From Sphingomonas sanguinis (GTDB lineage: Bacteria > Pseudomonadota > Alphaproteobacteria > Sphingomonadales > Sphingomonadaceae), in the NCBI RefSeq assembly GCF_019297835.1, contig NZ_CP079203.1:2656501-2720500 (forward strand): a stretch of DNA of 64,000 nt, in the 5' to 3' direction. A program made the position numbers and the translations under genes. Shown here in pieces: positions 1-64,000 of this stretch. Every line of letters begins with the position of its first letter. Within the stretch, counting starts at the first letter, position 1. Under the pieces are notes generated by a model. The model ran no database searches. It saw only the letters and a list, made by a program, of their open reading frames with translations, and was not told the DNA's origin.

Positions 1-178
1 ACAACCCATGGACCGCCTGCGCCTCGGCGGGCATCGTGCGTTCGGGATTGAAATAAGCGTGATAGGTGCGGCCGGTTTCGACCCGGTTGACCAGTTCGAC
101 ACAGCCGATTTCGACCAGCCGGTCGCCTTCCGAAAATTTGAACCCTGTCGTTTCGGTGTCGAAAACGATCTCTCTCAT
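1..178 (-). CDS. dnaQ: DNA polymerase III epsilon subunit (3'-5' proofreading exonuclease), N-terminal part
   Basis: Only the first 59 codons are inside the window; the gene runs off the left edge. The start ATG at 176-178 opens a protein whose residues 6-13 read FDTETTGF, the Exo I motif of DEDD exonucleases with metal ligands D7 and E9. The following DRLVEIG and HAYFNPER stretches are typical of bacterial DnaQ. It would remove misincorporated bases as part of the replicative polymerase core. It lies 7 bases downstream of coaE on the same strand and is the last visible gene of the leftward ppsR-maf-aroE-coaE-dnaQ run. The same order is found next to the Caulobacter origin. Confidence 0.88.
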   Translation of the reverse strand, partial: MREIVFDTETTGFKFSEGDRLVEIGCVELVNRVETGRTYHAYFNPERTMPAEAQAVHGL

Positions 179-185
179 GCCCCGA

Positions 186-779
186 CTATCGGCCTTCGGA
201 TGCGGCGATGCAAGCGATCAAAGCCCGCACTTTTTCGCGGGTTTCGGCGATCGGAATGTCGGTTGCGATGACGTGATCGGCGCGCGCCTGCTTCTCCGCA
301 TCGGGCATCTGGCGGGCCAGGATGGCATCGAATTTGGCCTCGGTCATGCCCGGCCTTTTCAACACCCGTGCCCTTTGTACGTCCGGTTTTGCCGAAACCA
401 CCAACACCTTATCCACAGCCTTATCACCGCCGGTTTCAAACAGCAGGGGCACGTCGACAACCACCATCGAAGCGTCGGCATGGGTGGCGAGAAAGGCTGT
501 CCGCTCGGACTGTACTGCCGGATGGACGATCGCCTCCAGTCTACGCATCGCAGCATCATCGCCCAGCACCGCCTGCCCCAGTGCGGCGCGATTCACGCCC
601 TCCGGCCCCGTCGTACCGGGAAAGGCCGATTCGATGGTCGGCACCAGCCGCCCGCCGGGTCCTTGCAGTTGATGCACACAGGCATCAGCGTCAAAGACCG
701 GCACACCCTCGTCGCGAAACATCTGCGCGACGGTCGACTTGCCCATGCCGATCGAGCCGGTCAGGCCGAGGATCATCAT
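186..779 (-). CDS. coaE: Dephospho-CoA kinase
   Basis: 197 residues, normal for the family. It phosphorylates the 3'-hydroxyl of dephospho-CoA in the last step of coenzyme A synthesis. The P-loop GSIGMGKST is at residues 8-16, and the FDADACVHQL segment near residue 30 is the conserved substrate-side motif with its DAD. Two ATG codons are adjacent at the start; the first is used here. The gene overlaps the end of aroE by 4 bases (ATGA type), which suggests coupled translation. A perfect DnaA box lies inside the coding sequence at 409-417. Confidence 0.95.
   Translation of the reverse strand: MMILGLTGSIGMGKSTVAQMFRDEGVPVFDADACVHQLQGPGGRLVPTIESAFPGTTGPEGVNRAALGQAVLGDDAAMRRLEAIVHPAVQSERTAFLATHADASMVVVDVPLLFETGGDKAVDKVLVVSAKPDVQRARVLKRPGMTEAKFDAILARQMPDAEKQARADHVIATDIPIAETREKVRALIACIAASEGR
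409..417 (+). promoter_or_regulatory. Perfect DnaA box inside coaE
   Basis: TTATCCACA, an exact match to the strong DnaA binding consensus. It lies 2.6 kb left of the proposed oriC and inside a coding sequence, so it could be coincidental. Three of the four exact copies noticed in this window lie outside oriC but within 11 kb of it. Confidence 0.5.
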
Positions 780-1588
780 TTCAGCAGGATGTCGCGCAAT
801 TCGCCGTCCCGCTCGCGCGGCGGGACGACGCCGAAGAACCGCTCGAACGCGACCGCCGCCTGGCCGATCAGCATCTCCAGCCCGTCGATTGTGGCCAATC
901 CCCTCGCCCGCGCCGCCGCCAACAAGCCGGTCTCGAGCGGCGCATAGACGATGTCATACACGACCGCGTCCTCCGGCAGCGCCGACAGGTCGAGGTCGAG
1001 CGGCGGCTGCCCGGTCATGCCCAGGCTAGTCGCGTTGACCACCAAGGCGCTGGGCGGCACCGCCTGTCCGATCGGCAGCGCCTGTCCTTCGAGGCCGAAG
1101 GAGGACAGCAACGCCGTCGCTTTTTCCACATCACGGTTGAACAGGGTCACTGGCCCGACGCCGATCCCCGCCAGCGCATAGAGCACCGCGCGCCCGGCGC
1201 CCCCTGCCCCGATCACCGTCACCGGCTTGCCCGTCAGATCGAAGCGGGCGAGCGGCGCGGCAAAGCCCGCCGCATCGGTATTGGTCCCGACCAAAGCGCC
1301 ATCGGCATCGCGAAAGGCGGTGTTGGTCGCCCCGATCGAGGTCCGCACATCCTCGCGATCCTCGACATGCTCGAGCGCGGCGATCTTGTGCGGCACGGTG
1401 ATGTTGCAGCCGCGCCAGTCCGGGTCCGCCTTCCGCTCGGCGAAATAGGCAGGCAGCGCCTCGGGGAGGACATGGGTGGCACGATATTCCGCCTCGATCG
1501 CCAATGCCTTCAGCCAGAAACCGTGGATTTTCGGCGATTTGCTATGGGCAATCGGATCGCCGATCACTTCCGCATAAGGCAATGCCAT
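776..1588 (-). CDS. aroE: Shikimate dehydrogenase (NADP+)
   Basis: 270 residues. It reduces 3-dehydroshikimate to shikimate in aromatic amino acid synthesis. The shikimate-binding SKSP motif is at residues 16-19. NITVPHK at 62-68 carries the catalytic lysine K68, and NTD with the partner aspartate D105 follows. The NADP-binding glycine loop GAGGAGRA is at 127-134, followed by the NRD phosphate-recognition motif near 151. The open frame extends 91 codons upstream, but that part lies over maf in another frame. The ATG at 1588 gives the canonical N-terminus and shares one base with the maf stop codon (TGATG), so the two are probably coupled. Confidence 0.95.
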   Translation of the reverse strand: MALPYAEVIGDPIAHSKSPKIHGFWLKALAIEAEYRATHVLPEALPAYFAERKADPDWRGCNITVPHKIAALEHVEDREDVRTSIGATNTAFRDADGALVGTNTDAAGFAAPLARFDLTGKPVTVIGAGGAGRAVLYALAGIGVGPVTLFNRDVEKATALLSSFGLEGQALPIGQAVPPSALVVNATSLGMTGQPPLDLDLSALPEDAVVYDIVYAPLETGLLAAARARGLATIDGLEMLIGQAAVAFERFFGVVPPRERDGELRDILLK

Positions 1589-2175
1589 CAGGCGGGCATC
1601 CAGCCGCGTTCGCGCAAATAGCCCAGCACTGGGAGCAGCGGCATACCGAGAATGGTGAAGTGACTCCCCTCGATCCGTGAGAAGAGTTGCACCCCCGGCC
1701 CCTCGATCCGGAAACAGCCGACGCAGCCCGCGATTTCGGGCCATTCCTGATCGAGATAGCGGTCGATGAACGCGCCCGAAAGCGGACGAACATGGAGCTT
1801 TGCGCGCTCGACATGCCGCCAGACGGGGCGGCCATGCTCGGCGATGACGGCGGCGCTCCACAATTCGTGGCTCCCCCCGCTCATCCGCGCCAGATGCTCC
1901 GCCGCCTCTTCGCGGCTCTCGGGCTTGTCCAGCAACGTGCCGTCGGCGAGCGCCACGATCGAATCCGACCCCAGCACCGGCACCGGCCCGGCATTCGCCG
2001 ACACCTTCACCGCCTTCATCTCCGCCAGCGCATCGGACAGGTCGCGCGGGGACGAACCCGTCATCGCCGCCTTGACGCTCGCCTCGTCGACGCGCGCAGG
2101 CAGCGCCTCATAGGCCACGCCTGCCGCGTCGAGCATCGCCCGGCGCGAGGCGCTTTGCGACGCCAGGATAATCAT
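1588..2175 (-). CDS. maf: Maf-family nucleoside triphosphate pyrophosphatase
   Basis: 195 residues. Maf proteins hydrolyse non-canonical or methylated nucleoside triphosphates to the monophosphates and have also been linked to septum control. The N-terminal SxSxRR signature is visible (S6, S8, R11, R12), followed by the GSDS segment near residue 70 that corresponds to the usual GADT metal and base site, and a DKP motif at about 84. It overlaps the end of ppsR by 4 bases and the start of aroE by 1. Which of the Maf or YceF substrate groups it belongs to cannot be told from the sequence alone. Confidence 0.9.
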   Translation of the reverse strand: MIILASQSASRRAMLDAAGVAYEALPARVDEASVKAAMTGSSPRDLSDALAEMKAVKVSANAGPVPVLGSDSIVALADGTLLDKPESREEAAEHLARMSGGSHELWSAAVIAEHGRPVWRHVERAKLHVRPLSGAFIDRYLDQEWPEIAGCVGCFRIEGPGVQLFSRIEGSHFTILGMPLLPVLGYLRERGWMPA

Positions 2176-3002
2176 GCCTCGGCCTTTCTCTGATTCACCA
2201 GCGAGATGATCGCCGCCGCCGTCTCCTCGATCGAGCGGCGGGTGACGTCGATCACGGGCCAGTCATTGTCGGCGAACATACGCCTGGCAAAGGTCAGTTC
2301 GCGGTTCACCGCCTCCTGCTCGACATAATCGGTGTCGGGCGCCTGGTTGAGCGACAGCAGCCGGTTGCGCCGGATCGCGATCAGCCGGTCGGCACTGGTG
2401 GTCAGCCCCACGACCAGCGGCTTTTTCAGCGTGAACAGAAAGGGGGGCGGGGGGCTTTCGACCACGATCGGGATGTTGGCCGTCTTGTACCCGCGATTGG
2501 CGAGATAGATGGAGGTCGGCGTCTTGGACGAGCGGCTGACCCCCGCCAGCACGATATCGGCCTCCTCCCATTCCTCCCACGCGATGCCGTCGTCATGCGC
2601 GATGGTGAACTGGATCGCATCGACGCGCGCGAAATAGGCGGCGTCGAGGACGTGCTGGCGACCGGGCCGCATCTTGGCCTGCACACCCAGCAGCCCCGAC
2701 AGCGCGGCATTGACCGGGTCGAGCGGCGCCACCGTCGGCAGGCCGAGCGCATGACAGCGGCTCTCCAGCACGCGCCGGGTCACGGGGTTCACCAGCGTAT
2801 AGATCACCAGCCCCGGATTCTGCGCAATCTCCTGAAGGATGCGCTCCAGATGGCTTTCGGTGCGGACCATCGGCCAGAAATGCCGGACGGTTTCCACATC
2901 GTCATATTGCGCCAGCGCCGCCTTGGCGATGTTCTCCAGCGTTTCGCCGGTGGAATCGGACAGCAGGTGCAGGTGGAGCCGTGTCGTCATCGGCACGGGC
3001 AT
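2172..3002 (-). CDS. ppsR: Pyruvate phosphate dikinase/PEP synthase regulatory kinase-phosphorylase (DUF299)
   Basis: About 276 residues from the ATG at 3002; a second in-frame ATG at 2990 would give 272 residues and is nearly as likely, since neither has a good Shine-Dalgarno sequence. The family is a bifunctional ADP-dependent kinase and phosphate-dependent phosphorylase acting on PEP synthase or PPDK. The HLLSDSTGET motif is near the N-terminus, and the P-loop-like GVSRSSKT is at residues 154-161. In Caulobacter and Rickettsia the origin lies between hemE and this gene, and the same arrangement is seen here. Transcription runs away from the origin. Confidence 0.9.
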   Translation of the reverse strand: MPVPMTTRLHLHLLSDSTGETLENIAKAALAQYDDVETVRHFWPMVRTESHLERILQEIAQNPGLVIYTLVNPVTRRVLESRCHALGLPTVAPLDPVNAALSGLLGVQAKMRPGRQHVLDAAYFARVDAIQFTIAHDDGIAWEEWEEADIVLAGVSRSSKTPTSIYLANRGYKTANIPIVVESPPPPFLFTLKKPLVVGLTTSADRLIAIRRNRLLSLNQAPDTDYVEQEAVNRELTFARRMFADNDWPVIDVTRRSIEETAAAIISLVNQRKAEA

Positions 3003-3300
3003 GACTCTGTGGATAACATGGCGAGAATCGGTAGCGTAACTTCGCCGACCGGCCAAGCGGAGGTTGGGCGGTGGATAAGCGATGATTCGTCCACATCGAA
3101 TCCCACAGGCCCGATTCTTTTCCACAGCCTGTGAGTTATGGGGGCGATGAATCCGAATCCCGTTGAATCGGCGATTCCCCTTGAGTCAACGTGTTGGCAT
3201 ATCGGGGAGAGCCGCATAATCCCGACAACCAACGTGCCAACCACTTCAACAATCCATTCTTAGAATCTTCTTTAATAGAAGAAGGGGGGTCTCCTGACCG
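3003..3300. other. oriC: Probable chromosomal replication origin (oriC) between ppsR and hemE
   Basis: This non-coding stretch separates the divergent ppsR and hemE genes, as at Caulobacter Cori. It contains a perfect DnaA box on the minus strand (3008-3016) and near-matches at 3070-3078 (one mismatch), 3087-3095 (two) and 3118-3126 (one). There are eleven GANTC sites at 3003, 3025, 3084, 3098, 3113, 3149, 3155, 3165, 3173, 3183 and 3263, plus one at 3308 just outside. The right end (about 3225-3285) is visibly richer in A+T than its surroundings and could be the unwinding element. Possible hemE promoter boxes are TTGGCA at 3194 and CATAAT at 3215 (15 bp spacing). Convincing paired CtrA half-sites were not found. 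Confidence 0.8.
3008..3016 (-). promoter_or_regulatory. Perfect DnaA box in oriC
   Basis: TTATCCACA read on the minus strand, 6 bases upstream of the ppsR start. It is the only exact copy in the intergenic region. Weaker boxes follow at 3070, 3087 and 3118. Confidence 0.8.
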
Positions 3301-3329
3301 ACGTTGCGATTCGAAAGCCCCTGCTCTCC

Positions 3330-4331
3330 GTGCTGTCGGGCGAGCGGCTGGCGACACCGCCCATGTGGCTCATGCGGCAGGCGGGTCGCTATCTGCCGGA
3401 GTATCGCGAGCTGAGGGCGCAGAAGGGGGGCTTCCTGGCCCTGGCGACCGATCCGCAAGCCGCGGCGGAGGTGACGGTGCAGCCGATCCGCCGGTTCGGT
3501 TTCGACGGCGCGATCCTGTTCTCCGACATATTGATGGTCCCCTGGGCACTCGGCCAGGACCTCAGCTTCGGCGCAGGGGAGGGGCCGCGTCTGGCCCCTG
3601 CCTTGGTCGATCATGCGCTGAATGCCCTTGAGCGCGTCCCTGAGCGGCTCGACCCGGTCTATGCCACCGTGGCACGGGTCGCGGAGCAATTGCCGCCCCA
3701 GACCAGCTTCCTGGGCTTTGCGGGCTCTCCCTGGACGGTCGCGACCTATATGGTGGCGGGGCAGGGGTCGAAGGATCAGGGCGAGACGCGGCGCTTCGCC
3801 TATGCCGACCCGGCGGGGTTCGGGGCGATCATCGATGCGATCGTGGCCATGACCATCGACTATCTGGCGGGACAGGTCGCCAACGGGGTGGAGGCGGTGC
3901 AGCTGTTCGACAGCTGGGCGGGTTCTCTCAGCCCCGCGCAGTTCGAGCGCTGGGTGATCGCGCCCAATGCGGCGATCGTCGAAGGTTTCCGCGCGCGCTG
4001 TCCGGGCGTGCCGGTGATCGGTTTTCCCAAGGGGGCAGGGGGCAAGCTGCCTGCTTATGCCCGCGAGACGGGGGTGGACGCGGTCGGGCTGGACGAGACG
4101 GTCGATCCGGTCTGGGCGGGCACCTATCTGCCAAAGGGCTTGCCGGTGCAGGGCAATCTCGATCCCTTGGCGCTGATCGCCGGCGGCGAGGCGCTGGACG
4201 GCGCGGTGGATCGCATCCTCTCGGCCTTCACCGACCGGCCGCATATCTTCAATCTGGGGCATGGTATATTGCCCGACACGCCGATCGCGCATGTCGAGCG
4301 GCTGATCGCCCGTGTGAGGAAAGAGCGATGA
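3330..4331 (+). CDS. hemE: Uroporphyrinogen decarboxylase
   Basis: About 333 residues from the GTG at 3330. It decarboxylates the four acetate side chains of uroporphyrinogen III to give coproporphyrinogen III in heme synthesis. The hallmark WLMRQAGRYLPEY starts at about residue 13, and FSDILMVPWALG and GHGILPDTP are also present. The start is uncertain. The frame is open upstream to a stop at 3276 with no ATG, and a strong ribosome-binding run (AAGGGGGG, 3282-3289) sits just before an in-frame CTG at 3294, which would add 12 residues and fit the usual family length better. The gene overlaps hemJ by 4 bases (ATGA) and leads rightward out of oriC. Confidence 0.93.
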   Translation: MLSGERLATPPMWLMRQAGRYLPEYRELRAQKGGFLALATDPQAAAEVTVQPIRRFGFDGAILFSDILMVPWALGQDLSFGAGEGPRLAPALVDHALNALERVPERLDPVYATVARVAEQLPPQTSFLGFAGSPWTVATYMVAGQGSKDQGETRRFAYADPAGFGAIIDAIVAMTIDYLAGQVANGVEAVQLFDSWAGSLSPAQFERWVIAPNAAIVEGFRARCPGVPVIGFPKGAGGKLPAYARETGVDAVGLDETVDPVWAGTYLPKGLPVQGNLDPLALIAGGEALDGAVDRILSAFTDRPHIFNLGHGILPDTPIAHVERLIARVRKER

Positions 4332-4789
4332 TCGGATTGCTGGGCGCCGCCTATGAATGGGTGAAGGCGGCGCATATCATCTTCGTGATCTTCTGGATGG
4401 CCGGGCTGTTCATGATGCCGCGCTATCTGGTCTATCATCAGGAAGCTTTGGTCGCGGGCGACGCCACCGATGCCGCGCGCTGGGTCGAGCGTGAGGGCAA
4501 GCTGCGCTCCATCATCCTGACCCCGGCGCTGATCGCGGTATGGGTGTTGGGGTTGCTGCTGGCGGGCTCGCTCGGACTGTTCTCGGGCGTTCCCGGCCTG
4601 GGTTGGCTCCATGCCAAGCTGTTCTTCGTGCTGCTGCTCAGCGGCTATCATGGCTGGATGGTCGGCTATGCCAAGAAGCTGGCGCGCGGGCAGATGACGC
4701 TCAGCGGCAAGCAGCTGCGCATGATCAACGAGGTGCCCGCGCTGGCGGCGACGATCATCGTGGTGCTGGTCGTCATCAAGCCGTTCTGA
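4328..4789 (+). CDS. hemJ: Protoporphyrinogen IX oxidase HemJ (UPF0093)
   Basis: 153 residues, integral membrane protein with about four hydrophobic helices. HemJ oxidises protoporphyrinogen IX to protoporphyrin IX and replaces HemG/HemY in most alphaproteobacteria. The signature is the first helix, which carries KAAHIIFVIFWMAG with the conserved histidine H16, followed by the LVYH motif and the GWLHAKL segment with its conserved lysine. It overlaps the end of hemE by ATGA, so the two heme genes form one translational unit. A CopD-type annotation would be a less precise label for the same fold. Confidence 0.87.
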   Translation: MIGLLGAAYEWVKAAHIIFVIFWMAGLFMMPRYLVYHQEALVAGDATDAARWVEREGKLRSIILTPALIAVWVLGLLLAGSLGLFSGVPGLGWLHAKLFFVLLLSGYHGWMVGYAKKLARGQMTLSGKQLRMINEVPALAATIIVVLVVIKPF

Positions 4790-4792
4790 TCG

Positions 4793-4937
4793 CTTCTTAC
4801 TCCCCTCCCGCAGGCGGGAGGGGCGGGGGGAGGGAAAGCCGCAGGCGATGGCCTCTGTGAGACACCATGCCCTCCCCCAACCCCTCCCGCCTGCGGGAGG
4901 GGAGTAAGAAGAGCAGCCCTCCCGCCTGCGGGAAGGG
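4793..4937. repeat. Paired palindromic repeat, family A copy 1 (perfect 31-bp inverted repeat)
   Basis: The segment 4793-4823 and the segment 4881-4911 are exact reverse complements over 31 bp, separated by 57 bases. Each arm is itself a hairpin built on CCCTCCCGCAGGCGGGAGGG. A third, imperfect copy of the core lies at 4917-4937. It sits between hemJ and rho. Related copies are at about 11840-11990 and 61094-61217. Confidence 0.85.
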
Positions 4938-4959
4938 CTTACCGCGCCTCCTTTCCCCA

Positions 4960-4988
4960 TTGACTTGGGCTCCCCCGAATCCTAACTC
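4960..4988 (+). promoter_or_regulatory. Possible rho promoter
   Basis: TTGACT at 4960-4965, a 17-base spacer and TAACTC at 4983-4988 resemble a housekeeping sigma factor promoter. It would give a leader of about 100 bases before the rho ATG, room for the attenuation known for rho in other bacteria. The -10 box is weak, so this is tentative. Confidence 0.35.
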
Positions 4989-5093
4989 CGTGCCCGTACG
5001 GCGCGGTCCTCGCGTCGGGTACGCTTCCTTATCGACAGCCTCGTTTCGCCGCGATCCTCGCCGACCGACGCCCTCCGACCATCCGGACCGATC

Positions 5094-6350
<1,257 letters not shown>

Positions 6351-6388
6351 GGGCCGGGGGCTCAGTCCCCCACCGACGTTACGGTTTG

Positions 6389-6438
6389 ATGGGTTCGCAT
6401 GGGGAAATAGGCCCGCTTGCGAACCCATTTTCGTTTTG
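6389..6438 (+). terminator. Intrinsic terminator after rho
   Basis: ATGGGTTCGCA (6389-6399) pairs exactly with TGCGAACCCAT (6418-6428) and is followed by a T-rich run to about 6437. It starts 38 bases after the rho stop codon. Confidence 0.75.
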
Positions 6439-6450
6439 GGGCGTTAGCAG

Positions 6451-6548
6451 GCCCGATCCCACCCCCTTTCGGGATCGTGCCGGTCCAAGCACGGCACGGC
6501 CGCGTCGTTGCTTAACACGCGACGCGGCCAAACGGGGGTGGGGTATCA
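6451..6548. repeat. Intergenic imperfect inverted repeat
   Basis: Between rho and the BamE-like gene, CCACCCCCTTTCG near the left end pairs with AAACGGGGGTGG near the right end. Smaller hairpins lie between them (CCGGTCCAAGCACGG and a GCGTCG/CGACGC pair). Function unknown; the layout is like the other paired palindromes of this window. Confidence 0.5.
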
Positions 6549-6568
6549 ACCCAAACCCAGCCACCTCA

Positions 6569-6663
6569 ACCTCCGTTCGCACTGAGCGAAGTCGAAGTGC
6601 ACGCCCCATCACTCGTCAAGGGATTCCCATGGCCTTCGACTTCGCTCAGGCTGAACGGAGGTT
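6569..6663. repeat. Paired palindromic repeat, family C copy 1
   Basis: The left arm (CCTCCGTT..GAGCGAAGTCGAAG) and the right arm (CTTCGACTTCGCTCAGGCTGAACGGAGG, in two parts) face each other as an inverted repeat with a spacer of about 35 bases. The same unit occurs at 20471-20574, 37104-37211 and, with the arms in the opposite order, at 51927-52011. Confidence 0.8.
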
Positions 6664-6693
6664 GGGAATTCGGGGAATGGCTACCCCAGCCCC

Positions 6694-7188
6694 TTACGGC
6701 CGGGTACGCCCGCCGCCCATGCCGCCGCCCTGGCCGCCACCGGCGCCCGGCGCGCCGACCGCGCCGATATTGCCGAACAGATCCTGGAAGAAGCCGCGCT
6801 GGCGGCCCAGGGTCGGCGTCGTCTTGCCATAGGGCGAGATGTCGGCGACCTGATCGATGCCCGCGCGGCGGATCGTCGTGACGTTGCCCGCCTGGTCGAA
6901 GCTGACCTGCAAGGTGATCTGCGACACCGGATGGGGCAGAGTATAGCCCAGATTGCGGCTGTCGCGCGCGACATAATACCAGTCGCCACCGCCGAACTGG
7001 CTGGTAATCGTCGGCGTACCTAGCGTCTGGAGCACTGACTGGCGGTTGTCGACACCCGGCTGGATCGAGTTGACGAGATCGACATCGACCACATAACCCT
7101 GATGCGACCGCAGCGGCGTACAGGCCGACGCCGTCAGGGCCATGATCAGGCCCAGCCCGAGGGCGCGGGTGGAAGAAACGCTCATCAT
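6694..7188 (-). CDS. Outer membrane lipoprotein of the SmpA/OmlA (BamE) family
   Basis: 164 residues from the ATG at 7188, which follows a GGAG ribosome site; an adjacent ATG at 7185 is equally possible. The N-terminus is a lipoprotein signal ending in LTASAC, so the mature protein starts at a lipidated cysteine. The body carries the SmpA/OmlA fold signature (LVNSIQPGVDNRQSVLQTLGTPT, then a WYYV strand), as in BamE, a small subunit of the outer-membrane beta-barrel assembly machine. The C-terminus is a glycine-rich tail (GAGGGQGGGMGGG) not found in E. coli BamE. It is transcribed divergently from the bc1 chaperone gene. Confidence 0.8.
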   Translation of the reverse strand: MMSVSSTRALGLGLIMALTASACTPLRSHQGYVVDVDLVNSIQPGVDNRQSVLQTLGTPTITSQFGGGDWYYVARDSRNLGYTLPHPVSQITLQVSFDQAGNVTTIRRAGIDQVADISPYGKTTPTLGRQRGFFQDLFGNIGAVGAPGAGGGQGGGMGGGRTRP

Positions 7189-7333
7189 TATCTCCGGGCC
7201 GGACGACCGGCCGCACAGGCAGCTATACAGGCAGTCGATCCGCTCGACCGTCACCCCCTCGATATGCCAAGGGAAAGGCGCATACAAGCAATTCGCGCGC
7301 AACCGGTCGTGCGGGCAGGAAGGGGAGGGGCAC

Positions 7334-7867
7334 ATGGCCTGGGGCTGGCTCAAGCAGGGGATCGCCCGCTATTTCGGGCGTGACGCGGATGCGGCGCTGC
7401 CGCTGTACAATGCCGTCGTGCTGCGCGCGCGAGCGGAGCATTGGTATCTCGACGGGGCGGTGCCCGATACGGTCGATGGCCGGTTCGACATGATCGCGGC
7501 GGTCCTGTCGGTGGTGCTGATCCGGTTGGAGGCCGATCCCGAGGGCGTGGCGCCCGCTGCACGGCTGACCGAGCGCTTCGTCACCGACATGGACGGACAG
7601 CTTCGCGAACTCGGCATCGGCGACATCGTGGTCGGCAAGCATATCGGCAAGATGATGGCGATGCTGGGAGGGCGCCTGACTGCCTATCGCGAGGGGCTGG
7701 CCGGGGATAAGGCGGTGATGGACGCCGCCTTGATCCGCAACCTGTATCGCGGCGCGGCACCCGCGGATACGGATGCCGTTGCCCATGTTCGCGAGCGACT
7801 TTCCACCCTACATGAGCGGCTGGCGGCCGTTTCACTCGCTCGCCTTACCCTTGGAGACCTGCCGTGA
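7334..7867 (+). CDS. Ubiquinol-cytochrome c chaperone family protein (CBP3-like)
   Basis: 177 residues. The family (Ubiq_cyt_C_chap) includes yeast Cbp3, which assists cytochrome b synthesis and assembly into the bc1 complex. Matching features are the YNAVVLRARAEHWY segment near residue 25, the DGRFDMIAAVLSVVLIRLE helix, and MDGQLRELGIGDIVVGKHIGKM, all typical of bacterial members. The ATG at 7334 follows a GGGGAGGGG purine run. The stop codon overlaps the GTG start of the next gene (GTGA), giving a two-gene unit with YceD, a pairing common in sphingomonads. Confidence 0.85.
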   Translation: MAWGWLKQGIARYFGRDADAALPLYNAVVLRARAEHWYLDGAVPDTVDGRFDMIAAVLSVVLIRLEADPEGVAPAARLTERFVTDMDGQLRELGIGDIVVGKHIGKMMAMLGGRLTAYREGLAGDKAVMDAALIRNLYRGAAPADTDAVAHVRERLSTLHERLAAVSLARLTLGDLP

Positions 7868-8391
7868 CCCCCGAATGGAGCCGCCCCGAAAAGATCGACA
7901 CGATCGGTGAGCGCGAAAAGCCCGTCTCGATCGACACGACTGCGGACGAACGCCGGGCGCTGGCTGGGCGGTTCGCGCTGCTCTCGGTCGATGCGCTGTC
8001 GGCCGATCTGGTCGTGCGGCGCGATGCGGCGGGCATCCTGGTCACCGGCACGGTGCGCGGGTCGGTGGTTCAGCCCTGTTCCGTGACGGGCGACCCGGTC
8101 CCGGCCAAGGTCGACGAACCGGTCGCCCTGCGCTTCGTCGAACCCACCGGGCACGGTGCGGATGAGGAAATCGAGCTGTCCGAGGATTCGCTCGACACGA
8201 TCGAGATCGAAGGCGGCACGATCGACCTGGGCGAAGCGGCGGCCGAAACCATGGCGCTGTCGCTCGATCCCTTCCCGCGCAGCCCCGCCGCAGCCGCGAC
8301 GCTGAAGGAAGCGGGCGTCATCAGCGAGGACGAAGCCGGGCCGCTCGGCGCGCTATCGGGGCTGAAAGCGATGCTCGAAGGCAAGAAGTGA
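7864..8391 (+). CDS. YceD family protein (DUF177)
   Basis: 175 residues from the GTG at 7864, which overlaps the previous stop codon. The family is linked to 23S rRNA accumulation and is often next to the L32 gene; here L32 is absent. The conserved CSVTGDPV segment near residue 78 is the core YceD motif, followed by acidic EIELSEDSLDTIEIE and the DLGEAAAETMALSLDPFPR signature. The biochemical role is not established for alphaproteobacteria. Confidence 0.82.
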   Translation: MTPEWSRPEKIDTIGEREKPVSIDTTADERRALAGRFALLSVDALSADLVVRRDAAGILVTGTVRGSVVQPCSVTGDPVPAKVDEPVALRFVEPTGHGADEEIELSEDSLDTIEIEGGTIDLGEAAAETMALSLDPFPRSPAAAATLKEAGVISEDEAGPLGALSGLKAMLEGKK

Positions 8392-8395
8392 CCTA

Positions 8396-8459
8396 TTCCT
8401 CCCCAAGCTCGCTTGGGGAGGGGGACCGCCGGGTGCCAGCCCGGTGGTGGAGGGGCAGG
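8396..8459. repeat. Family B palindromic repeat, single-sided copy
   Basis: CTCCCCAAGCTCGCTTGGGGAG forms a hairpin, followed by GGGGGACC and a GGTGGAGGGG end that match one arm of the paired repeats at 28461, 30481, 48778, 55044 and 63284. It lies between convergent genes. Confidence 0.6.
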
Positions 8460-8463
8460 CGGT

Positions 8464-8997
8464 CTAGGGCGTATCTGGCCCCAGCGTCGGGTCCAGATCG
8501 CGCGGGCGGATGAACGCGACCAGCGTCGCGCCATGCGCCTGCGCCTCGGCCCAGCGGGTGATCGGCAGCGTCATCTGTGCCACCGTCGCGGTCGGGTATT
8601 TGTCCTCTACCCGTTCGCGCAATTCATTGTCGAGCGTCAGGTTGAGGACCAGATCCTCCAGCCCCGGATTATGCCCGACCATCATCACATGGTCCGCCTC
8701 GTCCGGCAGCGCCTGGACCAAATCGAGCAGGCTGGCGGCGGAGGCGAGATAGAGCGCGCGGTCCCAGACCGGCTCCAGCTTTTGGCCGTAACCGCTCCAC
8801 ACTTCGTCCAGCGTTTCGATCACGCGGACGGCCGGGGAGGCGAGGACATGGTCGAAGGCGAACCCCTCCGCCTTCAGATGCCGCCCGATCATCGCCGCCG
8901 CGCGCCGTCCCTTGGCATTGAGTGGCCGATCGAAATCGCGGGCGACGGGATCGTCCCAGCTCGACTTGGCATGGCGAAGGAGCGTCAGCGTCTTCAT
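8464..8997 (-). CDS. Histidine phosphatase, SixA-like
   Basis: 177 residues. Histidine (phosphoglycerate mutase-like) phosphatase fold with the LLRHAKSSW motif at residues 6-14; R8 and H9 are the phosphate-binding arginine and nucleophilic histidine. The second catalytic histidine H109 is in MMVGHNPGLE. SixA removes phosphate from phosphohistidine proteins (in E. coli the PTS protein NPr). Length and the RHAKS variant fit SixA rather than a mutase, but the substrate here is unknown. It overlaps the end of the upstream helicase gene by 4 bases. Confidence 0.82.
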   Translation of the reverse strand: MKTLTLLRHAKSSWDDPVARDFDRPLNAKGRRAAAMIGRHLKAEGFAFDHVLASPAVRVIETLDEVWSGYGQKLEPVWDRALYLASAASLLDLVQALPDEADHVMMVGHNPGLEDLVLNLTLDNELRERVEDKYPTATVAQMTLPITRWAEAQAHGATLVAFIRPRDLDPTLGPDTP

Positions 8998-11735
8998 CGA
9001 TCCGGAAACTCCGTCGCGGCGGCTGGCAGGATTTGGCTATCCCCATGCCCTATCGGCGCGTCGGAGGAAAGCCGCCCCGCGACCCGGGCGACCGCTTCGT
9101 CGAGGGTCACGCGGGAAATCGCCACGCCCGGTGGAAAGGCGTCGAGCAGCCGTGACGGCATGGCGGCGGACAGCAGCACGAACGCCCCGCGATCGTCGGC
9201 GCGCCGGATCAACCGCCCGAACGCCTGTGCCAGCCGCGCCCGCACGATCCGGTCGTCATAGGCGCTGCCGCCCCCTGCCAGCTTGCGCGCGGCGTGAAGG
9301 ACGGTCGGCTTGGGCCAGGGCACGCCCTCCATCACCACGAGCCGGAGCGACGAGCCCGGTACGTCTACCCCGTCGCGAAGCGCATCGGTGCCGAGCAGCG
9401 AGGCGGACGGATCGTCGCGAAAGATATCCACAAGGGTCCCGGTGTCGATCGGATCGACATGCTGCGCGTGCAGCGCCAGCCCGTCACGCGCCAATCGGTC
9501 GGCGATCCGGCCATGCACACCGCGCAACCGCCGGATCGCGGTGAACAGCCCCAGCGTCCCGCCCTTGGCCGCCGCGATCAGCCGCGCATAGGCATTGGCG
9601 AGTTGTGGAATATCACCCCGCTTCACATCGGTGACGATCAGCACTTCCGCGCGGGTCGGATAATCGAACGGGCTTTCCGCAACGAAATGGGCGGGGCCAC
9701 GCACCAGATGCGGCGCCCCCGTCCGCGCCTCCGCCACATCCCAGTCTCCCCCGGCGCGCAAGGTCGCCGAGGTGACGACCGCGCCATGCGCCGGTTTCAG
9801 GACGATCTCCGCAAAGGGGCGGGTGGGGTCGAGCCAATGGCGGTGCAGGCCGATATCGTACTCGCGACCTTCCACCCGATCGACCGCCAGCCAGTCGACG
9901 AAATCGGGATCGACCGGCCCGCCGATCCGCGCGAGCAGCGACAGCCAGGCGGCGACCGTCTCCGCGCGCCATGCGATCGAGGCGATCGCACCCTCCACCC
10001 GCGCGCGTGCCTGGCCGTCGAGCCAGTCGGGGGCTTCCTGCAACACCGCCTCCAGCCGCTGGCCCAAGGTCACGAGCGGTCGCAGCAGCGCGTCTAGCGC
10101 ATGGGCGGCGGGCCCGGCGGCCTCGATCAGTGCGGGCGAGGGATCGGCCAGTTCAGTCTCCAGGCCATAACCCGCATCGCCCGTTTGTTCGGCGCGGGCA
10201 AAGGCCAGGCCGCGCACCGCCGCCAGCAAGGTCTCGATCGGGCCGAAGGGCTGGCCCTCCGCCAGTCGCCCCAGCCAGCCTTCGCTCGCCAGCGCCTGCG
10301 CCGCCTGCACCGCATCGCCGATCGCGCGGTTGCCGCCTTCGTCATAGCTGGCGACATCGGACAGCCGCGCGGCGAGGCCCCGGCGACGGCCGCGCGATTC
10401 AGCTTCGGGGCCCAGTATCCAACGGCGCAGTTCGATCGTCTCGGATCCGGTCAGCGCGGTGGCGAACATCGAGTCCGCCGCGTCGAACAGATGATGGCCC
10501 TCGTCGAAGACGTAGCGCGTCGGCCGCGTCTGCGTCTCGCGACCGCGTGCGGCGTTGACCATGACCAGTGCGTGATTGGCGATGACGATGTCCGCCTGCA
10601 CCGAGGCGCGCGCCGCATGCTCGATGAAGCATTTCCGGTAATGCGGGCAGCCCGCATAGACGCACTCCCCGCGCCGGTCGGTCAATGCGGCCGAGCCGTT
10701 GCGACGGAACAAGGTGGTCAGCCAGCCGGGCAGGTCACCCCCGACCATATCGCCATCGGCGGTATAGGCCGCCCAGCGCGCGACCAGTTGCGCCAACACC
10801 GCCGCGCGTCCGGCAAACCCGCCTTGCAGCGCATCCTCCAGATTGAGCAGGCACAGGTAATTCTCGCGGCCCTTGCGGGTGACGACGCGTTCCTTGCGCA
10901 GCACGGCATCCGGGAAGATGCGCGCGGTTTCGCCGCTCAACTGGCGTTGCAGCGCCTTGGTATAGGTTGATATCCACACCGCGCCGCCTGCGCGCTCGGC
11001 CCAGAGGCTGGCGGGGGCGAGATAACCGAGCGTCTTGCCGATACCGGTCCCAGCCTCGGCCAGCACCATGTTCGGTGTGTCCCGCACTGCGCGCGGTGCG
11101 AAGGCGGCGGTGACGGCGGCGGCATAGGCGCGCTGCCCCGGACGTTCCTCGGCCCCGTCGCCGGTCAGGCGTCGCAGCCGCTCCTCCGAATCCTGCGGCG
11201 GCAGGTCGATGATGCGCGGGGCGGGACGGGGGGCGTCCTCCTCCCATTCGGGCAGCGCGCTGAACAGCCAACGCTCGTTGCGCTCCGGCCGGGTGAGGCG
11301 CGGGCCGATCAGCGGCGCCCAGGGCCAGCGGAGCCGGGCAAGGCTTTGTGCAGCCGTCCAAGCCCCTTCGCGCTCGGCCCATGCACCGTCCGGCATGGCG
11401 AGCAGCTTTTCGGTCGCCCGAAGCAGAAAGGCGGCCACGTCCGCATCGCTTTCCGGTGGCTCCAATCCACAGGCGCGGGCGAGGCCGTGCGGGGTCGGGA
11501 CCGCGAATTGGGCGGGGCGCAGAAAGGCGAAGAGTTCGAGGATGTCGAGCCCGGAGAGTTCGGCATAGCCCAGTCGCTGGCCGATCAACGGCGCGTTGAG
11601 CAGGATGACCGGCGTTTCCGACGCCAACCCGATCGCCTCGCCGCGTGAGACGGCGCGGGTCTGTCCCCCGGTGGAGAACCACACGCCGCTATGGCTGGCA
11701 TGAAGGGCGGGGTGGGGGAGTGAAGTCACTGTCAT
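8994..11735 (-). CDS. ATP-dependent DNA helicase of the DinG/XPD (Fe-S) family
   Basis: 913 residues from the ATG at 11735; an in-frame ATG further upstream would add about 20 residues. Superfamily 2 Fe-S helicase: Walker A AGTGIGKT at 228-235, DEGH box at 411-414. Four cysteines, C295, C358, C363 and C369, are spaced as in the XPD/DinG [4Fe-4S] domain. The C-terminal half contains the second RecA-like domain, with an ending like DinG motif VI (QAFGRLIRRADDRG). The first 200 residues are a separate region of unclear function (LNAPLIGQRLGY), not an intact exonuclease. DinG proteins unwind R-loops and D-loops during repair. Confidence 0.88.
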   Translation of the reverse strand: MTVTSLPHPALHASHSGVWFSTGGQTRAVSRGEAIGLASETPVILLNAPLIGQRLGYAELSGLDILELFAFLRPAQFAVPTPHGLARACGLEPPESDADVAAFLLRATEKLLAMPDGAWAEREGAWTAAQSLARLRWPWAPLIGPRLTRPERNERWLFSALPEWEEDAPRPAPRIIDLPPQDSEERLRRLTGDGAEERPGQRAYAAAVTAAFAPRAVRDTPNMVLAEAGTGIGKTLGYLAPASLWAERAGGAVWISTYTKALQRQLSGETARIFPDAVLRKERVVTRKGRENYLCLLNLEDALQGGFAGRAAVLAQLVARWAAYTADGDMVGGDLPGWLTTLFRRNGSAALTDRRGECVYAGCPHYRKCFIEHAARASVQADIVIANHALVMVNAARGRETQTRPTRYVFDEGHHLFDAADSMFATALTGSETIELRRWILGPEAESRGRRRGLAARLSDVASYDEGGNRAIGDAVQAAQALASEGWLGRLAEGQPFGPIETLLAAVRGLAFARAEQTGDAGYGLETELADPSPALIEAAGPAAHALDALLRPLVTLGQRLEAVLQEAPDWLDGQARARVEGAIASIAWRAETVAAWLSLLARIGGPVDPDFVDWLAVDRVEGREYDIGLHRHWLDPTRPFAEIVLKPAHGAVVTSATLRAGGDWDVAEARTGAPHLVRGPAHFVAESPFDYPTRAEVLIVTDVKRGDIPQLANAYARLIAAAKGGTLGLFTAIRRLRGVHGRIADRLARDGLALHAQHVDPIDTGTLVDIFRDDPSASLLGTDALRDGVDVPGSSLRLVVMEGVPWPKPTVLHAARKLAGGGSAYDDRIVRARLAQAFGRLIRRADDRGAFVLLSAAMPSRLLDAFPPGVAISRVTLDEAVARVAGRLSSDAPIGHGDSQILPAAATEFPDR

Positions 11736-11839
11736 GATATCGGGGAGTGGGAACAGGTTGGCAACGGGGATGGGAGATTTGGGGCGGCTCATTGAACAAA
11801 TAGCTTGGGGCGATGCCCTCCCTAAACCCAGTTTCGGGT

Positions 11840-11990
11840 AAACGATGCCCCGCATCGTTTAGGTCATGCCTGGGGCATGACCGACCTGAAACTCGCCTGC
11901 GGGAGGGGCTAACCGCGTGGGGCGGGTGTGACGCTTCAACGAAGCACGCCCCTCCCGCAGGCGGGAGGGGATGGGGGAGGGAAGGCCACG
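11840..11990. repeat. Nested palindromes, family A copy 2
   Basis: Two perfect hairpins (AAACGATGC/GCATCGTTT, 11840-11860, and GGTCATGCC/GGCATGACC, 11862-11882) are followed by CGCCTGCGGGAGGGG and, 40 bases on, CCCCTCCCGCAGGCGGGAGGGG (about 11949-11970). The last two resemble the arms of the repeat before rho. The region lies between the divergent helicase and lysS genes. Confidence 0.7.
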
Positions 11991-12007
11991 CAGGACCACG
12001 CTCGAGT

Positions 12008-12023
12008 TGTTCCACGTGGAACA
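12008..12023. other. parS: parS centromere site 1
   Basis: TGTTCCACGTGGAACA, a perfect 16-bp palindrome closely matching the bacterial parS consensus recognised by ParB. It lies 87 bases upstream of lysS, about 9 kb right of oriC. Confidence 0.88.
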
Positions 12024-12030
12024 CGCTCCC

Positions 12031-12039
12031 TGTGGATAA
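12031..12039 (-). promoter_or_regulatory. Perfect DnaA box beside parS1
   Basis: TTATCCACA on the minus strand, 7 bases from the end of parS1 and in the lysS leader. An exact match this close to parS may matter for coordination of replication and segregation. Confidence 0.55.
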
Positions 12040-12109
12040 CGACGTGCACAACCCGTGCATAATGCAAAACCCATTGTGCATCGCGCCCCGGCTTGCCAGA
12101 GGCAAATCC

Positions 12110-13684
12110 ATGACAGACGAACTCCGCTCCACCGCTCTAGAGTCCAAGGCCTGGCCCTATGAGGAGGCTCGCAAGCTCCTCAAACGCTATCCCGAGGGCA
12201 AGCCGGGCGGTGAGCCGATCCTGTTTGAAACCGGCTATGGCCCATCGGGCCTGCCGCATATCGGCACGTTCAACGAAGTGTTGCGCACTACCATGGTCCG
12301 CAATGCCTTCCACGCGCTGTCGGATCAGAAGACCCGGCTGATCGCCTTTTCGGACGATATGGATGGCCTGCGCAAGGTGCCGGACAATGTGCCGAACCAG
12401 GAAATGCTGCGCAAGCATCTCGGCAAGCCGCTGACTCAGGTGCCCGACCCGTTCGAGAAGTTCGACAGCTTCGCTGCGCACAACAACGCGCTGCTGCGCC
12501 AGTTTCTCGACCGCTATGGCTTCGATTACGAGTTCGCCTCGTCGACGGAATACTACACGTCCGGCCGGTTCGACGATGCGCTGCGGCTGGTGCTCAAGCA
12601 TTTCCAGGGCATCCAGGACGTGATGCTCCCGACGCTGCGTGCCGAGCGTCGCGCCACCTATTCGCCGGTCCTGCCTATCAGCCCCAAGTCGGGCATCGTG
12701 TTGCAGGTGCCGGTCGAGGTGATCGACGCCGAAGCCGGTTTGATCGCGTTCGAGGATGAAGGCGAGCGGATCGTCCAGTCCGCGCTGGGCGGCCTGTCCA
12801 AGCTGCAATGGAAGGTCGACTGGGCGATGCGCTGGGTGGCGCTGGGCGTGGATTACGAGATGGCGGGCAAGGACCTGATCGACTCGGTCACTCAGTCGTC
12901 GAAGATCGCGCGCGTGCTCGGCGGCCGTCCGCCCGAGGGCTTCAACTATGAAATGTTCCTCGACGAACATGGTGAGAAGATCTCCAAGTCCAAGGGCAAC
13001 GGCCTCAGCCTCGACCAGTGGCTGACCTATGGGCCGGAGGAGAGCCTGGCCTTCTTCGCCTATCGCGAGCCGAAAAAGGCCAAGCAGCTCCACATGGGCG
13101 TCATCCCGCGGGCTGTGGACGAATATTGGCAGTTCCGCGTGAACTACCCCAACCAGTCGCTCAAGGAGCAGCTGGGCAATCCGGTCCACCATATCCATGA
13201 CGGCAAGCTGCCCGAGGGCGAACTGCCGGTGACTTTCGGGCTGCTGCTCAACTTGGTCGGCGTGATGGGTGAGGCCACCAAGGAACAGGTCTGGGGTTAT
13301 CTCGCCAATTATGTTCCGGAAGCGTCGGCAGAGAAGTACCCGGAACTCGACCGGCTGATCGACCATGCGCTGGCCTATGCCCGCGATTTCGTCGCGCCCA
13401 AGCTCCAGCGCCGCGCGCCCGAGCCGCATGAGGCGGAGGCGCTGCGCCAGCTGGATGCACAACTCGCGGCGCTGCCCGAGGGCGCGACCGCCGAGGACAT
13501 CCAGAATATCGTCTATGAGATCGGCAAGACCGACGCCTTCCCGTCGCTGCGCGACTGGTTCAAGGCGCTGTACGAGACGCTGCTGGGTTCGGCGCAAGGG
13601 CCGCGCATGGGCAGCTTCATCGCACTCTACGGTGTGGATAACAGCCGCAAATTGATCGCCGAGGCGCTGGCCAAGGCGGCGTAA
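12110..13684 (+). CDS. lysS: Lysyl-tRNA synthetase, class I
   Basis: 524 residues, the length of class I LysRS. It charges tRNA-Lys and is unrelated to the class II LysRS of E. coli; class I forms are found in archaea and many alphaproteobacteria. The HIGH-type motif appears as PHIGT at residues 49-53, and the KMSKS-type motif as KISKS at 290-294. SGLPHIGTFNE and the C-terminal anticodon-binding helices fit. The ATG at 12110 follows an AGAGG ribosome site. A perfect DnaA box (13633-13641) is inside the 3' end of the gene. Confidence 0.95.
   Translation: MTDELRSTALESKAWPYEEARKLLKRYPEGKPGGEPILFETGYGPSGLPHIGTFNEVLRTTMVRNAFHALSDQKTRLIAFSDDMDGLRKVPDNVPNQEMLRKHLGKPLTQVPDPFEKFDSFAAHNNALLRQFLDRYGFDYEFASSTEYYTSGRFDDALRLVLKHFQGIQDVMLPTLRAERRATYSPVLPISPKSGIVLQVPVEVIDAEAGLIAFEDEGERIVQSALGGLSKLQWKVDWAMRWVALGVDYEMAGKDLIDSVTQSSKIARVLGGRPPEGFNYEMFLDEHGEKISKSKGNGLSLDQWLTYGPEESLAFFAYREPKKAKQLHMGVIPRAVDEYWQFRVNYPNQSLKEQLGNPVHHIHDGKLPEGELPVTFGLLLNLVGVMGEATKEQVWGYLANYVPEASAEKYPELDRLIDHALAYARDFVAPKLQRRAPEPHEAEALRQLDAQLAALPEGATAEDIQNIVYEIGKTDAFPSLRDWFKALYETLLGSAQGPRMGSFIALYGVDNSRKLIAEALAKAA
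13633..13641 (-). promoter_or_regulatory. Perfect DnaA box inside lysS
   Basis: TTATCCACA on the minus strand, in codons near the lysS 3' end. Exact match; a function is only inferred from its closeness to oriC and parS. Confidence 0.45.
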
Positions 13685-13688
13685 GGAT

Positions 13689-13843
13689 ACACCCTCACCC
13701 TTCCGGCGCTTCGCGCCTCCCTCCCTCTCCCAATGGGAGAGGAGTGTTGGGTCGTCCATGCCCCCGGCATGGACTGAACAGCGCAGGGCGCTGTTCTCCC
13801 AACACTGGGCCCGCCCACAGCGCGGGTGGGAAGGGTGAGGGTG
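13689..13843. repeat. Intergenic palindromic repeat, family D
   Basis: ACCCTCACCCTTCC at the left end and GGAAGGGTGAGGGT at the right end are reverse complements that enclose smaller hairpins: GGCGCTTCGCGCC, GGAGAACAGCGC/GCGCTGTTCTCC-like arms, and CATGCCCCCGGCATG. It occupies the whole gap between the convergent lysS and dienelactone hydrolase genes and may act as a two-way transcription end. Confidence 0.7.
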
Positions 13844-13851
13844 GTTCCTAT

Positions 13852-14553
13852 TTAGCGGAGGTTTTCCGCAAAGAACGCCATGGTGCGCTCGTCCGCCAGC
13901 TTGGCGGACTCATCCGACCGACGCTGACCGAACTCGGTCGCGAAGCCGTGATCCTCACCGGCATAATCATAGAGCGTGACCTTGGGGTGATCGTCGAGCC
14001 CCTCATGCATCCGCTTCTGCGCGTCCTTGTCGACGAAGTGATCCTCTTCCGGGATATGGAGCAGGACCGGCTTGGCGATGGCGTGTTTCTCACCCAGCAG
14101 GCCGTCGATGCCGACGCCATAATAGCCGACACTGGCATCCACATCGGTGCGCGCCGCGGTCATGAAGGCCAGTCGCCCGCCCAGGCAATAGCCGACGACG
14201 CCGACCTTGAAGTCCGCGCCATGCTCGTCGCGGATCGCCTTGATCGTCGCTTCGATGTCGCGAATGCCGCCGTCCTGGTCGAACTGGCCCATCAGGTCGA
14301 GCGCCTGTTGCATCTCGTTGGGAATGTCGGGGTCCAGCTCGATGCCCGGGGCGATCTTGTGGAAAAGATCGGGGGCGACGGCCAGATAGCCTGCCTCGGC
14401 CAGTGTGTCGCACTTGCGGCGGATACCGGCATTCACGCCGAAGATCTCCTGGATGACGATGATCGCGGCGGTCGGCTGACCTTCCGGCTCGGCATAATAG
14501 GCGTTGAACTGGCCTTCGCCGTTCTGTGCGGCGATGGTCTTGGTGGCAGTCAT
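13852..14553 (-). CDS. Dienelactone hydrolase family protein
   Basis: 233 residues, alpha/beta hydrolase fold. The catalytic triad is visible: nucleophile C123 in GYCLGG, D171 in PEEDHFVD and H202 in GEDHGFA. Dienelactone hydrolases open the lactone ring of dienelactone in chlorocatechol degradation, but many genomic copies act on other esters. No aromatic degradation genes are nearby, so the natural substrate is unknown. The ATG at 14553 follows AGGAG. The gene is transcribed divergently from the small DUF6489 gene. Confidence 0.88.
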   Translation of the reverse strand: MTATKTIAAQNGEGQFNAYYAEPEGQPTAAIIVIQEIFGVNAGIRRKCDTLAEAGYLAVAPDLFHKIAPGIELDPDIPNEMQQALDLMGQFDQDGGIRDIEATIKAIRDEHGADFKVGVVGYCLGGRLAFMTAARTDVDASVGYYGVGIDGLLGEKHAIAKPVLLHIPEEDHFVDKDAQKRMHEGLDDHPKVTLYDYAGEDHGFATEFGQRRSDESAKLADERTMAFFAENLR

Positions 14554-14623
14554 GCGGGTCTCCTGTGGTCGTCGCGACGATAACGCCTTATGCCTCACTT
14601 GGTCGCGTGATGGAGAATGGCGC

Positions 14624-14848
14624 ATGAAAGTGAATGTGGAAATCGACTGCACGCCCGAAGAGGCGCGCCGCGCCATGGGCCTGCCCGATCTGACGCCGAT
14701 CCATGAACGCTATGTCCAGATGATGCTCGACACGATGCAGTCCGGCGTGAAGCCCGAGATGATCGAGGCGATGATGCGCAACTGGGCACCGATGGGCGAG
14801 GCGGGCATGACCATGTGGCGCCGGATGTTCGAGGGGCAGAAGGGCTGA
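14624..14848 (+). CDS. Small conserved protein (DUF6489-like)
   Basis: 74 residues, soluble, opening with MKVNVEIDCTPEEARRAMGL and rich in methionine (PEMIEAMMRNWAPMGEAGMTMWRRMF). I recognise the pattern as a short sphingomonad family of unknown function. The ATG at 14624 follows GGAGA at 14612-14616. It lies 8 bases upstream of the mnmE ATG, so the two are probably cotranscribed. No enzymatic motif is seen. Confidence 0.7.
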   Translation: MKVNVEIDCTPEEARRAMGLPDLTPIHERYVQMMLDTMQSGVKPEMIEAMMRNWAPMGEAGMTMWRRMFEGQKG

Positions 14849-14856
14849 CCCTGAGC

Positions 14857-16143
14857 ATGACCGACACAATCTTCGCCGTCTCCAGCGGACAGCCGCCCGC
14901 CGCCATCGCGGTGATCCGCGTGAGCGGCCCGGCGGCCTTCGCAGCCGCCGAGCGGCTGGGCGGACGGTTGCCCGAGGCCCGTCGCGCGAGCCTGCGGACG
15001 TTGAAGGATGGGGCGGGAGCGGTGCTGGATTCGGCACTGCTGCTCTCCTTTCCCGGCCCGGCGACGGCTACCGGCGAGGATCTGGTCGAGCTGCACTGCC
15101 ATGGCGGTCGCGCGGTGGTCGCGGCGGTCGAGCGGGCCTTGGCAGAACAGCCGGGCGTTCGCCGTGCCGAGCCGGGCGAATTCACCCGTCGCGCTTTGCT
15201 GAATGGCCGGATCGATCTGGCCGAGGCGGAAGGGCTGGCCGATCTGCTCGAAGCACAGACCGAACGCCAGCGCCGTGCCGCGATCGGTGCGGTCGAGGGG
15301 CGGGTGAGCCAGGCGGTGCGCGGCTGGCTGGATCGGCTGGCGATGCTGTCGGCGATGATCGAGGCGATGCTCGATTTCGCCGAAGAGGATGACGTGCCGC
15401 TCGATCAGGCGGCGGTGGCACGGATCAAAAGCGAGATGCACGATCTGGCTATCGCCATGCTGGAGGTGGTCGAGCGGCCGCCGGTCGACCGGCTTCACGA
15501 CGGTATCCGCGTGGTGCTGGCCGGGCCGCCCAATAGCGGCAAGTCGACCTTGCTCAACCTGCTCGTCGAGCGTGAGGCGGCCATCGTCTCGCCGATCGCG
15601 GGCACGACCCGCGACCGGATCGAGGCGAGCGTGGTGCGCGCCGGGGTGGCCTATGTGCTGACCGATACCGCCGGACTGGCCGAGGATACCGATGACGTGA
15701 TCGAGGCGATCGGCGTCACGCGTGCGCAGGAGGCGATCCTTCAGGCGGACATCCTGTTGTGGATGGCCGACACGCCTCCGCCGCGTGGTGACGCGATCTG
15801 GCTCCATACACGCGCCGATCTGCCGGGGAGGGAGGGGCTGCCCGAGGGACGGCGGCTGGCGGTGCGGCGTGATGATGCGGCCAGTGTTGCCGGTGTCTGG
15901 GACGCGATTGCGGACACCGCCACCGGGCTGTTGCCGCGCGAAGATACGATCGGATTCAAGCGGCATCAGCAGGACCAATGCCGCCGCGCCGCCAATGCGC
16001 TGATCGCCGCACCGGCCGATGACATTCTCTTGATGGCGGAGGAATTGCGGGTGGCACGACACGCGCTGGCGGAAGTGCTGGGCGTCAGTGCGACCGAGAC
16101 GATGCTCGATGCACTGTTCGGGCGCTTTTGCCTTGGGAAATGA
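14857..16143 (+). CDS. mnmE: tRNA modification GTPase MnmE
   Basis: 428 residues. With MnmG it adds the aminomethyl-type group to U34 of certain tRNAs. The N-terminal tetrahydrofolate-binding domain (1-120, with GPATATGEDLVELHCHGG), a helical domain, and an inserted G domain are present: G1 GPPNSGKS 223-230, G2 GTTRD 249-253, G3 DTAG 270-273. The invariant C-terminal FCxGK box is FCLGK with C425. The expected G4 NKxD is replaced by TRAD (318-321), which is unusual for a G protein. The start is the ATG at 14857. Confidence 0.94.
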   Translation: MTDTIFAVSSGQPPAAIAVIRVSGPAAFAAAERLGGRLPEARRASLRTLKDGAGAVLDSALLLSFPGPATATGEDLVELHCHGGRAVVAAVERALAEQPGVRRAEPGEFTRRALLNGRIDLAEAEGLADLLEAQTERQRRAAIGAVEGRVSQAVRGWLDRLAMLSAMIEAMLDFAEEDDVPLDQAAVARIKSEMHDLAIAMLEVVERPPVDRLHDGIRVVLAGPPNSGKSTLLNLLVEREAAIVSPIAGTTRDRIEASVVRAGVAYVLTDTAGLAEDTDDVIEAIGVTRAQEAILQADILLWMADTPPPRGDAIWLHTRADLPGREGLPEGRRLAVRRDDAASVAGVWDAIADTATGLLPREDTIGFKRHQQDQCRRAANALIAAPADDILLMAEELRVARHALAEVLGVSATETMLDALFGRFCLGK

Positions 16144-16144
16144 T

Positions 16145-16160
16145 TGTTCCACGTGGAACG
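16145..16160. other. parS: parS centromere site 2
   Basis: TGTTCCACGTGGAACG, one base off a perfect palindrome, starting one base after the mnmE stop codon. It lies between mnmE and mnmG, a classical parS position in many bacteria. Confidence 0.85.
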
Positions 16161-16224
16161 TTAAGCATAGAATGTTGATGGGGATCGCTTTGACGCTGCC
16201 CGGTCCTTCCGGTAGGGCGGGGGC

Positions 16225-18060
16225 ATGTTTGATGTCGTAGTGATCGGTGGTGGTCACGCGGGAACCGAGGCCGCTGCAGCGGCTGCGCGCCGGGGTGCGC
16301 GGACGGCCCTTTTGTCCTTCGATCGTCATGGCCTGGGCGCCATGTCCTGCAATCCCGCTATCGGCGGATTGGGGAAGGGCCATATCGTGCGCGAGGTCGA
16401 TGCCTTTGACGGGCTGATCGGCCGCGCGGCGGATATGGGTGCGATCCACTATCGGATGCTCAACCGGAGCAAGGGCACCGCAGTTCAGGGACCGCGCGTG
16501 CAGGCCGACCGGCGGCGCTACGCCGGGTCGATCCAGGCGATGCTGGCGGCGCAGTCGAAGCTGACCATCGTCGAGGGTGAGGCGGAGGCGTTGGTGCTCG
16601 ACGGCGATCGCGTCGCGGGTGTGCAGCTTGGAGACGGCACCATTCTGTCGGCACGCGCGGTGGTGCTGGCGACCGGGACCTTTCTCGGCGGGCGGCTGTT
16701 CCGGGGCGAGGAGCGACATCTCGGTGGCCGCATCGGCGAGCGGGCAGCGATCCTTATGGCTGAGCAGCTCCGCGCGCTGGGCCTGCCGATGGCCCGGATG
16801 AAGACCGGCACGCCGCCACGCCTCGACGGTCGCACCATCGATTGGGCGAAGCTGGACGAGCAACCCAGCGATACCGATCCCTGGACCATGTCGCCGATGA
16901 CGGCGGGTCGGCCGCTGCCGCAAATCGCCTGCGCGATCACCCGGACGACCGAGGAGACCCATGCGATCATTGCAGCGGCCTTCCACCGCTCGCCGCTGTT
17001 CACCGGAGCGATCGAGGCGAACGGTCCGCGCTACTGTCCGTCGATCGAGGACAAGATCAAGCGCTTCGCCGACCGCGACAGCCATCAGATTTTCCTGGAG
17101 CCGGAAGGGCTGGACGATCCTCTGGTCTATCCCAATGGCCTGTCGACTTCGCTGCCGACGGATGTGCAGGAGGCAATGATCGCCTCCATGCCGGGGCTGG
17201 AACGCGCGGTCATCACGCTGCCCGGCTATGCGGTGGAATATGACCATATCGATCCGCGTGCGCTCGATGCCCGGCTGGCGCTGGGGGCGCTGGCGGGCGT
17301 GTTCTGCGCCGGGCAGATCAACGGCACGACCGGTTATGAGGAAGCGGCGGGGCAGGGGCTGATTGCCGGGTTGAACGCGGCGGCCCATGCCTGCGACCTG
17401 TCGCCGGTCATCCTCGATCGCGCGTCCAGCTATCTGGGCGTGATGATCGACGATCTGGTGTTGCAGGGCGTGACCGAGCCGTACCGGATGCTGACCGCGC
17501 GCGCCGAGTACCGGCTGTCGCTGCGTGCCGACAATGCCGAGACGCGTCTAGGCGGCATCGCGGAAGCGGCCGGGTGCCTCTCGGAGGAGCGGCTGGCCCA
17601 TCGGCGGCGGCGGCAGGAACAGCAGGCAATGTTGCGCGAGCGGTTGTCCGTGGTGCGTACCGCGTCCGATCTGTCGCGCAGCGGTGCCGCGATCGCGCAG
17701 GATGGCGCGCGGCGGACGGCCTATGAATGGCTGCGTTTCGACGGTGTGACGCTGGCGCATGTCGCGCCCGACGCAGCCGAGGGTTGCAATCCGGCGGTGG
17801 TAGCCGAAACGCTGGAGGATGCGCGTTATGCGCCCTATGTCGAACGGCAGGCGGAGGAGGTTGCCCGGCTCCGAGCCGATGAGCAGATCCTGTTGTCGCC
17901 CGCGCTCGACTATGCCGCCATCCCCGGCCTGTCGCAGGAGATGATCGACCGACTCAGCCTTGCGCGACCTGCCACCTTGGCGGCGGCATCGCGTATTCGC
18001 GGCATCACGCCTGCTGCCCTGTCGGCAGTGCTTCTCTACGCTCGAAAGGTCGCCGCATGA
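16225..18060 (+). CDS. mnmG: tRNA uridine-34 modification enzyme MnmG (GidA)
   Basis: 611 residues. FAD-dependent partner of MnmE in the formation of carboxymethylaminomethyl-U34. The Rossmann motif is VIGGGHAG near residues 7-14. The GidA signatures [12 protein letters not shown] (near 270-281, with a conserved cysteine) and [15 protein letters not shown] (near 365-380) are both present. The end overlaps rsmG by 4 bases (ATGA). The order mnmE-mnmG-rsmG-parA-parB is the conserved origin-proximal arrangement. Confidence 0.96.
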
Positions 18061-18671
18061 ACGAGGATCAGGCCCGCGACTGGGCGGTGCAGCGCTTTGG
18101 GGAGGATGCGGCGTCGCGGATCGACTGGTTCCTCGACCGCGTGGTGGTGGAGAACGACCAGCAGAACCTGATCTCGCCTTCCACCATTGGCACGATCTGG
18201 AGCCGCCATGCGGTCGACTCGGCGCAGCTGATTCCTCTGGCCGACCGGGCGGATGGCCAATGGATCGATATCGGCACCGGCGGTGGCTTTCCAGGCATGA
18301 TCGTCGCCATCGCCTGGCCCGGGCGGGTGGCGCTGGTCGAGCCGCGCAAGAAGCGGGCGGAGTTCCTGCAGGAATGCGTCGACGGGCTGGGCATGGGGGA
18401 CCGGGTGACGGTCCACGCCTCGAAGATCGAGGCAGTGCCGATCAAGGCGGACATTATTTCTGCTCGCGCGGTGGCGACAGTCGAAAATCTTTTGCGCGCG
18501 GCCGTCCACTGCGGCAAACAGGAAACGCGGTGGCTGCTCCCGCGCGGCCGCCTGGACGAGCGCGAAATCAAGACCCTCAAGCGGCAATGGCGCTTCGTGT
18601 TTCACGTGGAACATAGCATCACCTCGGCGGAATCGTCGATCGTGATCCTCGACCGAGTAGAGGCCCGATGA
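18057..18671 (+). CDS. rsmG: 16S rRNA (guanine527-N7)-methyltransferase RsmG (GidB)
   Basis: 204 residues. It methylates G527 of 16S rRNA using S-adenosylmethionine. The SAM-binding motif [12 protein letters not shown] is near 70-81, with [11 protein letters not shown] after it and ARAVA in the catalytic half. A parS-like site lies within the coding sequence near the 3' end (18598-18613), where it encodes FHVEH. The gene overlaps mnmG and parA by 4 bases each, so these three genes are translationally linked. Confidence 0.94.
18598..18613. other. parS: parS centromere site 3 inside rsmG
   Basis: TGTTTCACGTGGAACA, a near-perfect parS 16-mer, located in the coding region 55 bases before parA. 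The protein has to accommodate its codons (FHVEH). Confidence 0.85.
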
Positions 18672-19459
18672 TCTGCGTTGCCATCGCGAACCAGAAGGGT
18701 GGGGTGGGCAAGACCACCAGCGCCATCAATCTCGCCACCGCGCTGGCGGCGACGGGGCTGAACGTCCTGCTGATCGACCTCGATCCGCAAGGTAACGCGT
18801 CGACAGGTCTGGGCATTCCCAACAGCCAGCGACTATTCTCCAGCTACCATGTGCTGCTGGGCGAGGCGCGGATCGACGATGCGGTGGTGCATAGCCAGGT
18901 CCCGCGTCTCGACGTCGTACCTGCCACCGTCGATCTGTCGGGGGCCGAGCTGGAGCTGGTCGATTTTGAGAATCGGACGCACCGGCTGGACCATGCGCTG
19001 CGGCGGACGCAGGGCAATTGGGACATCGTGCTGGTCGATTGCCCGCCCTCGCTGGGGCTGCTCACGATCAATGCGATGGTGGCGTCCGACTCGCTGTTCG
19101 TGCCGCTGCAATGCGAGTTCTTCGCGCTGGAGGGGCTGTCGCAGCTGTTGACGACGGTCGAGCGGATCCGTGCGCGATTCAATCCGGGCCTCGCTATTCT
19201 GGGCGTGGCGTTGACGATGTATGACCGGCGCAACCGGCTGACCGACCAAGTGTCGGCCGATGTGCGCGCCGTTTTGGGGGGTGTAGTGTTCGATACGGTG
19301 ATTCCGCGCAACGTCCGGCTGTCGGAGGCGCCCAGCCATGGCCTGCCGGCGCTGATCTATGATCATCGCTGCGTCGGCAGTCAGGCCTATATCGCACTCG
19401 CCCGTGAGATGATCGCGCGCCTGCCGTTCGGAACTCAGCCGGGAGCGGCAGCGGCATGA
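18668..19459 (+). CDS. parA: Chromosome partitioning ATPase ParA
   Basis: 263 residues. ParA binds DNA when ATP-loaded and pulls ParB-parS complexes during segregation. The deviant Walker A motif KGGVGKTT is at residues 10-17 in NQKGGVGKTTSAINLA, and DLDPQGNAST (37-46) is Walker A' . The Walker B-type VDCPPSLG is near residue 122. It overlaps rsmG and parB by 4 bases at either end. Confidence 0.96.
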   Translation: MICVAIANQKGGVGKTTSAINLATALAATGLNVLLIDLDPQGNASTGLGIPNSQRLFSSYHVLLGEARIDDAVVHSQVPRLDVVPATVDLSGAELELVDFENRTHRLDHALRRTQGNWDIVLVDCPPSLGLLTINAMVASDSLFVPLQCEFFALEGLSQLLTTVERIRARFNPGLAILGVALTMYDRRNRLTDQVSADVRAVLGGVVFDTVIPRNVRLSEAPSHGLPALIYDHRCVGSQAYIALAREMIARLPFGTQPGAAAA

Positions 19460-20382
19460 GCGGCGACACGACCGCCAAGCGCCCGCGTCCTGGTCTCGGC
19501 CGCGGTCTGGGCGCCCTGCTCGGCGATATCGCGCGCGAGGCACCGATCCGGCCGGGTGATCAGCAGACGCCGGGTGGCGTACGGATGCTGCCCGTCGGCT
19601 CGCTCCAGCCGCACCCCGACCAGCCGCGTCGCCATTTCGAGGAAGCCGCGCTCGACGAACTCGCCGCCTCGATCGCCGCGCGCGGGCTGATCCAGCCGAT
19701 CGTCGTTCGTCCGCACGGCAAGGACTATCAGATCGTCGCGGGCGAACGCCGTTGGCGAGCGGCCCAGCGCGCGCGGTTGCATGAGGTACCGGTCGTCGTC
19801 CGGGACTTCGACGACGCGCAGACGCTCGAAGTCGCGCTGATCGAGAATATCCAGCGGCAGGACCTGAACGCGATCGAAGAGGCGCAGGCCTATCAGCGCC
19901 TCGCCGGCGAGTTCGGCCATACCCAGGAGGCGCTGGCCAAGATCGTCCACAAGTCGCGCAGCCATGTCGCCAATCTGCTGCGCCTGCTCGAACTGCCCGA
20001 CACGGTGCAAGGGCAGGTGGTCAGCGGGGCGCTGTCGATGGGCCATGCGCGCGCGCTGCTCGGCGCGGACGAGGTCGAGGCGCTGGCCGATCAGGTCATC
20101 GCACGCGGCCTGAGCGTTCGCGAAACCGAGAAGCTGACCCGAGAAGCCAAGGGTGGCGGTCGCAAGGCTTCGGAGGGCGGCGAGAAGAACGCAGCCAAGG
20201 GATCGGGCGGCCAGGATGCCCCTGATGCCGACATCGCCGCGCTGGAGGGCCAGCTCGCCGATCTGCTCGGCCTGTCGGTGCGTATCGCGCATGGCGAGAA
20301 GGGGGGGACTTTGACCCTCAGCTATTCCACGCTCGATCAGCTCGACATGGTGTGTCAGCGGTTGACCGGTGAGGGGATTTGA
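19456..20382 (+). CDS. parB: Chromosome partitioning protein ParB
   Basis: 308 residues. It binds parS and spreads along DNA as a CTP-dependent clamp. The N-terminal RPGLGRGLGALLGD is the ParA-interaction motif. The CTPase motif GERRW is at 96-100, with LIENIQRQDLN following. The central helix-turn-helix (KIVHKSRSHVANLLRLLELP) reads parS. A Gly/Lys-rich linker precedes the C-terminal dimerisation domain. At least three parS-like sites lie within 9 kb upstream. Confidence 0.96.
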   Translation: MSGDTTAKRPRPGLGRGLGALLGDIAREAPIRPGDQQTPGGVRMLPVGSLQPHPDQPRRHFEEAALDELAASIAARGLIQPIVVRPHGKDYQIVAGERRWRAAQRARLHEVPVVVRDFDDAQTLEVALIENIQRQDLNAIEEAQAYQRLAGEFGHTQEALAKIVHKSRSHVANLLRLLELPDTVQGQVVSGALSMGHARALLGADEVEALADQVIARGLSVRETEKLTREAKGGGRKASEGGEKNAAKGSGGQDAPDADIAALEGQLADLLGLSVRIAHGEKGGTLTLSYSTLDQLDMVCQRLTGEGI

Positions 20383-20470
20383 AAGGGATACGCCAGCATC
20401 CTGTTGGGACCGGCGCAATTTTCCTTTGATTTTTGAGTGAGTGGGTTTCGCCTGAACCCCACTCCGGAAC

Positions 20471-20574
20471 TTCCGTTCAGCCTGAGCGAAGTCGAAGGCC
20501 ATGGGAATGGCCTTTGTGGCTCAGCGCGGAACATGCGCTTCGACTTTGCTCAGCGTGAACGGAGGGTGGAGGAG
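20471..20574. repeat. Paired palindromic repeat, family C copy 2
   Basis: The left arm (TTCCGTTCAGCCTGAGCGAAG..) and the right arm (CTTCGACTTTGCTCAGCGTGAACGGAG) lie on opposite strands between the convergent parB and HAD phosphatase genes. Core identical to 6569-6663 with a few changes in the right arm. Confidence 0.8.
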
Positions 20575-20579
20575 GGGCC

Positions 20580-21248
20580 TTAGAACCCCAGTTCGCGACG
20601 GACATCCTCATAATCCTGCGCGATCGCGGCGACGCCGATGTCCCGCAGTCTTTGGTCATGGCCGATGGCGCAATGGGTGCCCATGCACATACCGATGACA
20701 TGGCCACCGCTGGCCACCGCGCCGGTCGCACCGACCGGGGAGTCCTCCAGGATCGCGCAATCCTCGATCCGTACGCCGAGCTGCTCGGCTGCATGGAGAT
20801 AGAGGTCGGGGGCGGGCTTGCCGCGCGTGACATGCTCGCGGCCGCTATAGATATGCTCGCCGAACAGGTCGCGCAGGCCGATATGGCGCAGATGCTGGTC
20901 GATCCAGACGGTCGGGCTGGACGAAACGATCGCCTTGGGAAAATCGGCGGGAAGCGACTTCACGAACGCCACCGCGCCGCCGATTGCTGCCACGCCCTCT
21001 GCCATGGCGCGCACATCCTCGGCCCGGCGCGCTTCGTAGAAACTCTCGGGCAGGGTGTGGCCGATTCGCCCCTCGATCGTCGCAATGAAGTCCTTGCCCG
21101 CGAGCCCCATATAATGGTGCATCGCTTCCTGCGGAGAATGCGGGTGGCCGTTGGCGGTCAGCCATTCGGCGAGGTGGCGATTGCCCTCATATTCGCTGTC
21201 GATCAGGACACCGTCGAAGTCGAACAGCAGCGCGGCGAAACGGCTCAT
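20580..21248 (-). CDS. HAD family phosphatase (subfamily IA)
   Basis: 222 residues. The haloacid dehalogenase fold with nucleophile motif FDFDGVLIDSE at residues 8-18 is clear. Motif II is SSSP, the motif III lysine is in TRGKPAPDLYL, and the motif IV acids are in EDSPVG. It resembles beta-phosphoglucomutases and sugar-phosphate phosphatases, but the substrate is not evident. It overlaps the yggS-like gene by 4 bases at its start and may be cotranscribed with it. Confidence 0.85.
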   Translation of the reverse strand: MSRFAALLFDFDGVLIDSEYEGNRHLAEWLTANGHPHSPQEAMHHYMGLAGKDFIATIEGRIGHTLPESFYEARRAEDVRAMAEGVAAIGGAVAFVKSLPADFPKAIVSSSPTVWIDQHLRHIGLRDLFGEHIYSGREHVTRGKPAPDLYLHAAEQLGVRIEDCAILEDSPVGATGAVASGGHVIGMCMGTHCAIGHDQRLRDIGVAAIAQDYEDVRRELGF

Positions 21249-21904
21249 GCGCGCGCTCCGAACAAGGCGCTGCCGATGCGGACATGGCTGGCGCCGAGCA
21301 TCGCGGCGACCTCATAATCCTCGGACATGCCCATGCTGAGCTTCGCCAGCCCCAGTTCGCGCGCCATCTTGGCGAGCAGGGCGAAATAGGGGGCCGCATC
21401 CAGCCCGTGCGGCGGGATCGCCATCAGGCCGATGATGGGAAGGCCAGCACTACGGGCCGCCTCCAGCATCGCAGGGGCCTCGGCGATAGCACAGCCGCCC
21501 TTCTGGTCTTCGTCGCCGATATTGACCTGAAGGAAACAGTCGGGCCGCTTTCCGCTCTTGTCCATCGCCTCGGCCAGCGCGGCGATCAGCGAGGAGCGGT
21601 CGACGGTGTGGATCACATCGAACAACGCGACCGCGTCGGCCGCCTTGTTCGACTGAAGTTGGCCGATCAGATGGAGTTCGACGCCGGGATAGGCCGCGCA
21701 CAGATCGGGCCATTTGGCGGCGGCTTCCTGCACCCGGTTTTCACCGAAGACGCGGTGTCCAGCCTCCAGCAGCGGGCGGATCGTGTCGGCATCATGCGTC
21801 TTCGACACCGCGATCAGGGTCGGGGTCGCGTGCTGCCCGAGCTTCGCGGCGTGCTGAAGCTGGGCGGAGACGGTGGCAAGGCGGGAAACGCTGTCGTCGG
21901 TCAT
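21245..21904 (-). CDS. YggS-type pyridoxal phosphate homeostasis protein (PLPBP)
   Basis: 219 residues from the ATG at 21904; an upstream ATG at 21925 would add seven residues. The PLP lysine is in LIAVSKTHD, and the family patterns FGENRVQEA, HLIGQLQSNKA and LSMGMSEDYEVA are all present. These proteins carry PLP and control its supply rather than acting as enzymes. The gene is transcribed divergently from the ThiE-like gene, with a gap of about 20 bases. Confidence 0.92.
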   Translation of the reverse strand: MTDDSVSRLATVSAQLQHAAKLGQHATPTLIAVSKTHDADTIRPLLEAGHRVFGENRVQEAAAKWPDLCAAYPGVELHLIGQLQSNKAADAVALFDVIHTVDRSSLIAALAEAMDKSGKRPDCFLQVNIGDEDQKGGCAIAEAPAMLEAARSAGLPIIGLMAIPPHGLDAAPYFALLAKMARELGLAKLSMGMSEDYEVAAMLGASHVRIGSALFGARA

Positions 21905-21926
21905 GCCCGGCGCTATAATGCCCATG

Positions 21927-22475
21927 ATGGCCGACCGATACCCCGTGACATGGCTGATGACCGACGAGCGGCTGGGGGAGGGGCTTTGGACCGTGCTGCG
22001 CAGGCTGCCGCCGGGATCGGGGGTGGTGTTCCGTCACCACGCGACGCCCCCGGCCGAGCGGCGTGCGATTCACCGCCGGGTCCGGCGAATCGCCATAGCG
22101 CGGGGGCTGGTTCTGCTGATTGCGGGAGGCGGTTTGCCCGGCGATGGTGTACATAAGGCGAGGCGGGGCAGGGGGCTGAGAAGCTGGCCTGCGCATGATC
22201 GGGCGGAAGCGGTGGCGGGATGGAAGGCCGGGGCCGACCTTTTGTTCGTCTCGCCGGTCTTTCCCACGCGCTCGCATCCGAGTGCTCCGGCATTGGGCTT
22301 GGCAAGAGCAATGCGAATCGGACGCGGGCTCGGTCTGCCGCGAATCGCATTGGGCGGGATGAATGAACAGCGCTTCCGCCAGTTGCGCGGGGTCTTTCAG
22401 GGCTGGGCCGCGATCGATGCCTGGAGTTCATCCTATCCCATGTGCTCGTCATCAAGCGGTCGTGCAGATTCGTGA
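21927..22475 (+). CDS. Thiamine phosphate synthase family protein (ThiE/TenI-like, divergent)
   Basis: 182 residues from the ATG at 21927 (another ATG is 3 bases upstream). The TIM-barrel pattern is recognisable from AGADLLFVSPVFPTRSHP and LPRIALGGM, which match ThiE sequences in that position. The N-terminal diphosphate and Mg2+ region is poorly conserved: the usual GQxD motif is missing and replaced by a GGGLPGDGVH stretch. It may be a thiamine phosphate synthase of a divergent branch, a TenI-type enzyme, or a paralogue with another role. No other thiamine genes are in the window. Confidence 0.65.
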   Translation: MADRYPVTWLMTDERLGEGLWTVLRRLPPGSGVVFRHHATPPAERRAIHRRVRRIAIARGLVLLIAGGGLPGDGVHKARRGRGLRSWPAHDRAEAVAGWKAGADLLFVSPVFPTRSHPSAPALGLARAMRIGRGLGLPRIALGGMNEQRFRQLRGVFQGWAAIDAWSSSYPMCSSSSGRADS

Positions 22476-22500
22476 TGGTTGTCGAGCGAGGAGGAACGTC

Positions 22501-22980
22501 ATGATGGTTTTGCTGGTTCTGGCCGCCTTGGCCGAGCCGACGCCGATTCCTGCCGGGCTGGCCGCCTATGTGCGCGACCGGAAGCTCACCCGGTATGATT
22601 ACGCGCTCCGTGATCTGAACGGCGACGGCCGACCCGAGGCGTTAGTCTATGCTTGGCAAGGACGCGAGGATGGGCAGGATGTCAGCTTATGTGGCTCGGG
22701 TGGGTGCAATCTGACGATCCTGACACTGACCCCGACCGACTATCAGGCTATATCCAGTATCAGCATCACGCGTCCGCCCATCCGCGTTCTGAACAGCAGT
22801 ACGAAGGGTTGGCATGATCTGAGCGTGCTGGCCAGCGGCGGCGGCATCCTGCCCGGCTATCGCGTGCGCTTGCGCTTCGATGGGAAAAGCTATCCGACGA
22901 ACCCGAGCGTCGCGCCCACTCGACGCTTGAAGGGGCGAGAGCCAGCGGGAGTAACCGTGATCGACGTCAAATCAGACTGA
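22501..22980 (+). CDS. Hypothetical exported protein with a Ca2+-binding-like DLNGDG loop
   Basis: 159 residues. The ATG ATG start follows AGGAGG at the right distance. The N-terminus (MMVLLVLAALAEPTP) looks like a short signal or membrane anchor. Residues about 39-47 read DLNGDGRPE, a DxNxDG calcium-loop pattern seen in dockerin- and FG-GAP-like proteins; two cysteines follow in CGSGGC. No family is recognised and I assign no function. It is downstream of the ThiE-like gene in the same direction. Confidence 0.55.
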   Translation: MMVLLVLAALAEPTPIPAGLAAYVRDRKLTRYDYALRDLNGDGRPEALVYAWQGREDGQDVSLCGSGGCNLTILTLTPTDYQAISSISITRPPIRVLNSSTKGWHDLSVLASGGGILPGYRVRLRFDGKSYPTNPSVAPTRRLKGREPAGVTVIDVKSD

Positions 22981-23018
22981 CGGAAAATCCATGCCGAGTC
23001 CGCGATTGACAGCGGGAA

Positions 23019-23729
23019 TCAAAAACGGAAGGCCGTTCCCAGATAGACCGCTTGGCTGTTGCGGCGATCGTCGTCGATCCGGGCCAGACGCTCGCGATCC
23101 GAGCGATAGCGGACACCCGCCGTCACATCCAGGTTGCGGGTCAGCGAATAGGACCCGCCCATGTCCAGCGAATAGCTGGCGGGCATGTCGACCATCTTCG
23201 GCGCATTGTCGAGCGGACGGTCGGTCGACGCCTTCACGCGGCCGGTGAAGCGATTCGCGGTATAGCTGACCGCCACATCGGCGCTCTCGCGGCTGCCCGG
23301 CAGACCGGCCAGATCGACGCGGGCGATGTCGCCCGACAGCGCGACCCGCTTCCAACCAACCGAGACGCCCAGATTATAGGAGATCGGGGCCAGGCCAACA
23401 GTCGGCGCGGTATCGGCCGCGGCCCGTTCCTCGTTGGTCCGGCTGCTCTGCGCGCGGACCGCGACGGCGACCGGGCGGTTGGCACCGCGCTGGCTTTCCG
23501 CCGGGGTGAAGCGCAGGTCGCCTGCATCCAGTCCGCTCTTGGCGAAGATCGCCGCGAGCCGGGGGTCCGCCGCCGCCGGGGTAAAGCCGCCACGGCCGAG
23601 AAGGCTGAGTCCGCGAGCCCGGACCGGGTGCTTGTTCTGATCGACTGCGCCGATGGCGGGCGCGACCATCGCCGTCGTGGCGGCAAGCGCCCCGATTGCG
23701 ATTCCGATCACCACACGCCCGAACGACAC
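23019..23729 (-). CDS. Hypothetical outer membrane protein (beta-barrel-like)
   Basis: 236 residues. A signal peptide (GIAIGALAATTAMVAPAIGA) is followed by a linker of about 80 residues. A C-terminal half of alternating strands (VSVGWKRVALSGDIARVDL, YTANRFTGRVKAS, VTAGVRYRSDRERL) ends in FRF, the aromatic terminus typical of outer-membrane barrels. Function unknown. It is divergent from the DUF3576 lipoprotein gene; the 218-base gap between them holds both promoters but no clear motif. Confidence 0.65.
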   Translation of the reverse strand: MSFGRVVIGIAIGALAATTAMVAPAIGAVDQNKHPVRARGLSLLGRGGFTPAAADPRLAAIFAKSGLDAGDLRFTPAESQRGANRPVAVAVRAQSSRTNEERAAADTAPTVGLAPISYNLGVSVGWKRVALSGDIARVDLAGLPGSRESADVAVSYTANRFTGRVKASTDRPLDNAPKMVDMPASYSLDMGGSYSLTRNLDVTAGVRYRSDRERLARIDDDRRNSQAVYLGTAFRF

Positions 23730-23947
23730 GGTCCACCCCTTTTATGAGACCCTTTGCAAGATTGCTCCTAACATGGAATCGGGCGGGAGCGATCCCATTG
23801 TTACGCAGGCAATCGCGAATCTTGTCGGAGTGTTGCGCAACTTCCACAGATTCGGTCGCACGCCCGATGATGTCCCGACGCTTGCCGGGGTGTCGGCACC
23901 CCTGTAGAGGCGATAGGCAACCCTTATTGCCAGTCAGGATAATGCCG

Positions 23948-24382
23948 ATGCTTCGCCGTTCCGCCACCGCGTTCGCGGTAATCGCCGCTTTGTCGCTCGG
24001 CGCCTGTGCCGGCAAGAAGGAACGCCCGCAGGGCGATCTGGCCGCGTCGAAGATCACCACGATCGGCGTCAATTCCTATCTGTGGCGTGCCAGCCTCGAT
24101 ACGCTGAGCTTCATGCCGTTGGCCGAGACCGACTCCAATGGCGGCGTCATCGTCACCGACTGGTACGTCAACCCGCAGGTCCCGACCGAGCGGATGAAGG
24201 TCACCGTCACCATCCTCGACCAGGATCTGCGCGCCGATGCACTGCGCGTCACCGCCCTGCGCGAAGTCAATCGCGGCGGCCAGTGGGTGGAGGCGCCAGT
24301 GCAGGCGGCGACCATCCAGAAGCTGGAAGACATCATCCTCACCAAGGCGCGCGACCTGCGCCGCGCCTCGATCACGAAGTAA
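23948..24382 (+). CDS. DUF3576 domain lipoprotein
   Basis: 144 residues from the ATG at 23948, which lies 8 bases after AGGA; an ATG 6 bases upstream is possible. The signal ends in LSLGAC, a lipoprotein box. The family pattern GVNSYLWRASLDTLSFMPLAETDSNGG is typical of DUF3576 proteins found in alphaproteobacteria, where they usually precede leuS. It is 12 bases upstream of leuS, so it probably belongs to the leuS-lptE-holA operon. A cell-envelope role is likely but unproven. Confidence 0.85.
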   Translation: MLRRSATAFAVIAALSLGACAGKKERPQGDLAASKITTIGVNSYLWRASLDTLSFMPLAETDSNGGVIVTDWYVNPQVPTERMKVTVTILDQDLRADALRVTALREVNRGGQWVEAPVQAATIQKLEDIILTKARDLRRASITK

Positions 24383-24394
24383 AAGACCACCCGA

Positions 24395-26896
24395 ATGGCC
24401 TCGCGTTACAATGCCCTGAAATCGGATTCGACCTGGCAGCGGATCTGGGAAGAACGGCGCACATTCGCCGCCGACGACCACAGCCCCAAGCCCCGGTCCT
24501 ATGTCCTTGAGATGTTTCCCTATCCGTCGGGGCGCATCCATATGGGGCATGTCCGCAACTATACGATGGGCGACGTGCTGGCGCGCTATCGCCGGATGAT
24601 CGGGCATGAGGTGCTCCACCCGATGGGCTGGGACGCGTTCGGCATGCCCGCCGAGAATGCCGCGATGGAAAAGGGCGTCCATCCGGGCGGCTGGACCCGC
24701 GACAATATCGCGACGATGAAGGCGCAGCTGAAGCGGCTGGGCTTCGCGCTCGACTGGACGCGCGAGATCGCGACCTGCGAGCCCGATTATTACGGGCATG
24801 AGCAGGCGCTGTTCCTCGACCTGTACGCAGGCGGGCTGGTGTACCGGAAGGAATCGGCGGTCAACTGGGACCCGGTCGACATGACCGTGCTGGCCAATGA
24901 ACAGGTGATCGACGGGCGTGGCTGGCGCTCGGGCGCGCTGGTCGAGAAGCGCAAGCTGAACCAGTGGTTCCTGAAGATCACCGACTTCGCCGACGAGCTG
25001 CTGGAGGGTCTGACGACGCTGGAGCATTGGCCCGACAAGGTGAAGCTGATGCAGGAGAACTGGATCGGTCGCAGCAAGGGCCTTCAGTTCCGCTTCGCCC
25101 CCGTGGCGCCCTTCGCGACGCCGATCGAGGTCTATTCGACCCGTCCCGACACCATCTTCGGGGCGAGCTTCGTCGCGATCGCGGCGGATCACCCGATCGC
25201 GCGCGAACTGGCCGAGTCGAATCCCGACGCTGCCGCCTTCATCGAACGCTGCAAGGCGGGCGGCACGACCGCGGCCGAACTGGAAACCCAGGAAAAGCTG
25301 GGCTTCGACACCGGTTATCGGATGCAGCATCCGATGGATTCGGGCATGACCCTGCCGGTCTATATCGCGAACTTCGTGCTGATGGATTACGGCACCGGCG
25401 CCGTCATGGGCGTGCCCGCGCATGACCAGCGCGACCTGGACTTCGCGCGGAAGTACGGCTTGAGCGTCACGCGCGTCGTCGCCGATGGCGATGTCACCGC
25501 GCCGGTGTTTGAGGGCGACACCGCCTTTACCGGCACCGGGCATCTGGTGAACTCCGGTCCGCTCGACGGAATGGATGTCGAGGCCGCCAAGGCCGCCGTC
25601 ATCGCCCGCGCCGAGAGCGAGGGCTGGGGGCAGGGCCAGATCGTGTACCGCCTGCGCGACTGGGGCGTCAGCCGCCAGCGTTACTGGGGCACGCCGATCC
25701 CGATCATCCATTGCGATGATTGCGGCGCGGTACCGGTCCCCAAGGACCAGCTGCCGGTGACTCTGCCCGAGGACGTGACCTTCGACGTCCCCGGCAATCC
25801 GCTCGATCGCCATGCGACGTGGAAGCATGTCGACTGCCCGACCTGCGGCAAGCCCGCCCGACGCGAGACCGACACGCTCGACACCTTCGTCGATTCGTCC
25901 TGGTATTTCATCCGCTTCGCCAGCCAGCCCAAGGATCGTCCGTTCGATCCCGAGGTGGTGAAGCAGTGGCTGCCCGTCGGCCAATATATCGGCGGTGTCG
26001 AACACGCGATCCTGCACCTGCTCTATGCCCGCTTCTGGACGCGTGCGCTCAAGCATATCGGCCTGATCGACGTGGCGGAGCCCTTTGCTGGCCTGTTCAC
26101 GCAGGGCATGGTCACGCACGAGAGCTACAAGTCTTCGGAAGGCCGCTGGCTCGCACCCGGCGAGATTCGCGACGGCATCGAGATCGCGACCGGTCAGCCG
26201 ATCACCGTCGGCCGCGTCGAGAAGATGTCCAAGTCCAAGAAGAACACCGTCGATCCCGAGCCCATCGTGGATCAGTACGGCGCGGATGCGGTGCGCTGGT
26301 TCATGCTGTCCGACAGCCCGCCCGAGCGCGACCTGCCCTGGTCGGAATCGGGCATCGAGGGGTCGTGGCGCTTCGTCCAGCGCTTGTGGCGTCTATTCGA
26401 CGGGTCGGAAGCGGCCGAGGGTGAGGACAAGGCGCTTTCTCGCAAGCTGCACCAGACTATCGCTGGCGTCGCGGCAGATATCGAAGCACTGGCCTTCAAC
26501 AAGGCGGTCGCCAAGCTGTACGAACTCGTCAACGCCATCGAAAAGGCCAAGCCGTCGGCGGCCCGCAACGACGCGATCCGCACCACCATGCTGCTGGTCG
26601 CACCGATGGTCCCGCACATGGCCGAGGAAGCCTGGGCGGGCATGGGTCAGGAGGGCCTGATCGCCGATGCCGCCTGGCCGGCGGTCGACCAAAGCCTGCT
26701 GGTCGAAGACGAAGTCACCGTCGCGGTACAGGTCAACGGCAAGCTGCGCGACACGCTGACCGTCGCCAAGGGGCTGCCCAAGGATCAGTTGGAGGCGACC
26801 GCGCTGGCGTCCGAGAAGATCGTCCGCGCGCTCGACGGCGCGACCCCGAAGAAGGTGATCGTGGTGCCCGACCGTCTGGTGAACATCGTCGCATGA
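24395..26896 (+). CDS. leuS: Leucyl-tRNA synthetase
   Basis: 833 residues. It charges tRNA-Leu. The HMGH signature is at residues 49-52, and KMSKS at 610-614. The CP1 editing domain lies between (with [18 protein letters not shown]) and includes the zinc-ribbon-like segments CDDCG and CPTCGK near residues 430-490. The connective [11 protein letters not shown] and the C-terminal helical and tail domains are intact. It overlaps lptE by 4 bases (ATGA), the standard leuS-lptE-holA arrangement. Confidence 0.97.
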
Positions 26897-27420
26897 GCCG
26901 CACTCTTCCCCTGATCGCTGCCGGTCTGGCGCTGACGCTGGGTCTGTCGGGCTGTGGGCTGCATCCGCTTTATGCGGGCGGCGGCTCGGGTCCGGTCGCG
27001 AATGCCCTGTCGCAGATCGAGGTCGCGCCGATTCAGGGGAAGGCGGGCTGGCTGATGGCCAATGCGCTGAACGACCGGCTGGGCGGTAAGACGGGCACAG
27101 CGCGCTATCGGCTCGACGTGAAGCTGGACGACCAGATTCGCGGGCTCGGCGTGCGGCGCGACGACTCGGTGGTGCGTGAACGCCGTATCCTGCGCGCGCG
27201 CTATCAGCTGGTCGACCAGACGAGCAACGCGGTGCTGGTCGATTCCACTGCCGGATCGGATGCCGGGATCGACGTGGTCCGCTCCGAATATGCGACCATC
27301 GCGGCGGAAAACACCGCTTTGGAGCGGCTGTCGGTCATTGTCGCGGACGAGATCGTCGCGCGGCTGGCCACCTATGCCCGGTCGCGGCCCGGCGAGGCGA
27401 TGGTACCCGCCCGCCCGTGA
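26893..27420 (+). CDS. lptE: LPS-assembly lipoprotein LptE
   Basis: 175 residues. Lipoprotein signal with LGLSGC as the lipobox, then GLHPLYAGG, the usual beginning of the LptE fold in alphaproteobacteria. LptE plugs the LptD barrel that inserts lipopolysaccharide into the outer membrane. The protein ends with residues [11 protein letters not shown], and the stop codon is 13 bases before the holA start. Identification rests on the neighbourhood (leuS and holA) as well as on the lipobox. Confidence 0.87.
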
Positions 27421-27433
27421 AAGCGCATCGGTC

Positions 27434-28453
27434 GTGAAGGCTAACGCCAACCAGATCCGACAGGCGCTGGGGCGTCCCTCCGCCGATATCCGCCTCTACC
27501 TGCTCCATGGCCCCGACGAGGCGGGGGCGGGCGAACTGGCGCGGATCCTCGCCAAGGCGATGGGGCAGGATGCCGAGCGGATCGACCTGGATTCGGCGAC
27601 GCTCAAAAGCGATCCGGCCCGCCTGACCGACGAAGCGGCAGCCATGTCGCTATTCGGCGGCCCGCGCCATATCCGTATCGCCAGCGTCGGCGAGGAGGGG
27701 CTGGCGGCGTTCACCGCGCTGCTGGAAGCCGATTCGGCGGGCAATCCGGTCGTCGCCATCGCCCCCACGGTCAAGACGACCGCCAAGATCGTGAAACTGG
27801 CGCTCGACTCGCCGCGCGCGATGGCGTTCGGTTGCTATGCGCCCACCGCCGCCGATGCGGAGCGACTGGCGACGACGATCGGCGGCGAGATGGGCTTGCG
27901 GCTGGCGGCGGGCGTGCCGACGCGACTGGTCGAAGCGGCGGCCGCCGACCGGTCGGTGATGATGCGCGAGTTGGAGAAGCTGGCGCTTTATCTCGATGCC
28001 GCGCCCGATCGCCCGCGCGAGGTCGATCACGCCGCGATGGATGCGATCGGCGCCGATCTGGGCGAGGTCGAGATGGGCGATGCGGTCGAGGCGGTGGTCG
28101 AGGGCCGCGTGGGCGATCTGGGCGGCGAACTGGCGCTGCTTGATGAGGGCGGGGCCTCGCCCATTCCCTGGTTGCGTGCGCTGGCCCGGCGGCTGGTGGC
28201 GCTGGCCGAGATGCGCGCCGATGTCGATGCGGGTGAGCCGGTCGACGCGGTGATGAAGCGCCACCGCGTCTTCTTCCGCGACGAAGCGAAGACCGCCCGT
28301 GCGCTGCGCCGCTGGACCCCCGCCATGCTGGCCCGCGCGATGGCGCGTATCCGTGCGGCCGAACGCGCGGTGATGGCGCCCGGCAATGCCGGATCGGTGC
28401 TGGCCGAGGCGGAGGCGACGATCATCGCCCAGGGGATCGCGCGGCGGGGGTAA
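27434..28453 (+). CDS. holA: DNA polymerase III delta subunit
   Basis: 339 residues from the GTG at 27434. This is the clamp-loader subunit that opens the beta clamp. The N-terminal LYLLHGPDEAGAGELAR region, the LFGGPRHIRI segment near 75 and the AAFTALLE motif follow the HolA pattern. The C-terminal collar domain is present (AMARIRAAERAVMAPG). An ATG start is absent nearby; the GTG gives the usual MKANANQIRQAL N-terminus. Origin-proximal position next to lptE fits other alphaproteobacteria. Confidence 0.88.
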   Translation: MKANANQIRQALGRPSADIRLYLLHGPDEAGAGELARILAKAMGQDAERIDLDSATLKSDPARLTDEAAAMSLFGGPRHIRIASVGEEGLAAFTALLEADSAGNPVVAIAPTVKTTAKIVKLALDSPRAMAFGCYAPTAADAERLATTIGGEMGLRLAAGVPTRLVEAAAADRSVMMRELEKLALYLDAAPDRPREVDHAAMDAIGADLGEVEMGDAVEAVVEGRVGDLGGELALLDEGGASPIPWLRALARRLVALAEMRADVDAGEPVDAVMKRHRVFFRDEAKTARALRRWTPAMLARAMARIRAAERAVMAPGNAGSVLAEAEATIIAQGIARRG

Positions 28454-28460
28454 CGCCCAA

Positions 28461-28597
28461 TTCCTCCCCTGTAAGGGGAGGGGGACTAGCGAAGCTGGTG
28501 GAGGGGTGTCACCGCTTGCGACAACAGCCTGCTCTCGCCGACGGTGACACCCCTCCGTCAGGCCTTCGGCCTGCCACCTCCCCTTACAGGGGAGGAA
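28461..28597. repeat. Paired palindromic repeat, family B copy 2
   Basis: TTCCTCCCCTGTAAGGGGAG begins one arm and CTCCCCTTACAGGGGAGGAA ends the other, each with an internal hairpin. The inner ends are GGAGGGGTGTCACCG and CGGTGACACCCCTCC, reverse complements of each other. A GGCCTTCGGCC hairpin lies inside the right arm. It fills the gap between the convergent holA and ribA genes. Confidence 0.85.
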
Positions 28598-28599
28598 GG

Positions 28600-29649
28600 T
28601 TAAAGTTGGTGCCCCGTCCGATCGCGCTTGGTCGCGAGATAGCGTTCGTTATGCGGATTGGGCGGCAGGCTGTGCGCGACCCGTTCGATCACCTGCACAC
28701 CCGCCGCGTTCAGCCCCGCCACTTTGGCCGGGTTGTTGGTCAGCAGCCGCACCTTGTCCTGCCCCATCAGGGTCAGCATCCGCGCCGCCACGCCGAAGTC
28801 GCGCGCGTCGATGGCGAAGCCCAGCCGGGTATTGGCGTCGACCGTATCGAAGCCCTGATCCTGAAGCTGATAGGCGCGCAGCTTGTTGACCAGGCCGATC
28901 CCGCGCCCCTCCTGCCGCAGATAGAGCAATATGCCCCAGCCCGATGAGGCAATGGCATGGATCGCGGCATGAAGCTGCGGCCCGCAATCGCATTTCAGGC
29001 TGCCGAGCACATCGCCGGTCAGGCACTCGCTGTGCAGCCGGACCAGCGGCGGCTGGCCGTTGGGCTGACCGATCAGCAGCGCGACATGCTCGCCCGCCGC
29101 ATGGGGCGAGCGGAAGGCGACGATCTCGGCCTCCTCCGCCCCCGCCACGGGCAGGCGCGCGCGGGTGGCGATGGCGAGCGCCTCGGCATCCTCATGCGCG
29201 GCGATGTCGGCGAGCGAAATCTCCGCTTCGACACCGATACCGCCGACGAAGAAGGCGGGCAGCATCCCGGCAATCCGCGCGAACCGGATCGCCGCTGCCG
29301 CAACCGCCGGGTCGGGTAGGGGGAGGGCGCGGAACGGTCCTTTCAAAGGCGTAGCGAGGTCGAATTGTGGATCGGCCAGCGCCGTCGCGGCGGCGAAGTC
29401 GACCCAGGGCGCACGCTCGACCAGCACGGCGGCGTCGGGATCGGCGGCCTCCAACTGGTTGGTCAGCTTCAACGTCGCGGCGCGCCCCGCCGAGATCAGG
29501 ACGGGCGCCTGGCCCTCCGGATCGAAGGCGGCAAGGCGCAGCGGATCGGCCGTCTCGACCGCCAGCAGCGGCTGGCCCGCGATCGCGATCGGCCAGCCCC
29601 GGCGTAGCGCATCGATCGCGCGGGCCGCCGCTTTGGGATCGGCGCTCAA
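28600..29649 (-). CDS. ribA: GTP cyclohydrolase II
   Basis: About 349 residues from a TTG at 29649, whose last two bases overlap the xthA stop codon; no ATG or GTG precedes the conserved part. RibA opens the imidazole ring of GTP in the first step of riboflavin synthesis. The zinc site is SECLTGDVLGSLKCDCG with three cysteines, followed by YLRQEGRGIGL. The C-terminal 200 residues are the catalytic domain; the first 140 residues are an uncharacterised extension that lacks obvious DHBP synthase residues. This two-part form is common in sphingomonads. Confidence 0.9.
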   Translation of the reverse strand: MSADPKAAARAIDALRRGWPIAIAGQPLLAVETADPLRLAAFDPEGQAPVLISAGRAATLKLTNQLEAADPDAAVLVERAPWVDFAAATALADPQFDLATPLKGPFRALPLPDPAVAAAAIRFARIAGMLPAFFVGGIGVEAEISLADIAAHEDAEALAIATRARLPVAGAEEAEIVAFRSPHAAGEHVALLIGQPNGQPPLVRLHSECLTGDVLGSLKCDCGPQLHAAIHAIASSGWGILLYLRQEGRGIGLVNKLRAYQLQDQGFDTVDANTRLGFAIDARDFGVAARMLTLMGQDKVRLLTNNPAKVAGLNAAGVQVIERVAHSLPPNPHNERYLATKRDRTGHQL

Positions 29650-30428
29650 AAATCGAATTCCGTCATGATCGGGATATGGTCGGAGGGCTTCAGCCAGCTG
29701 CGGCACCCCTCGAACACCTGATGCGACACCGCCTTGTCGGCCACGTCGCGCGTCGCCCACATATGGTCGAGCCGCCGCCCGCGATCCGACGCCGCCCAGT
29801 CCTTCGCGCGGTAGCTCCACCAGGTATAGAGCCGCTGCGGCGCGGGAATGAAGTGGCGGCCCAGATCGACCCAGTCGTTCGACGCCTGCAACCTCGCCAG
29901 CGTCTCCACCTCGATCGGCGTATGGCTGACCACGTCGAGCAGCTGCTTATGGCTCCACACGTCCGATTCGAGCGGCGCGATGTTAAAGTCGCCGGTCAGG
30001 ATCGTCGGACAGTCGAGCTGGCCCGACCATTCGATCATGCGGCCGAGAAAATCAAGCTTCTGGCCGAATTTCGGGTTCACCTCACGGTCGGGTACGTCGC
30101 CGCCCGCCGGGATATAGACATTCTCCAGCCGCACGCCGTTCGGCAGACGGATACCGACATGCCGCGCCTCGGCATTGGCCTGCCAGTCGAGCCGGTCGTC
30201 CTCGGTGATCGGCACCTTCGCCACGATCGCGACGCCGTGGTGCATGCGCTGGCCATGGATGATGATGTGGTCGTAGCCGAGCGACCGGAAGAGATCGAAG
30301 GGGAAGTCGTCATCGACGACCTTCGTCTCCTGCAGGCACAGCACATCGGGCGCGGCTTCCTTCAGGAATTGCTCGACGATCGCGGCGCGGAAACGCACCG
30401 AATTGATGTTCCAGGAGGCGATTTTCAC
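29646..30428 (-). CDS. xthA: Exodeoxyribonuclease III (AP endonuclease)
   Basis: 260 residues from the GTG at 30428, whose sequence (V)KIASWNINSVRFR is the standard N-terminus. It acts in base-excision repair at abasic sites. The family metal and catalytic motifs are seen in order: ASWNINS, LQETK (E34 area), GDFNIAP, LDHMW and the final SDHIP. The stop overlaps the ribA TTG start (TTGA), implying coupled translation. The gene lies downstream of the structured-RNA region on the minus strand. Confidence 0.94.
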   Translation of the reverse strand: MKIASWNINSVRFRAAIVEQFLKEAAPDVLCLQETKVVDDDFPFDLFRSLGYDHIIIHGQRMHHGVAIVAKVPITEDDRLDWQANAEARHVGIRLPNGVRLENVYIPAGGDVPDREVNPKFGQKLDFLGRMIEWSGQLDCPTILTGDFNIAPLESDVWSHKQLLDVVSHTPIEVETLARLQASNDWVDLGRHFIPAPQRLYTWWSYRAKDWAASDRGRRLDHMWATRDVADKAVSHQVFEGCRSWLKPSDHIPIMTEFDF

Positions 30429-30480
30429 GATGGCCGATGTAGCGGGGGCAGGGGGGTGAGACAAGATTACCTGCTCCGCA

Positions 30481-30617
30481 TTCCTCCCCTGTAAGGGGAG
30501 GGGGACCATGCGCAGCATGGTGGAGGGGTGTCCCCAATTGTTAGGGAAGGTTGTCCATCCAGCGGGGACACCCCTCCGTCAGGCCTTCGGCCTGCCACCT
30601 CCCCTTGCAGGGAGGAA
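30481..30617. repeat. Paired palindromic repeat, family B copy 3
   Basis: ATTCCTCCCCTGTAAGGGGA opens the left arm, and CACCTCCCCTTGCAGGGAGG closes the right arm. It shares the GGTGGAGGGGTGTCC / GGACACCCCTCC inner arms with copy 2. It sits between xthA and the structured-RNA region. Confidence 0.85.
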
Positions 30618-30629
30618 TAAGTTCGAAAA

Positions 30630-30778
30630 CGGAAAGGCCCCCGCTCCGGGGGCATGGAGCGAGGGCCGACCTAGCGTTCGTCACGCAGGCGGGATGAGGG
30701 TGCTCGTCCGAGCAACAGGGGGGAATCTCGAAGGCCCCTCAGCCGCAACGCCTTGATAGGGCAGCGAACCTGTCGCCC
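30630..30778 (-). ncRNA. Candidate structured non-coding RNA, possibly 6S RNA
   Basis: About 150 bases without a plausible protein, between lolA and xthA. Read on the minus strand the region folds into a long interrupted hairpin: GGCGTT pairs with AACGCT, GCGG with CCGC and GAGGG with CCCTC. A terminal TGCTC-GGAC-GAGCA stem is at about 30700-30713, and an unpaired bulge of about 20 bases lies on one side. It ends in the intrinsic terminator at 30637-30653. Length, long rod with a bulge and terminator are as expected for bacterial 6S RNA, which binds RNA polymerase. I did not verify this with a covariance model, so another small RNA is possible. Confidence 0.45.
30637..30653 (-). terminator. 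Intrinsic terminator after the structured RNA region
   Basis: On the minus strand GCCCCCG pairs with CGGGGGC across a 3-base loop and is followed by CTTTCCGTTTT. It would end a transcript coming from the lolA side. Confidence 0.7.
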
Positions 30779-30804
30779 GGATGAATGAAACGGTCCGCCA
30801 GCGT

Positions 30805-31440
30805 TCAGTTACGCGCCGCCGTCCTCCGGGGATCGTTGAATCGGAACGCCTTGTCGTCCACCGGCACGCCGAAACGCTGGTTGGACAGGCGAATCGTCGT
30901 GCGGTTGTTCTGGCTGTCGAGCGCGACCCAGCCCTGCATCATCAGTCCGCCCGGCGCGGCGGCATCGCGGGCGAAGACCAGGGTGATCTTGCCATATTCG
31001 GGATGCTTGGGATCGTTCGCCTCGACCGAGAGCAGGCGCGGGTCGGCGCTGGGCACGACCTTGGCATAACGGCCGATATCGCGGCTGGGATCGAGCAGTA
31101 CGCCCAGCGGCGAGTTCTTGATCGGCCAGCGCTGCACCTGCTTGACCGAATAATCGATGAAGGTCAGCGCGCCGCCATCGGCGACGATCAACAGGGGGAC
31201 GCCCTTTTCATATTGGAACCGGATCTTGCCCGGCTTCTTCATGGTCAGCGTGCCGGTCAGCACCTTGCCCGCCCGGTCGGTCTGGGAGAAGTCGGCGGTC
31301 ATCGTCTGCACCGATTGCAGGTGACGCTGCACCGCCGCCAGATCGCCATTGGCCTGCGCCAGGGCGGGCACGGGGGCGGCGACCATCGCCATGGCGGTCG
31401 GCGCCAGCAGGGCGGACGCCATCATCGAACGGATCATCAA
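30805..31440 (-). CDS. lolA: Outer-membrane lipoprotein carrier LolA
   Basis: 211 residues. A signal peptide (ending near PALAQA) is followed by the LolA fold pattern: AVQRHLQSVQTMTADFSQTDRAG, then TMKKPGKIRFQYE. It transfers lipoproteins across the periplasm. The N-terminal ATG follows AAGGAG. The usual neighbour ftsK is not seen; the gene is followed by the structured RNA region. The C-terminal NNRTTIRLSNQRFGVPV strand pattern is typical. Confidence 0.88.
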   Translation of the reverse strand: MMIRSMMASALLAPTAMAMVAAPVPALAQANGDLAAVQRHLQSVQTMTADFSQTDRAGKVLTGTLTMKKPGKIRFQYEKGVPLLIVADGGALTFIDYSVKQVQRWPIKNSPLGVLLDPSRDIGRYAKVVPSADPRLLSVEANDPKHPEYGKITLVFARDAAAPGGLMMQGWVALDSQNNRTTIRLSNQRFGVPVDDKAFRFNDPRRTAARN

Positions 31441-31504
31441 ATCACTCCTTTGGGCACGCCTGTCCTTGCGCGCCGCCTATTGAACGGGCCGTGAATCAGG
31501 GGCG

Positions 31505-32905
31505 TTACAGGGTGAAGGCGGCCTTCAGCCCCAATATGGTGACGTCATCCGCCTGCGCATAGCCGCCGGGATGGTGGACTAACTGGACGTTGGGCCGCAT
31601 CTCCAGCCACTCCGCCGGGTGGATGCTGTAATAGACTTCGGCGGCATATTCGGAGCCCTGTACGGCGGGCCGGGTGGGATCGAGCCGCTGTCCGTCCGCG
31701 ACGCGCCCGTTCACATGGGTCCGCGCCACGCCGAATCCCAGCACGTCGCCCGGCACGGCGGGGACCAGCCCCTTGTAGAACAGGCCCGCCGCGACCTGAT
31801 TGTCGGTCACGCTGGTCGCGTGATCCGCCTGGGTCGCGTTGAGGAAGACGCTGAGGCCGTTTTCCGCCTTGCCGTCCTTGGTCTCGCCGGTCAGCTGCTG
31901 CTGGATGTTGACGTACACGCCGTAGCGGCTGCTGCGTTCCAGCGGAGCCAGGCCGGTGATCGCCACGGGTCTGCGGTTCACGTCGAGGAACACGTCCGGC
32001 GCATCGGCCGTCGCGATCCAGCCGCCCAGCTTGTACGACCCGATCCGCCCGGCACTGGCATTGCGGATCCAGCCGATTTCGGCGGGGACCAGCACGCCGG
32101 TCGCGCCCTTAAAATGGCCGATGAAGAAATCATTGTCGAGGTTGCGCGGATTGATCTCATAGACCGCGCCCTGGACATACAGGTCGTCGCGCGGTTCGTA
32201 GCGCAGCCGGGCGCCCCATTGGCTGACCGGCCAATTCTGCCAATAGTCGCCGACCAGATTGCCCGGCTGCGCGCCGCAAAAGCTCAAGTTCATGAAGTGG
32301 CAGGAGAAGATCGCGAAATCCTCGCCCGGATTGGTGCGACCCAGCTTCAGCTCGAACCGCTCGCCGATCCGCTGTTCGTACCAGAATTGCGTCAGGCGCA
32401 GCGTCTGGCCACGACCATAGACCTCCTGCACCTGTTGCAGCGTGCCGAGATTCGCATCGTCGCTGAGGTTACGGCCCCGGCGATAGGTGAGGGTGGCCTG
32501 AAACGCCCCGCCCTTCAGCCCCATCACCTTTTCCAGATCAAACAGCGCGCCCGCGTCGAACTGGCCCGTCTCGCGGAACAGCGTCTTGCGGCCGCCGGTG
32601 ACGTTGGCGGCGCTTTCCGAGGCGTAACGCGCGGTGACGGTGATGCCGCGTTCGTTCAGGCGGGAGCGGACGTCGTGCCAGTCGCCGATGATCCCCGGCG
32701 GCGGCGTGCGGCGCGTGTCGGCGGTGATCGCCGAGGGCGCACTGTCGGAGGGGCGGACCGGGCGGCGGCGGGTCGGCGTGCGTTGTGTATCCCCGGTGGC
32801 GGCATCAGGGGTGACACGGGCGGCGGTCGGCACGGGATCGGTGGTCTGCTGAGGCGCCAGCGGGGCCGCCATCAGCAGTGGCGTCCAGATCATCGTCGTC
32901 AGCAT
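31505..32905 (-). CDS. OprB-family carbohydrate-selective porin
   Basis: 466 residues from the ATG at 32905. A signal-like start is followed by a proline- and threonine-rich linker (about 25-70), then a beta-barrel. The barrel carries WHDVRSRLNERGITVTARY, TYRRGRNLSDDANLG and KLGRTNPGEDFAIF, and ends in AAFTL, the terminal phenylalanine-containing strand of porins. OprB proteins take up glucose and related sugars. No sugar transporter genes are next to it, so its substrate is unknown. An in-frame ATG at 32959 would lengthen it by 18 residues without a better signal. Confidence 0.82.
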   Translation of the reverse strand: MLTTMIWTPLLMAAPLAPQQTTDPVPTAARVTPDAATGDTQRTPTRRRPVRPSDSAPSAITADTRRTPPPGIIGDWHDVRSRLNERGITVTARYASESAANVTGGRKTLFRETGQFDAGALFDLEKVMGLKGGAFQATLTYRRGRNLSDDANLGTLQQVQEVYGRGQTLRLTQFWYEQRIGERFELKLGRTNPGEDFAIFSCHFMNLSFCGAQPGNLVGDYWQNWPVSQWGARLRYEPRDDLYVQGAVYEINPRNLDNDFFIGHFKGATGVLVPAEIGWIRNASAGRIGSYKLGGWIATADAPDVFLDVNRRPVAITGLAPLERSSRYGVYVNIQQQLTGETKDGKAENGLSVFLNATQADHATSVTDNQVAAGLFYKGLVPAVPGDVLGFGVARTHVNGRVADGQRLDPTRPAVQGSEYAAEVYYSIHPAEWLEMRPNVQLVHHPGGYAQADDVTILGLKAAFTL

Positions 32906-33012
32906 TGCCCCTGTTTCCCGAACCTTATCGTTGCGCGAGCCAAACGATCGGATGGGCAAAAGGTGCCGTAAACGTCAATCCGCGTTCCTCCCCCGCGGGT
33001 GGAGGAACAAAA

Positions 33013-33636
33013 TCACTTCAAACTGGCGGTCACCCCGTCGATCACGAACTGCACAGCCAGCGCCGCCAGCAACACGCCCAGCACGCGGGTGATCACCGCC
33101 TCGATCTTGGCGCCGAGCAGTCGCATCAGCGGACCCGCCGCCAGCAGCGCAACCAGCGTCAGCAGCAGGATCGTCACCATCGCCGCCAGCACGACGATCG
33201 ATGCCTCCAGCCCCGAATTGCGGCTCATCAGCAGCATGACGGTCGCGATCGAGCCCGGCCCGGCGATCATCGGCATCGCCATGGGGAAGATCGACACATC
33301 CTCCGCCTCGTGCGGATCGTCGGCGACCTTGGCCGCGCGGTCCTCACGCCGCTGGGTGCGCTTTTCGAACACCATCTCCAGCGCGATCAGGAACAGCATG
33401 ATGCCGCCCGCGATGCGGAACGCCGCCATTTCGATGCCCAGGCCATGCAGCAGCGCCTCGCCGAACAGCGCGAAGACGAACAGGATGACCGAGGCGACCA
33501 TGACCGCGCGGATCGCCATCGCCCGGCGATGCTGCGGCGTCGCCCCCGCCGAGAGGCCCGCATAAATGGGGGCGCAACCCGGCGGATCGATCACCACGAA
33601 GAAGGTGATCAGCGAGGAGATATAGAGTTCGAGCAC
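33013..33636 (-). CDS. MarC-family integral membrane protein
   Basis: 207 residues with about six transmembrane helices. The first helix carries FFVVIDPPGCAPIY, the family signature with its DPxG motif. MAMPMIAGPGSIATVMLL in the middle is the second conserved block, the PxxxGPG motif. The family was once linked to multiple antibiotic resistance in E. coli but the role is not established. The stop codon of folD lies 4 bases upstream of its start, so the two may be cotranscribed. Confidence 0.9.
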   Translation of the reverse strand: MLELYISSLITFFVVIDPPGCAPIYAGLSAGATPQHRRAMAIRAVMVASVILFVFALFGEALLHGLGIEMAAFRIAGGIMLFLIALEMVFEKRTQRREDRAAKVADDPHEAEDVSIFPMAMPMIAGPGSIATVMLLMSRNSGLEASIVVLAAMVTILLLTLVALLAAGPLMRLLGAKIEAVITRVLGVLLAALAVQFVIDGVTASLK

Positions 33637-33640
33637 GGCC

Positions 33641-34519
33641 TTACAGCGCCGTCTGGTCGATCGCGATGCCTTCGCGACGCCCCGCCGAAACCAGCGTGTT
33701 GCGCAGCAGGACCGCGATCGTCATCGGCCCTACGCCGCCCGGCACCGGGGTGATCGCGCCCGCACGCTGCGCCGCCGTGTCATATTCGACATCGCCGACC
33801 AGCCCCGTCTCGGTGCGATTGATGCCGACATCGATGACGCTGGCGCCGGGCTTGATCCATTCGCCCTTGACCAGGCTGGGCACGCCGACCGCCGCCACGA
33901 CGATATCGGCGCGACCGACCACCTCGGCGAGATTACGCGTGCGGCTGTGCGCCACCGTCACCGTGCAGCTTTCGCCGAGCAGCAGCTGCGCCATCGGCTT
34001 GCCGACGATGTTGGAGCGACCGACGACCACCGCGTCCATGCCCGACAGGCTGGGGTGGATGCTCTTGAGCAGCATCAGGCAGCCCAGCGGGGTGCAGGGC
34101 ACGAAGCCCTCGCTACCCGTCGCCAGCCGCCCGGCGTTGACCGGGTGGAAGCCGTCGACATCCTTGTCGGGGTCGATCGCCTGGATCACCGCCTGTGCGT
34201 CGATCTGGCCCGGCAGCGGCAGCTGGACAAGGATGCCGTCGACGGTCGGGTCCTGGTTGAGCTGTTCGACGAGCGCCAGCAGCGTCGCCTGGTCGGTGTC
34301 GACGGGCAGGCGATGCTCGATACTCTCCATGCCGGCCTCGCGCGTTGCCTTGCCCTTGGAGCGGACATAGACGCTGGAGGCGGGGTCCTCGCCGACCAGC
34401 ACGACCGCCAGGCCGGGCGCGCGGCCTGCCTGCTCGCGGAACGTGGCTACCTGGGTGGCGATGCGGGTGCGGAGGCCGGCGGCGAACGCCTTGCCGTCGA
34501 TGATCGTGGCGCTGGTCAT
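33641..34519 (-). CDS. folD: Methylenetetrahydrofolate dehydrogenase/cyclohydrolase
   Basis: 292 residues. It interconverts 5,10-methylene- and 10-formyl-tetrahydrofolate using NADP+. The substrate site YVRSKGKA is at 51-58 with the catalytic lysine K55. [10 protein letters not shown] and the NADP-binding GRSNIVGKP follow, and the [11 protein letters not shown] motif is near the C-terminus. It overlaps the DUF167 gene by 4 bases. The order yggT-DUF167-folD-marC reads as one leftward unit. Confidence 0.96.
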
Positions 34520-34818
34520 GACGCACTGCCATAAAGCGCCTGCGCGATGCGCGCCAGTATGTGCGGGTCACCCGCGACGTGCAGTCGCTTCAATCGCGCG
34601 GTTTCGCCTGCGATGATCGTCACCGCGCGCTTGGGCACCCCGAAATGCTTGGCGACCAGCGGGATGAGTGCCGCATTGGCTGCGCCGTCGACCGGCGGGG
34701 CCGACAGGCGGGCGGCGAAATGTTCCTCCGTCCCGGCGCTCAGCGCATCGCGACCGCCGCGCGGCGTGACCCGGACGGCGATCCGTATCCCGTCATCGCA
34801 ACAACCCCAGGCGGGCAT
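34516..34818 (-). CDS. DUF167 family protein (YggU-like)
   Basis: 100 residues from the ATG at 34818, sharing one base with the yggT stop codon (TGATG). The conserved segment [12 protein letters not shown] and the [37 protein letters not shown] region (given here in summary: PPVDGAAN and GETARLKR) are typical of this family of small proteins of unknown role, usually beside yggT. It is followed by folD with a 4-base overlap. Confidence 0.88.
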
Positions 34819-35129
34819 CAGCCGACGACGACCGCGCCCCCGTACATCGCATTGGCGATCGCGGTATCCAGGATCTTGCCCAGGATGATGACCGCGAGCA
34901 GCACGACCATCGGCGACAGGTCGAGCGCGCCGAAATCGGGCAGGATGCGCCGGATCGGGCGATAGAGCGGATCGGTCATCTTCTGCAGCGCGTACCAGAC
35001 CGACCGAATGAAGTCGTTCGAGGTGTTGATGACGTTGAACGCGATCAGCCAGGACAGGATCGCCTGCACGATGATGATCCACCAGACGACGTTGAGCAGT
35101 ATCTGAAGAATCTGAAGGATGAGGACCAA
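34818..35129 (-). CDS. YggT family membrane protein
   Basis: 103 residues from a TTG at 35129, chosen because AAGGAG lies 9 bases upstream and no ATG is available in frame nearby. Two YggT hydrophobic segments are present (LQILQILLNVVWWIIIVQ and VVLLAVIILGKILDT). The central PLYRPIRRILPDFGALDLSP is the family motif. YggT proteins have been tied to osmotic stress and cell division; function here is inferred only. Divergent from the AsmA-like gene. Confidence 0.85.
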   Translation of the reverse strand: MVLILQILQILLNVVWWIIIVQAILSWLIAFNVINTSNDFIRSVWYALQKMTDPLYRPIRRILPDFGALDLSPMVVLLAVIILGKILDTAIANAMYGGAVVVG

Positions 35130-35248
35130 CGCCGGAAGCTCCTTTGCAATTCGGCCATATCTAGGGCGCGGGAGCCTCTGGGGCAACAATCGTGCGGGGC
35201 GATCCTGACGCAGGCGGAACGAAGGCTCCGGTCGCGCGTCCCATCGTC

Positions 35249-37093
35249 ATGACACAGGATAGGGGATGGCCGCGCTGGACGCGGGGCGTGGTGGCGCTGC
35301 TGATCGGGTTGCCCCTGCTTTTCCTGCTGATCCTGGCAGTGTTTCCCTGGGGGCTCCTGCGCGACGCGGTGTGCCGCGCGGCGACCGAGCGGTTCGGGCG
35401 GCCAGTGACGATCGGCTCGGTCCACCGGGTCGACACGATCGGCTTTCATCCCACCATCGCGGTCGAGGACCTGAAGATCCCGCAGGCCGGTTGGGCGGGC
35501 CAGGGCGATTTCGCGCGAGTGGCAAAAGCGGAAATCCGCTTCTCGGTCTGGCCGTTGCTGCGCGGGGCGTTCGTGCCCGAGGATATTCGCGTGTCCGGGC
35601 TGCGGTTGGCGATGGTCCGCGACAAGCAGGGCCGCACCAACTGGTCACGCCCCGGCGCGCCGGAAGAGGGCGGCAGCGCGACTGATCTGCAGGGGCTGAC
35701 CGTCACCGACGGCGTCGTGAGCTATCGCGACGCCAAAGAGGATCGGCAGGCGGTGCTGAACGTCGCCGCTGACCCGGATCACGGTGTCCGGGCCGAGGGT
35801 GAGGGCAGGGTGCGCGGTGCGCCCGTCCGCATCGCCTTTATCGGCGCGGCGGTGAAGCCCGGCCGTTGGCCCTTCACCGCCGATATCACCGGCGAGCAGC
35901 TGGTGATGAAGGCGGTCGGCACGATGGACCGACCGCTCGACACCGATGCGATGACGCTGGACCTGACGGCGAAGGCCGACGACCTGAAGCGGATCGATGC
36001 GGTGATCGAGGCGGGGCTGTTCCAGACCCGGCCGGTCCAGCTGACCGCGCATGTCCGCCACGAACGCCCGCGCTGGACCATCACCGACCTGAAGGGGCGG
36101 ATCGGCCGTTCCGACCTGACCGGGCGGCTGACCGTCGACAAGAAAGAAGGCCGCACGCGGCTGGACGGCGAGGTGACGGCGGGACAGCTCGATTTCGACG
36201 ATCTGTCCTCCGCGCAAGGCCGCGCCGAGGCCGCCGCGCTCGAACGCCGGATCGGACCGCGACTGGTGCCCAATACGCGGATCGATATCGGCAAGATCGA
36301 CACGACCGACGGCACCATCCGCTTCGAGGTCGGCCGGGTGGTCAGCGCACAAGGTCCCTCGCCGATCACCGGGCTGGCCGGGCGGATGACGATGGACCGT
36401 CAGTTGCTGACCATCGGCGACATCCGCATGGCGTTGCGCGAAGGCGTGGTGACGGGCCAGGCGGTGATCGACCAGCGGAACGGCGCGAAGGTGCCGAAAC
36501 TGTCGGTCGACCTGCGGCTGCGCGGGGCGAGCGTGTTGTCGCTCTCGGGCGAGACGCGGATCACCGGCCATGTCGGCGCGCGCGCCAAGCTGGCGGGCGT
36601 GGGCGAGACGGTGCGCGCGGCGATCGGGCGCGCGCATGGGCGAATCGGGCTGGTCGTCGCCAACGGGACCTTGCCCGATCGCTATGCGACGGCGCTGGGC
36701 TTCGACGCGGGCGCGGCGTTCATGGGTGACAGCGGCAAGGCGACCCTGCGCTGTCTGGTGCTGGGGGTGGACATGACGAACGGCACCGGCCGCGCCGATC
36801 CGCTGATCGTCGACACCTCGCGCAGTCGGTTGGACGGAACGGGGACGGTCCACTTTCCCGACGAGCGGCTGGCGCTGCGACTGACCGGCGCGCCGAAGCA
36901 AGGCGCGACGCTGAGGCTCGCGGGCGCGGCCACGGTAACGGGCACGCTGGAAAAGCCCGACCTCGTGATCCCCAAGGAGGTGAAGTCGGTCGGCAATATC
37001 TTCAAGTCGATCGGCCGCGCGATCACCGGCGATACCGGGCCGAAGGCGCAGAATGCGGCCTGCGGGGCGCTGGCGCGGCAGGTGTTGCGGTAA
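35249..37093 (+). CDS. AsmA family protein
   Basis: 614 residues from the ATG at 35249; a GTG upstream at 35192 would add 19 residues and neither has a clear ribosome site. An N-terminal membrane anchor (VVALLIGLPLLFLLILAVFPWG) is followed by a large periplasmic domain. It has the AsmA pattern: RPVTIGSVHRVDTIGFHPTIAVEDLKI and then the VEDLRVSGLRL-like repeats (visible as VPEDIRVSGLRLAMVRDKQG). AsmA-like proteins probably carry phospholipids between membranes. The C-terminal PDLVIPKEVKSVGNIFKSIG motif matches the family end. Confidence 0.83.
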   Translation: MTQDRGWPRWTRGVVALLIGLPLLFLLILAVFPWGLLRDAVCRAATERFGRPVTIGSVHRVDTIGFHPTIAVEDLKIPQAGWAGQGDFARVAKAEIRFSVWPLLRGAFVPEDIRVSGLRLAMVRDKQGRTNWSRPGAPEEGGSATDLQGLTVTDGVVSYRDAKEDRQAVLNVAADPDHGVRAEGEGRVRGAPVRIAFIGAAVKPGRWPFTADITGEQLVMKAVGTMDRPLDTDAMTLDLTAKADDLKRIDAVIEAGLFQTRPVQLTAHVRHERPRWTITDLKGRIGRSDLTGRLTVDKKEGRTRLDGEVTAGQLDFDDLSSAQGRAEAAALERRIGPRLVPNTRIDIGKIDTTDGTIRFEVGRVVSAQGPSPITGLAGRMTMDRQLLTIGDIRMALREGVVTGQAVIDQRNGAKVPKLSVDLRLRGASVLSLSGETRITGHVGARAKLAGVGETVRAAIGRAHGRIGLVVANGTLPDRYATALGFDAGAAFMGDSGKATLRCLVLGVDMTNGTGRADPLIVDTSRSRLDGTGTVHFPDERLALRLTGAPKQGATLRLAGAATVTGTLEKPDLVIPKEVKSVGNIFKSIGRAITGDTGPKAQNAACGALARQVLR

Positions 37094-37103
37094 TTCTCCC
37101 CTA

Positions 37104-37211
37104 CCTCCGTTCAGCCTGAGCGAAGTCGAAGGCCAAGGGAATCCAGTGGCCAAGCGTCCCTCTTGGCAAAGGTCATGGCGTGGCCTTCGACTACGCTCAG
37201 GCGGAACGGAG
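37104..37211. repeat. Paired palindromic repeat, family C copy 3
   Basis: The left arm CCTCCGTTCAGCCTGAGCG (37104-) faces the right arm ending GCTCAGGCGGAACGGAG near 37211. It lies between the convergent AsmA-like gene and gpsA. The GCC/GGC ends and GAAGTCGAAGGCC core are as in copies 1 and 2. Confidence 0.8.
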
Positions 37212-37237
37212 CGGGGGAGAGAAGGGGGGAGTAGGGG

Positions 37238-38215
37238 TCAGTTACCCTCGGACTTGAGCGGGCGGGCCAGCAACGCCCCGATAACCTCGCCGACCGCGGC
37301 CCCCTCCAGCAACCGGCACACCGCCTCGCATACCGGCATGTCCACACCGGCCTCCACCGCCGCCTGACGCAGGACCGGCGCGGTGAACGCCCCTTCCGCC
37401 ACCGTCCGCCGATCGGCCAGCAGCTCGGCGGCGGACCGCCCCTGCCCCAGCCCGACACCCAGCGAGAAATTGCGCGAGGCGGTCGACGAGCAGGTCAGCA
37501 CCAGATCGCCCAGCCCCGACAGGCCCGCCAGCGTCTCCGCCCGGCCGCCGCGCGCCAGACCGAACCGCGTCATCTCGGCAAAGCCGCGTGCGATCAGCGC
37601 GGCGCGGGCATTCTGGCCCAGACCCGCGCCCTCGACCACGCCGCAGCCGATGGCGAGGACATTCTTGATCGCGCCGCCGATCTCCGCGCCGGTCACGTCG
37701 TCGGTGGCATAGGGCCGGAAATGCGGCGCCGCGAGGCGCGCGGACAGGGCCTTGCGCAACTCCGGTTCCTCGCACGCCAGCGTCACCGCCGTCGGCAGCC
37801 CCGCTGCCACCTCATGCGCGAAGGTCGGGCCGGACAGCACCGCGATCGGCGCGTCGGGGTGGATCGCCCGCGCCACCTCGCCGACCAGCCGCCGGGTGCC
37901 CGACTCGATCCCCTTGGAACATAGGACCAGCGGCTTGGGCCCCACCGGCATCGTCGCCAACACTGCCCCCACCGCCTGCGCGGGCGTGACGACCAGCAGC
38001 GCATCCATCCCGGCCATGGCGGCCGGGTCGCTGACCGCCTCGATGCTCGGCGACAATGCGATGTTCGGCAGGTAGAGCGGGTTGGCGTGCGTCGCGTTGA
38101 TCGCCTCGGCCACCGCCGGATCGCGCGCCCAGAGCCGCACCGGCCGGTTGCCATGCGCCGCGACCTGCGCCAGCGCGGTGCCCCAGGCGCCCGCGCCGAT
38201 CACCCCGATCCTCAT
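37238..38215 (-). CDS. gpsA: Glycerol-3-phosphate dehydrogenase (NAD(P)+)
   Basis: 325 residues. It reduces dihydroxyacetone phosphate to sn-glycerol 3-phosphate for phospholipid synthesis. The nucleotide motif GAGAWGTA is at residues 7-14, followed by [10 protein letters not shown], and the [10 protein letters not shown] segment with the catalytic lysine. The [21 protein letters not shown] block is diagnostic of GpsA. The ATG at 38215 overlaps the tsaD stop codon (ATGA). Confidence 0.96.
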
Positions 38216-39237
38216 GCCTTCACCCCCGCGCCGCGCACCGCTTCCGCCGCCGGATCGAGCGGCCAGCGCGCCCGTGCGGGCGTGTCGAGCGGATCGGTCA
38301 GCCCTTCGCGGAACCGCTCCACGCCCGCCCAGGCGATCATCGCGGCATTGTCGGTGCACAGCCAGAGCGGCGGCGCGACGAAGCGCAGGCTATGCTCGGC
38401 GGCGAGCGCCTCCAGCGCCACCCGGATCACGCCATTGGCCGCGACCCCACCCGCGACGACCAGAGCGGTGACGGGCGGCACATTGGCCAGCGCACGGCGG
38501 GTGCGATCGAGCAGGCAGTCGACCACCGCCTGCTGAAAGGAGGCGGCAATGTCCTCGGGCGAATGATGCCCGATCGCACGCGCTACCGCACTCTTCAGTC
38601 CGGCAAAGGAGAAATGCGGCTCGGCCGCCCCCTTTAACGGCCGGGGCAGCGGCACCGCATGGGGATCGCCCTCCCGCGCCGTCGCCTCGACGCGCGGACC
38701 GCCGGGATAGCCAAGCCCCAGCAGCTTGGCGGTCTTGTCGAACGCCTCGCCCGCCGCATCGTCGATGGTCGTGGCCATACGCCGATACCGCCCGACTCCC
38801 TCGACCAGCAGCAGCTGGCAATGCCCACCGGAGACGAGCAGCAGCAGGTACGGATAGGCCAGTTCGCGATCCGACAGGCGCGGCGACAGGGCATGGCCCT
38901 CCAGATGGTTGACCGCGATCAGCGGCTTGCCCGCCGCATGGGCCAGCGCCTTGCCGGTCACGAGGCCCACCATCACCCCGCCGATCAGCCCCGGCCCCGC
39001 CGTCGCCGCGATCGCATCGACATCGGCCAGCGTCACCCCCGCATCGGCAAAGGCGGCGGCGACCAGCGGCTCCATCGCCTCGACATGGGCGCGCGCCGCG
39101 ATTTCGGGGACGACGCCGCCGAAGGGGGCATGCGCGGCCTCCTGCCCGAGCAGCCGGTGCGCCAGCACACGGCCGTCATCGGTGACAAGCGCGGCGGCGG
39201 TCTCGTCGCACGAGGATTCCAGTCCCAGGATCAGCAT
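38212..39237 (-). CDS. tsaD: tRNA N6-threonylcarbamoyladenosine transferase TsaD
   Basis: 341 residues from the ATG at 39237, which gives the usual [14 protein letters not shown]-terminus. It transfers the threonylcarbamoyl group to A37 of ANN-decoding tRNAs. The metal histidines H112 and H116 lie in NHLEGH. The actin-like fold motifs [12 protein letters not shown] and [12 protein letters not shown] are in place. It is followed by gpsA in the same unit and is divergent from hemC. Confidence 0.96.
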
Positions 39238-39302
39238 GACTTCCCCATACCCGTCCGTTGCCAACTTGTCGAAGGGGGGCTTGATGCGGCAAAGGCAGAC
39301 GC

Positions 39303-40214
39303 ATGGTTCGTTTCCGGCTCGGTACGCGCGGTTCGCCGCTGGCCCTCACCCAGGCGCATATGGTGCGTTCGGCACTGGCGGCGGCGCAGGGGTGGAGCGA
39401 GGACGCGGTTCAGATCGTGCCGATCAAGACCACCGGCGACCGGGTGCAGGACCGCGCGCTGGCTGAGATCGGCGGCAAGGCGCTGTGGACCAAGGAGCTG
39501 GACCGCGCGCTGTACGACCGCGAGATCGACGCCTCGGTCCATTCGATGAAGGATGTCGAGACGATCCGCCCCGACTGGCTGCGCATCGCCGCGATGCTGC
39601 CGCGTGCCGATGTCCGCGACCGGCTGATCGGCGCGGAGACCATTGCCGAGTTGCGGCCCGGCGCGGTGATCGGCACCAGCAGCCCGCGCCGCCGCGCGCA
39701 GATGCTGTCGCACCGGCCCGACCTGACCATCACGCTGCTGCGCGGCAATGTCGACACGCGCCTGGCCGCCGTCGCGAACGGCGAGGTCGACGCGACGCTG
39801 CTCGCCGCCGCCGGGCTGGACCGACTCGGGCGCGAGGTCGGCCATGCGGTGCCGACCGACCAGATGCTGCCCGCCCCCGCGCAAGGGGCGGTCGGGATCG
39901 AGACGCGCGCCGACGATGCCGCCGCGACCATGTTGATCGCCTCGATCGACCATGCCGAGACCCATGCCTGCGTCATGGCCGAGCGGTCGCTGCTCGCGGC
40001 ACTCGCCGCCGATTGCCACAGCCCGGTCGCCGCGCTCGCCTCGCTGGCGGGCGAGATGCTGACCCTGCGCGCCGAATTGCTGGCCGAGGACGGATCGTCG
40101 CGGGTCAGCGGCTGGGTCGAGGGGGCGTTGGATGAAGACCTCGGGCCACGGCTGGCGGTCGATCTTCTCGAACGCGCCGCGCCTGAGGTGCGCCGCCTGT
40201 TCGCCGGGGGCTGA
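39303..40214 (+). CDS. hemC: Hydroxymethylbilane synthase (porphobilinogen deaminase)
   Basis: 303 residues. It joins four porphobilinogen units into hydroxymethylbilane. The substrate-binding loops [12 protein letters not shown] (6-17) and SVHSMKDVE (78-86) with its aspartate are present. The dipyrromethane cofactor cysteine is C238 in [13 protein letters not shown] at 39303. It is the first gene of the divergent hemC-hemD-mitofilin-like unit, opposite tsaD. Confidence 0.96.
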
Positions 40215-40219
40215 CCGGC

Positions 40220-40903
40220 ATGGCGGTTGTCGTCGTCCGGCCCGAGCCCGGCCACGCCGCGACGATCGCCGCTCTGCAAGAAGTGGGGTTGGAGGCGCGG
40301 TCGCTGCCGCTGTTCTCGGCGCGCGCGGTCGATTGGACGCCGCCCGAACCCGACACGGTCGACGCGTTGCTCTTCACCAGCGCGCAAGGCGTGCGGCTGG
40401 CCGGATCGGCACTCGATCCGATCCGTCACAAGCCCGTGATCGCGGTCGGCCCCGCGACCGCCGCCGCCGCGCGGGAGGCGGGGCTGGCGGTTGCGCTGAC
40501 CGGCGCCGCCGACGCCGCCACGGTCGTCGCGCAAGCCCAAGCGCAAGGATATGAGCGGCTGCTCCATCTGGCGGGGCGCGATCGGGTGGAGACGGGGGCG
40601 ATGGCCCGCATCGTCTATGCCGCCGATCCCGTGGCCGTTGCGCCGGACGCGGTCGCTGCGCTGGCGGGGCAGATCGTCCTCATCCACTCGGCACGGGCCG
40701 CCGCGCGGCTGGCCGAACTGGTCGATCGGGCGGCCTTGCCCCGCGCCGCCGTCGCGCTGGTCGCGATCAGCGCCAATGCGGCGACGGCGGCAGGGTCGGA
40801 CTGGCGGACCGTCGCCATTGCCGAGGCACCGCGCGACGATGCCATGGTCGCCGCCGCGCAGGCGTTGACCCGAGCCGCCGCCACGGGGATAAGCGGGGTA
40901 TGA
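40220..40903 (+). CDS. hemD: Uroporphyrinogen-III synthase
   Basis: 227 residues. It closes hydroxymethylbilane to uroporphyrinogen III with inversion of ring D. The family has low sequence similarity; here the typical N-terminal VVVRPEPGHA, DALLFTSAQGVRL and ERLLHLAGRDR segments are seen. It follows hemC after 5 bases and overlaps the next gene by 4 bases (ATGA). The match is supported mainly by position and general pattern. Confidence 0.85.
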   Translation: MAVVVVRPEPGHAATIAALQEVGLEARSLPLFSARAVDWTPPEPDTVDALLFTSAQGVRLAGSALDPIRHKPVIAVGPATAAAAREAGLAVALTGAADAATVVAQAQAQGYERLLHLAGRDRVETGAMARIVYAADPVAVAPDAVAALAGQIVLIHSARAAARLAELVDRAALPRAAVALVAISANAATAAGSDWRTVAIAEAPRDDAMVAAAQALTRAAATGISGV

Positions 40904-41838
40904 ACAATTTCGCGCCTTCCGACCGACCGCCGACGCGCGGCCCCCGAAAGGGCGCGACCGTCGCGCTGGTCCTGATCGCCTTTGTCGCGGGGCTGCTGCT
41001 GATGGCCTATGCGATGCGCAACCTGTCCTGGTTCGACGCGACCGGCACCGCGCCCCAGGCCGTCACCGCCAAGCCCGGCGGCACCATCGGGACGCCCAAG
41101 GAAGCCACCCGCACCGATCCGATGGCGCTCGCCACGCGCGAGGCGCAACTGGCCGCGCAACTCGCCGCGCTGGAGACGCGCGCCGCGACGCTGGCCACCG
41201 ACGCGACGGCGGCGGGCGCGCAGGCGGGCCGCGCCGAATCGATCCTGGTCGCCGCCGCCGCACGCCGCGCGGTCGATCGCGGCCAGCCACTCGGCTATCT
41301 GGAGGAGCAGCTCCGCACCCGCTTCGGCACCAGCGAGCCGCGCGCCGTCGCCGTGCTGATCGTCACCGCCCGCCAGCCGGTCACGCTGGAGACGCTGCGC
41401 CAGGGACTCGACACGCTGGCCCCCGATTTGGTGGTCGATGGCAGCAATGGCTGGTGGGAAGGGCTGCGGCAGGAGATCGGCCGCCTGATCGTCATTCGGG
41501 AGGCCAGCGCGCCCTCTACCAACCCCAGCGAGCGGCTGGCGCGGGTCCGTCGCCTGCTCGATGGCGGTCAGGTGGATGCCGCACGGGCCGAGGTGGCGCG
41601 CCTGCCCGGTGCCGCCGCCGCGCAAGCCTGGCAACAGGCCGCGCTTCGCTATGTCCGCGCGCGCCAGGCGCTCGACCTGATCGAGAATGCCGCGCTCGTC
41701 ACCCCGCCTGCGGCCCCGCCCGCCCCCATCGTGACGACCCCGGTGCCGGGCACCCCGCCCGCCGACGGACCTGAGGCCACGACCGCCCAGGCCACGCCGC
41801 ACAACAGCCCCGCGCCCGCCGCCGCGCCGACCATCTGA
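40900..41838 (+). CDS. Mitofilin (Mic60)-like membrane protein
   Basis: 312 residues. One transmembrane helix (about 19-40: ATVALVLIAFVAGLLLM) is followed by a coiled-coil-prone stretch (about 77-125: MALATREAQLAAQLAALETR). Then comes the conserved segment AVDRGQPLGYLEEQLRTRFG and a region like the mitofilin C-terminus, ending in a Pro/Ala-rich tail. In alphaproteobacteria the Mic60 homologue is encoded next to hemC-hemD and shapes inner-membrane invaginations. That location and layout fit well, but the homology is weak in sequence, so the call is cautious. Shares 4 bases with hemD. Confidence 0.68.
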   Translation: MNNFAPSDRPPTRGPRKGATVALVLIAFVAGLLLMAYAMRNLSWFDATGTAPQAVTAKPGGTIGTPKEATRTDPMALATREAQLAAQLAALETRAATLATDATAAGAQAGRAESILVAAAARRAVDRGQPLGYLEEQLRTRFGTSEPRAVAVLIVTARQPVTLETLRQGLDTLAPDLVVDGSNGWWEGLRQEIGRLIVIREASAPSTNPSERLARVRRLLDGGQVDAARAEVARLPGAAAAQAWQQAALRYVRARQALDLIENAALVTPPAAPPAPIVTTPVPGTPPADGPEATTAQATPHNSPAPAAAPTI

Positions 41839-41847
41839 ATCGCTGTC

Positions 41848-41868
41848 CATCCGGGAAATTCCCGGATG
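41848..41868. promoter_or_regulatory. Palindrome before the sensor kinase gene
   Basis: CATCCGGGAAATTCCCGGATG, ten-base arms around a central base. It has no T-run after it on the plus strand, so it may be an operator or a weak terminator of the hemC operon. It lies 33 bases upstream of the kinase start. Confidence 0.35.
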
Positions 41869-41900
41869 CCGTTCCGCGCTGACGCGGTACAGGGATTATC

Positions 41901-43544
41901 GTGATGACGGCGTCGTTTAGCCCTTCCCTATCGGCCCGACCGATGGTCCCCGTGGCAGTGGTGCGGTTCGACCCGCGCGTCTTTCTGCCCCGTCGGCCGG
42001 ACTGGCTGGCGCTGGCGCTTTATGCGGTAGGGTTCGCCGCCATGCATCGGCTGGCCGCCTATTGGGGCGGCAGCGGCTTTTATTCGCTCTGGTTTCCGGC
42101 GGCCGGGCTGCGGCTGGCACTGCTCTGGCGGCGGGGCGCGCGGCTGACCCCGGCGATCGCGCTGGTCGAGATCGCGGTCGACGTCACCCTGACCCCGGCG
42201 GTGCTGGCGGGGATGCCCTGGACGGTCGCCATCTGGGGCATTGCGCGCCCGGTGCTGGCCTACGGCGCGACGATCGCCGCGATCGGCTGGCTGGCGGAGC
42301 GGCGGGGGGCTGCGCTGCTGACCGCGCCGATGCCGCTGGGGCTGGCGCTGGTGCTCGCCCCGCTGGCCGCCGCACTGAGCGCGGTGCCGCAGGCGTTGAC
42401 CAGTCCCGAGCTGACCGGTGTGTCGAACCCGCGCGAAGTGGTCGTGTCGCTCGCCGCCTTTGCGGTCGGCGATCTTCTGGGCACCTTGTTCATCGCGCCG
42501 CCGCTGTTGTGGATCGCCGATGCGGTGTCGGGCCGGGCGCACTGGCGCTGGCCGCTGCCCTCTCTGCTCGCCGGGCTGGAGACGGCGGGGGTGCTGGTGC
42601 TCGGCCTGGGGCTGGCCGAGCTGCTTGATCGGGCGGGGTTGGGGATGCAGCCCGCGCCGGTGCTGGTCGCGGTGGCGTGGATCGGGTTGCGCTTCGGACG
42701 CGCCGCCGCCTGGGGTGCGCTGCTGGTCGTGGTGTTGCGCGTCCTGCCCGACACGGCGGGCGCGATGGACACGCCCGAGCGGTTGCAGCGGCATCTGGCG
42801 CTCGCGACCATCGTCGTCACCGGCTATCTGGCGGGCAGCTTCGCCGATGCGCAGGCGACCGCGCGCGCCATGCTGGAGCGGCGCGACCGGCTGCTCTTCC
42901 AGGCCGAACGGCTCAAGACGCTGCGCGCCATGTCGGTGGCGGTGATCCATGAGGTCAGCCAGCCGCTGTCCACCCTGGCGATCGAGGCGCGTCACCTGCA
43001 TCAGCTGACCGCCGGGCGCGGCGACGAGATTGCGGACGGCGCAGCGCTGATCGATCGCAAGGCGGAGCATCTGGCGACGCTGATCCGCCGCCTGCGCCGG
43101 TTCGGCGGCCATGCCGAGGGCGCGCCGCAGCCGCTGACGCTGACCGCGCTGATCGACATGGTGGCGACGCTGGCCGAGCCGGAGGCGCGCGAGGCGGGGG
43201 TCGCCATGACCATCGCGCCGGTCGATCCCGGCTGGCAGGTGATGGCGCAGGAGGTCGAACTGGCGCAGGCGGTGATGAACCTGGTCCGCAACGCCGTACA
43301 GGCGGTGCAGGGCGATGCCGCGCCCGGCGGCGTCCTGCTGGACGTCACCGCCGACGAGACGCAGGTCGTCATCCATGTCGCCAATCGCGCCCCCGCCCGC
43401 CCGGTCGCGCGCGATGGCATGGGGATCGGCACCCATGTCGCGCGCGCCATCGTCGAGGCGCATGGCGGCACCCTGACCCGCATCCGCCGCGAGGACGGCA
43501 TGGTCCATGCCGCGCTGTCGCTTCCCCTGATCGAGTCGCGTTGA
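41901..43544 (+). CDS. MASE1-domain sensor histidine kinase with a degraded ATP-binding motif
   Basis: 547 residues. The N-terminal half (about 35-315) is a MASE1-type multi-helix sensor with eight or more hydrophobic segments. The phosphoacceptor region IHEVSQPLSTL follows (H350), and the N-box is NLVRNAVQAV (from N460). The usual D-x-G-x-G of the ATP lid is not found: where it is expected (about residues 493-510) the protein reads VANRAPARPVARDGMGIG. The closing GTHVARAIVEAHGG is intact. ATP binding may be reduced or use GMGIG. The stop codon overlaps the regulator start (TGATG), so the pair forms one unit. The ATG at 41901 is the first of two. Confidence 0.82.
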   Translation: MMTASFSPSLSARPMVPVAVVRFDPRVFLPRRPDWLALALYAVGFAAMHRLAAYWGGSGFYSLWFPAAGLRLALLWRRGARLTPAIALVEIAVDVTLTPAVLAGMPWTVAIWGIARPVLAYGATIAAIGWLAERRGAALLTAPMPLGLALVLAPLAAALSAVPQALTSPELTGVSNPREVVVSLAAFAVGDLLGTLFIAPPLLWIADAVSGRAHWRWPLPSLLAGLETAGVLVLGLGLAELLDRAGLGMQPAPVLVAVAWIGLRFGRAAAWGALLVVVLRVLPDTAGAMDTPERLQRHLALATIVVTGYLAGSFADAQATARAMLERRDRLLFQAERLKTLRAMSVAVIHEVSQPLSTLAIEARHLHQLTAGRGDEIADGAALIDRKAEHLATLIRRLRRFGGHAEGAPQPLTLTALIDMVATLAEPEAREAGVAMTIAPVDPGWQVMAQEVELAQAVMNLVRNAVQAVQGDAAPGGVLLDVTADETQVVIHVANRAPARPVARDGMGIGTHVARAIVEAHGGTLTRIRREDGMVHAALSLPLIESR

Positions 43545-44158
43545 TGCCCGTTCGCTCGCTTGCCCCCATCGCATCCGGCACCGAATCGCCCGCCATCGTC
43601 CATGTGCTGGACGACGATGCCGATCTGGGCGCGGCGGTGGCGCGGATGCTGGCGCGGCAGGGCTTCGCCGCCCACGCCTTCGACGATCCCGTCGCGTTGC
43701 TCGCCGCCTATCCCGGCCGAACCGCCCATGCCGTCGTCACCGATGTGATGATGGGCGAATGGCATGGTTTCGACTTTGCCGAACGGCTGCGTGCGCTCGA
43801 TCCGCATGTCGCGATCCTGTTCATGACCGCCTGGCCCAGCGCCGCCCATGCGGTCGATTCGGTCCGCCTGCATGGCGGGGTCGATTATCTCGACAAGCCG
43901 ATCGACGAGGCGCGGCTCTGCGCCTCGCTGCGCGAGGGCGTCGCTTGGTCGATGGAGCGGCGTGCGGCGGCGTACCGGCTGGGCGACCTGTCGCCGCGCG
44001 AACGGCAGGTGTTCGACCTGATGGTGCAGGGTCATGGCAACAAGGCGATGGCGGGATTGCTCGGCCTGTCGCCCAAGACGATCGAGGATCACCGTGCCGC
44101 CGTCTTCCTGAAAACGCGGACGCAAAGCGTGGCGCAGCTGATCGCGCTGTCCCGCTGA
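43544..44158 (+). CDS. FixJ-family two-component response regulator
   Basis: 204 residues from the ATG at 43544. Receiver domain (18-130): acidic DDD pair near 23-25, phosphoacceptor D67 in VVTDVMMG, T95 and K118. The C-terminal LuxR-type helix-turn-helix (about 137-200: LSPRERQVFDLMVQGHGNKAMAG) binds DNA. It starts one base before the end of the kinase gene and would be its partner. Targets are unknown. Confidence 0.9.
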   Translation: MPVRSLAPIASGTESPAIVHVLDDDADLGAAVARMLARQGFAAHAFDDPVALLAAYPGRTAHAVVTDVMMGEWHGFDFAERLRALDPHVAILFMTAWPSAAHAVDSVRLHGGVDYLDKPIDEARLCASLREGVAWSMERRAAAYRLGDLSPRERQVFDLMVQGHGNKAMAGLLGLSPKTIEDHRAAVFLKTRTQSVAQLIALSR

Positions 44159-44239
44159 CGCCTCCGCCTTGCGGTGAAGCGAGGAGCCGGGCGTCGGGGG
44201 CAAGCGTTGACGGGCATGGATATTGTCGGAGGCCTTGCC

Positions 44240-44995
44240 GTGATTCGTCCCGCCCCCCGCATGACCCGCTGGCTGGCGGGCGCGCTGTTCCTGCCGCTGG
44301 CCGCCTGTGGGGGCGGTGGCGAGCCGGATCGCAACATGGTGACGGCCGCGCCCTCCCCGACCTCCCAGCCGGTCCGCAGCAACCTTCCCGCGCCGATCAA
44401 GACCGGCGGCCAGAGTAAGCCCGCATCCATCCTGTCCTGCTCGGCGGAACGCGGGCAGGCGGCGGCGGAAAAGCTGGTGAAGATCTGCACCTCGGTTTCG
44501 CCTGCGACCCATCCGCCGTGCAACGCCGTCAACAGCTGCGCGATCATCGAGGACGAGATCGCCCGGTCCTGCGCGCTGATGGGCGACGATGCGACCGGGA
44601 CACCGGGCTGCTCGGTCGATCCCAAAAGCGACGCCGCGGCGGCCGATGTGGTCCGCCGCTATTATTCGGCGATCAACGCGCACGACTATGGCACCGCCTG
44701 GATCCAGTGGGGCAATAACGGCCGCCCCGGCCAGCGCTTCGCCGATTTCCAGAAGGGCTTTGCCCAGACCCGCGCGACCAACGTGACGATCGGCGCGATG
44801 CCGCCCAGCGAAGGCGCGGCGGGGTCGGTCTATGCCACCGTCCCGGTGACGGTCGACGCGCAACTTGACGACGGGCGGCGGCAACGCTTCGTCGGGCAAT
44901 ATGTGGTGCGACGGGTCAATGACGTACCGGGCGCGAGTGCCGAGCAGCTGCGGTGGCACATCGATTCGGCGACGCTGAAGCCCGCCGGGGCCTGA
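44240..44995 (+). CDS. Hypothetical lipoprotein
   Basis: 251 residues from the GTG at 44240, chosen because GGAGG lies 7 bases upstream; the next ATG (44261) would trim 7 residues. The signal ends in LPLAAC followed by a glycine run, a lipoprotein box. Six further cysteines lie in the middle (CSAERG, CTSV, CNAVNSC, SCALMG, GCSVDP). The C-terminal 110 residues look like a small ligand-binding fold (VVRRYYSAINAHDYGTAW). Function unknown. Confidence 0.68.
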   Translation: MIRPAPRMTRWLAGALFLPLAACGGGGEPDRNMVTAAPSPTSQPVRSNLPAPIKTGGQSKPASILSCSAERGQAAAEKLVKICTSVSPATHPPCNAVNSCAIIEDEIARSCALMGDDATGTPGCSVDPKSDAAAADVVRRYYSAINAHDYGTAWIQWGNNGRPGQRFADFQKGFAQTRATNVTIGAMPPSEGAAGSVYATVPVTVDAQLDDGRRQRFVGQYVVRRVNDVPGASAEQLRWHIDSATLKPAGA

Positions 44996-45068
44996 ACGTC
45001 TCCCTGCGTTCAGCGTGACACAAGTCGGGTTCCGTGGCCTCAATCGGCAGACGTCTCCACGCCAGCCA

Positions 45069-45491
45069 TTACCCCTGTCCCTCTTCGAGGACTCTCACGC
45101 CTTTCTCGGGGTGATCCCGATAATGGCGCAGTCGCGATTCGAGCGTCCCGATATGAATTTCGAGCTTGTGACCGTCTGGATCGAGGAAATAGGTCGAGGC
45201 GCCCTCGCTGCGATCCTCCTGCCAGATCACGCAAAATCGTTTCAGGCGATCACTGAGCGCGGGATAATCAGCATCGGACACGCTGAACGCGATATGGGTA
45301 TAATCCGGATGCGGCGCAGTGCGAGCATGTTCGTCCCGGGAAAGGCAGAGCCACAGCGCGCCTGCCTCCAAATACGCTCCATCCCCCCATAATGCGCGTA
45401 CCGAACATCCCAGTATGTCCCGATAAAAGAGTATGGACCGCTCCAAATCGGTGACGGCGAACGTTATATGATTGACACCTGTGACGCCCAT
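45069..45491 (-). CDS. fosA: FosA-type fosfomycin glutathione transferase
   Basis: 140 residues, vicinal oxygen chelate fold. The metal ligands H8, H66 and E111 and the catalytic T10 sit at the expected places. The potassium and substrate residues S95, S99 and Y101 in DRSEGASTYF and R120 match FosA, which opens the epoxide of fosfomycin with glutathione. The residue pattern supports an active enzyme, but only expression tests could show resistance. The ATG at 45491 is divergent from a GNAT gene 42 bases away. Confidence 0.83.
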   Translation of the reverse strand: MGVTGVNHITFAVTDLERSILFYRDILGCSVRALWGDGAYLEAGALWLCLSRDEHARTAPHPDYTHIAFSVSDADYPALSDRLKRFCVIWQEDRSEGASTYFLDPDGHKLEIHIGTLESRLRHYRDHPEKGVRVLEEGQG

Positions 45492-45533
45492 TGCGCTCGT
45501 TCCTTGTCGATGATCCCAGCCTATAGTTTCGCC

Positions 45534-46016
45534 ATGCCCATCCGCCCCGCCCTTCCCCAGGACCATGCCGCCATCACCGCGATCCTCATGCCGGTGATCC
45601 GGGCGGGCGAGACCTATGCGCTCGACCCGGCGATGACGCCGGAGGCGGCGCTGGCCTATTGGTTCGGCGATGGCAAAAGGGTCTTCGTGTTCGAGGAGGA
45701 GGGCGTCATCCTCGGCACCTTGTATCTGCGCGCCAATCAGGCGGGTGGCGGGGATCATGTGGCAAATGCCGGGTACATGACCAGCCCCGCCGCGCGCGGG
45801 CGTGGCGTCGCGCGGGCGATGGCGCTGCATTCCTTCGACGAAGCCCGTGGACTGGGTTTCGCCGCGATGCAGTTCAACTTCGTGGTCGCCAGCAACGAGG
45901 CCGCCGTGCATCTGTGGACGGCGCTGGGCTTCGCCACGGTCGGACGGGTACCGGGGGCGTTCCGGCACCCGCGTCTGGGGCCGGTCGATGCGCTGGTGAT
46001 GCACCGACCGCTCTGA
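45534..46016 (+). CDS. GNAT family N-acetyltransferase
   Basis: 160 residues from the ATG at 45534. The GNAT acetyl-CoA site SPAARGRGVARAM (about 83-95, the R/Q-x-x-G-x-G/A pattern) and the SNEAAVHLWTALGF motif are clear. Substrate is unknown; members near FosA genes are not specifically known to act with it. Transcribed divergently from fosA and convergent with the SDR gene that ends one base after it. Confidence 0.85.
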   Translation: MPIRPALPQDHAAITAILMPVIRAGETYALDPAMTPEAALAYWFGDGKRVFVFEEEGVILGTLYLRANQAGGGDHVANAGYMTSPAARGRGVARAMALHSFDEARGLGFAAMQFNFVVASNEAAVHLWTALGFATVGRVPGAFRHPRLGPVDALVMHRPL

Positions 46017-46766
46017 TTATCCGGCTCTGGCGACCTGGAAGCCCGCAAAGGACTGGCTGACCGGCATCAGCTCCAGCCGGTTGATGTTGAGGTGCGGCGG
46101 CAGTTCGGCGACCCAGAGCAGCGTCGCGGCGATATCCTCCGCCGTCATCGGGTCGGAACCGGCATAGAGCGCATCCGATGCCGCCTGGTCGCCGCCGGTG
46201 CGGATGGTGGTGAATTCGGTCTCGACCATGCCTGGCTCGATCGAGGTGACGCGCACCCCCTTGCCGTGCAGGTCGGCGCGCAGGTTCAGCGAGAATTGCT
46301 TCACGAACGCCTTGGTCCCGCCATAGACGTTGCCGCCGGTATAGGGATAGTTCGCCGCCACCGAGGACAGGTTGATGATCCCCCCGCGCCGCGCGATCAG
46401 GCGCGGCAGCAGCCGGTGGGTGATGGTGATGAGGCCGTCGATATTGGTCGCGATCATCGTGCGCCACTGGGCCAGATCGCTGTCCTGCGCGGGCTTGGTG
46501 CCCAGCGCGAGGCCGGCATTGTTGATGAGCAGGTCGATCTCGGCGAATTCCGGCGGCAGGCCGTTCAGCGCGGCGTCGAGCGCGTCCTCGTCGGTGATGT
46601 CGAAGGCGAGCGGATGGAAGGCCGCGCCCAGTTCGTCGGCCAGCGCCTGGAGCCGGTCGGCACGGCGCCCCGTCCCGATCACCCGCCATCCGGCCGCGAC
46701 AAAGGCGCGCGCGGTGCCCGCACCGATTCCGGCGGTCGCGCCCGTCACCAGGACAGTCTTCGTCAT
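46017..46766 (-). CDS. Short-chain dehydrogenase/reductase (YdfG-like)
   Basis: 249 residues from the ATG at 46766, which follows AGGAGA. The NADP-binding TGATAGIG motif is at 8-15. NNAG lies near 82-85, S134 or S135 and the catalytic Y148-x3-K152 form the active site. Residues 37-40 (RRAD) suggest NADP preference. It resembles YdfG-type 3-hydroxy acid and malonic semialdehyde reductases. The start faces an upstream gap of 190 bases with no clear motif. Confidence 0.87.
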   Translation of the reverse strand: MTKTVLVTGATAGIGAGTARAFVAAGWRVIGTGRRADRLQALADELGAAFHPLAFDITDEDALDAALNGLPPEFAEIDLLINNAGLALGTKPAQDSDLAQWRTMIATNIDGLITITHRLLPRLIARRGGIINLSSVAANYPYTGGNVYGGTKAFVKQFSLNLRADLHGKGVRVTSIEPGMVETEFTTIRTGGDQAASDALYAGSDPMTAEDIAATLLWVAELPPHLNINRLELMPVSQSFAGFQVARAG

Positions 46767-46960
46767 CCGTCTATCTCCTCTGAAACGGTTCGCGATGCTG
46801 GTATCCGGCGGGGCCGAAGATGGCAAAGCGTGCGGGATGCATAAGGCCGCGAGACTTGCCCCTGTTCCCGCCCCTCATCCAAGTATAGGAAATACAGGAC
46901 TTTTCCCGGATAGCCGGGTGGAGCGGGCGACGGCATGGTCGGCGTCGGGAGAGGAAAGGC

Positions 46961-47170
46961 ATGGATTATCGGCTGGGCCAGCCGCGACGAATCGCCACCA
47001 GCCATACGCATGGTCCGTTTCCGCGCGCACAGGGCGGGCAATGCGATTTCCGGCCCGCGCTGACCATGGTCTCAGCGGAGGCAGACGATCCCGCGACCGT
47101 CCGCGCGGTCTATCCCCGCCCCACGCCCGGTGATGACGTGGCGGAGGGCTGGGTCCGGGTCCGCTGGTAG
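46961..47170 (+). CDS. Small hypothetical protein
   Basis: 69 residues opening MDYRLGQPRRIATSHTHG; no domain is recognised. The ATG follows GGGAGAGGAAAGGC, a reasonable ribosome site. Codon style and length are acceptable but not decisive, so it may not be real. It lies upstream of the DsbA-like gene in the same direction. Confidence 0.4.
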   Translation: MDYRLGQPRRIATSHTHGPFPRAQGGQCDFRPALTMVSAEADDPATVRAVYPRPTPGDDVAEGWVRVRW

Positions 47171-47248
47171 GCTTATGGTTGCGGGGGCCGGATCGCCCTC
47201 CCACATAAGCGGGGCGGCCGCCTTGGGCCGCTTCAGCCAGGATCACCC

Positions 47249-47905
47249 ATGCCCCGCCGCCTGCGTATCGACTTCGTCTCCGACATTTCCTGCCCCTGGT
47301 GCATCATCGGGCTGCGCGGGCTGGAGATCGCGCTGGAACGATTGGGCGATACGGTCGAAGCGGACATTCATTTCCAGCCCTTCGAGCTGAACCCCGCCAT
47401 GGCGCCCGAGGGCGAGAATATCGTCGAGCATATCGGCCGCAAATATGGCGCGACGCCCGAACAGTCCGCCGCCAACCGCGCCAATATCCGCGAGCGGGCG
47501 GCCTCGGTCGGCTTCACCATGGCGATGGGAGACGATGCGCGCATCTATAACAGCTTCGACGCGCACCGGCTGCTCCACTGGGCGGAGGTCGAGGGGGGGC
47601 AGGCCGCGCTGAAGCATGCGCTGTTCGAGAGCTATTTCACGAACGGGCAGAATATCGCGGAGCATGACGTGCTGCTCGCCGCCGTGAGCCGCGCCGGGCT
47701 GGACACCAACGAGGCCCGCGCGATCCTGTCCTCCGACCGCTACGGCGCCGAAGTGCGCGAGGCGGAGCGGCTGTGGCAGGGGCGCGGCATCCAGTCGGTG
47801 CCCGCCATCGTGATCGACAACCGCTATCTCATCTCGGGCGGACAGCCGCCCGAATCCTTCGAGCAGGCGCTGCGCCAGATCGCCGCCGAACCTTCTGCTG
47901 CCTGA
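47249..47905 (+). CDS. DsbA/FrnE-like oxidoreductase
   Basis: 218 residues, cytoplasmic (no signal). Thioredoxin fold of the DsbA superfamily with the active-site CPWC at residues 15-18, then the helical insertion. [12 protein letters not shown] at the end and the [15 protein letters not shown] segment fit FrnE-like and 2-hydroxychromene-carboxylate isomerase-like proteins. A disulfide-handling role is likely. It is followed after 22 bases by msrB, another redox gene. Confidence 0.88.
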
Positions 47906-47927
47906 TTTCACGGAAAGGACAGTCCCC

Positions 47928-48401
47928 ATGGCCGACACCCGCCCCGACACCCGTTATGCCAAGACCGAGGACGCGCTCGCGAAGCTGACCCCCGAGCAAT
48001 ATTATGTGACGCAGCAGAGCGGCACCGAGCGTCCCGGCACCGGGGAATATCTCCACACCCGCGAGCCGGGTCTGTATGTCGACATCGTCTCCGGCGAGCC
48101 GCTGTTCGCCTCGGCCGACAAGTTCGATTCGCATTGCGGCTGGCCCAGCTTCACCCGGCCGATCGAACCCGCCCATGTCAACGAGTTGCGCGACACAACT
48201 CATGGCATGATCCGTACCGAGGTCCGCTCGGCACATGGCGACAGCCATCTCGGCCATGTCTTCCCCGACGGCCCGCGCGATCGCGGCGGCCTGCGCTACT
48301 GCATCAACTCCGCCTCGCTGCGCTTCGTGCCGCTGGGGGATATGGAGGCGCAAGGCTATGGCGATTACGTGGATCAGGTCCGCGCGGCGGAGCAGGGCTG
48401 A
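47928..48401 (+). CDS. msrB: Peptide-methionine (R)-S-oxide reductase
   Basis: 157 residues. It reduces methionine-R-sulfoxide in proteins. The catalytic cysteine C125 is in [11 protein letters not shown], and the HCGWPSF (70-74) and HSHLGHVF-type segments ([10 protein letters not shown]) form the site. The four zinc-binding cysteines of many MsrB proteins are absent, so this is a zinc-free form. It follows the DsbA-like gene and is ended by a strong terminator at 48425. Confidence 0.94.
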
Positions 48402-48424
48402 CCCGATCCTCCCCGGCACGGAGG

Positions 48425-48447
48425 GCTGTCTACACGGACAGCTTTTT
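48425..48447 (+). terminator. Intrinsic terminator after msrB
   Basis: GCTGTC pairs with GACAGC across a 6-base loop (TACACG) and is followed by TTTTT. It lies 24 bases after the msrB stop codon. Confidence 0.82.
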
Positions 48448-48490
48448 GGCCTGTTCTTCGTTTCCTGTGATTGGGGACGGGGAGGATGGG

Positions 48491-48774
48491 ATGCGTTGTC
48501 CACAATGTGATGGGACTGACCTGATCAAGCGGGGCCGGAAGGCTGGCCACCAGCGCTATGTATGCCGGGCGTGCGGTCGATACTGAACCGACAGCCAGCC
48601 CAAATTCAGTGTTGAGAGGCGCAGGCGCATCTGATCGAATCGTCAACCGCCTCGTTCCGCGACATGCTGGCCAGCTTCCATCGCCGAACCAAGCGCGCCT
48701 CCAAGACCCAACACATGCTCGAGGTCACCCTCGACATCTTCCTCGCCAAAAAACGCCTGAAGTGTCCAATGTGA
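48491..48774 (+). pseudogene. Transposase remnant (IS1-like)
   Basis: Two broken pieces remain. The first, 48491-48586 (31 codons), reads MRCPQCDGTDLIKRG.. with a CxxC..CxxC zinc ribbon, as in the N-terminus of IS1-type transposases. The second, 48625-48774 in another frame, reads FHRRTKRASKTQHMLEVTL.. as a plausible C-terminal end. Flanking bases are less GC-rich than elsewhere. Neither part can be functional. The IS family assignment is tentative. Confidence 0.5.
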
Positions 48775-48777
48775 ACA

Positions 48778-48904
48778 TTCCCCCCGGGTACGGGGAGGGG
48801 GACCATCCGCAGGATGGTGGAGGGGGTGTGCCGCTAGCTACGCCCTATGAGGAAGCCCCCTCCGTCAGGCCTAACGGCCTGCCACCTCCCCGTGACGGGG
48901 AGGA
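48778..48904. repeat. Paired palindromic repeat, family B copy 4
   Basis: Opens with TTCCCCCCGGGTACGGGGAGG and closes with CCTCCCCGTGACGGGGAGGA. The inner arms are GGTGGAGGGGG and CCCCCTCCGTCAGGC. It lies directly beside the transposase remnant and before the STT3-like gene end. Confidence 0.8.
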
Positions 48905-50674
48905 TCAACTGATCCGATACAGCCGCAACGGCGACCCTTTGGGCAACGGCAGCGGGGTCAGCCAGTTCGGCGTCCAGCCGCGCGCCATCCGGTCGTAAAA
49001 TCCCCCCGGCGCCCGCGCGCGATAGTTGGTCGACTCGGCCATATCGGGACAGATTAGCAACAGCGTCGCGCCGTGCCGCTTCATGATCGCGCGCGCCTGC
49101 GCCTCGCTGCCCTGAAAGGCGTGCTGTACGTCCAGGATCGCGTCGCCATTGCGGTGATACGGCCCCGCGATCGCGTCGTGATGCGTCGTCACGATCAGCC
49201 GCGGCCCCAGGTCGACGAAGGTGAAGACCGTCGCCTTGGGATAGGCATTCACCCGCGTCAGCACAGAGGTCCGCACGCATTGCCCGGTCGCACGATTGAC
49301 CCGGTTGGCATAAGCGCTCGGCTGGGTGGCGGGCAGGGCGTTGACGATCCAGCTCGCCGCGATCCCCGTCGGTAACAGCACCGCCAGCACGATGGCGGGC
49401 ACCCGCAGCAGCGGCGAGCGCAGCCGCGTCAGCCAGGGCACGACCATCCATAACAGCGCCGCGATGCCGGGGATCGCCAGCATCTGCGCCGCCGGGGCCG
49501 CACGCGCCTGCCACAACAGCATCAGGCAGGCGAAGGTCGTGAACAGCGCCACCGCCGTCCAGCCGATCGTCCGCCGCCGCCACGCCGCGACGATCGCCCC
49601 GATCATCCCGATCACCGGCATGATCGCCATGGGCAGCGCGACGCGTAAGGGATGCTTGTAGATCGGCTTGGCCTCCCGGACATTGTTCAGCCAGTTGCGC
49701 TGCAACTCGGGGCTGACCTGTTCGGGGCGGGTCAGGCATTGCGGGAACAGGCTGGCGAAACCGCCCGCGATCACCGCACCCGCGACCACTGCCAGACCCA
49801 GCCGCGCACCGCGCGACGCCGGGTTGATCCGCGCCAGCACGAACAGCAGCGCCCCCGCCGCGACCGTCACCGACAGCCACACCGGGGTCAGCGCGTCGCA
49901 GCGCATTGCGTAATTGGCGTTGGAGGCAAAGGCGGCGAACCCCGCCGCGCTTCCCCCGCCCAGGGTCAGCGCATAGACGGCCAGCCGGTCGGCCTCCGCC
50001 CGGTCCCATACCCAGCGCAGCGTCAGGATCGCGCCCGCCATCGCGGCATAGGGCAGCATCTCCAGTCCGATCGCCAGCGACACCGCGCTCGCCAGCCCGA
50101 CCAGCGCGCCGCCGCGCCGCGCCGCCGGATCGCACAGACCCGCGACCGTGACCGCCAGCATGGCCAGCTGCCACCCGTGATGGTCGATGCGCATCGGCAT
50201 ATACATCAGCAGCGTCGCATGGGCGCACAGCAGCAGCGCCAGCCCCACCGGCCAGGTCAGCACCCCGATCAGGCGGCGCAGCGTCACCGCCAGCGCGGTC
50301 ATGGTGATCGACAGCGGGATCAGCGGCGCCAGACCGCAGGCGAGTCGTTCGGCCCAGGCGGGGGTGGTGAACAGGCGGAAGAACAGGATGAGTCCCGCGA
50401 TGGGCAGGTCGACGATGCGGCTCCAATGGATGTCGAAGCCGACCGGCGGGTTCATCCGATACTGGCGCAGATCATACCAGTCCTGCCCCGCCATCCAGGC
50501 GCGGACCTGCATCAGCCGCATATTGTCGTCGGTGTCGCCCAGCGACCACCAGCGTATCTGGCCCCAGCGGTCGTACATGTACCAGACGGTGATCGCGGCC
50601 CACGCCACCAGCACCCAGCGTTGCCAGTTGCGGTCGATCTCACGCTGCAGACGTTCCAAAGACGCTTCCCTCAT
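48905..50674 (-). CDS. STT3/PglB-like membrane glycosyltransferase
   Basis: 589 residues with a dozen or so hydrophobic segments. Near the N-terminus the first periplasmic loop reads GDTDDNMRLMQVRAWM (46-61), an acidic pair at the position of the catalytic DxD of GT-C enzymes. MRIDHHGWQLAM and a long C-terminal soluble part (from about 470) resemble oligosaccharyltransferase-like proteins. These move lipid-linked glycans onto proteins or other carriers. The usual WWDYG acceptor motif of STT3 is not seen, so a different GT-C family is possible. Divergent from gtrA. Confidence 0.65.
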   Translation of the reverse strand: MREASLERLQREIDRNWQRWVLVAWAAITVWYMYDRWGQIRWWSLGDTDDNMRLMQVRAWMAGQDWYDLRQYRMNPPVGFDIHWSRIVDLPIAGLILFFRLFTTPAWAERLACGLAPLIPLSITMTALAVTLRRLIGVLTWPVGLALLLCAHATLLMYMPMRIDHHGWQLAMLAVTVAGLCDPAARRGGALVGLASAVSLAIGLEMLPYAAMAGAILTLRWVWDRAEADRLAVYALTLGGGSAAGFAAFASNANYAMRCDALTPVWLSVTVAAGALLFVLARINPASRGARLGLAVVAGAVIAGGFASLFPQCLTRPEQVSPELQRNWLNNVREAKPIYKHPLRVALPMAIMPVIGMIGAIVAAWRRRTIGWTAVALFTTFACLMLLWQARAAPAAQMLAIPGIAALLWMVVPWLTRLRSPLLRVPAIVLAVLLPTGIAASWIVNALPATQPSAYANRVNRATGQCVRTSVLTRVNAYPKATVFTFVDLGPRLIVTTHHDAIAGPYHRNGDAILDVQHAFQGSEAQARAIMKRHGATLLLICPDMAESTNYRARAPGGFYDRMARGWTPNWLTPLPLPKGSPLRLYRIS

Positions 50675-50748
50675 ACCCGCCCGCAGCCTAAGGCGCAGGA
50701 CTTGAGCGCCGCTCTATCGCGGGCGGCGCAAAGGGCAAGGTTGGGGTT

Positions 50749-51177
50749 ATGGCGACTCTGCAGCACCAGATCGATCGATGGCGGTCCAGCGGGATGCTGG
50801 GCCAGATCATCCGCTTTGGCATTGCGGGCGGATTGTCGACGGTCGTCTATTCCGCTGTCTATCTGCCGCTGACCTATTGGGTATTGCCGCACGACAAGGC
50901 CGTGCTTGCGGTGCCGCCCGCTTTTCTGGTCGCGGTGATCGTCGGCTTCTTCCTGCACAGCGCGTGGAGCTTTCGCGGGCACGGCACCCGCGACTCCAGC
51001 GGCCGGCAGCATTTGAAATTCCTCGTCGTCCAGGGCTTCGGACTGGCGCTCAATGCGCTGTTCACCTGGATCGTGACGGGGCTATTGCATCAACAACCCT
51101 GGGTCGCGCTGATCCCGGTGGTCACGGTCACGCCGATCGCGACCTTCGCGCTCAACCGCCAATGGGTCTTCGGATAA
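50749..51177 (+). CDS. GtrA-family membrane protein
   Basis: 142 residues with four hydrophobic segments. The N-terminal IRFGIAGGLSTVVYSAVYLP and the C-terminal FALNRQWVFG are the GtrA signatures. GtrA proteins flip or assist transfer of undecaprenyl-linked sugars in surface polysaccharide modification. It lies divergent from the STT3-like gene (74 bases between) and 4 bases upstream of the methyltransferase. Confidence 0.88.
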   Translation: MATLQHQIDRWRSSGMLGQIIRFGIAGGLSTVVYSAVYLPLTYWVLPHDKAVLAVPPAFLVAVIVGFFLHSAWSFRGHGTRDSSGRQHLKFLVVQGFGLALNALFTWIVTGLLHQQPWVALIPVVTVTPIATFALNRQWVFG

Positions 51178-51181
51178 GTTC

Positions 51182-51910
51182 ATGGACCGTATCGTTTACG
51201 ACCGCATGGCCGCGCACGACTCCACCCATTGGTGGTACCGCGCACGCCGCGACATCCTGGCGGACTATCTGACCCGCTACGGCAAGCTGCCCGCCGATGC
51301 GCGCATCCTGGAGATCGGCTGCGGCACCGGGCATAATCTGCCGATGCTGGCGAGCTTCGGCACGGTCGACGCGATCGAGATCGATCCGGCCGCGCGCGAG
51401 ATCGCGTCGCAGCGTCTGGGCAAGCCGGTCCAGGCCGCGCCGCTGCCCGAACTGCCGGGGATCGAGCGGGGCGCATACGACCTGATCGCCGTCCTCGACG
51501 TGGTCGAGCATATCCAGGACGATGTCGCCGCGCTCGCCGCGATGAAGTCCTGCCTGAAGCCGGGCGGCAAGATCCTGATCGCCGTTCCTGCGCATCAGTG
51601 GATGTGGTCGGCGCATGACGTGGTGAACCACCATCATCGCCGCTATTCCAAGGGTACCCTGGTCTCGGCGATCGAGAAGGCGGGGCTGCGCCCGCGCAAG
51701 CTCGGCTATTTCAACTCGCTGCTCTTCCCGCTGGCGGCGGCGGCGCGGATCGCGGGGCGGATCACCGGCCGCGACGACAGCGACGACTCGCCCCCGCCCG
51801 CACCGCTGAACAAGGCGTTCGAGGCGATCTTCCGACTGGAGCGGCATCTGGTCGGCCGGGTGCCGATGACGCCGGGGGTTTCGATCGTGACCTTGGCGGA
51901 GCCTGTTTGA
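51182..51910 (+). CDS. Class I SAM-dependent methyltransferase
   Basis: 242 residues. The SAM motif ILEIGCGTGHNLPM is at 43-56, with DAIEID below it and the post-I motif LIAVLDVVEHIQDD. THWWYRARRDIL near the N-terminus is common in methyltransferases of surface glycan clusters. Substrate unknown. It is probably cotranscribed with gtrA. A DUF-like HHHRRYSK segment is present. It is not obviously BioC despite the following bio operon, from which a repeat separates it. Confidence 0.85.
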   Translation: MDRIVYDRMAAHDSTHWWYRARRDILADYLTRYGKLPADARILEIGCGTGHNLPMLASFGTVDAIEIDPAAREIASQRLGKPVQAAPLPELPGIERGAYDLIAVLDVVEHIQDDVAALAAMKSCLKPGGKILIAVPAHQWMWSAHDVVNHHHRRYSKGTLVSAIEKAGLRPRKLGYFNSLLFPLAAAARIAGRITGRDDSDDSPPPAPLNKAFEAIFRLERHLVGRVPMTPGVSIVTLAEPV

Positions 51911-51926
51911 GGCTGGCGTTGGGGCG

Positions 51927-52011
51927 TGGCCTTCGACTGCGCTCAGGCTGAACGGAGGTTTGGGGAGTCAGCCAACTCGCTCCGTTCAGCCTGAGCGAAG
52001 TCGAAGGCCAC
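51927..52011. repeat. Paired palindromic repeat, family C copy 4 (arms inverted)
   Basis: The left arm is GGCCTTCGACTGCGCTCAGG..GAACGGAGG and the right arm CTCCGTTCAGCCTGAGCG..GAAGGCC. Compared with copies 1-3 the arms are swapped, so the CCTCCGTTCAG ends face each other in the centre. Located between the methyltransferase and bioF genes. Confidence 0.8.
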
Positions 52012-52068
52012 GGGAATCCCTCACAAACATGGTTCCGCTCCCCCGCCGGTCTGGCTAGGGAAGCCCCC

Positions 52069-53178
52069 ATGCTGGACTTTCATCGCGCCGATCTGGCCCG
52101 ACTGGCCGCGCGGGACCGATTGCGGGGGCTGGCCCCGCAAAGGGGCATGGATTTCGCCTCCAACGACTATCTTGGCCTGGCGAGCCACCCGCGTCTCGCC
52201 GCCGCCATCGCGCAGGGCGTGGCAGAGGGCATCCCCGTCGGCTCGGGTGGATCGCGGCTGCTGCGCGGCAACCACCCCGAGCATGAAGTATTGGAAGCCG
52301 AAGCCGCCGTCTTCTTCGGTGCCGAGGCGAGCCTGTACTTCTCCTCCGGCTATACCGCCAACGCCACGCTGCTGGCGACGCTGCCGCAGCGCGGCGACCT
52401 GATCGTCCATGACGCGCTGGTCCATGCCAGCATGCATGAGGGGATGAAGCTGTCCCGTGCGCAGGCCGTCTCGGTGGCGCATAACGATCCGGCGGCGTTC
52501 GACGACGCGATCGGCGCGTGGCGGGCGCAGGGCGGCAAGGGCACGGCCTGGATCGCGGTCGAAAGCCTCTATTCGATGGACGGCGACACCGCGCCGCTGG
52601 CGGACCTGATGGCGGTGACCGCGCGGCACGACGCGATGCTGATCGTGGACGAGGCGCATGCCACCGGCGTCTTCGGCGACCGGGGACAGGGGCTTGCGAC
52701 GCCGGGCGAGCGGGTCGTCACCCTCCACACCTGCGGCAAGGCATTGGGGTGCGAGGGCGCGCTGGTCGCAGGGCCGCGCATCGTGCGCGACTATCTGGTC
52801 AATCGCGGGCGAGGGTTCATCTTCTCCACCGCACCCTCGCCGCTGATGGCGCGGGGCGTGCGCGAGGCGCTCTGCGTCCTGGCCGACGAGCCCGAGCGCC
52901 GCGCCGCGCTGCACCAGCGGATCGCGCTGGCGGGCGAGCGGCTGGCGCGTCACGGCGCGCTGGCGAACGGCACGCCGATCATGCCGCTGATCCTGCACGA
53001 CAATGGGCGCACCATGCGCGCCGCCGAGGCGTTGCAGGCGCGTGGTTTCGATATTCGCGGCATCCGCCCGCCGACCGTGCCGGTGGGCGCGGCGCGGCTG
53101 CGGCTGTCGATCACCCTCAATGTCGAGGCGGCGGACATCCTCGCCCTCGACGAAGCACTGCACGAGGTTCTGGCATGA
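52069..53178 (+). CDS. bioF: 8-amino-7-oxononanoate synthase
   Basis: 369 residues. It condenses pimeloyl-ACP (or -CoA) with alanine. PLP lysine K224 is in [18 protein letters not shown] (194-200) holds the aspartate over the PLP nitrogen. [13 protein letters not shown] and [19 protein letters not shown] are the usual alpha-oxoamine synthase motifs. The ATG at 52069 begins a three-gene operon with bioD and bioA. The next gene overlaps by ATGA. Confidence 0.95.
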
Positions 53179-53795
53179 GCGCCATCATCGTCACCGGCAC
53201 CGATACCGAAATCGGCAAGACCGTCTTTTCCGCCGCGCTGACCGGCGCACTTGGAGCAAGCTACTGGAAGCCGGTCCAGGCGGGAACCGATGACGAAGGG
53301 CATGGCGATGCCGAAACGGTGGCATCGCTCAGCGGTCGCCCGGTCCTGCCCTCCGCCTATCGGTTGAAAACCCCCTGTTCGCCACATCGCGCCGCCGAGA
53401 TCGACGGGGTGACGATCGACCGCGAGCGGCTGGCATTGCCGAATGTCGATGGCCCGCTGGTCGCCGAGGGCGCGGGCGGGGTGCTGGTGCCCGTTACGCG
53501 CCAGATGCTGTTCGCCGATCTGTTCGCGCATTGGGGCCGGCCGGTGGTGCTGGTCGCGCGGACCGGACTGGGCACGATCAACCACAGCCTGTTGTCGATC
53601 GAGGCCTTGCGGTCGCGCGGCGTGCCGATCCTGGGCATCGCATTCGTCGGCGAGGGTGTCGAGGATAGCGAGGCGACCATCGCCGCGATCGCCGGGGTGA
53701 AGCGGCTCGGTCGCCTGCCGCGCCTCGCCGAGCTGACCCGCGAGACGCTGGCCGAGGCGTTCGCCGCGAACTTCGACATCGAGGATTTCCGATGA
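53175..53795 (+). CDS. bioD: Dethiobiotin synthetase
   Basis: 206 residues. It closes the ureido ring using CO2 and ATP. The P-loop is GTDTEIGKT (8-16), typical of BioD, followed by [12 protein letters not shown]. The core [12 protein letters not shown] near 96 is also diagnostic. The gene overlaps both bioF and bioA by 4 bases. Confidence 0.95.
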
Positions 53796-55039
53796 CCTCG
53801 CCGGTCTGGCATCCCTTCACCCAGCATGGGCTGGGCGAGCCGATCCCCAAGGTCGCGACCGCCAGCGGCGCGGTGCTGACCACGGTCGATGGGCGGGAGG
53901 TGATCGACGCCATTTCCAGCTGGTGGGTGACGACGCACGGCCACAACCATCCGCGCATCAGCGCCGCCATCGCCAACCAAGCTGGCAAGCTCGACCAGAT
54001 CATCTTCGCCGGCTGGACCCACGAACCCGCCGAGGAGGTCGCTGCCGAGCTGGTGCGGATCACCCCGCCCGCGCTGACGCGGGTGTTCTTCTCCGACTCC
54101 GGCTCGACGGCGGTCGAGGTCGCGCTGAAGATGGCCCTGGGCTACTGGCTCCACCGGGGCGAGCCGCGCCACCGCATCCTCGTCCTCGAACACAGCTATC
54201 ATGGCGATACGATCGGGGCGATGTCGGTGGGGGCGCGGGGCGTCTACAACCGTGCCTATGCGCCGCTGCTCTTCGATGTCGGCACCATTCCCTTTCCCAC
54301 CGACGTGCAGGCCACGCTCGATGCGCTGGAGGCGGAGTGCCGGGCGGGCGCGGCGGCGTTCATCGTCGAGCCGCTGGTGCTCGGCGCGGGCGGCATGTTG
54401 CTCTATGCGCCCGAGACGCTGGCGGCGATGCGCGACATCTGCGCCCGCCACGGCGTGTTGTTCATCGCCGACGAGATCATGACCGGCTGGGGCCGCACGG
54501 GCACGCTCTTCGCCTGTGAGCAGGCGGGGGTGGTGCCCGACATTCTCTGCCTGTCCAAGGGGCTGACGGGCGGCGCGGTACCCCTGGCGGTGACGCTGGC
54601 GACCGAGCCGATCTTCCAGGCGCATTGGTCGCAGACCGATCGGTCCAGACAGTTCTTCCACTCGTCCAGCTACACCGCCAACCCCATCGCCTGCGCGGCG
54701 GCGGCGGCCAATCTGGCGATCTGGCGCGACGAGCCGGTACAGGCACGGATCGATGCTCTGGCGGCGGCGCAGGCGCGGCATCTGGCCACGGTGGCAAGCG
54801 AAGCGTCGGTTCACAGCCCTCGCCAGCTCGGCACCATCGCGGCGTTCGAGCTGGGCGCGGGGCAGGATTACCTCTCCGATCTCGCCCCCCGGCTTCTGGC
54901 GCATTTCCGGGAGCGCGACCTGCTCGTCCGGCCGATGGGCAACACCATCTATGTGATGCCGCCCTACTCCATCACACCGGAACAGCTCGGTACAGTCTGG
55001 ACCGTCATCCGCGAGGCGATCGAGCGCTTTGGAGGTTGA
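53792..55039 (+). CDS. bioA: Adenosylmethionine-8-amino-7-oxononanoate aminotransferase
   Basis: 415 residues. It transfers an amino group from SAM to 8-amino-7-oxononanoate. The PLP lysine is K256 in CLSKGLTGG, and [17 protein letters not shown] (228-) is the family motif. The N-terminal WHPFTQHG (6-13) and [14 protein letters not shown] segments are typical of BioA. No bioB or bioC is in this window. The repeat and a terminator-like hairpin follow. Confidence 0.95.
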
Positions 55040-55043
55040 ACCT

Positions 55044-55164
55044 ATTCCTCCCCTTGCAGGGGAGGTGGCAGGCCGCAGGCCTGACGGAGGGGTGTCCGGC
55101 CCTCGATAAGGGGACACCCCTCCGTCACGCTTCGCGCGACACCTCCCCTTACAGGGGAGGAATA
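55044..55164. repeat. Paired palindromic repeat, family B copy 5
   Basis: The left arm TTCCTCCCCTTGCAGGGGAGG carries GGCAGGCCGCAGGCCTG, and the right arm ends CACCTCCCCTTACAGGGGAGG. Inner ends ACGGAGGGGTGTCC and GGACACCCCTCCGT are exact reverse complements. Between bioA and the GH2-type gene. Confidence 0.85.
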
Positions 55165-55172
55165 TCGGGTGC

Positions 55173-55195
55173 GCCCTTTGACTTTAGGGCTTTTC
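55173..55195 (+). terminator. Weak intrinsic terminator after bioA
   Basis: GCCCT pairs with AGGGC around an 8-base loop and is followed by TTTT. The stem is short, and the element overlaps the -35 region of a possible promoter for the next gene. Confidence 0.35.
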
Positions 55196-55206
55196 ATTTG
55201 CTTTAT
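55178..55206 (+). promoter_or_regulatory. Possible promoter of the glycosidase gene
   Basis: TTGACT at 55178, a 17-base spacer and CTTTAT at 55201-55206, 26 bases before the ATG at 55233. Confidence 0.38.
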
Positions 55207-55232
55207 CCCGCGGCGATTCAAAAGGAGCAGGC

Positions 55233-58200
55233 ATGAGCGTGGCGGCGGCAAGAGCGATGGGGGCTCTGGCATCAGTGACGGCGCTGGTCTGGGGCATGAC
55301 CGCTGCGGCGCAGACGGCTCCGGCCAATCCGCCCGCCACGCCTTTGGGTCCGATCAACGCCGACCTGCCGCCCGGTGGCGGTTCCTACGCTCGCGCCATC
55401 GTCACGACGCCGGTCGTTGCACCCAACTGGACCTTGTCCGCCTGGGTCCAGCCGCGCAGCGTGATGGGCAAGGGCACGACGATGCTGATCGGTGGCTTCG
55501 GCGATCCCGTCACCGGCCCGCGCCGCTATCTGGCGCTGGTCGACGGCCAGCCCGCGCTCGTCACCGAGGCGGGCGTGGTCCAGGGCGGCGGCTCCGCCGA
55601 TCGCAACAAATGGACCTATATCGCCGCCAGCTATGACGGAAAGATTGTCCGGCTGTTCGTGAACGGCCGCCAGGTGGTGCAGCGCGGCCTGTCGCTGGAG
55701 CCCGTCATCGGCGTCGCGACGCTGGCCCCCCGCAGTTACCAGCCGGTCTTTGCGGGCAAGATCATCGACTTCCGCATGGTGCGCGAGGCGGTCGACCCGC
55801 TCGCCATCCGCGTCGCCGCCCGGCGCGCGCCCGATCCGGCAAAGATAGCGCTCCAGACCGGCAGCCCGAGCTGGCCCTATCAGACCCGCCAGATGCAGGG
55901 GCAGACGGCACCGCAGGACGCCTGGACGCTCCCCCAGTCCAAGGCCCCGATCCCGACCAGCGGCACCGCCAAGCCCGAGCCCAAGGACCCCGCGCTGGTT
56001 CCCACCGCGACCGGCCAATGGGCGGTCAATGGCTGGCGGCTGATCGAGGCGGCCAAGGTCGGTCCCGGCGGCGCGGACCTGTCGCAGGGCAATTTCGACG
56101 CGAGCAAATGGTATGCCGCGACCGTGCCCGGCACCGTGCTGACGACGCTGGTCGATCGCGGCGTCTATCCCGATCCTTCGGTCGGGCTGAACAACCTGGC
56201 CATCCCCGAGACGCTGGCGCGGCAGGATTACTGGTATCGCACCGAGTTCGACACGCCTGCCGAGGCCGCCGGGCGGACCATGTGGCTGACCTTCAACGGC
56301 GTGAACTATTCGGCCGAAGTCTGGGTCAATGGCCGGATGATGGGCACGATGAAGGGTGCCTTCATCCGTGGCCGCTTCCCCGTGACGCTGTCGGCGGGGC
56401 GTAACGCCGTCGCGGTCCGCGTCTCGCCGCCGCCGCACCCCGGCATCGCGCATGAGGAATCGATGACGGCGGGCGTGGGCGAGAATGGCGGCGTCCAGAT
56501 GATGGACGGCCCGACCTTCGTCGCGACGGAAGGGTGGGACTGGATTCCGAGCGTCCGCGACCGCAATACCGGATTGTGGCAGGGCGTGACGCTGGCCGCG
56601 ACCGGCCCAGCGGTGATCGGCGACCCGCAGGTGGTGACCACCCTGCCCAAGCCCGACAATTCGGTCGCCGATGTCGAGATCGCGGTGCCCGTCACCAACA
56701 ACGGCCAGACGCCGGTGACGACGACCGTGCGCGCGGTGTTCGACGATGTGGTCGTCGAAAAGCCGGTGACGGTCGCGCCGGGCCAGACGATCCGCGCCGT
56801 CCTGTCCCCATCCGAGTTCCCGCAGCTTTCGGTGAAGAACCCGCGCCTTTGGTGGCCCAATGGCTATGGCGACCCGGCGCTGCACGATCTGGCGATCACG
56901 GCGGCGGTGGACGGGGCGCTGTCGGACAGCAAGGCGCTTCGCTTCGGGATGCGGCAGGTGACCTACGACCTGTCGCTGTTCGACGGTGACGGCGATCTGG
57001 AGCGGGTGACGCTGGACCTCAACCGGGTGCGCGGCGGACCGAAGGTGGTGGACACCAGCCATGCGGGCATCCGCAAGACGGGCAATGGCTGGGCGATGAG
57101 CTTCATGCCCGGCGGCGACCAGTCGGCGGCGGTCGCCAAGCCGACCGACGATCCGCGCCTCGCCCCCTATCTGACCTTACGCGTCAACGGCGTGCGGATC
57201 GCGGCGCGCGGCGGCAATATCGGCATGGACGATTTCATGAAGCGCGTCGACCGCGCGCATCTGGAGCCGTTTTTCCGCCTGCACCGCGACGCGCATCTCA
57301 ACATCGTGCGCAACTGGGTGGGCCAGAATACCGAGGAGAGCTTCTTCGACCTGGCCGACGAATATGGCCTGATGGTCCTGTCCGACTTCTGGGAGTCGAC
57401 CCAGGATTACAATATGGAGGCCGAGGACCCGCAGCTGTTCCTCGCCAATGCGGCCGACGTGGTGCGCCGCTATCGCAACCATCCCTCGATCGTCGCCTGG
57501 TTCGGCCGCAACGAGGGCGTGCCGCAGCCGATCCTGAATGGCGGACTCGACACGCTGCTGCGCACCGAGGACGGGACGCGGCTCTATATGCCCTCGTCCA
57601 ACGCGGTGAATCTCCAGGGCTCCGGCCCCTATAACTGGCGGCCGCCGGTCGAGTATTTCACCACCCATGCCAAGGGTTTCTCGGTCGAGGTCGGCACGCC
57701 CTCGATGCCGACGCTGGAATCGTGGAAGCGGACCATCCCGGCCGAGGCGGATCGCTGGCCGATCGGCGACGTCTGGGCCTATCATGACTGGCACCAGACC
57801 GGGAACGGCGCGGTAAAGACCTATATGGACGTGCTCGAACGCCGCTTCGGCCCCGCCACCGGGCTGGAGGATTTCGAGCGCAAGGCGCAGATGATGGAGT
57901 ATGAATCCTATCGCGCCATCTTCGAGGGGATGAATGCCGGGCTCTGGACCGAGAATTCGGGCCGGATGCTGTGGATGACCCAGCCCGCCTGGCCGTCCTC
58001 GGCATGGCAGATATTCTCGTCCGACTATGACACCCACGCCGCCTTCTACGGGGTAAAGAAGGCCGCCGAGCCGATCCATGTCCAGATGAACCTGCCCGAC
58101 CACCGCGTCGTGCTGGTCAACAACACCCGTGATGCGTTGAAGGGCGTGCAGGTGCGCGCGAAGATCGTCGGTCTGGATGGCCGGACCGAAAGCGAGCAGG

Positions 58201-58679
58201 AAGCGAAGATCGTCGCGGGTGCCGAGGGGGTGATGCCCGTGCTCACCCTCGACCTCGCGCCCGCGATGAAGCGCGGGCCGGTGCTGGTCCGGTTGGAGGC
58301 GATGGATGCGGGCGGGCAGCTGCTGTCGACCAACAGCTATTGGGAAGCGGCGGACGATGCGGGCTATCGTGCGCTGACCGCCATGGCTCCGGCCCCCGTC
58401 ACCGCGACCGCGACGACGCAAGCGCAAGGCGAGGAGACGCTGGCCAGCGTCACCCTGACCAATGGCGGCACCGTCCCTGCGATCGAGACCAAGCTGACCG
58501 TGATGAATGCCGACGGCAGCCAGGTGCTGCCCGCCTATTTCAGCGACAATTACGTCACCCTGATGCCCGGAGAGACCCGCGTGATCGAGATTCGCTACCC
58601 CACGGCCAAGGCGGACAAGCCGATGGTGAATGTGCGCGGCTGGAACGTCACCGCGACCGCCACGGACCTGCGCCCGTGA
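55233..58679 (+). CDS. Secreted LamG plus glycoside hydrolase family 2 protein
   Basis: 1148 residues. A signal peptide ends near AAAQTA. Residues about 45-195 are a LamG/concanavalin-like sugar-binding domain (LSAWVQPRS, YIAASYDGKIVRLFVNGRQV). Then follows a GH2 jelly-roll (WYRTEFDTPAEAAGRTMWLTF, in part), an immunoglobulin-like domain and a TIM barrel. The acid/base glutamate is probably E761 in GRNEG, and the nucleophile E819 in SVEVGTPSMP, as in exo-beta-glucosaminidase- and mannosidase-like GH2 enzymes. The C-terminus holds further beta domains. The stop overlaps the next gene start. Substrate unknown. Confidence 0.85.
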   Translation: MSVAAARAMGALASVTALVWGMTAAAQTAPANPPATPLGPINADLPPGGGSYARAIVTTPVVAPNWTLSAWVQPRSVMGKGTTMLIGGFGDPVTGPRRYLALVDGQPALVTEAGVVQGGGSADRNKWTYIAASYDGKIVRLFVNGRQVVQRGLSLEPVIGVATLAPRSYQPVFAGKIIDFRMVREAVDPLAIRVAARRAPDPAKIALQTGSPSWPYQTRQMQGQTAPQDAWTLPQSKAPIPTSGTAKPEPKDPALVPTATGQWAVNGWRLIEAAKVGPGGADLSQGNFDASKWYAATVPGTVLTTLVDRGVYPDPSVGLNNLAIPETLARQDYWYRTEFDTPAEAAGRTMWLTFNGVNYSAEVWVNGRMMGTMKGAFIRGRFPVTLSAGRNAVAVRVSPPPHPGIAHEESMTAGVGENGGVQMMDGPTFVATEGWDWIPSVRDRNTGLWQGVTLAATGPAVIGDPQVVTTLPKPDNSVADVEIAVPVTNNGQTPVTTTVRAVFDDVVVEKPVTVAPGQTIRAVLSPSEFPQLSVKNPRLWWPNGYGDPALHDLAITAAVDGALSDSKALRFGMRQVTYDLSLFDGDGDLERVTLDLNRVRGGPKVVDTSHAGIRKTGNGWAMSFMPGGDQSAAVAKPTDDPRLAPYLTLRVNGVRIAARGGNIGMDDFMKRVDRAHLEPFFRLHRDAHLNIVRNWVGQNTEESFFDLADEYGLMVLSDFWESTQDYNMEAEDPQLFLANAADVVRRYRNHPSIVAWFGRNEGVPQPILNGGLDTLLRTEDGTRLYMPSSNAVNLQGSGPYNWRPPVEYFTTHAKGFSVEVGTPSMPTLESWKRTIPAEADRWPIGDVWAYHDWHQTGNGAVKTYMDVLERRFGPATGLEDFERKAQMMEYESYRAIFEGMNAGLWTENSGRMLWMTQPAWPSSAWQIFSSDYDTHAAFYGVKKAAEPIHVQMNLPDHRVVLVNNTRDALKGVQVRAKIVGLDGRTESEQEAKIVAGAEGVMPVLTLDLAPAMKRGPVLVRLEAMDAGGQLLSTNSYWEAADDAGYRALTAMAPAPVTATATTQAQGEETLASVTLTNGGTVPAIETKLTVMNADGSQVLPAYFSDNYVTLMPGETRVIEIRYPTAKADKPMVNVRGWNVTATATDLRP

Positions 58680-59434
58680 GCCGGGTGATCCTGACCGCGC
58701 TCGCTGCGCTGACCCTCGCCGGACCGGCTGTTGCGCAGACCGCGCCGAAGGAAACGGATGCACAGCGCTGGACCCGCGAATGGGAGGAGCGGTTGCACAA
58801 CGACTTCGCCTATCTGGCGCGCTACCGCGACGACAACGCGAAGCTGTCCGCGCCGGTCGCGGGGCAGCCGCGTGTGGTCTTCATGGGCGATTCGATCACC
58901 GAGGGCTGGGTCGGCAAGATGCCGCAATTCTTCACCCCCGGTCGGATCGGACGCGGGATCAGCGGGCAGACAACCTCGCAGATGCTGCTGCGTTTCCGTC
59001 AGGACGTGATCGACCTGCATCCGGCGGTGGTGCAGATCATGGCGGGCACCAACGACATTGCGGGCAATACCGGCCCGACGACCGACGCGCAGGTTCAGGG
59101 TAATATCATGTCGATGGTCCAGCTGGCGCAGGCCAACGGCATTCGCGTGATCCTGGCCTCGATCCCGCCCGCTGATCATTTCGAGTGGAAGCCGGGCCTG
59201 GCCACCGCCCCGCGCATCGCGACGCTCAATGCGTGGTTGAAAAATTACGCGGCCCAAGTCGGCGCGACCTATGCCGATTACTGGTCTGCCTTACATGTCG
59301 GCGACGCGCTGAACCCCGCTTACGGCACTGACGGGGTGCATCCCAATGCGGCGGGCTATGCCGCGATGGCGCCGGTCGCCGATGCCGCGATCAAGCAGGC
59401 GCTGGCCAAGCCTCAGCCGCGCAGGATACGGTAG
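58676..59434 (+). CDS. Secreted SGNH/GDSL hydrolase (esterase-like)
   Basis: 252 residues from the GTG at 58676, which overlaps the previous stop codon (GTGA). A signal peptide ends near AVAQTA. SGNH blocks are all present: GDSITEGW with nucleophile S73, the block II glycine in GRGISGQTT, GTND with N126, and DGVHPN with D219 and H222. Such enzymes often remove acetyl groups from carbohydrates. Coupling to the GH2 gene suggests combined action on one polysaccharide. Confidence 0.9.
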   Translation: MSRVILTALAALTLAGPAVAQTAPKETDAQRWTREWEERLHNDFAYLARYRDDNAKLSAPVAGQPRVVFMGDSITEGWVGKMPQFFTPGRIGRGISGQTTSQMLLRFRQDVIDLHPAVVQIMAGTNDIAGNTGPTTDAQVQGNIMSMVQLAQANGIRVILASIPPADHFEWKPGLATAPRIATLNAWLKNYAAQVGATYADYWSALHVGDALNPAYGTDGVHPNAAGYAAMAPVADAAIKQALAKPQPRRIR

Positions 59435-59829
59435 TTCAGCCGGGCGGTTGCGATCGGCTGGTCGCGATCCTCCTGCCAGGCGACCGCCTCGACATTGGCG
59501 GTGCGCTGGCCGAGGCGCAGGATGACGCCGACCGCACGCGTCGGATGCCGGTCTCGCCCGGTGCGCAGGTAATTGGTGGTGATCGTCACCGGCTTTATCC
59601 GGGCCGCGCCGTCGCCCGCCAGCCGGTGGGTGAGGGCGGCGATCCCCGCGACCTCCAAGAGCCCGGCGATCGCGCCGCCCTGAAGCAGTCCCGGCCAGCC
59701 CATCACATGCTCGCCGAACGGCATGACGAGTTGCGGATCGCCCTCGACCCAGTCGATCGAACAGCCGAGCCATTCGGCATAGGGCGGCAGCTCCATCACC
59801 TGCCCGATCGCGGTTCTGGGCGCGCTCAT
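59413..59829 (-). CDS. Hotdog-fold thioesterase (PaaI family)
   Basis: 138 residues. The hotdog pattern VMGWPGLLQGGAIAGLLEVAG carries the catalytic region, and RIKPVTITTNYLRTG is the following strand. PaaI-like thioesterases hydrolyse CoA esters, including phenylacetyl-type ones. The 3' end overlaps the SGNH gene by 22 bases on the other strand. The 5' end overlaps the next thioesterase gene by 4 bases. Confidence 0.85.
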   Translation of the reverse strand: MSAPRTAIGQVMELPPYAEWLGCSIDWVEGDPQLVMPFGEHVMGWPGLLQGGAIAGLLEVAGIAALTHRLAGDGAARIKPVTITTNYLRTGRDRHPTRAVGVILRLGQRTANVEAVAWQEDRDQPIATARLNYRILRG

Positions 59830-60248
59830 GCGGCCATGCCGATAAAGGTGCCCGCGACATGCGCGACCGGATCGTCGGGGTCGCCGTCATGTGCGATCCC
59901 CCGGACAAAGGCGATGCTGCGTGTCAGCCGGTAACATTCGCCGCGCCCGATCACCGTCCGTTCGGGCACGGCAGGGCGGAGATAATCGACCCGCAGGTCC
60001 AGCGTCACATGCGCCTCGAACTTGTCCCGCTTCAGCCAGACGGCCACGCTGGTCGCCATGTCCATCATCGCGACGATCGGCCCGGAGGCAATGACGCCGC
60101 TAGTCGGATCGCCGATCAGCCGTGCATCGTAAGGCAGGGCCAGCTCCGCCCAGTCTTCCCCGTGCGCGCGGTACGCGATGCCCAGATGCTGGCCATGCCC
60201 GCCACCCAGGCCGCCCATCGCGACGAAGCGTTCCATGTCGAACCCCAT
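59826..60248 (-). CDS. Hotdog-fold thioesterase (PaaI-like), second copy
   Basis: 140 residues from the ATG at 60248; a second ATG at 60236 would give 136 and is equally plausible. The hotdog pattern is GDPTSGVIASGPIVAMMDMATSVAV followed by TLDLRVDYLRPAV. It is a paralogue-type neighbour of the preceding thioesterase with 4 bases of overlap. It is divergent from an enoyl-CoA hydratase gene 48 bases away, which suggests CoA-ester metabolism. Confidence 0.82.
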   Translation of the reverse strand: MGFDMERFVAMGGLGGGHGQHLGIAYRAHGEDWAELALPYDARLIGDPTSGVIASGPIVAMMDMATSVAVWLKRDKFEAHVTLDLRVDYLRPAVPERTVIGRGECYRLTRSIAFVRGIAHDGDPDDPVAHVAGTFIGMAA

Positions 60249-60296
60249 AGGCGGATGGTCTACACGACCAACGCGCTGCCGCAAAAGGAGAGAGAT

Positions 60297-61079
60297 ATGG
60301 ACGGCCGGGTGATGATCGCGGTGACGGACGGCGTGGCCGATGTCCGGCTGGCGCGCGGGGAGAAGCTGAACGCGATCGACCGCGCGATGTTCGACGCGCT
60401 GGCCGAGGCGATCGATACCCTGTCGGAGAAGCCCGACCTGCGCGCGGTGGTGCTGTCCGGCGAGGGGGAGGGGTTCTGCTCCGGCCTCGACATGGCGGCG
60501 ATGGCGGGCGGCGAGCTGGCGGGGCTGGATTTGTCGACGCGCAGCCATGGCTCGGCCAATCTGGTACAGCAGGTCGCGTGGGGCTGGCGGACGCTGCCGG
60601 TGCCGGTGATCGCAGCCGTCCACGGCGTGGTGTTCGGCGGAGCGACCCAGATCATGGGCGGCGCGGATATTAGGCTGGCCCATCCCGCCACCCGTTTCGC
60701 GATTCGCGAGGTGCATTGGGGCATCGTCCCCGACATGGGGGGCTTTGCGCTGTGGGACGGGGTGCGCCAGGATGTGCTTCGCGAATGGGTCTATACCGCG
60801 CGCGAATTCGACGCGGCCGAAGCAGTGGCGGCGGGGTTCGTGACGCGGCTGGCGGAGGACCCGCGCGCCGAGGCGCTAGCGCTGGCCCGCAGAATCGCCG
60901 AGCGCAGCCCCGATGCGGTGCGCAGCGCCAAGCGGTTGTTCGGGGCGATGGGAAGTGAACCGGCCGCGATGCTGGCAATGGAGAGCGCCGAGCAGCTGGC
61001 GCTGATGCAAGGGCCGAACCACCGGGAAGCGGTCGTGGCGAACATGGAGCGGCGGCGGCCGGTGTTTCGGGACGTTTGA
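60297..61079 (+). CDS. Enoyl-CoA hydratase/isomerase (crotonase) family
   Basis: 260 residues from the ATG at 60297, which follows GGAGAG. The crotonase fold shows the oxyanion hole segments GFCSGLDMAAM near 60-70 and VFGGATQIMGGADIRLA near 108-124. The second catalytic acidic region is in REVHWGIVPDMGG near 137. Substrate chain length is not predictable. It is divergent from two thioesterase genes. Confidence 0.9.
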   Translation: MDGRVMIAVTDGVADVRLARGEKLNAIDRAMFDALAEAIDTLSEKPDLRAVVLSGEGEGFCSGLDMAAMAGGELAGLDLSTRSHGSANLVQQVAWGWRTLPVPVIAAVHGVVFGGATQIMGGADIRLAHPATRFAIREVHWGIVPDMGGFALWDGVRQDVLREWVYTAREFDAAEAVAAGFVTRLAEDPRAEALALARRIAERSPDAVRSAKRLFGAMGSEPAAMLAMESAEQLALMQGPNHREAVVANMERRRPVFRDV

Positions 61080-61093
61080 GGGGCACGCGACCT

Positions 61094-61217
61094 CTCCCCA
61101 AACGATAGCCCCTCTCCCGGCAGGGGGAGGGGTTGGGGAGGGGCAAGGGCCACGAAGGCTGGTCTCTATGAGACCCTGTGCCCTCCCCCATCCCCTCCCG
61201 CTTGCGGGAGGGGCGTG
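61094..61217. repeat. Palindromic repeat, family A copy 3
   Basis: CCCCTCTCCCGGCAGGGGGAGGGG and, about 75 bases on, CCCCTCCCGCTTGCGGGAGGGG form two related hairpins in opposite orientation with GGTCTCTATGAGACC between them. It lies between the convergent crotonase and cyclophilin genes. Confidence 0.7.
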
Positions 61218-61242
61218 CCGGTGGCGGATGAATCGCTCAAAC

Positions 61243-61277
61243 AAAAAAAGGGGGAGCCTCTTGCGAGACTCCCCCTT
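61243..61277 (-). terminator. Intrinsic terminator after the cyclophilin gene
   Basis: On the minus strand GGGGGAG pairs with CTCCCCC across a 12-base loop and is followed by seven Ts. It begins about 18 bases after the gene's stop codon. Confidence 0.9.
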
Positions 61278-61294
61278 CGTCCGGCTCGCAGAAA

Positions 61295-61750
61295 TTACTC
61301 CGCGGTCGCCTTCAAGATCTTGCCCGGGTTACGGGGCGGCTCGCCCTTCGGCAGCGCGTCGACATGCTCCATGCCGCTCTCGACCTGGCCCCAGACCGTG
61401 TACTGGCGGTCGAGGAAGCGCGCGTCGTCGAAGCAGATGAAGAACTGCGAATTGGCCGAGTTCGGATCGTTGGTCCGCGCCATCGAGCAGGTGCCGCGCA
61501 CATGCGGCTCGGCGTTGAATTCCTGCTTCAGGTTGGGCTTGTCCGAACCCGACATGCCGGTGCCGGTGGGGTCGCCCCCCTGCGCCATGAAGCCGGGGAT
61601 GACGCGGTGGAACACGACGCCGTCGTAAAAGCCTTCATTGGCGAGGCCGCCGATGCGCGCGACATGCTCGGGCGCCAGATCGGGGCGCAGGGTGATGACG
61701 ACATCGCCGCTCTCGAGCGTCAGGGTCAGCTTGGAAAAAGTCTCGGCCAT
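61295..61750 (-). CDS. Peptidylprolyl isomerase, cyclophilin type
   Basis: 151 residues, no signal peptide, so cytoplasmic. It catalyses cis-trans isomerisation of prolyl bonds. Family motifs: VVFHRVIPGFMAQGGDPTGTG, then CSMARTNDPNSANSQFFI and VWGQVESGMEHVDAL. The ATG at 61750 follows AAGGAAGACCCTT. A strong terminator follows at 61243-61277. It could be PpiB. Confidence 0.94.
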   Translation of the reverse strand: MAETFSKLTLTLESGDVVITLRPDLAPEHVARIGGLANEGFYDGVVFHRVIPGFMAQGGDPTGTGMSGSDKPNLKQEFNAEPHVRGTCSMARTNDPNSANSQFFICFDDARFLDRQYTVWGQVESGMEHVDALPKGEPPRNPGKILKATAE

Positions 61751-61923
61751 AAGGGTCTTCCTTGGTTGATGCCCCGCAGGTAGGCATTCCGGTGCCCGCT
61801 GGCAAATGCCGCCGTCGCAGTTTAGAGGCGTGACACAGCGTTCATGATCGATCGAGGGAGGCCGAGATCAGCGACACCGAACTCCCCGAACTCGAAGCCG
61901 AGGTCCTGCCGCCCGAGACGCAG

Positions 61924-63279
61924 TTGGACGAAGACGACCGGCTGAAGCCCGAATATGTGCGCAGCGTGCTCGACGCGCTGGAGGCAGGCGACGACGAGGG
62001 TGCGCGCGCGCTGGTCGAGCCGCTGCACCCCGCCGACATCGCCGACCTGTTCGAGCTGGTCGGGGACGAGGAGCGCGTCAACCTGGCGCGCGCAGTCGCG
62101 GACCTGCTGAACGGCGACGTCTTCGCCGAGATGAACGACTATGTGCGCGAGCAGCTGATCCAGGCGCTCGAACCGCATGAAGTCGCCGACATCGCCTCGG
62201 AACTCGACACCGACGACGCGGTCGCGATCATCGAGGACATGGACGAGGACGAGCAGCGCGCGGTGCTGCGCGCGCTCGACCCGGACGACCGTGCCGCGAT
62301 CGAGGAGGCTTTGTCCTTCCCCGAGGAGTCCGCCGGCCGCCTGATGCAGCGCGAGCTGATCGCGGTGCCCGAGCATTGGACGGTGGCCGAGACGATCCAG
62401 TTCCTGCGTGACGACGAGGAACTGACCACCGATTTCTGGGAAATCTTCGTCGTCGATCCGGGCCACCGGCCGATCGGCACCTGCCAGCTCTCCTGGATCC
62501 TGCGCGCGCCGGGGCAGATCGTGATCGGCGACGTGATGAAGCGCGAACAGACGCTGATCCCGGTCGATATGGACCAGGAAGAGGTCGCGCTGCGCTTCCA
62601 GAAATATGCTTTGATTTCGGCCGCGGTGGTCGATGGCAGCGGGCGGCTGGTCGGCATGATTACCGTCGACGACATCGTCCACATCATCCAGCAGGAGGCG
62701 GGCGAGGACGTGCTGCGCCTGTCGGGCGCGGGCGAGGGCGACATCAACGAGCCGATCCTGGACAGCTACAAGAGCCGCGTGCGCTGGCTGCTCGCCAATC
62801 TGATTACCGCGATGGTCGCCTCCTCGGTGATCGCCGCGTTCGAGGGGACGATCGCGCGGATGGTGGCGCTGGCCACGCTGATGCCGATCGTCGCAGGCGT
62901 CGGCGGCAATGCGGGGACGCAGACGCTGGCCGTGACGGTGCGCGCGCTGGCGACCAACCAGCTGACCCAGTCGAACACCGCGCGCGCGATCATGCGCGAG
63001 ATTCGCGTGGCGATGATGAACGGCGTCACGGTCGCGGCGGTGATCGGGGTGGGGGTGAGTCTGGTCTTCGGCAATCCTGCGCTCGGGCTGGTGATCGCGG
63101 CGGCGATGATGACCAACATTCTGGTCGCTGGGCTGGCGGGCGTGCTGGTGCCGGTGACGCTGGACCGGTTCGACGCCGACCCGGCGGTCGCGTCGTCGGT
63201 GTTCGTGACGATGACCACCGATTCGATCGGGTTTTTGGCGTTCCTGGGCCTGGCGACGGCGGCGGGCCTGACGGGCTGA
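61924..63279 (+). CDS. mgtE: Magnesium transporter MgtE
   Basis: 451 residues from a TTG at 61924. It is a Mg2+-gated Mg2+ channel/transporter of the inner membrane. The N-terminal helical domain (LVEPLHPADIADLFELV), two CBS domains (about 125-245) and five transmembrane helices (ITAMVASSVIAAF; GVGGNAGTQTLAV carries the pore) are present. The frame is open upstream to 61834 with no ATG, GTG or TTG; conserved-looking coding sequence (SDTELPELEAEV) starts after ATC at 61867, which lies 5 bases after GGGAGG. The start is therefore uncertain. Confidence 0.9.
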   Translation: MDEDDRLKPEYVRSVLDALEAGDDEGARALVEPLHPADIADLFELVGDEERVNLARAVADLLNGDVFAEMNDYVREQLIQALEPHEVADIASELDTDDAVAIIEDMDEDEQRAVLRALDPDDRAAIEEALSFPEESAGRLMQRELIAVPEHWTVAETIQFLRDDEELTTDFWEIFVVDPGHRPIGTCQLSWILRAPGQIVIGDVMKREQTLIPVDMDQEEVALRFQKYALISAAVVDGSGRLVGMITVDDIVHIIQQEAGEDVLRLSGAGEGDINEPILDSYKSRVRWLLANLITAMVASSVIAAFEGTIARMVALATLMPIVAGVGGNAGTQTLAVTVRALATNQLTQSNTARAIMREIRVAMMNGVTVAAVIGVGVSLVFGNPALGLVIAAAMMTNILVAGLAGVLVPVTLDRFDADPAVASSVFVTMTTDSIGFLAFLGLATAAGLTG

Positions 63280-63283
63280 GCTA

Positions 63284-63410
63284 TTCCTCCCCTGCAAGGG
63301 GAGGGGGACCGCCGCGAAGCGGTGGTGGAGGGGGCGAGCCGCATAGGATAACCTGTGTGGAAGCCCCCCTCCACCAGCTTCGCTGGTCCCCCTCCCCGTA
63401 CCGGGGAGGA
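63284..63410. repeat. Paired palindromic repeat, family B copy 6
   Basis: Left arm TTCCTCCCCTGCAAGGGGAGG, then ACCGCCGCGAAGCGGTGGTGGAGGGGG; right arm CCCCCTCCACCAGCTTCGCTGGTCCCCCTCC, ending CGGGGAGGA. Between the convergent mgtE and HisN-like genes. Confidence 0.8.
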
Positions 63411-64000
63411 TCAGTGATCATGGTCGTGCCCGTGGTCGTGCGGCACGTTGCGCAGCGCTTCCAGCACCTCGTCGGTGCGGGCCGGGTCGCCGATCGCCAG
63501 CACGTGGCCCGCGCTGTCGGCAGTCAGGGGATCGCCGTTCCAGTCGCACATCCGCCCGCCCGCGCCCTCGACCACCGGGACCAGCGCGGCGAAGTCGTGC
63601 AGCTTCAACCCCGATTCGCACACCAGATCGATATGGCCGCTCGCCAGCAGCCCGTAATTATAGCAGTCGCCGCCATATACCGGCCCTTGGCGTGGCGACT
63701 GGCCGCTGACCGCCGCGACCAGCGCCATGAAGTGCGGCACGTCTTCGTCGTCGAACAGATGCGGGCTGGTGGTCGCGATGGTGGCGCCGTCCAGCTCGCG
63801 ACAGGCGCGGGTGCGCGTCGGCTGTCCGTTGAACAGGGTCGGCCGCCCCGCCACGCCCAGCCAGCGTTCGCGCGCGATCGGCTGGTCGATGATGCCCAGC
63901 ACCGGCCAGCCATTTTCGACGAGCGCGATCAGCGTGCCGAAGATGGGCCGCCCGACGGTGAAGCTACGCGTGCCGTCGATGGGATCGAGCACCCATTGAC
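63411..64000 (-). CDS. Inositol monophosphatase family protein, possibly HisN histidinol-phosphatase (C-terminal part)
   Basis: The gene enters from the right edge; about 196 codons are visible. The metal motif W-x-LDPIDGTRSF is right at the edge of the window, and the second metal region (LHDFAALVPVVEGAGGRMCDW) is near the end. This pattern is shared by inositol monophosphatases and the alphaproteobacterial histidinol-phosphatase HisN, and I cannot choose without the missing part. The C-terminus is an unusual His/Asp tail, HDHGHDHDH. Confidence 0.83.
   Translation of the reverse strand, partial: QWVLDPIDGTRSFTVGRPIFGTLIALVENGWPVLGIIDQPIARERWLGVAGRPTLFNGQPTRTRACRELDGATIATTSPHLFDDEDVPHFMALVAAVSGQSPRQGPVYGGDCYNYGLLASGHIDLVCESGLKLHDFAALVPVVEGAGGRMCDWNGDPLTADSAGHVLAIGDPARTDEVLEALRNVPHDHGHDHDH

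Follow-up and report, generated by a model that had tools for sequence, protein, structure and literature searches.

A probable chromosomal replication origin with a high load of GANTC sites between ppsR and hemE of Sphingomonas sanguinis

The chromosomal origin of Caulobacter is bordered by hemE and a gene of the COG1806/DUF299 type, a pair also named for Rickettsia (PMC1914354). A hemE-side origin is predicted in DoriC for most Sphingomonadaceae (PMC4741004), so that the location of an origin beside hemE is ordinary in this family. In Caulobacter, the methylase CcrM acts late, and new DNA remains hemimethylated, longest near the origin (PMC7987155, PMC11514494); over-expression of CcrM leads to extra chromosome copies, and the control of initiation is normal in cells without CcrM (PMC3973325). 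GANTC is by far the commonest m6A motif of Sphingomonas sp. AAP5, where it is attributed to CcrM (PMC8067484). At the Agrobacterium origin ori2, hemimethylation has been proposed as a restraint (PMC11514494).

Here, we analysed a stretch of 64,000 nucleotides of Sphingomonas sanguinis, called the window, which spans positions 2,656,501 to 2,720,500 of contig C1 (4,275,167 bases) in a genome of two contigs. An earlier note on this DNA had proposed a probable chromosomal origin in the gap between ppsR and hemE, and had pointed to the same gene pair at Caulobacter Cori and at a proposed origin in Rickettsia, as PMC1914354 also states. The gap and its borders, in window coordinates, are the following:

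2172-2990, minus strand: ppsR, DUF299/COG1806-type kinase-pyrophosphorylase, left border (PF03618 Kinase-PPPase, E 2.5e-91)
2991-3293, no strand: ppsR-hemE gap, putative oriC (gene calls, skew break and conserved divergent pair)
3294-4331, plus strand: hemE, right border, with a probable CTG start at 3294 (PF01208 URO-D, E 2.2e-109)

The gap measures 303 bp, provided that hemE starts with the CTG at 3294. Profile matches place ppsR on the minus strand and hemE on the plus strand, in agreement with the divergent orientation described before; ppsR also scores above the cut-off of NF003742 and under that of NF049928, and hemE above that of TIGR01464. Among the best 80 of 575 relatives, those with a ppsR of 97-100% identity belong to Sphingomonas, including S. 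paucimobilis, S. parapaucimobilis, S. sanguinis and S. yabuuchiae, and the divergent pair is present in all 80 Sphingomonas loci. It was likewise found in 111 of 117 further loci, all selected via ppsR, the remaining six having no hemE match within the stretch read. Searches of the 64-kb window returned zero Rfam matches for structured RNA at gathering score and no tRNA genes.

The hemE gene of the window appears to start with CTG at 3294-3296, since a strong Shine-Dalgarno sequence stands ahead of this codon and the reading frame has no ATG, GTG or TTG in the interval 49-130 bp before the W[LM]MRQAGR motif. Among 81 loci, i.e., the window plus L002-L081 (best 80 of 575), the same CTG pattern is seen in 42, window included. 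Seven loci carry a CTG preceded by a Shine-Dalgarno sequence alongside a canonical codon lacking one; canonical starts with and without a Shine-Dalgarno sequence account for 14 and 13 loci, respectively, the motif is missing in four and one locus is unclear. In the open-access literature, we found no recognisable report of CTG starts in hemE. Just ahead of the hemE ribosome site lies an inverted repeat, TCTTCT/AGAAGA (3266-3282), whose stem is conserved and whose loop is variable among close relatives, as judged by eye on the alignment.

Our main reading places the chromosomal origin (oriC) of S. sanguinis in the ppsR-hemE gap, and we give it a probability of about 0.93. The position was assessed from the GC skew of the window together with 40 20-kb stretches spread along the contig, about one fifth of its length. 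Negative values prevail between about 0.65 and 2.66 Mb, and positive ones from that point round to about 0.6 Mb. A step fit with two breaks puts the origin at 2,663,864 (2.5 and 97.5 bootstrap percentiles: 2,620,001 and 2,679,651) and the terminus roughly opposite, at 651,001, while the cumulative skew is lowest at the sample point 2,669,651. Since breaks can fall only midway between samples, with the window split at base 3150, the resolution is tens of kb, and at this resolution the sampled origin break agrees with the gap at 2,659,491-2,659,793 and supports the location proposed in the earlier note. The alternative, an origin elsewhere and a gap that is no more than a conserved divergent promoter region, draws on the weak skew directly left of the window: between 2.3 and 2.65 Mb the values are weak and mixed, and a stretch at 2.73 Mb is slightly negative. 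This alternative is contradicted by the skew fit, the parS-like sites, the cluster of DnaA boxes, the weakest duplex of the window and the conserved border genes, and we consider it highly improbable. An origin at dnaA (3.88 Mb) was rejected, as it fits the skew far worse (sse 0.0246 vs 0.0108). The dnaA gene is found at position 3,880,137 of the contig, 1.2 Mb away from the origin.

Three features to the right of the gap relate to chromosome partitioning:

12008-12023, no strand: parS-like site, two mismatches to the parS consensus
18598-18613, no strand: parS-like site, one mismatch to the parS consensus
18668-20382, plus strand: parA and parB (profile matches)

With up to two mismatches allowed, these two parS-like sites are the only ones of the whole genome; both fall in the window, 9 and 15 kb from the gap, and the reversed consensus, used as a control, gave zero sites genome-wide at the same threshold. 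The parA gene starts at 18668, 15.4 kb from the gap, as expected from the distance of about 15 kb previously noticed for parAB. An exact DnaA box (12031-12039) sits 7 bases beyond the end of the parS-like site at 12008-12023.

DnaA boxes were scored throughout against the E. coli form, TTATCCACA. The scan and the duplex stability profile yielded the following elements within the gap:

3008-3016, minus strand: DnaA box, exact match to TTATCCACA
3070-3078, minus strand: DnaA box, one mismatch
3087-3095, plus strand: weak DnaA-box-like site, two mismatches
3118-3126, plus strand: DnaA box, one mismatch
3239-3284, no strand: probable DNA unwinding element, weakest 46-bp duplex of the 64 kb

The boxes, at 3008-3126, occupy the left half of the gap. 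One perfect and three near-perfect boxes had been counted there before; the exact box and two with a single mismatch stand, but "three near-perfect" is slightly generous, since the site at 3087-3095 carries two mismatches. The gap holds three of the 14 boxes of the window with at most one mismatch, and elsewhere in the window a 300-bp stretch (25-base steps) never contains more than one. Exact boxes by themselves are not special to the gap, since the window has four, at 409, 3008, 12031 and 13633. The Caulobacter-type box, TGATCCACA, was also tried and has zero exact copies in the gap. The A+T-rich right end that had been pointed out is borne out by the stability profile: among all 46-bp windows of the 64 kb, 3239-3284 is the least stable duplex, with a value of -52.7 against -58.8 for the runner-up (nearest-neighbour values). 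In our reading, DnaA would bind the boxes at 3008-3126 and melt the A+T-rich element next to hemE (3239-3284); the putative hemE promoter lies between boxes and element.

The earlier inventory of the gap, sound as to the boxes and the A+T-rich end, had overlooked a promoter-like block and 11 sites of GANTC, the methylation word of CcrM. They are arranged as follows (GANTC sites from a motif scan):

3003-3029, no strand: GANTC sites at 3003 and 3025
3084-3117, no strand: GANTC sites at 3084, 3098 and 3113, amid the DnaA boxes
3149-3187, no strand: dense run of five GANTC sites, at 3149, 3155, 3165, 3173 and 3183, in the stretch from the boxes to the promoter
3183-3222, plus strand: conserved block GTCAA-N4-TTGGCA-N17-TAATCC, probable hemE promoter (-35 at 3194-3199, -10 at 3217-3222; from conservation)
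3263-3267, no strand: GANTC site within the unwinding region

Eleven GANTC sites in 303 bp greatly exceed what the composition of the gap would give. Randomised gaps contained on average 1.2 (mononucleotide) or 1.9 (Markov-1) sites, and 11 was reached in 0 of 5000 of each. Other 303-bp windows taken in 5-base steps over about 864 kb of the same genome had at most five, or at most four if their GC content was up to 57%. On a larger scale, the window and the stretches at 2.73 and 2.85 Mb each have about 2 GANTC per kb, as compared to 1.32/kb over the 40 stretches; other stretches, e.g., at 3.17 and 3.49 Mb, are equally high.

Three sets of loci were then compared. The Sphingomonas set consists of 80 loci, the best 80 of 575 relatives. 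For the family set, ppsR was matched in 115 of 119 genomes and 53 loci were used, 52 of them with the pair; of the 53, five came from the class-wide ppsR search, eight were given and 40 were chosen; this set may overlap the 80 Sphingomonas loci. For the class set, ppsR was matched in 267 of 387 genomes, and 64 loci were used, 59 with the pair; 24 of the loci were given and 40 were chosen, roughly one per family and with room on the contig. A further 20 stretches of 6 kb stayed outside every count.

In the Sphingomonas gaps (best 80 of 575), GANTC reaches 18.1/kb (465 sites in 25,674 bp) vs 1.76/kb in the flanks (908 in 515,095 bp), a 10-fold enrichment, and it is the commonest of the 16 palindromic NNnNN words. 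The 52 further family gaps have 16.3 vs 2.28/kb (7-fold; 1 to 18 sites per gap), and the 59 class gaps, which come from other families, 6.2 vs 1.76/kb (3.5-fold; 0 to 9 per gap). The most loaded of all the gaps counted, that of locus L210 from another genus of the family, carries 18 sites in 328 bp. In the open-access literature, we found no recognisable report on GANTC density at sphingomonad origins. The positions of the sites recur as well. Nearly all gaps have a GANTC at 105-160 bp from the estimated start of hemE (78 of the best 80 of 575 and 51 of the 52 family gaps), and another lies at 15-60 bp, in the unwinding region, in 75 and 39, respectively; the promoter core in between (60-105 bp from hemE) has one in only 9 of the best 80 and 14 of the 52.

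The middle base of the word was also considered. In the 52 family gaps it is A or T at 47% of the GANTC sites, with a gap A+T content of 45%, the pattern that conservation of the degenerate CcrM word would produce. Elsewhere the middle base is A or T more often than composition predicts (78% in the closely related Sphingomonas gaps, best 80 of 575, 69% in the class set and 57% in the genome sample), and among close relatives it is invariant at all 11 GANTC sites; for these reasons it is the 52 family gaps that carry the argument. These close relatives are 13 rows of equal length (L013 was left out for its length), in which the share of invariant columns is 98% for the fixed GANTC positions (44 columns), 94% for the DnaA boxes (36 columns) and 75% for the remainder.

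Could the gap be an ordinary DnaA origin, and its GANTC sites a by-product of A+T-rich intergenic composition or of shared ancestry? Close relatives do share ancestry, and GANTC is somewhat denser between genes (1.73 vs 1.33/kb in the genome sample, with a crude mask). The word TANTA, rare in the mostly coding flanks, is enriched too: in the Sphingomonas gaps (best 80 of 575) its fold value is close to that of GANTC, and in the family and class sets it is higher, at low counts (45 and 91 sites). We know of no methylase for TANTA here. However, composition-matched random gaps never reach 11 sites, windows of up to 57% GC stop at four, the 52 family gaps are enriched as well and their middle base matches the composition, and both the recurrent positions and the 18 sites of L210 speak against a passive origin of the cluster, which we therefore regard as unlikely.

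The second overlooked feature, the block at 3183-3222, is probably the hemE promoter, as suggested by the spacing of its -35 and -10 elements. Its core GTCAA-N4-TTG is present on the hemE strand in 72 of the best 80 Sphingomonas gaps (of 575), 23 of the 52 family gaps and 1 of the 59 class gaps, and on the opposite strand in none of these gaps. The -35/-10 pattern behaves similarly (70, 22 and 1, respectively, on the hemE strand; once on the opposite strand), and the left end of the block is itself a GANTC in 25 of the best 80 and 18 of the 52 family gaps. These features lend themselves to another explanation of the cluster, namely a role in transcription and not in replication: GcrA or RNA polymerase would read its methylation state, and the hemE and ppsR promoters would be timed in this way once the fork departs from the origin. 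The strand bias of the core and of the -35/-10 pattern, the GANTC at the left end of the block, the promoter core almost free of GANTC (9 of the best 80 gaps) and the presence of a GcrA gene in the genome (E 7.7e-40) are all in line with such timing. On the other hand, 11 sites far exceed the need of one or two promoters. Moreover, YGAKTCK, the form preferred by GcrA, is not over-represented: it accounts for 109 of the 465 sites in the Sphingomonas gaps (best 80 of 575) vs 44 of the 122 sites that the window has outside the gap, so that these counts do not support a preference of GcrA as the cause of the enrichment. Neither is the block a regulon signature, as a genome search with its first 17 bases, allowing two mismatches, gives only the block itself; the next-best matches have three, a level also reached by the reversed control. 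Overall, timing of transcription is a tentative possibility to us.

The reading in which the sites serve the origin itself needs a methylase. The genome has one match to PF01555, the N6/N4 methylase family; it is a CcrM homologue, encoded at position 2,233,341 of contig C1 (E 5.1e-180, with the model matched over its length). Its score with the CcrM model is 597.9 bits, under the cut-off of 830, and a Caulobacter control likewise stays below the cut-off. The 11 GANTC sites would be fully methylated by this homologue before initiation and hemimethylated afterwards; a hemimethylated origin would then be a mark of recent firing, lasting until CcrM acts late in the cycle, and might delay re-initiation, time hemE transcription or ease strand opening. 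We infer this putative marking of the newly copied origin from the late action of CcrM and the effect of its over-expression in Caulobacter, and from the methylation of GANTC in strain AAP5. That the sites have a direct role in the control of initiation seems doubtful to us. The same caution applies to the joint reading, a rather unlikely one, in which sphingomonad DnaA origins would be controlled by CcrM: their GANTC arrays, with the recurrent site in the unwinding region, would bar a hemimethylated origin from refiring until late-cycle CcrM. Such a lock would allow one firing per cycle, would have evolved independently of Dam/SeqA, and would act beside direct CtrA gating or replace it.

Across the class, the presence of CcrM was tried as a predictor of GANTC richness and rejected. 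CcrM was scored as absent when E was above 1e-100 or no match was found; a repeat search agreed for all seven genomes so classified, and two intermediate genomes were set aside. The class gaps of these seven genomes have 9.3 GANTC/kb (27 in 2,913 bp) vs 6.1/kb (135 in 22,280 bp) in the 50 genomes with CcrM, a trend opposite to that expected, which counts in favour of a passive by-product. Three of the seven belong to one family, f27. All five f27 genomes searched (G348, G137, G027, G218 and G286) lack a convincing CcrM and have GcrA, and three f27 gaps contain 5-7 GANTC sites each; some of the assemblies are fragmented, and the two-contig genome G218 is also without a convincing CcrM. Either another methylase is used in f27 or a factor other than CcrM favours GANTC there.

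The origin fits the expected pattern, and its exactly placed parts can be used in marker-frequency or plasmid studies of Sphingomonas. Beyond this, the 11-site gap hints at a methylation-based marking of the freshly copied origin, and its GANTC load makes it possible to test for a direct action of CcrM methylation at the chromosomal origin of an alphaproteobacterium, a question that, judging from the open-access literature searched, has apparently not been asked for Sphingomonadaceae. The answer from Caulobacter is no; Sphingomonadaceae, with gaps of up to 18 GANTC in 328 bp, offer a better test ground.

How does the gap compare with known origins? In E. coli, oriC is a DnaA origin with clustered sites of Dam, an orphan adenine methylase, one of them in the unwinding region, and with SeqA. 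The S. sanguinis gap resembles it in the cluster of methylase sites within a DnaA origin, one site being in the unwinding region; dense methylase sites in the origin and a candidate methylase for GANTC encoded by the genome were both found. It differs in the methylase and in the word, and in Caulobacter the control of initiation is independent of CcrM (PMC3973325). The secondary repABC origins of alphaproteobacteria also have a GANTC-rich origin region (PMC6090056), but they depend on RepC instead of DnaA and have other genes. The predicted oriC of Sphingopyxis granuli TFA likewise lies beside hemE and has DnaA boxes and a putative unwinding element; GANTC density is absent from the excerpted description of these Sphingomonadaceae predictions (PMC4741004).

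With Cori of Caulobacter crescentus the gap shares the border genes, the DnaA boxes and an A+T-rich element (PMC1914354), and several GANTC motifs are reported for Cori too (PMC3973325); the Sphingomonas gap, with 11 in 303 bp, seems denser than Cori. For Cori, five CtrA sites and one IHF site have been described (PMC1914354). The CtrA double box, in its strict form TTAA-N7-TTAA, has zero occurrences in the 64-kb window, and it is found in 4 of the best 80 Sphingomonas gaps (of 575), none of the 52 family gaps and 5 of the 59 class gaps. Its absence is compatible with a part for CtrA, since an influence of CtrA on replication is reported for Sphingomonas melonis (PMC8116508). The strict IHF motif WATCAA-N4-TTR is found in none of the best 80 Sphingomonas gaps (of 575) or the 52 family gaps; on the hemE strand, its core TCAA-N4-TTR is seen in 72 of the best 80, where it overlaps the promoter-like block. 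Taken together, the gap has the divergent pair, a box cluster unique in the window, an A+T-rich element and a position at the sampled skew minimum, and we file it as a member of the hemE-type DnaA origins of alphaproteobacteria, of which its GANTC load without CtrA double boxes makes it a variant.
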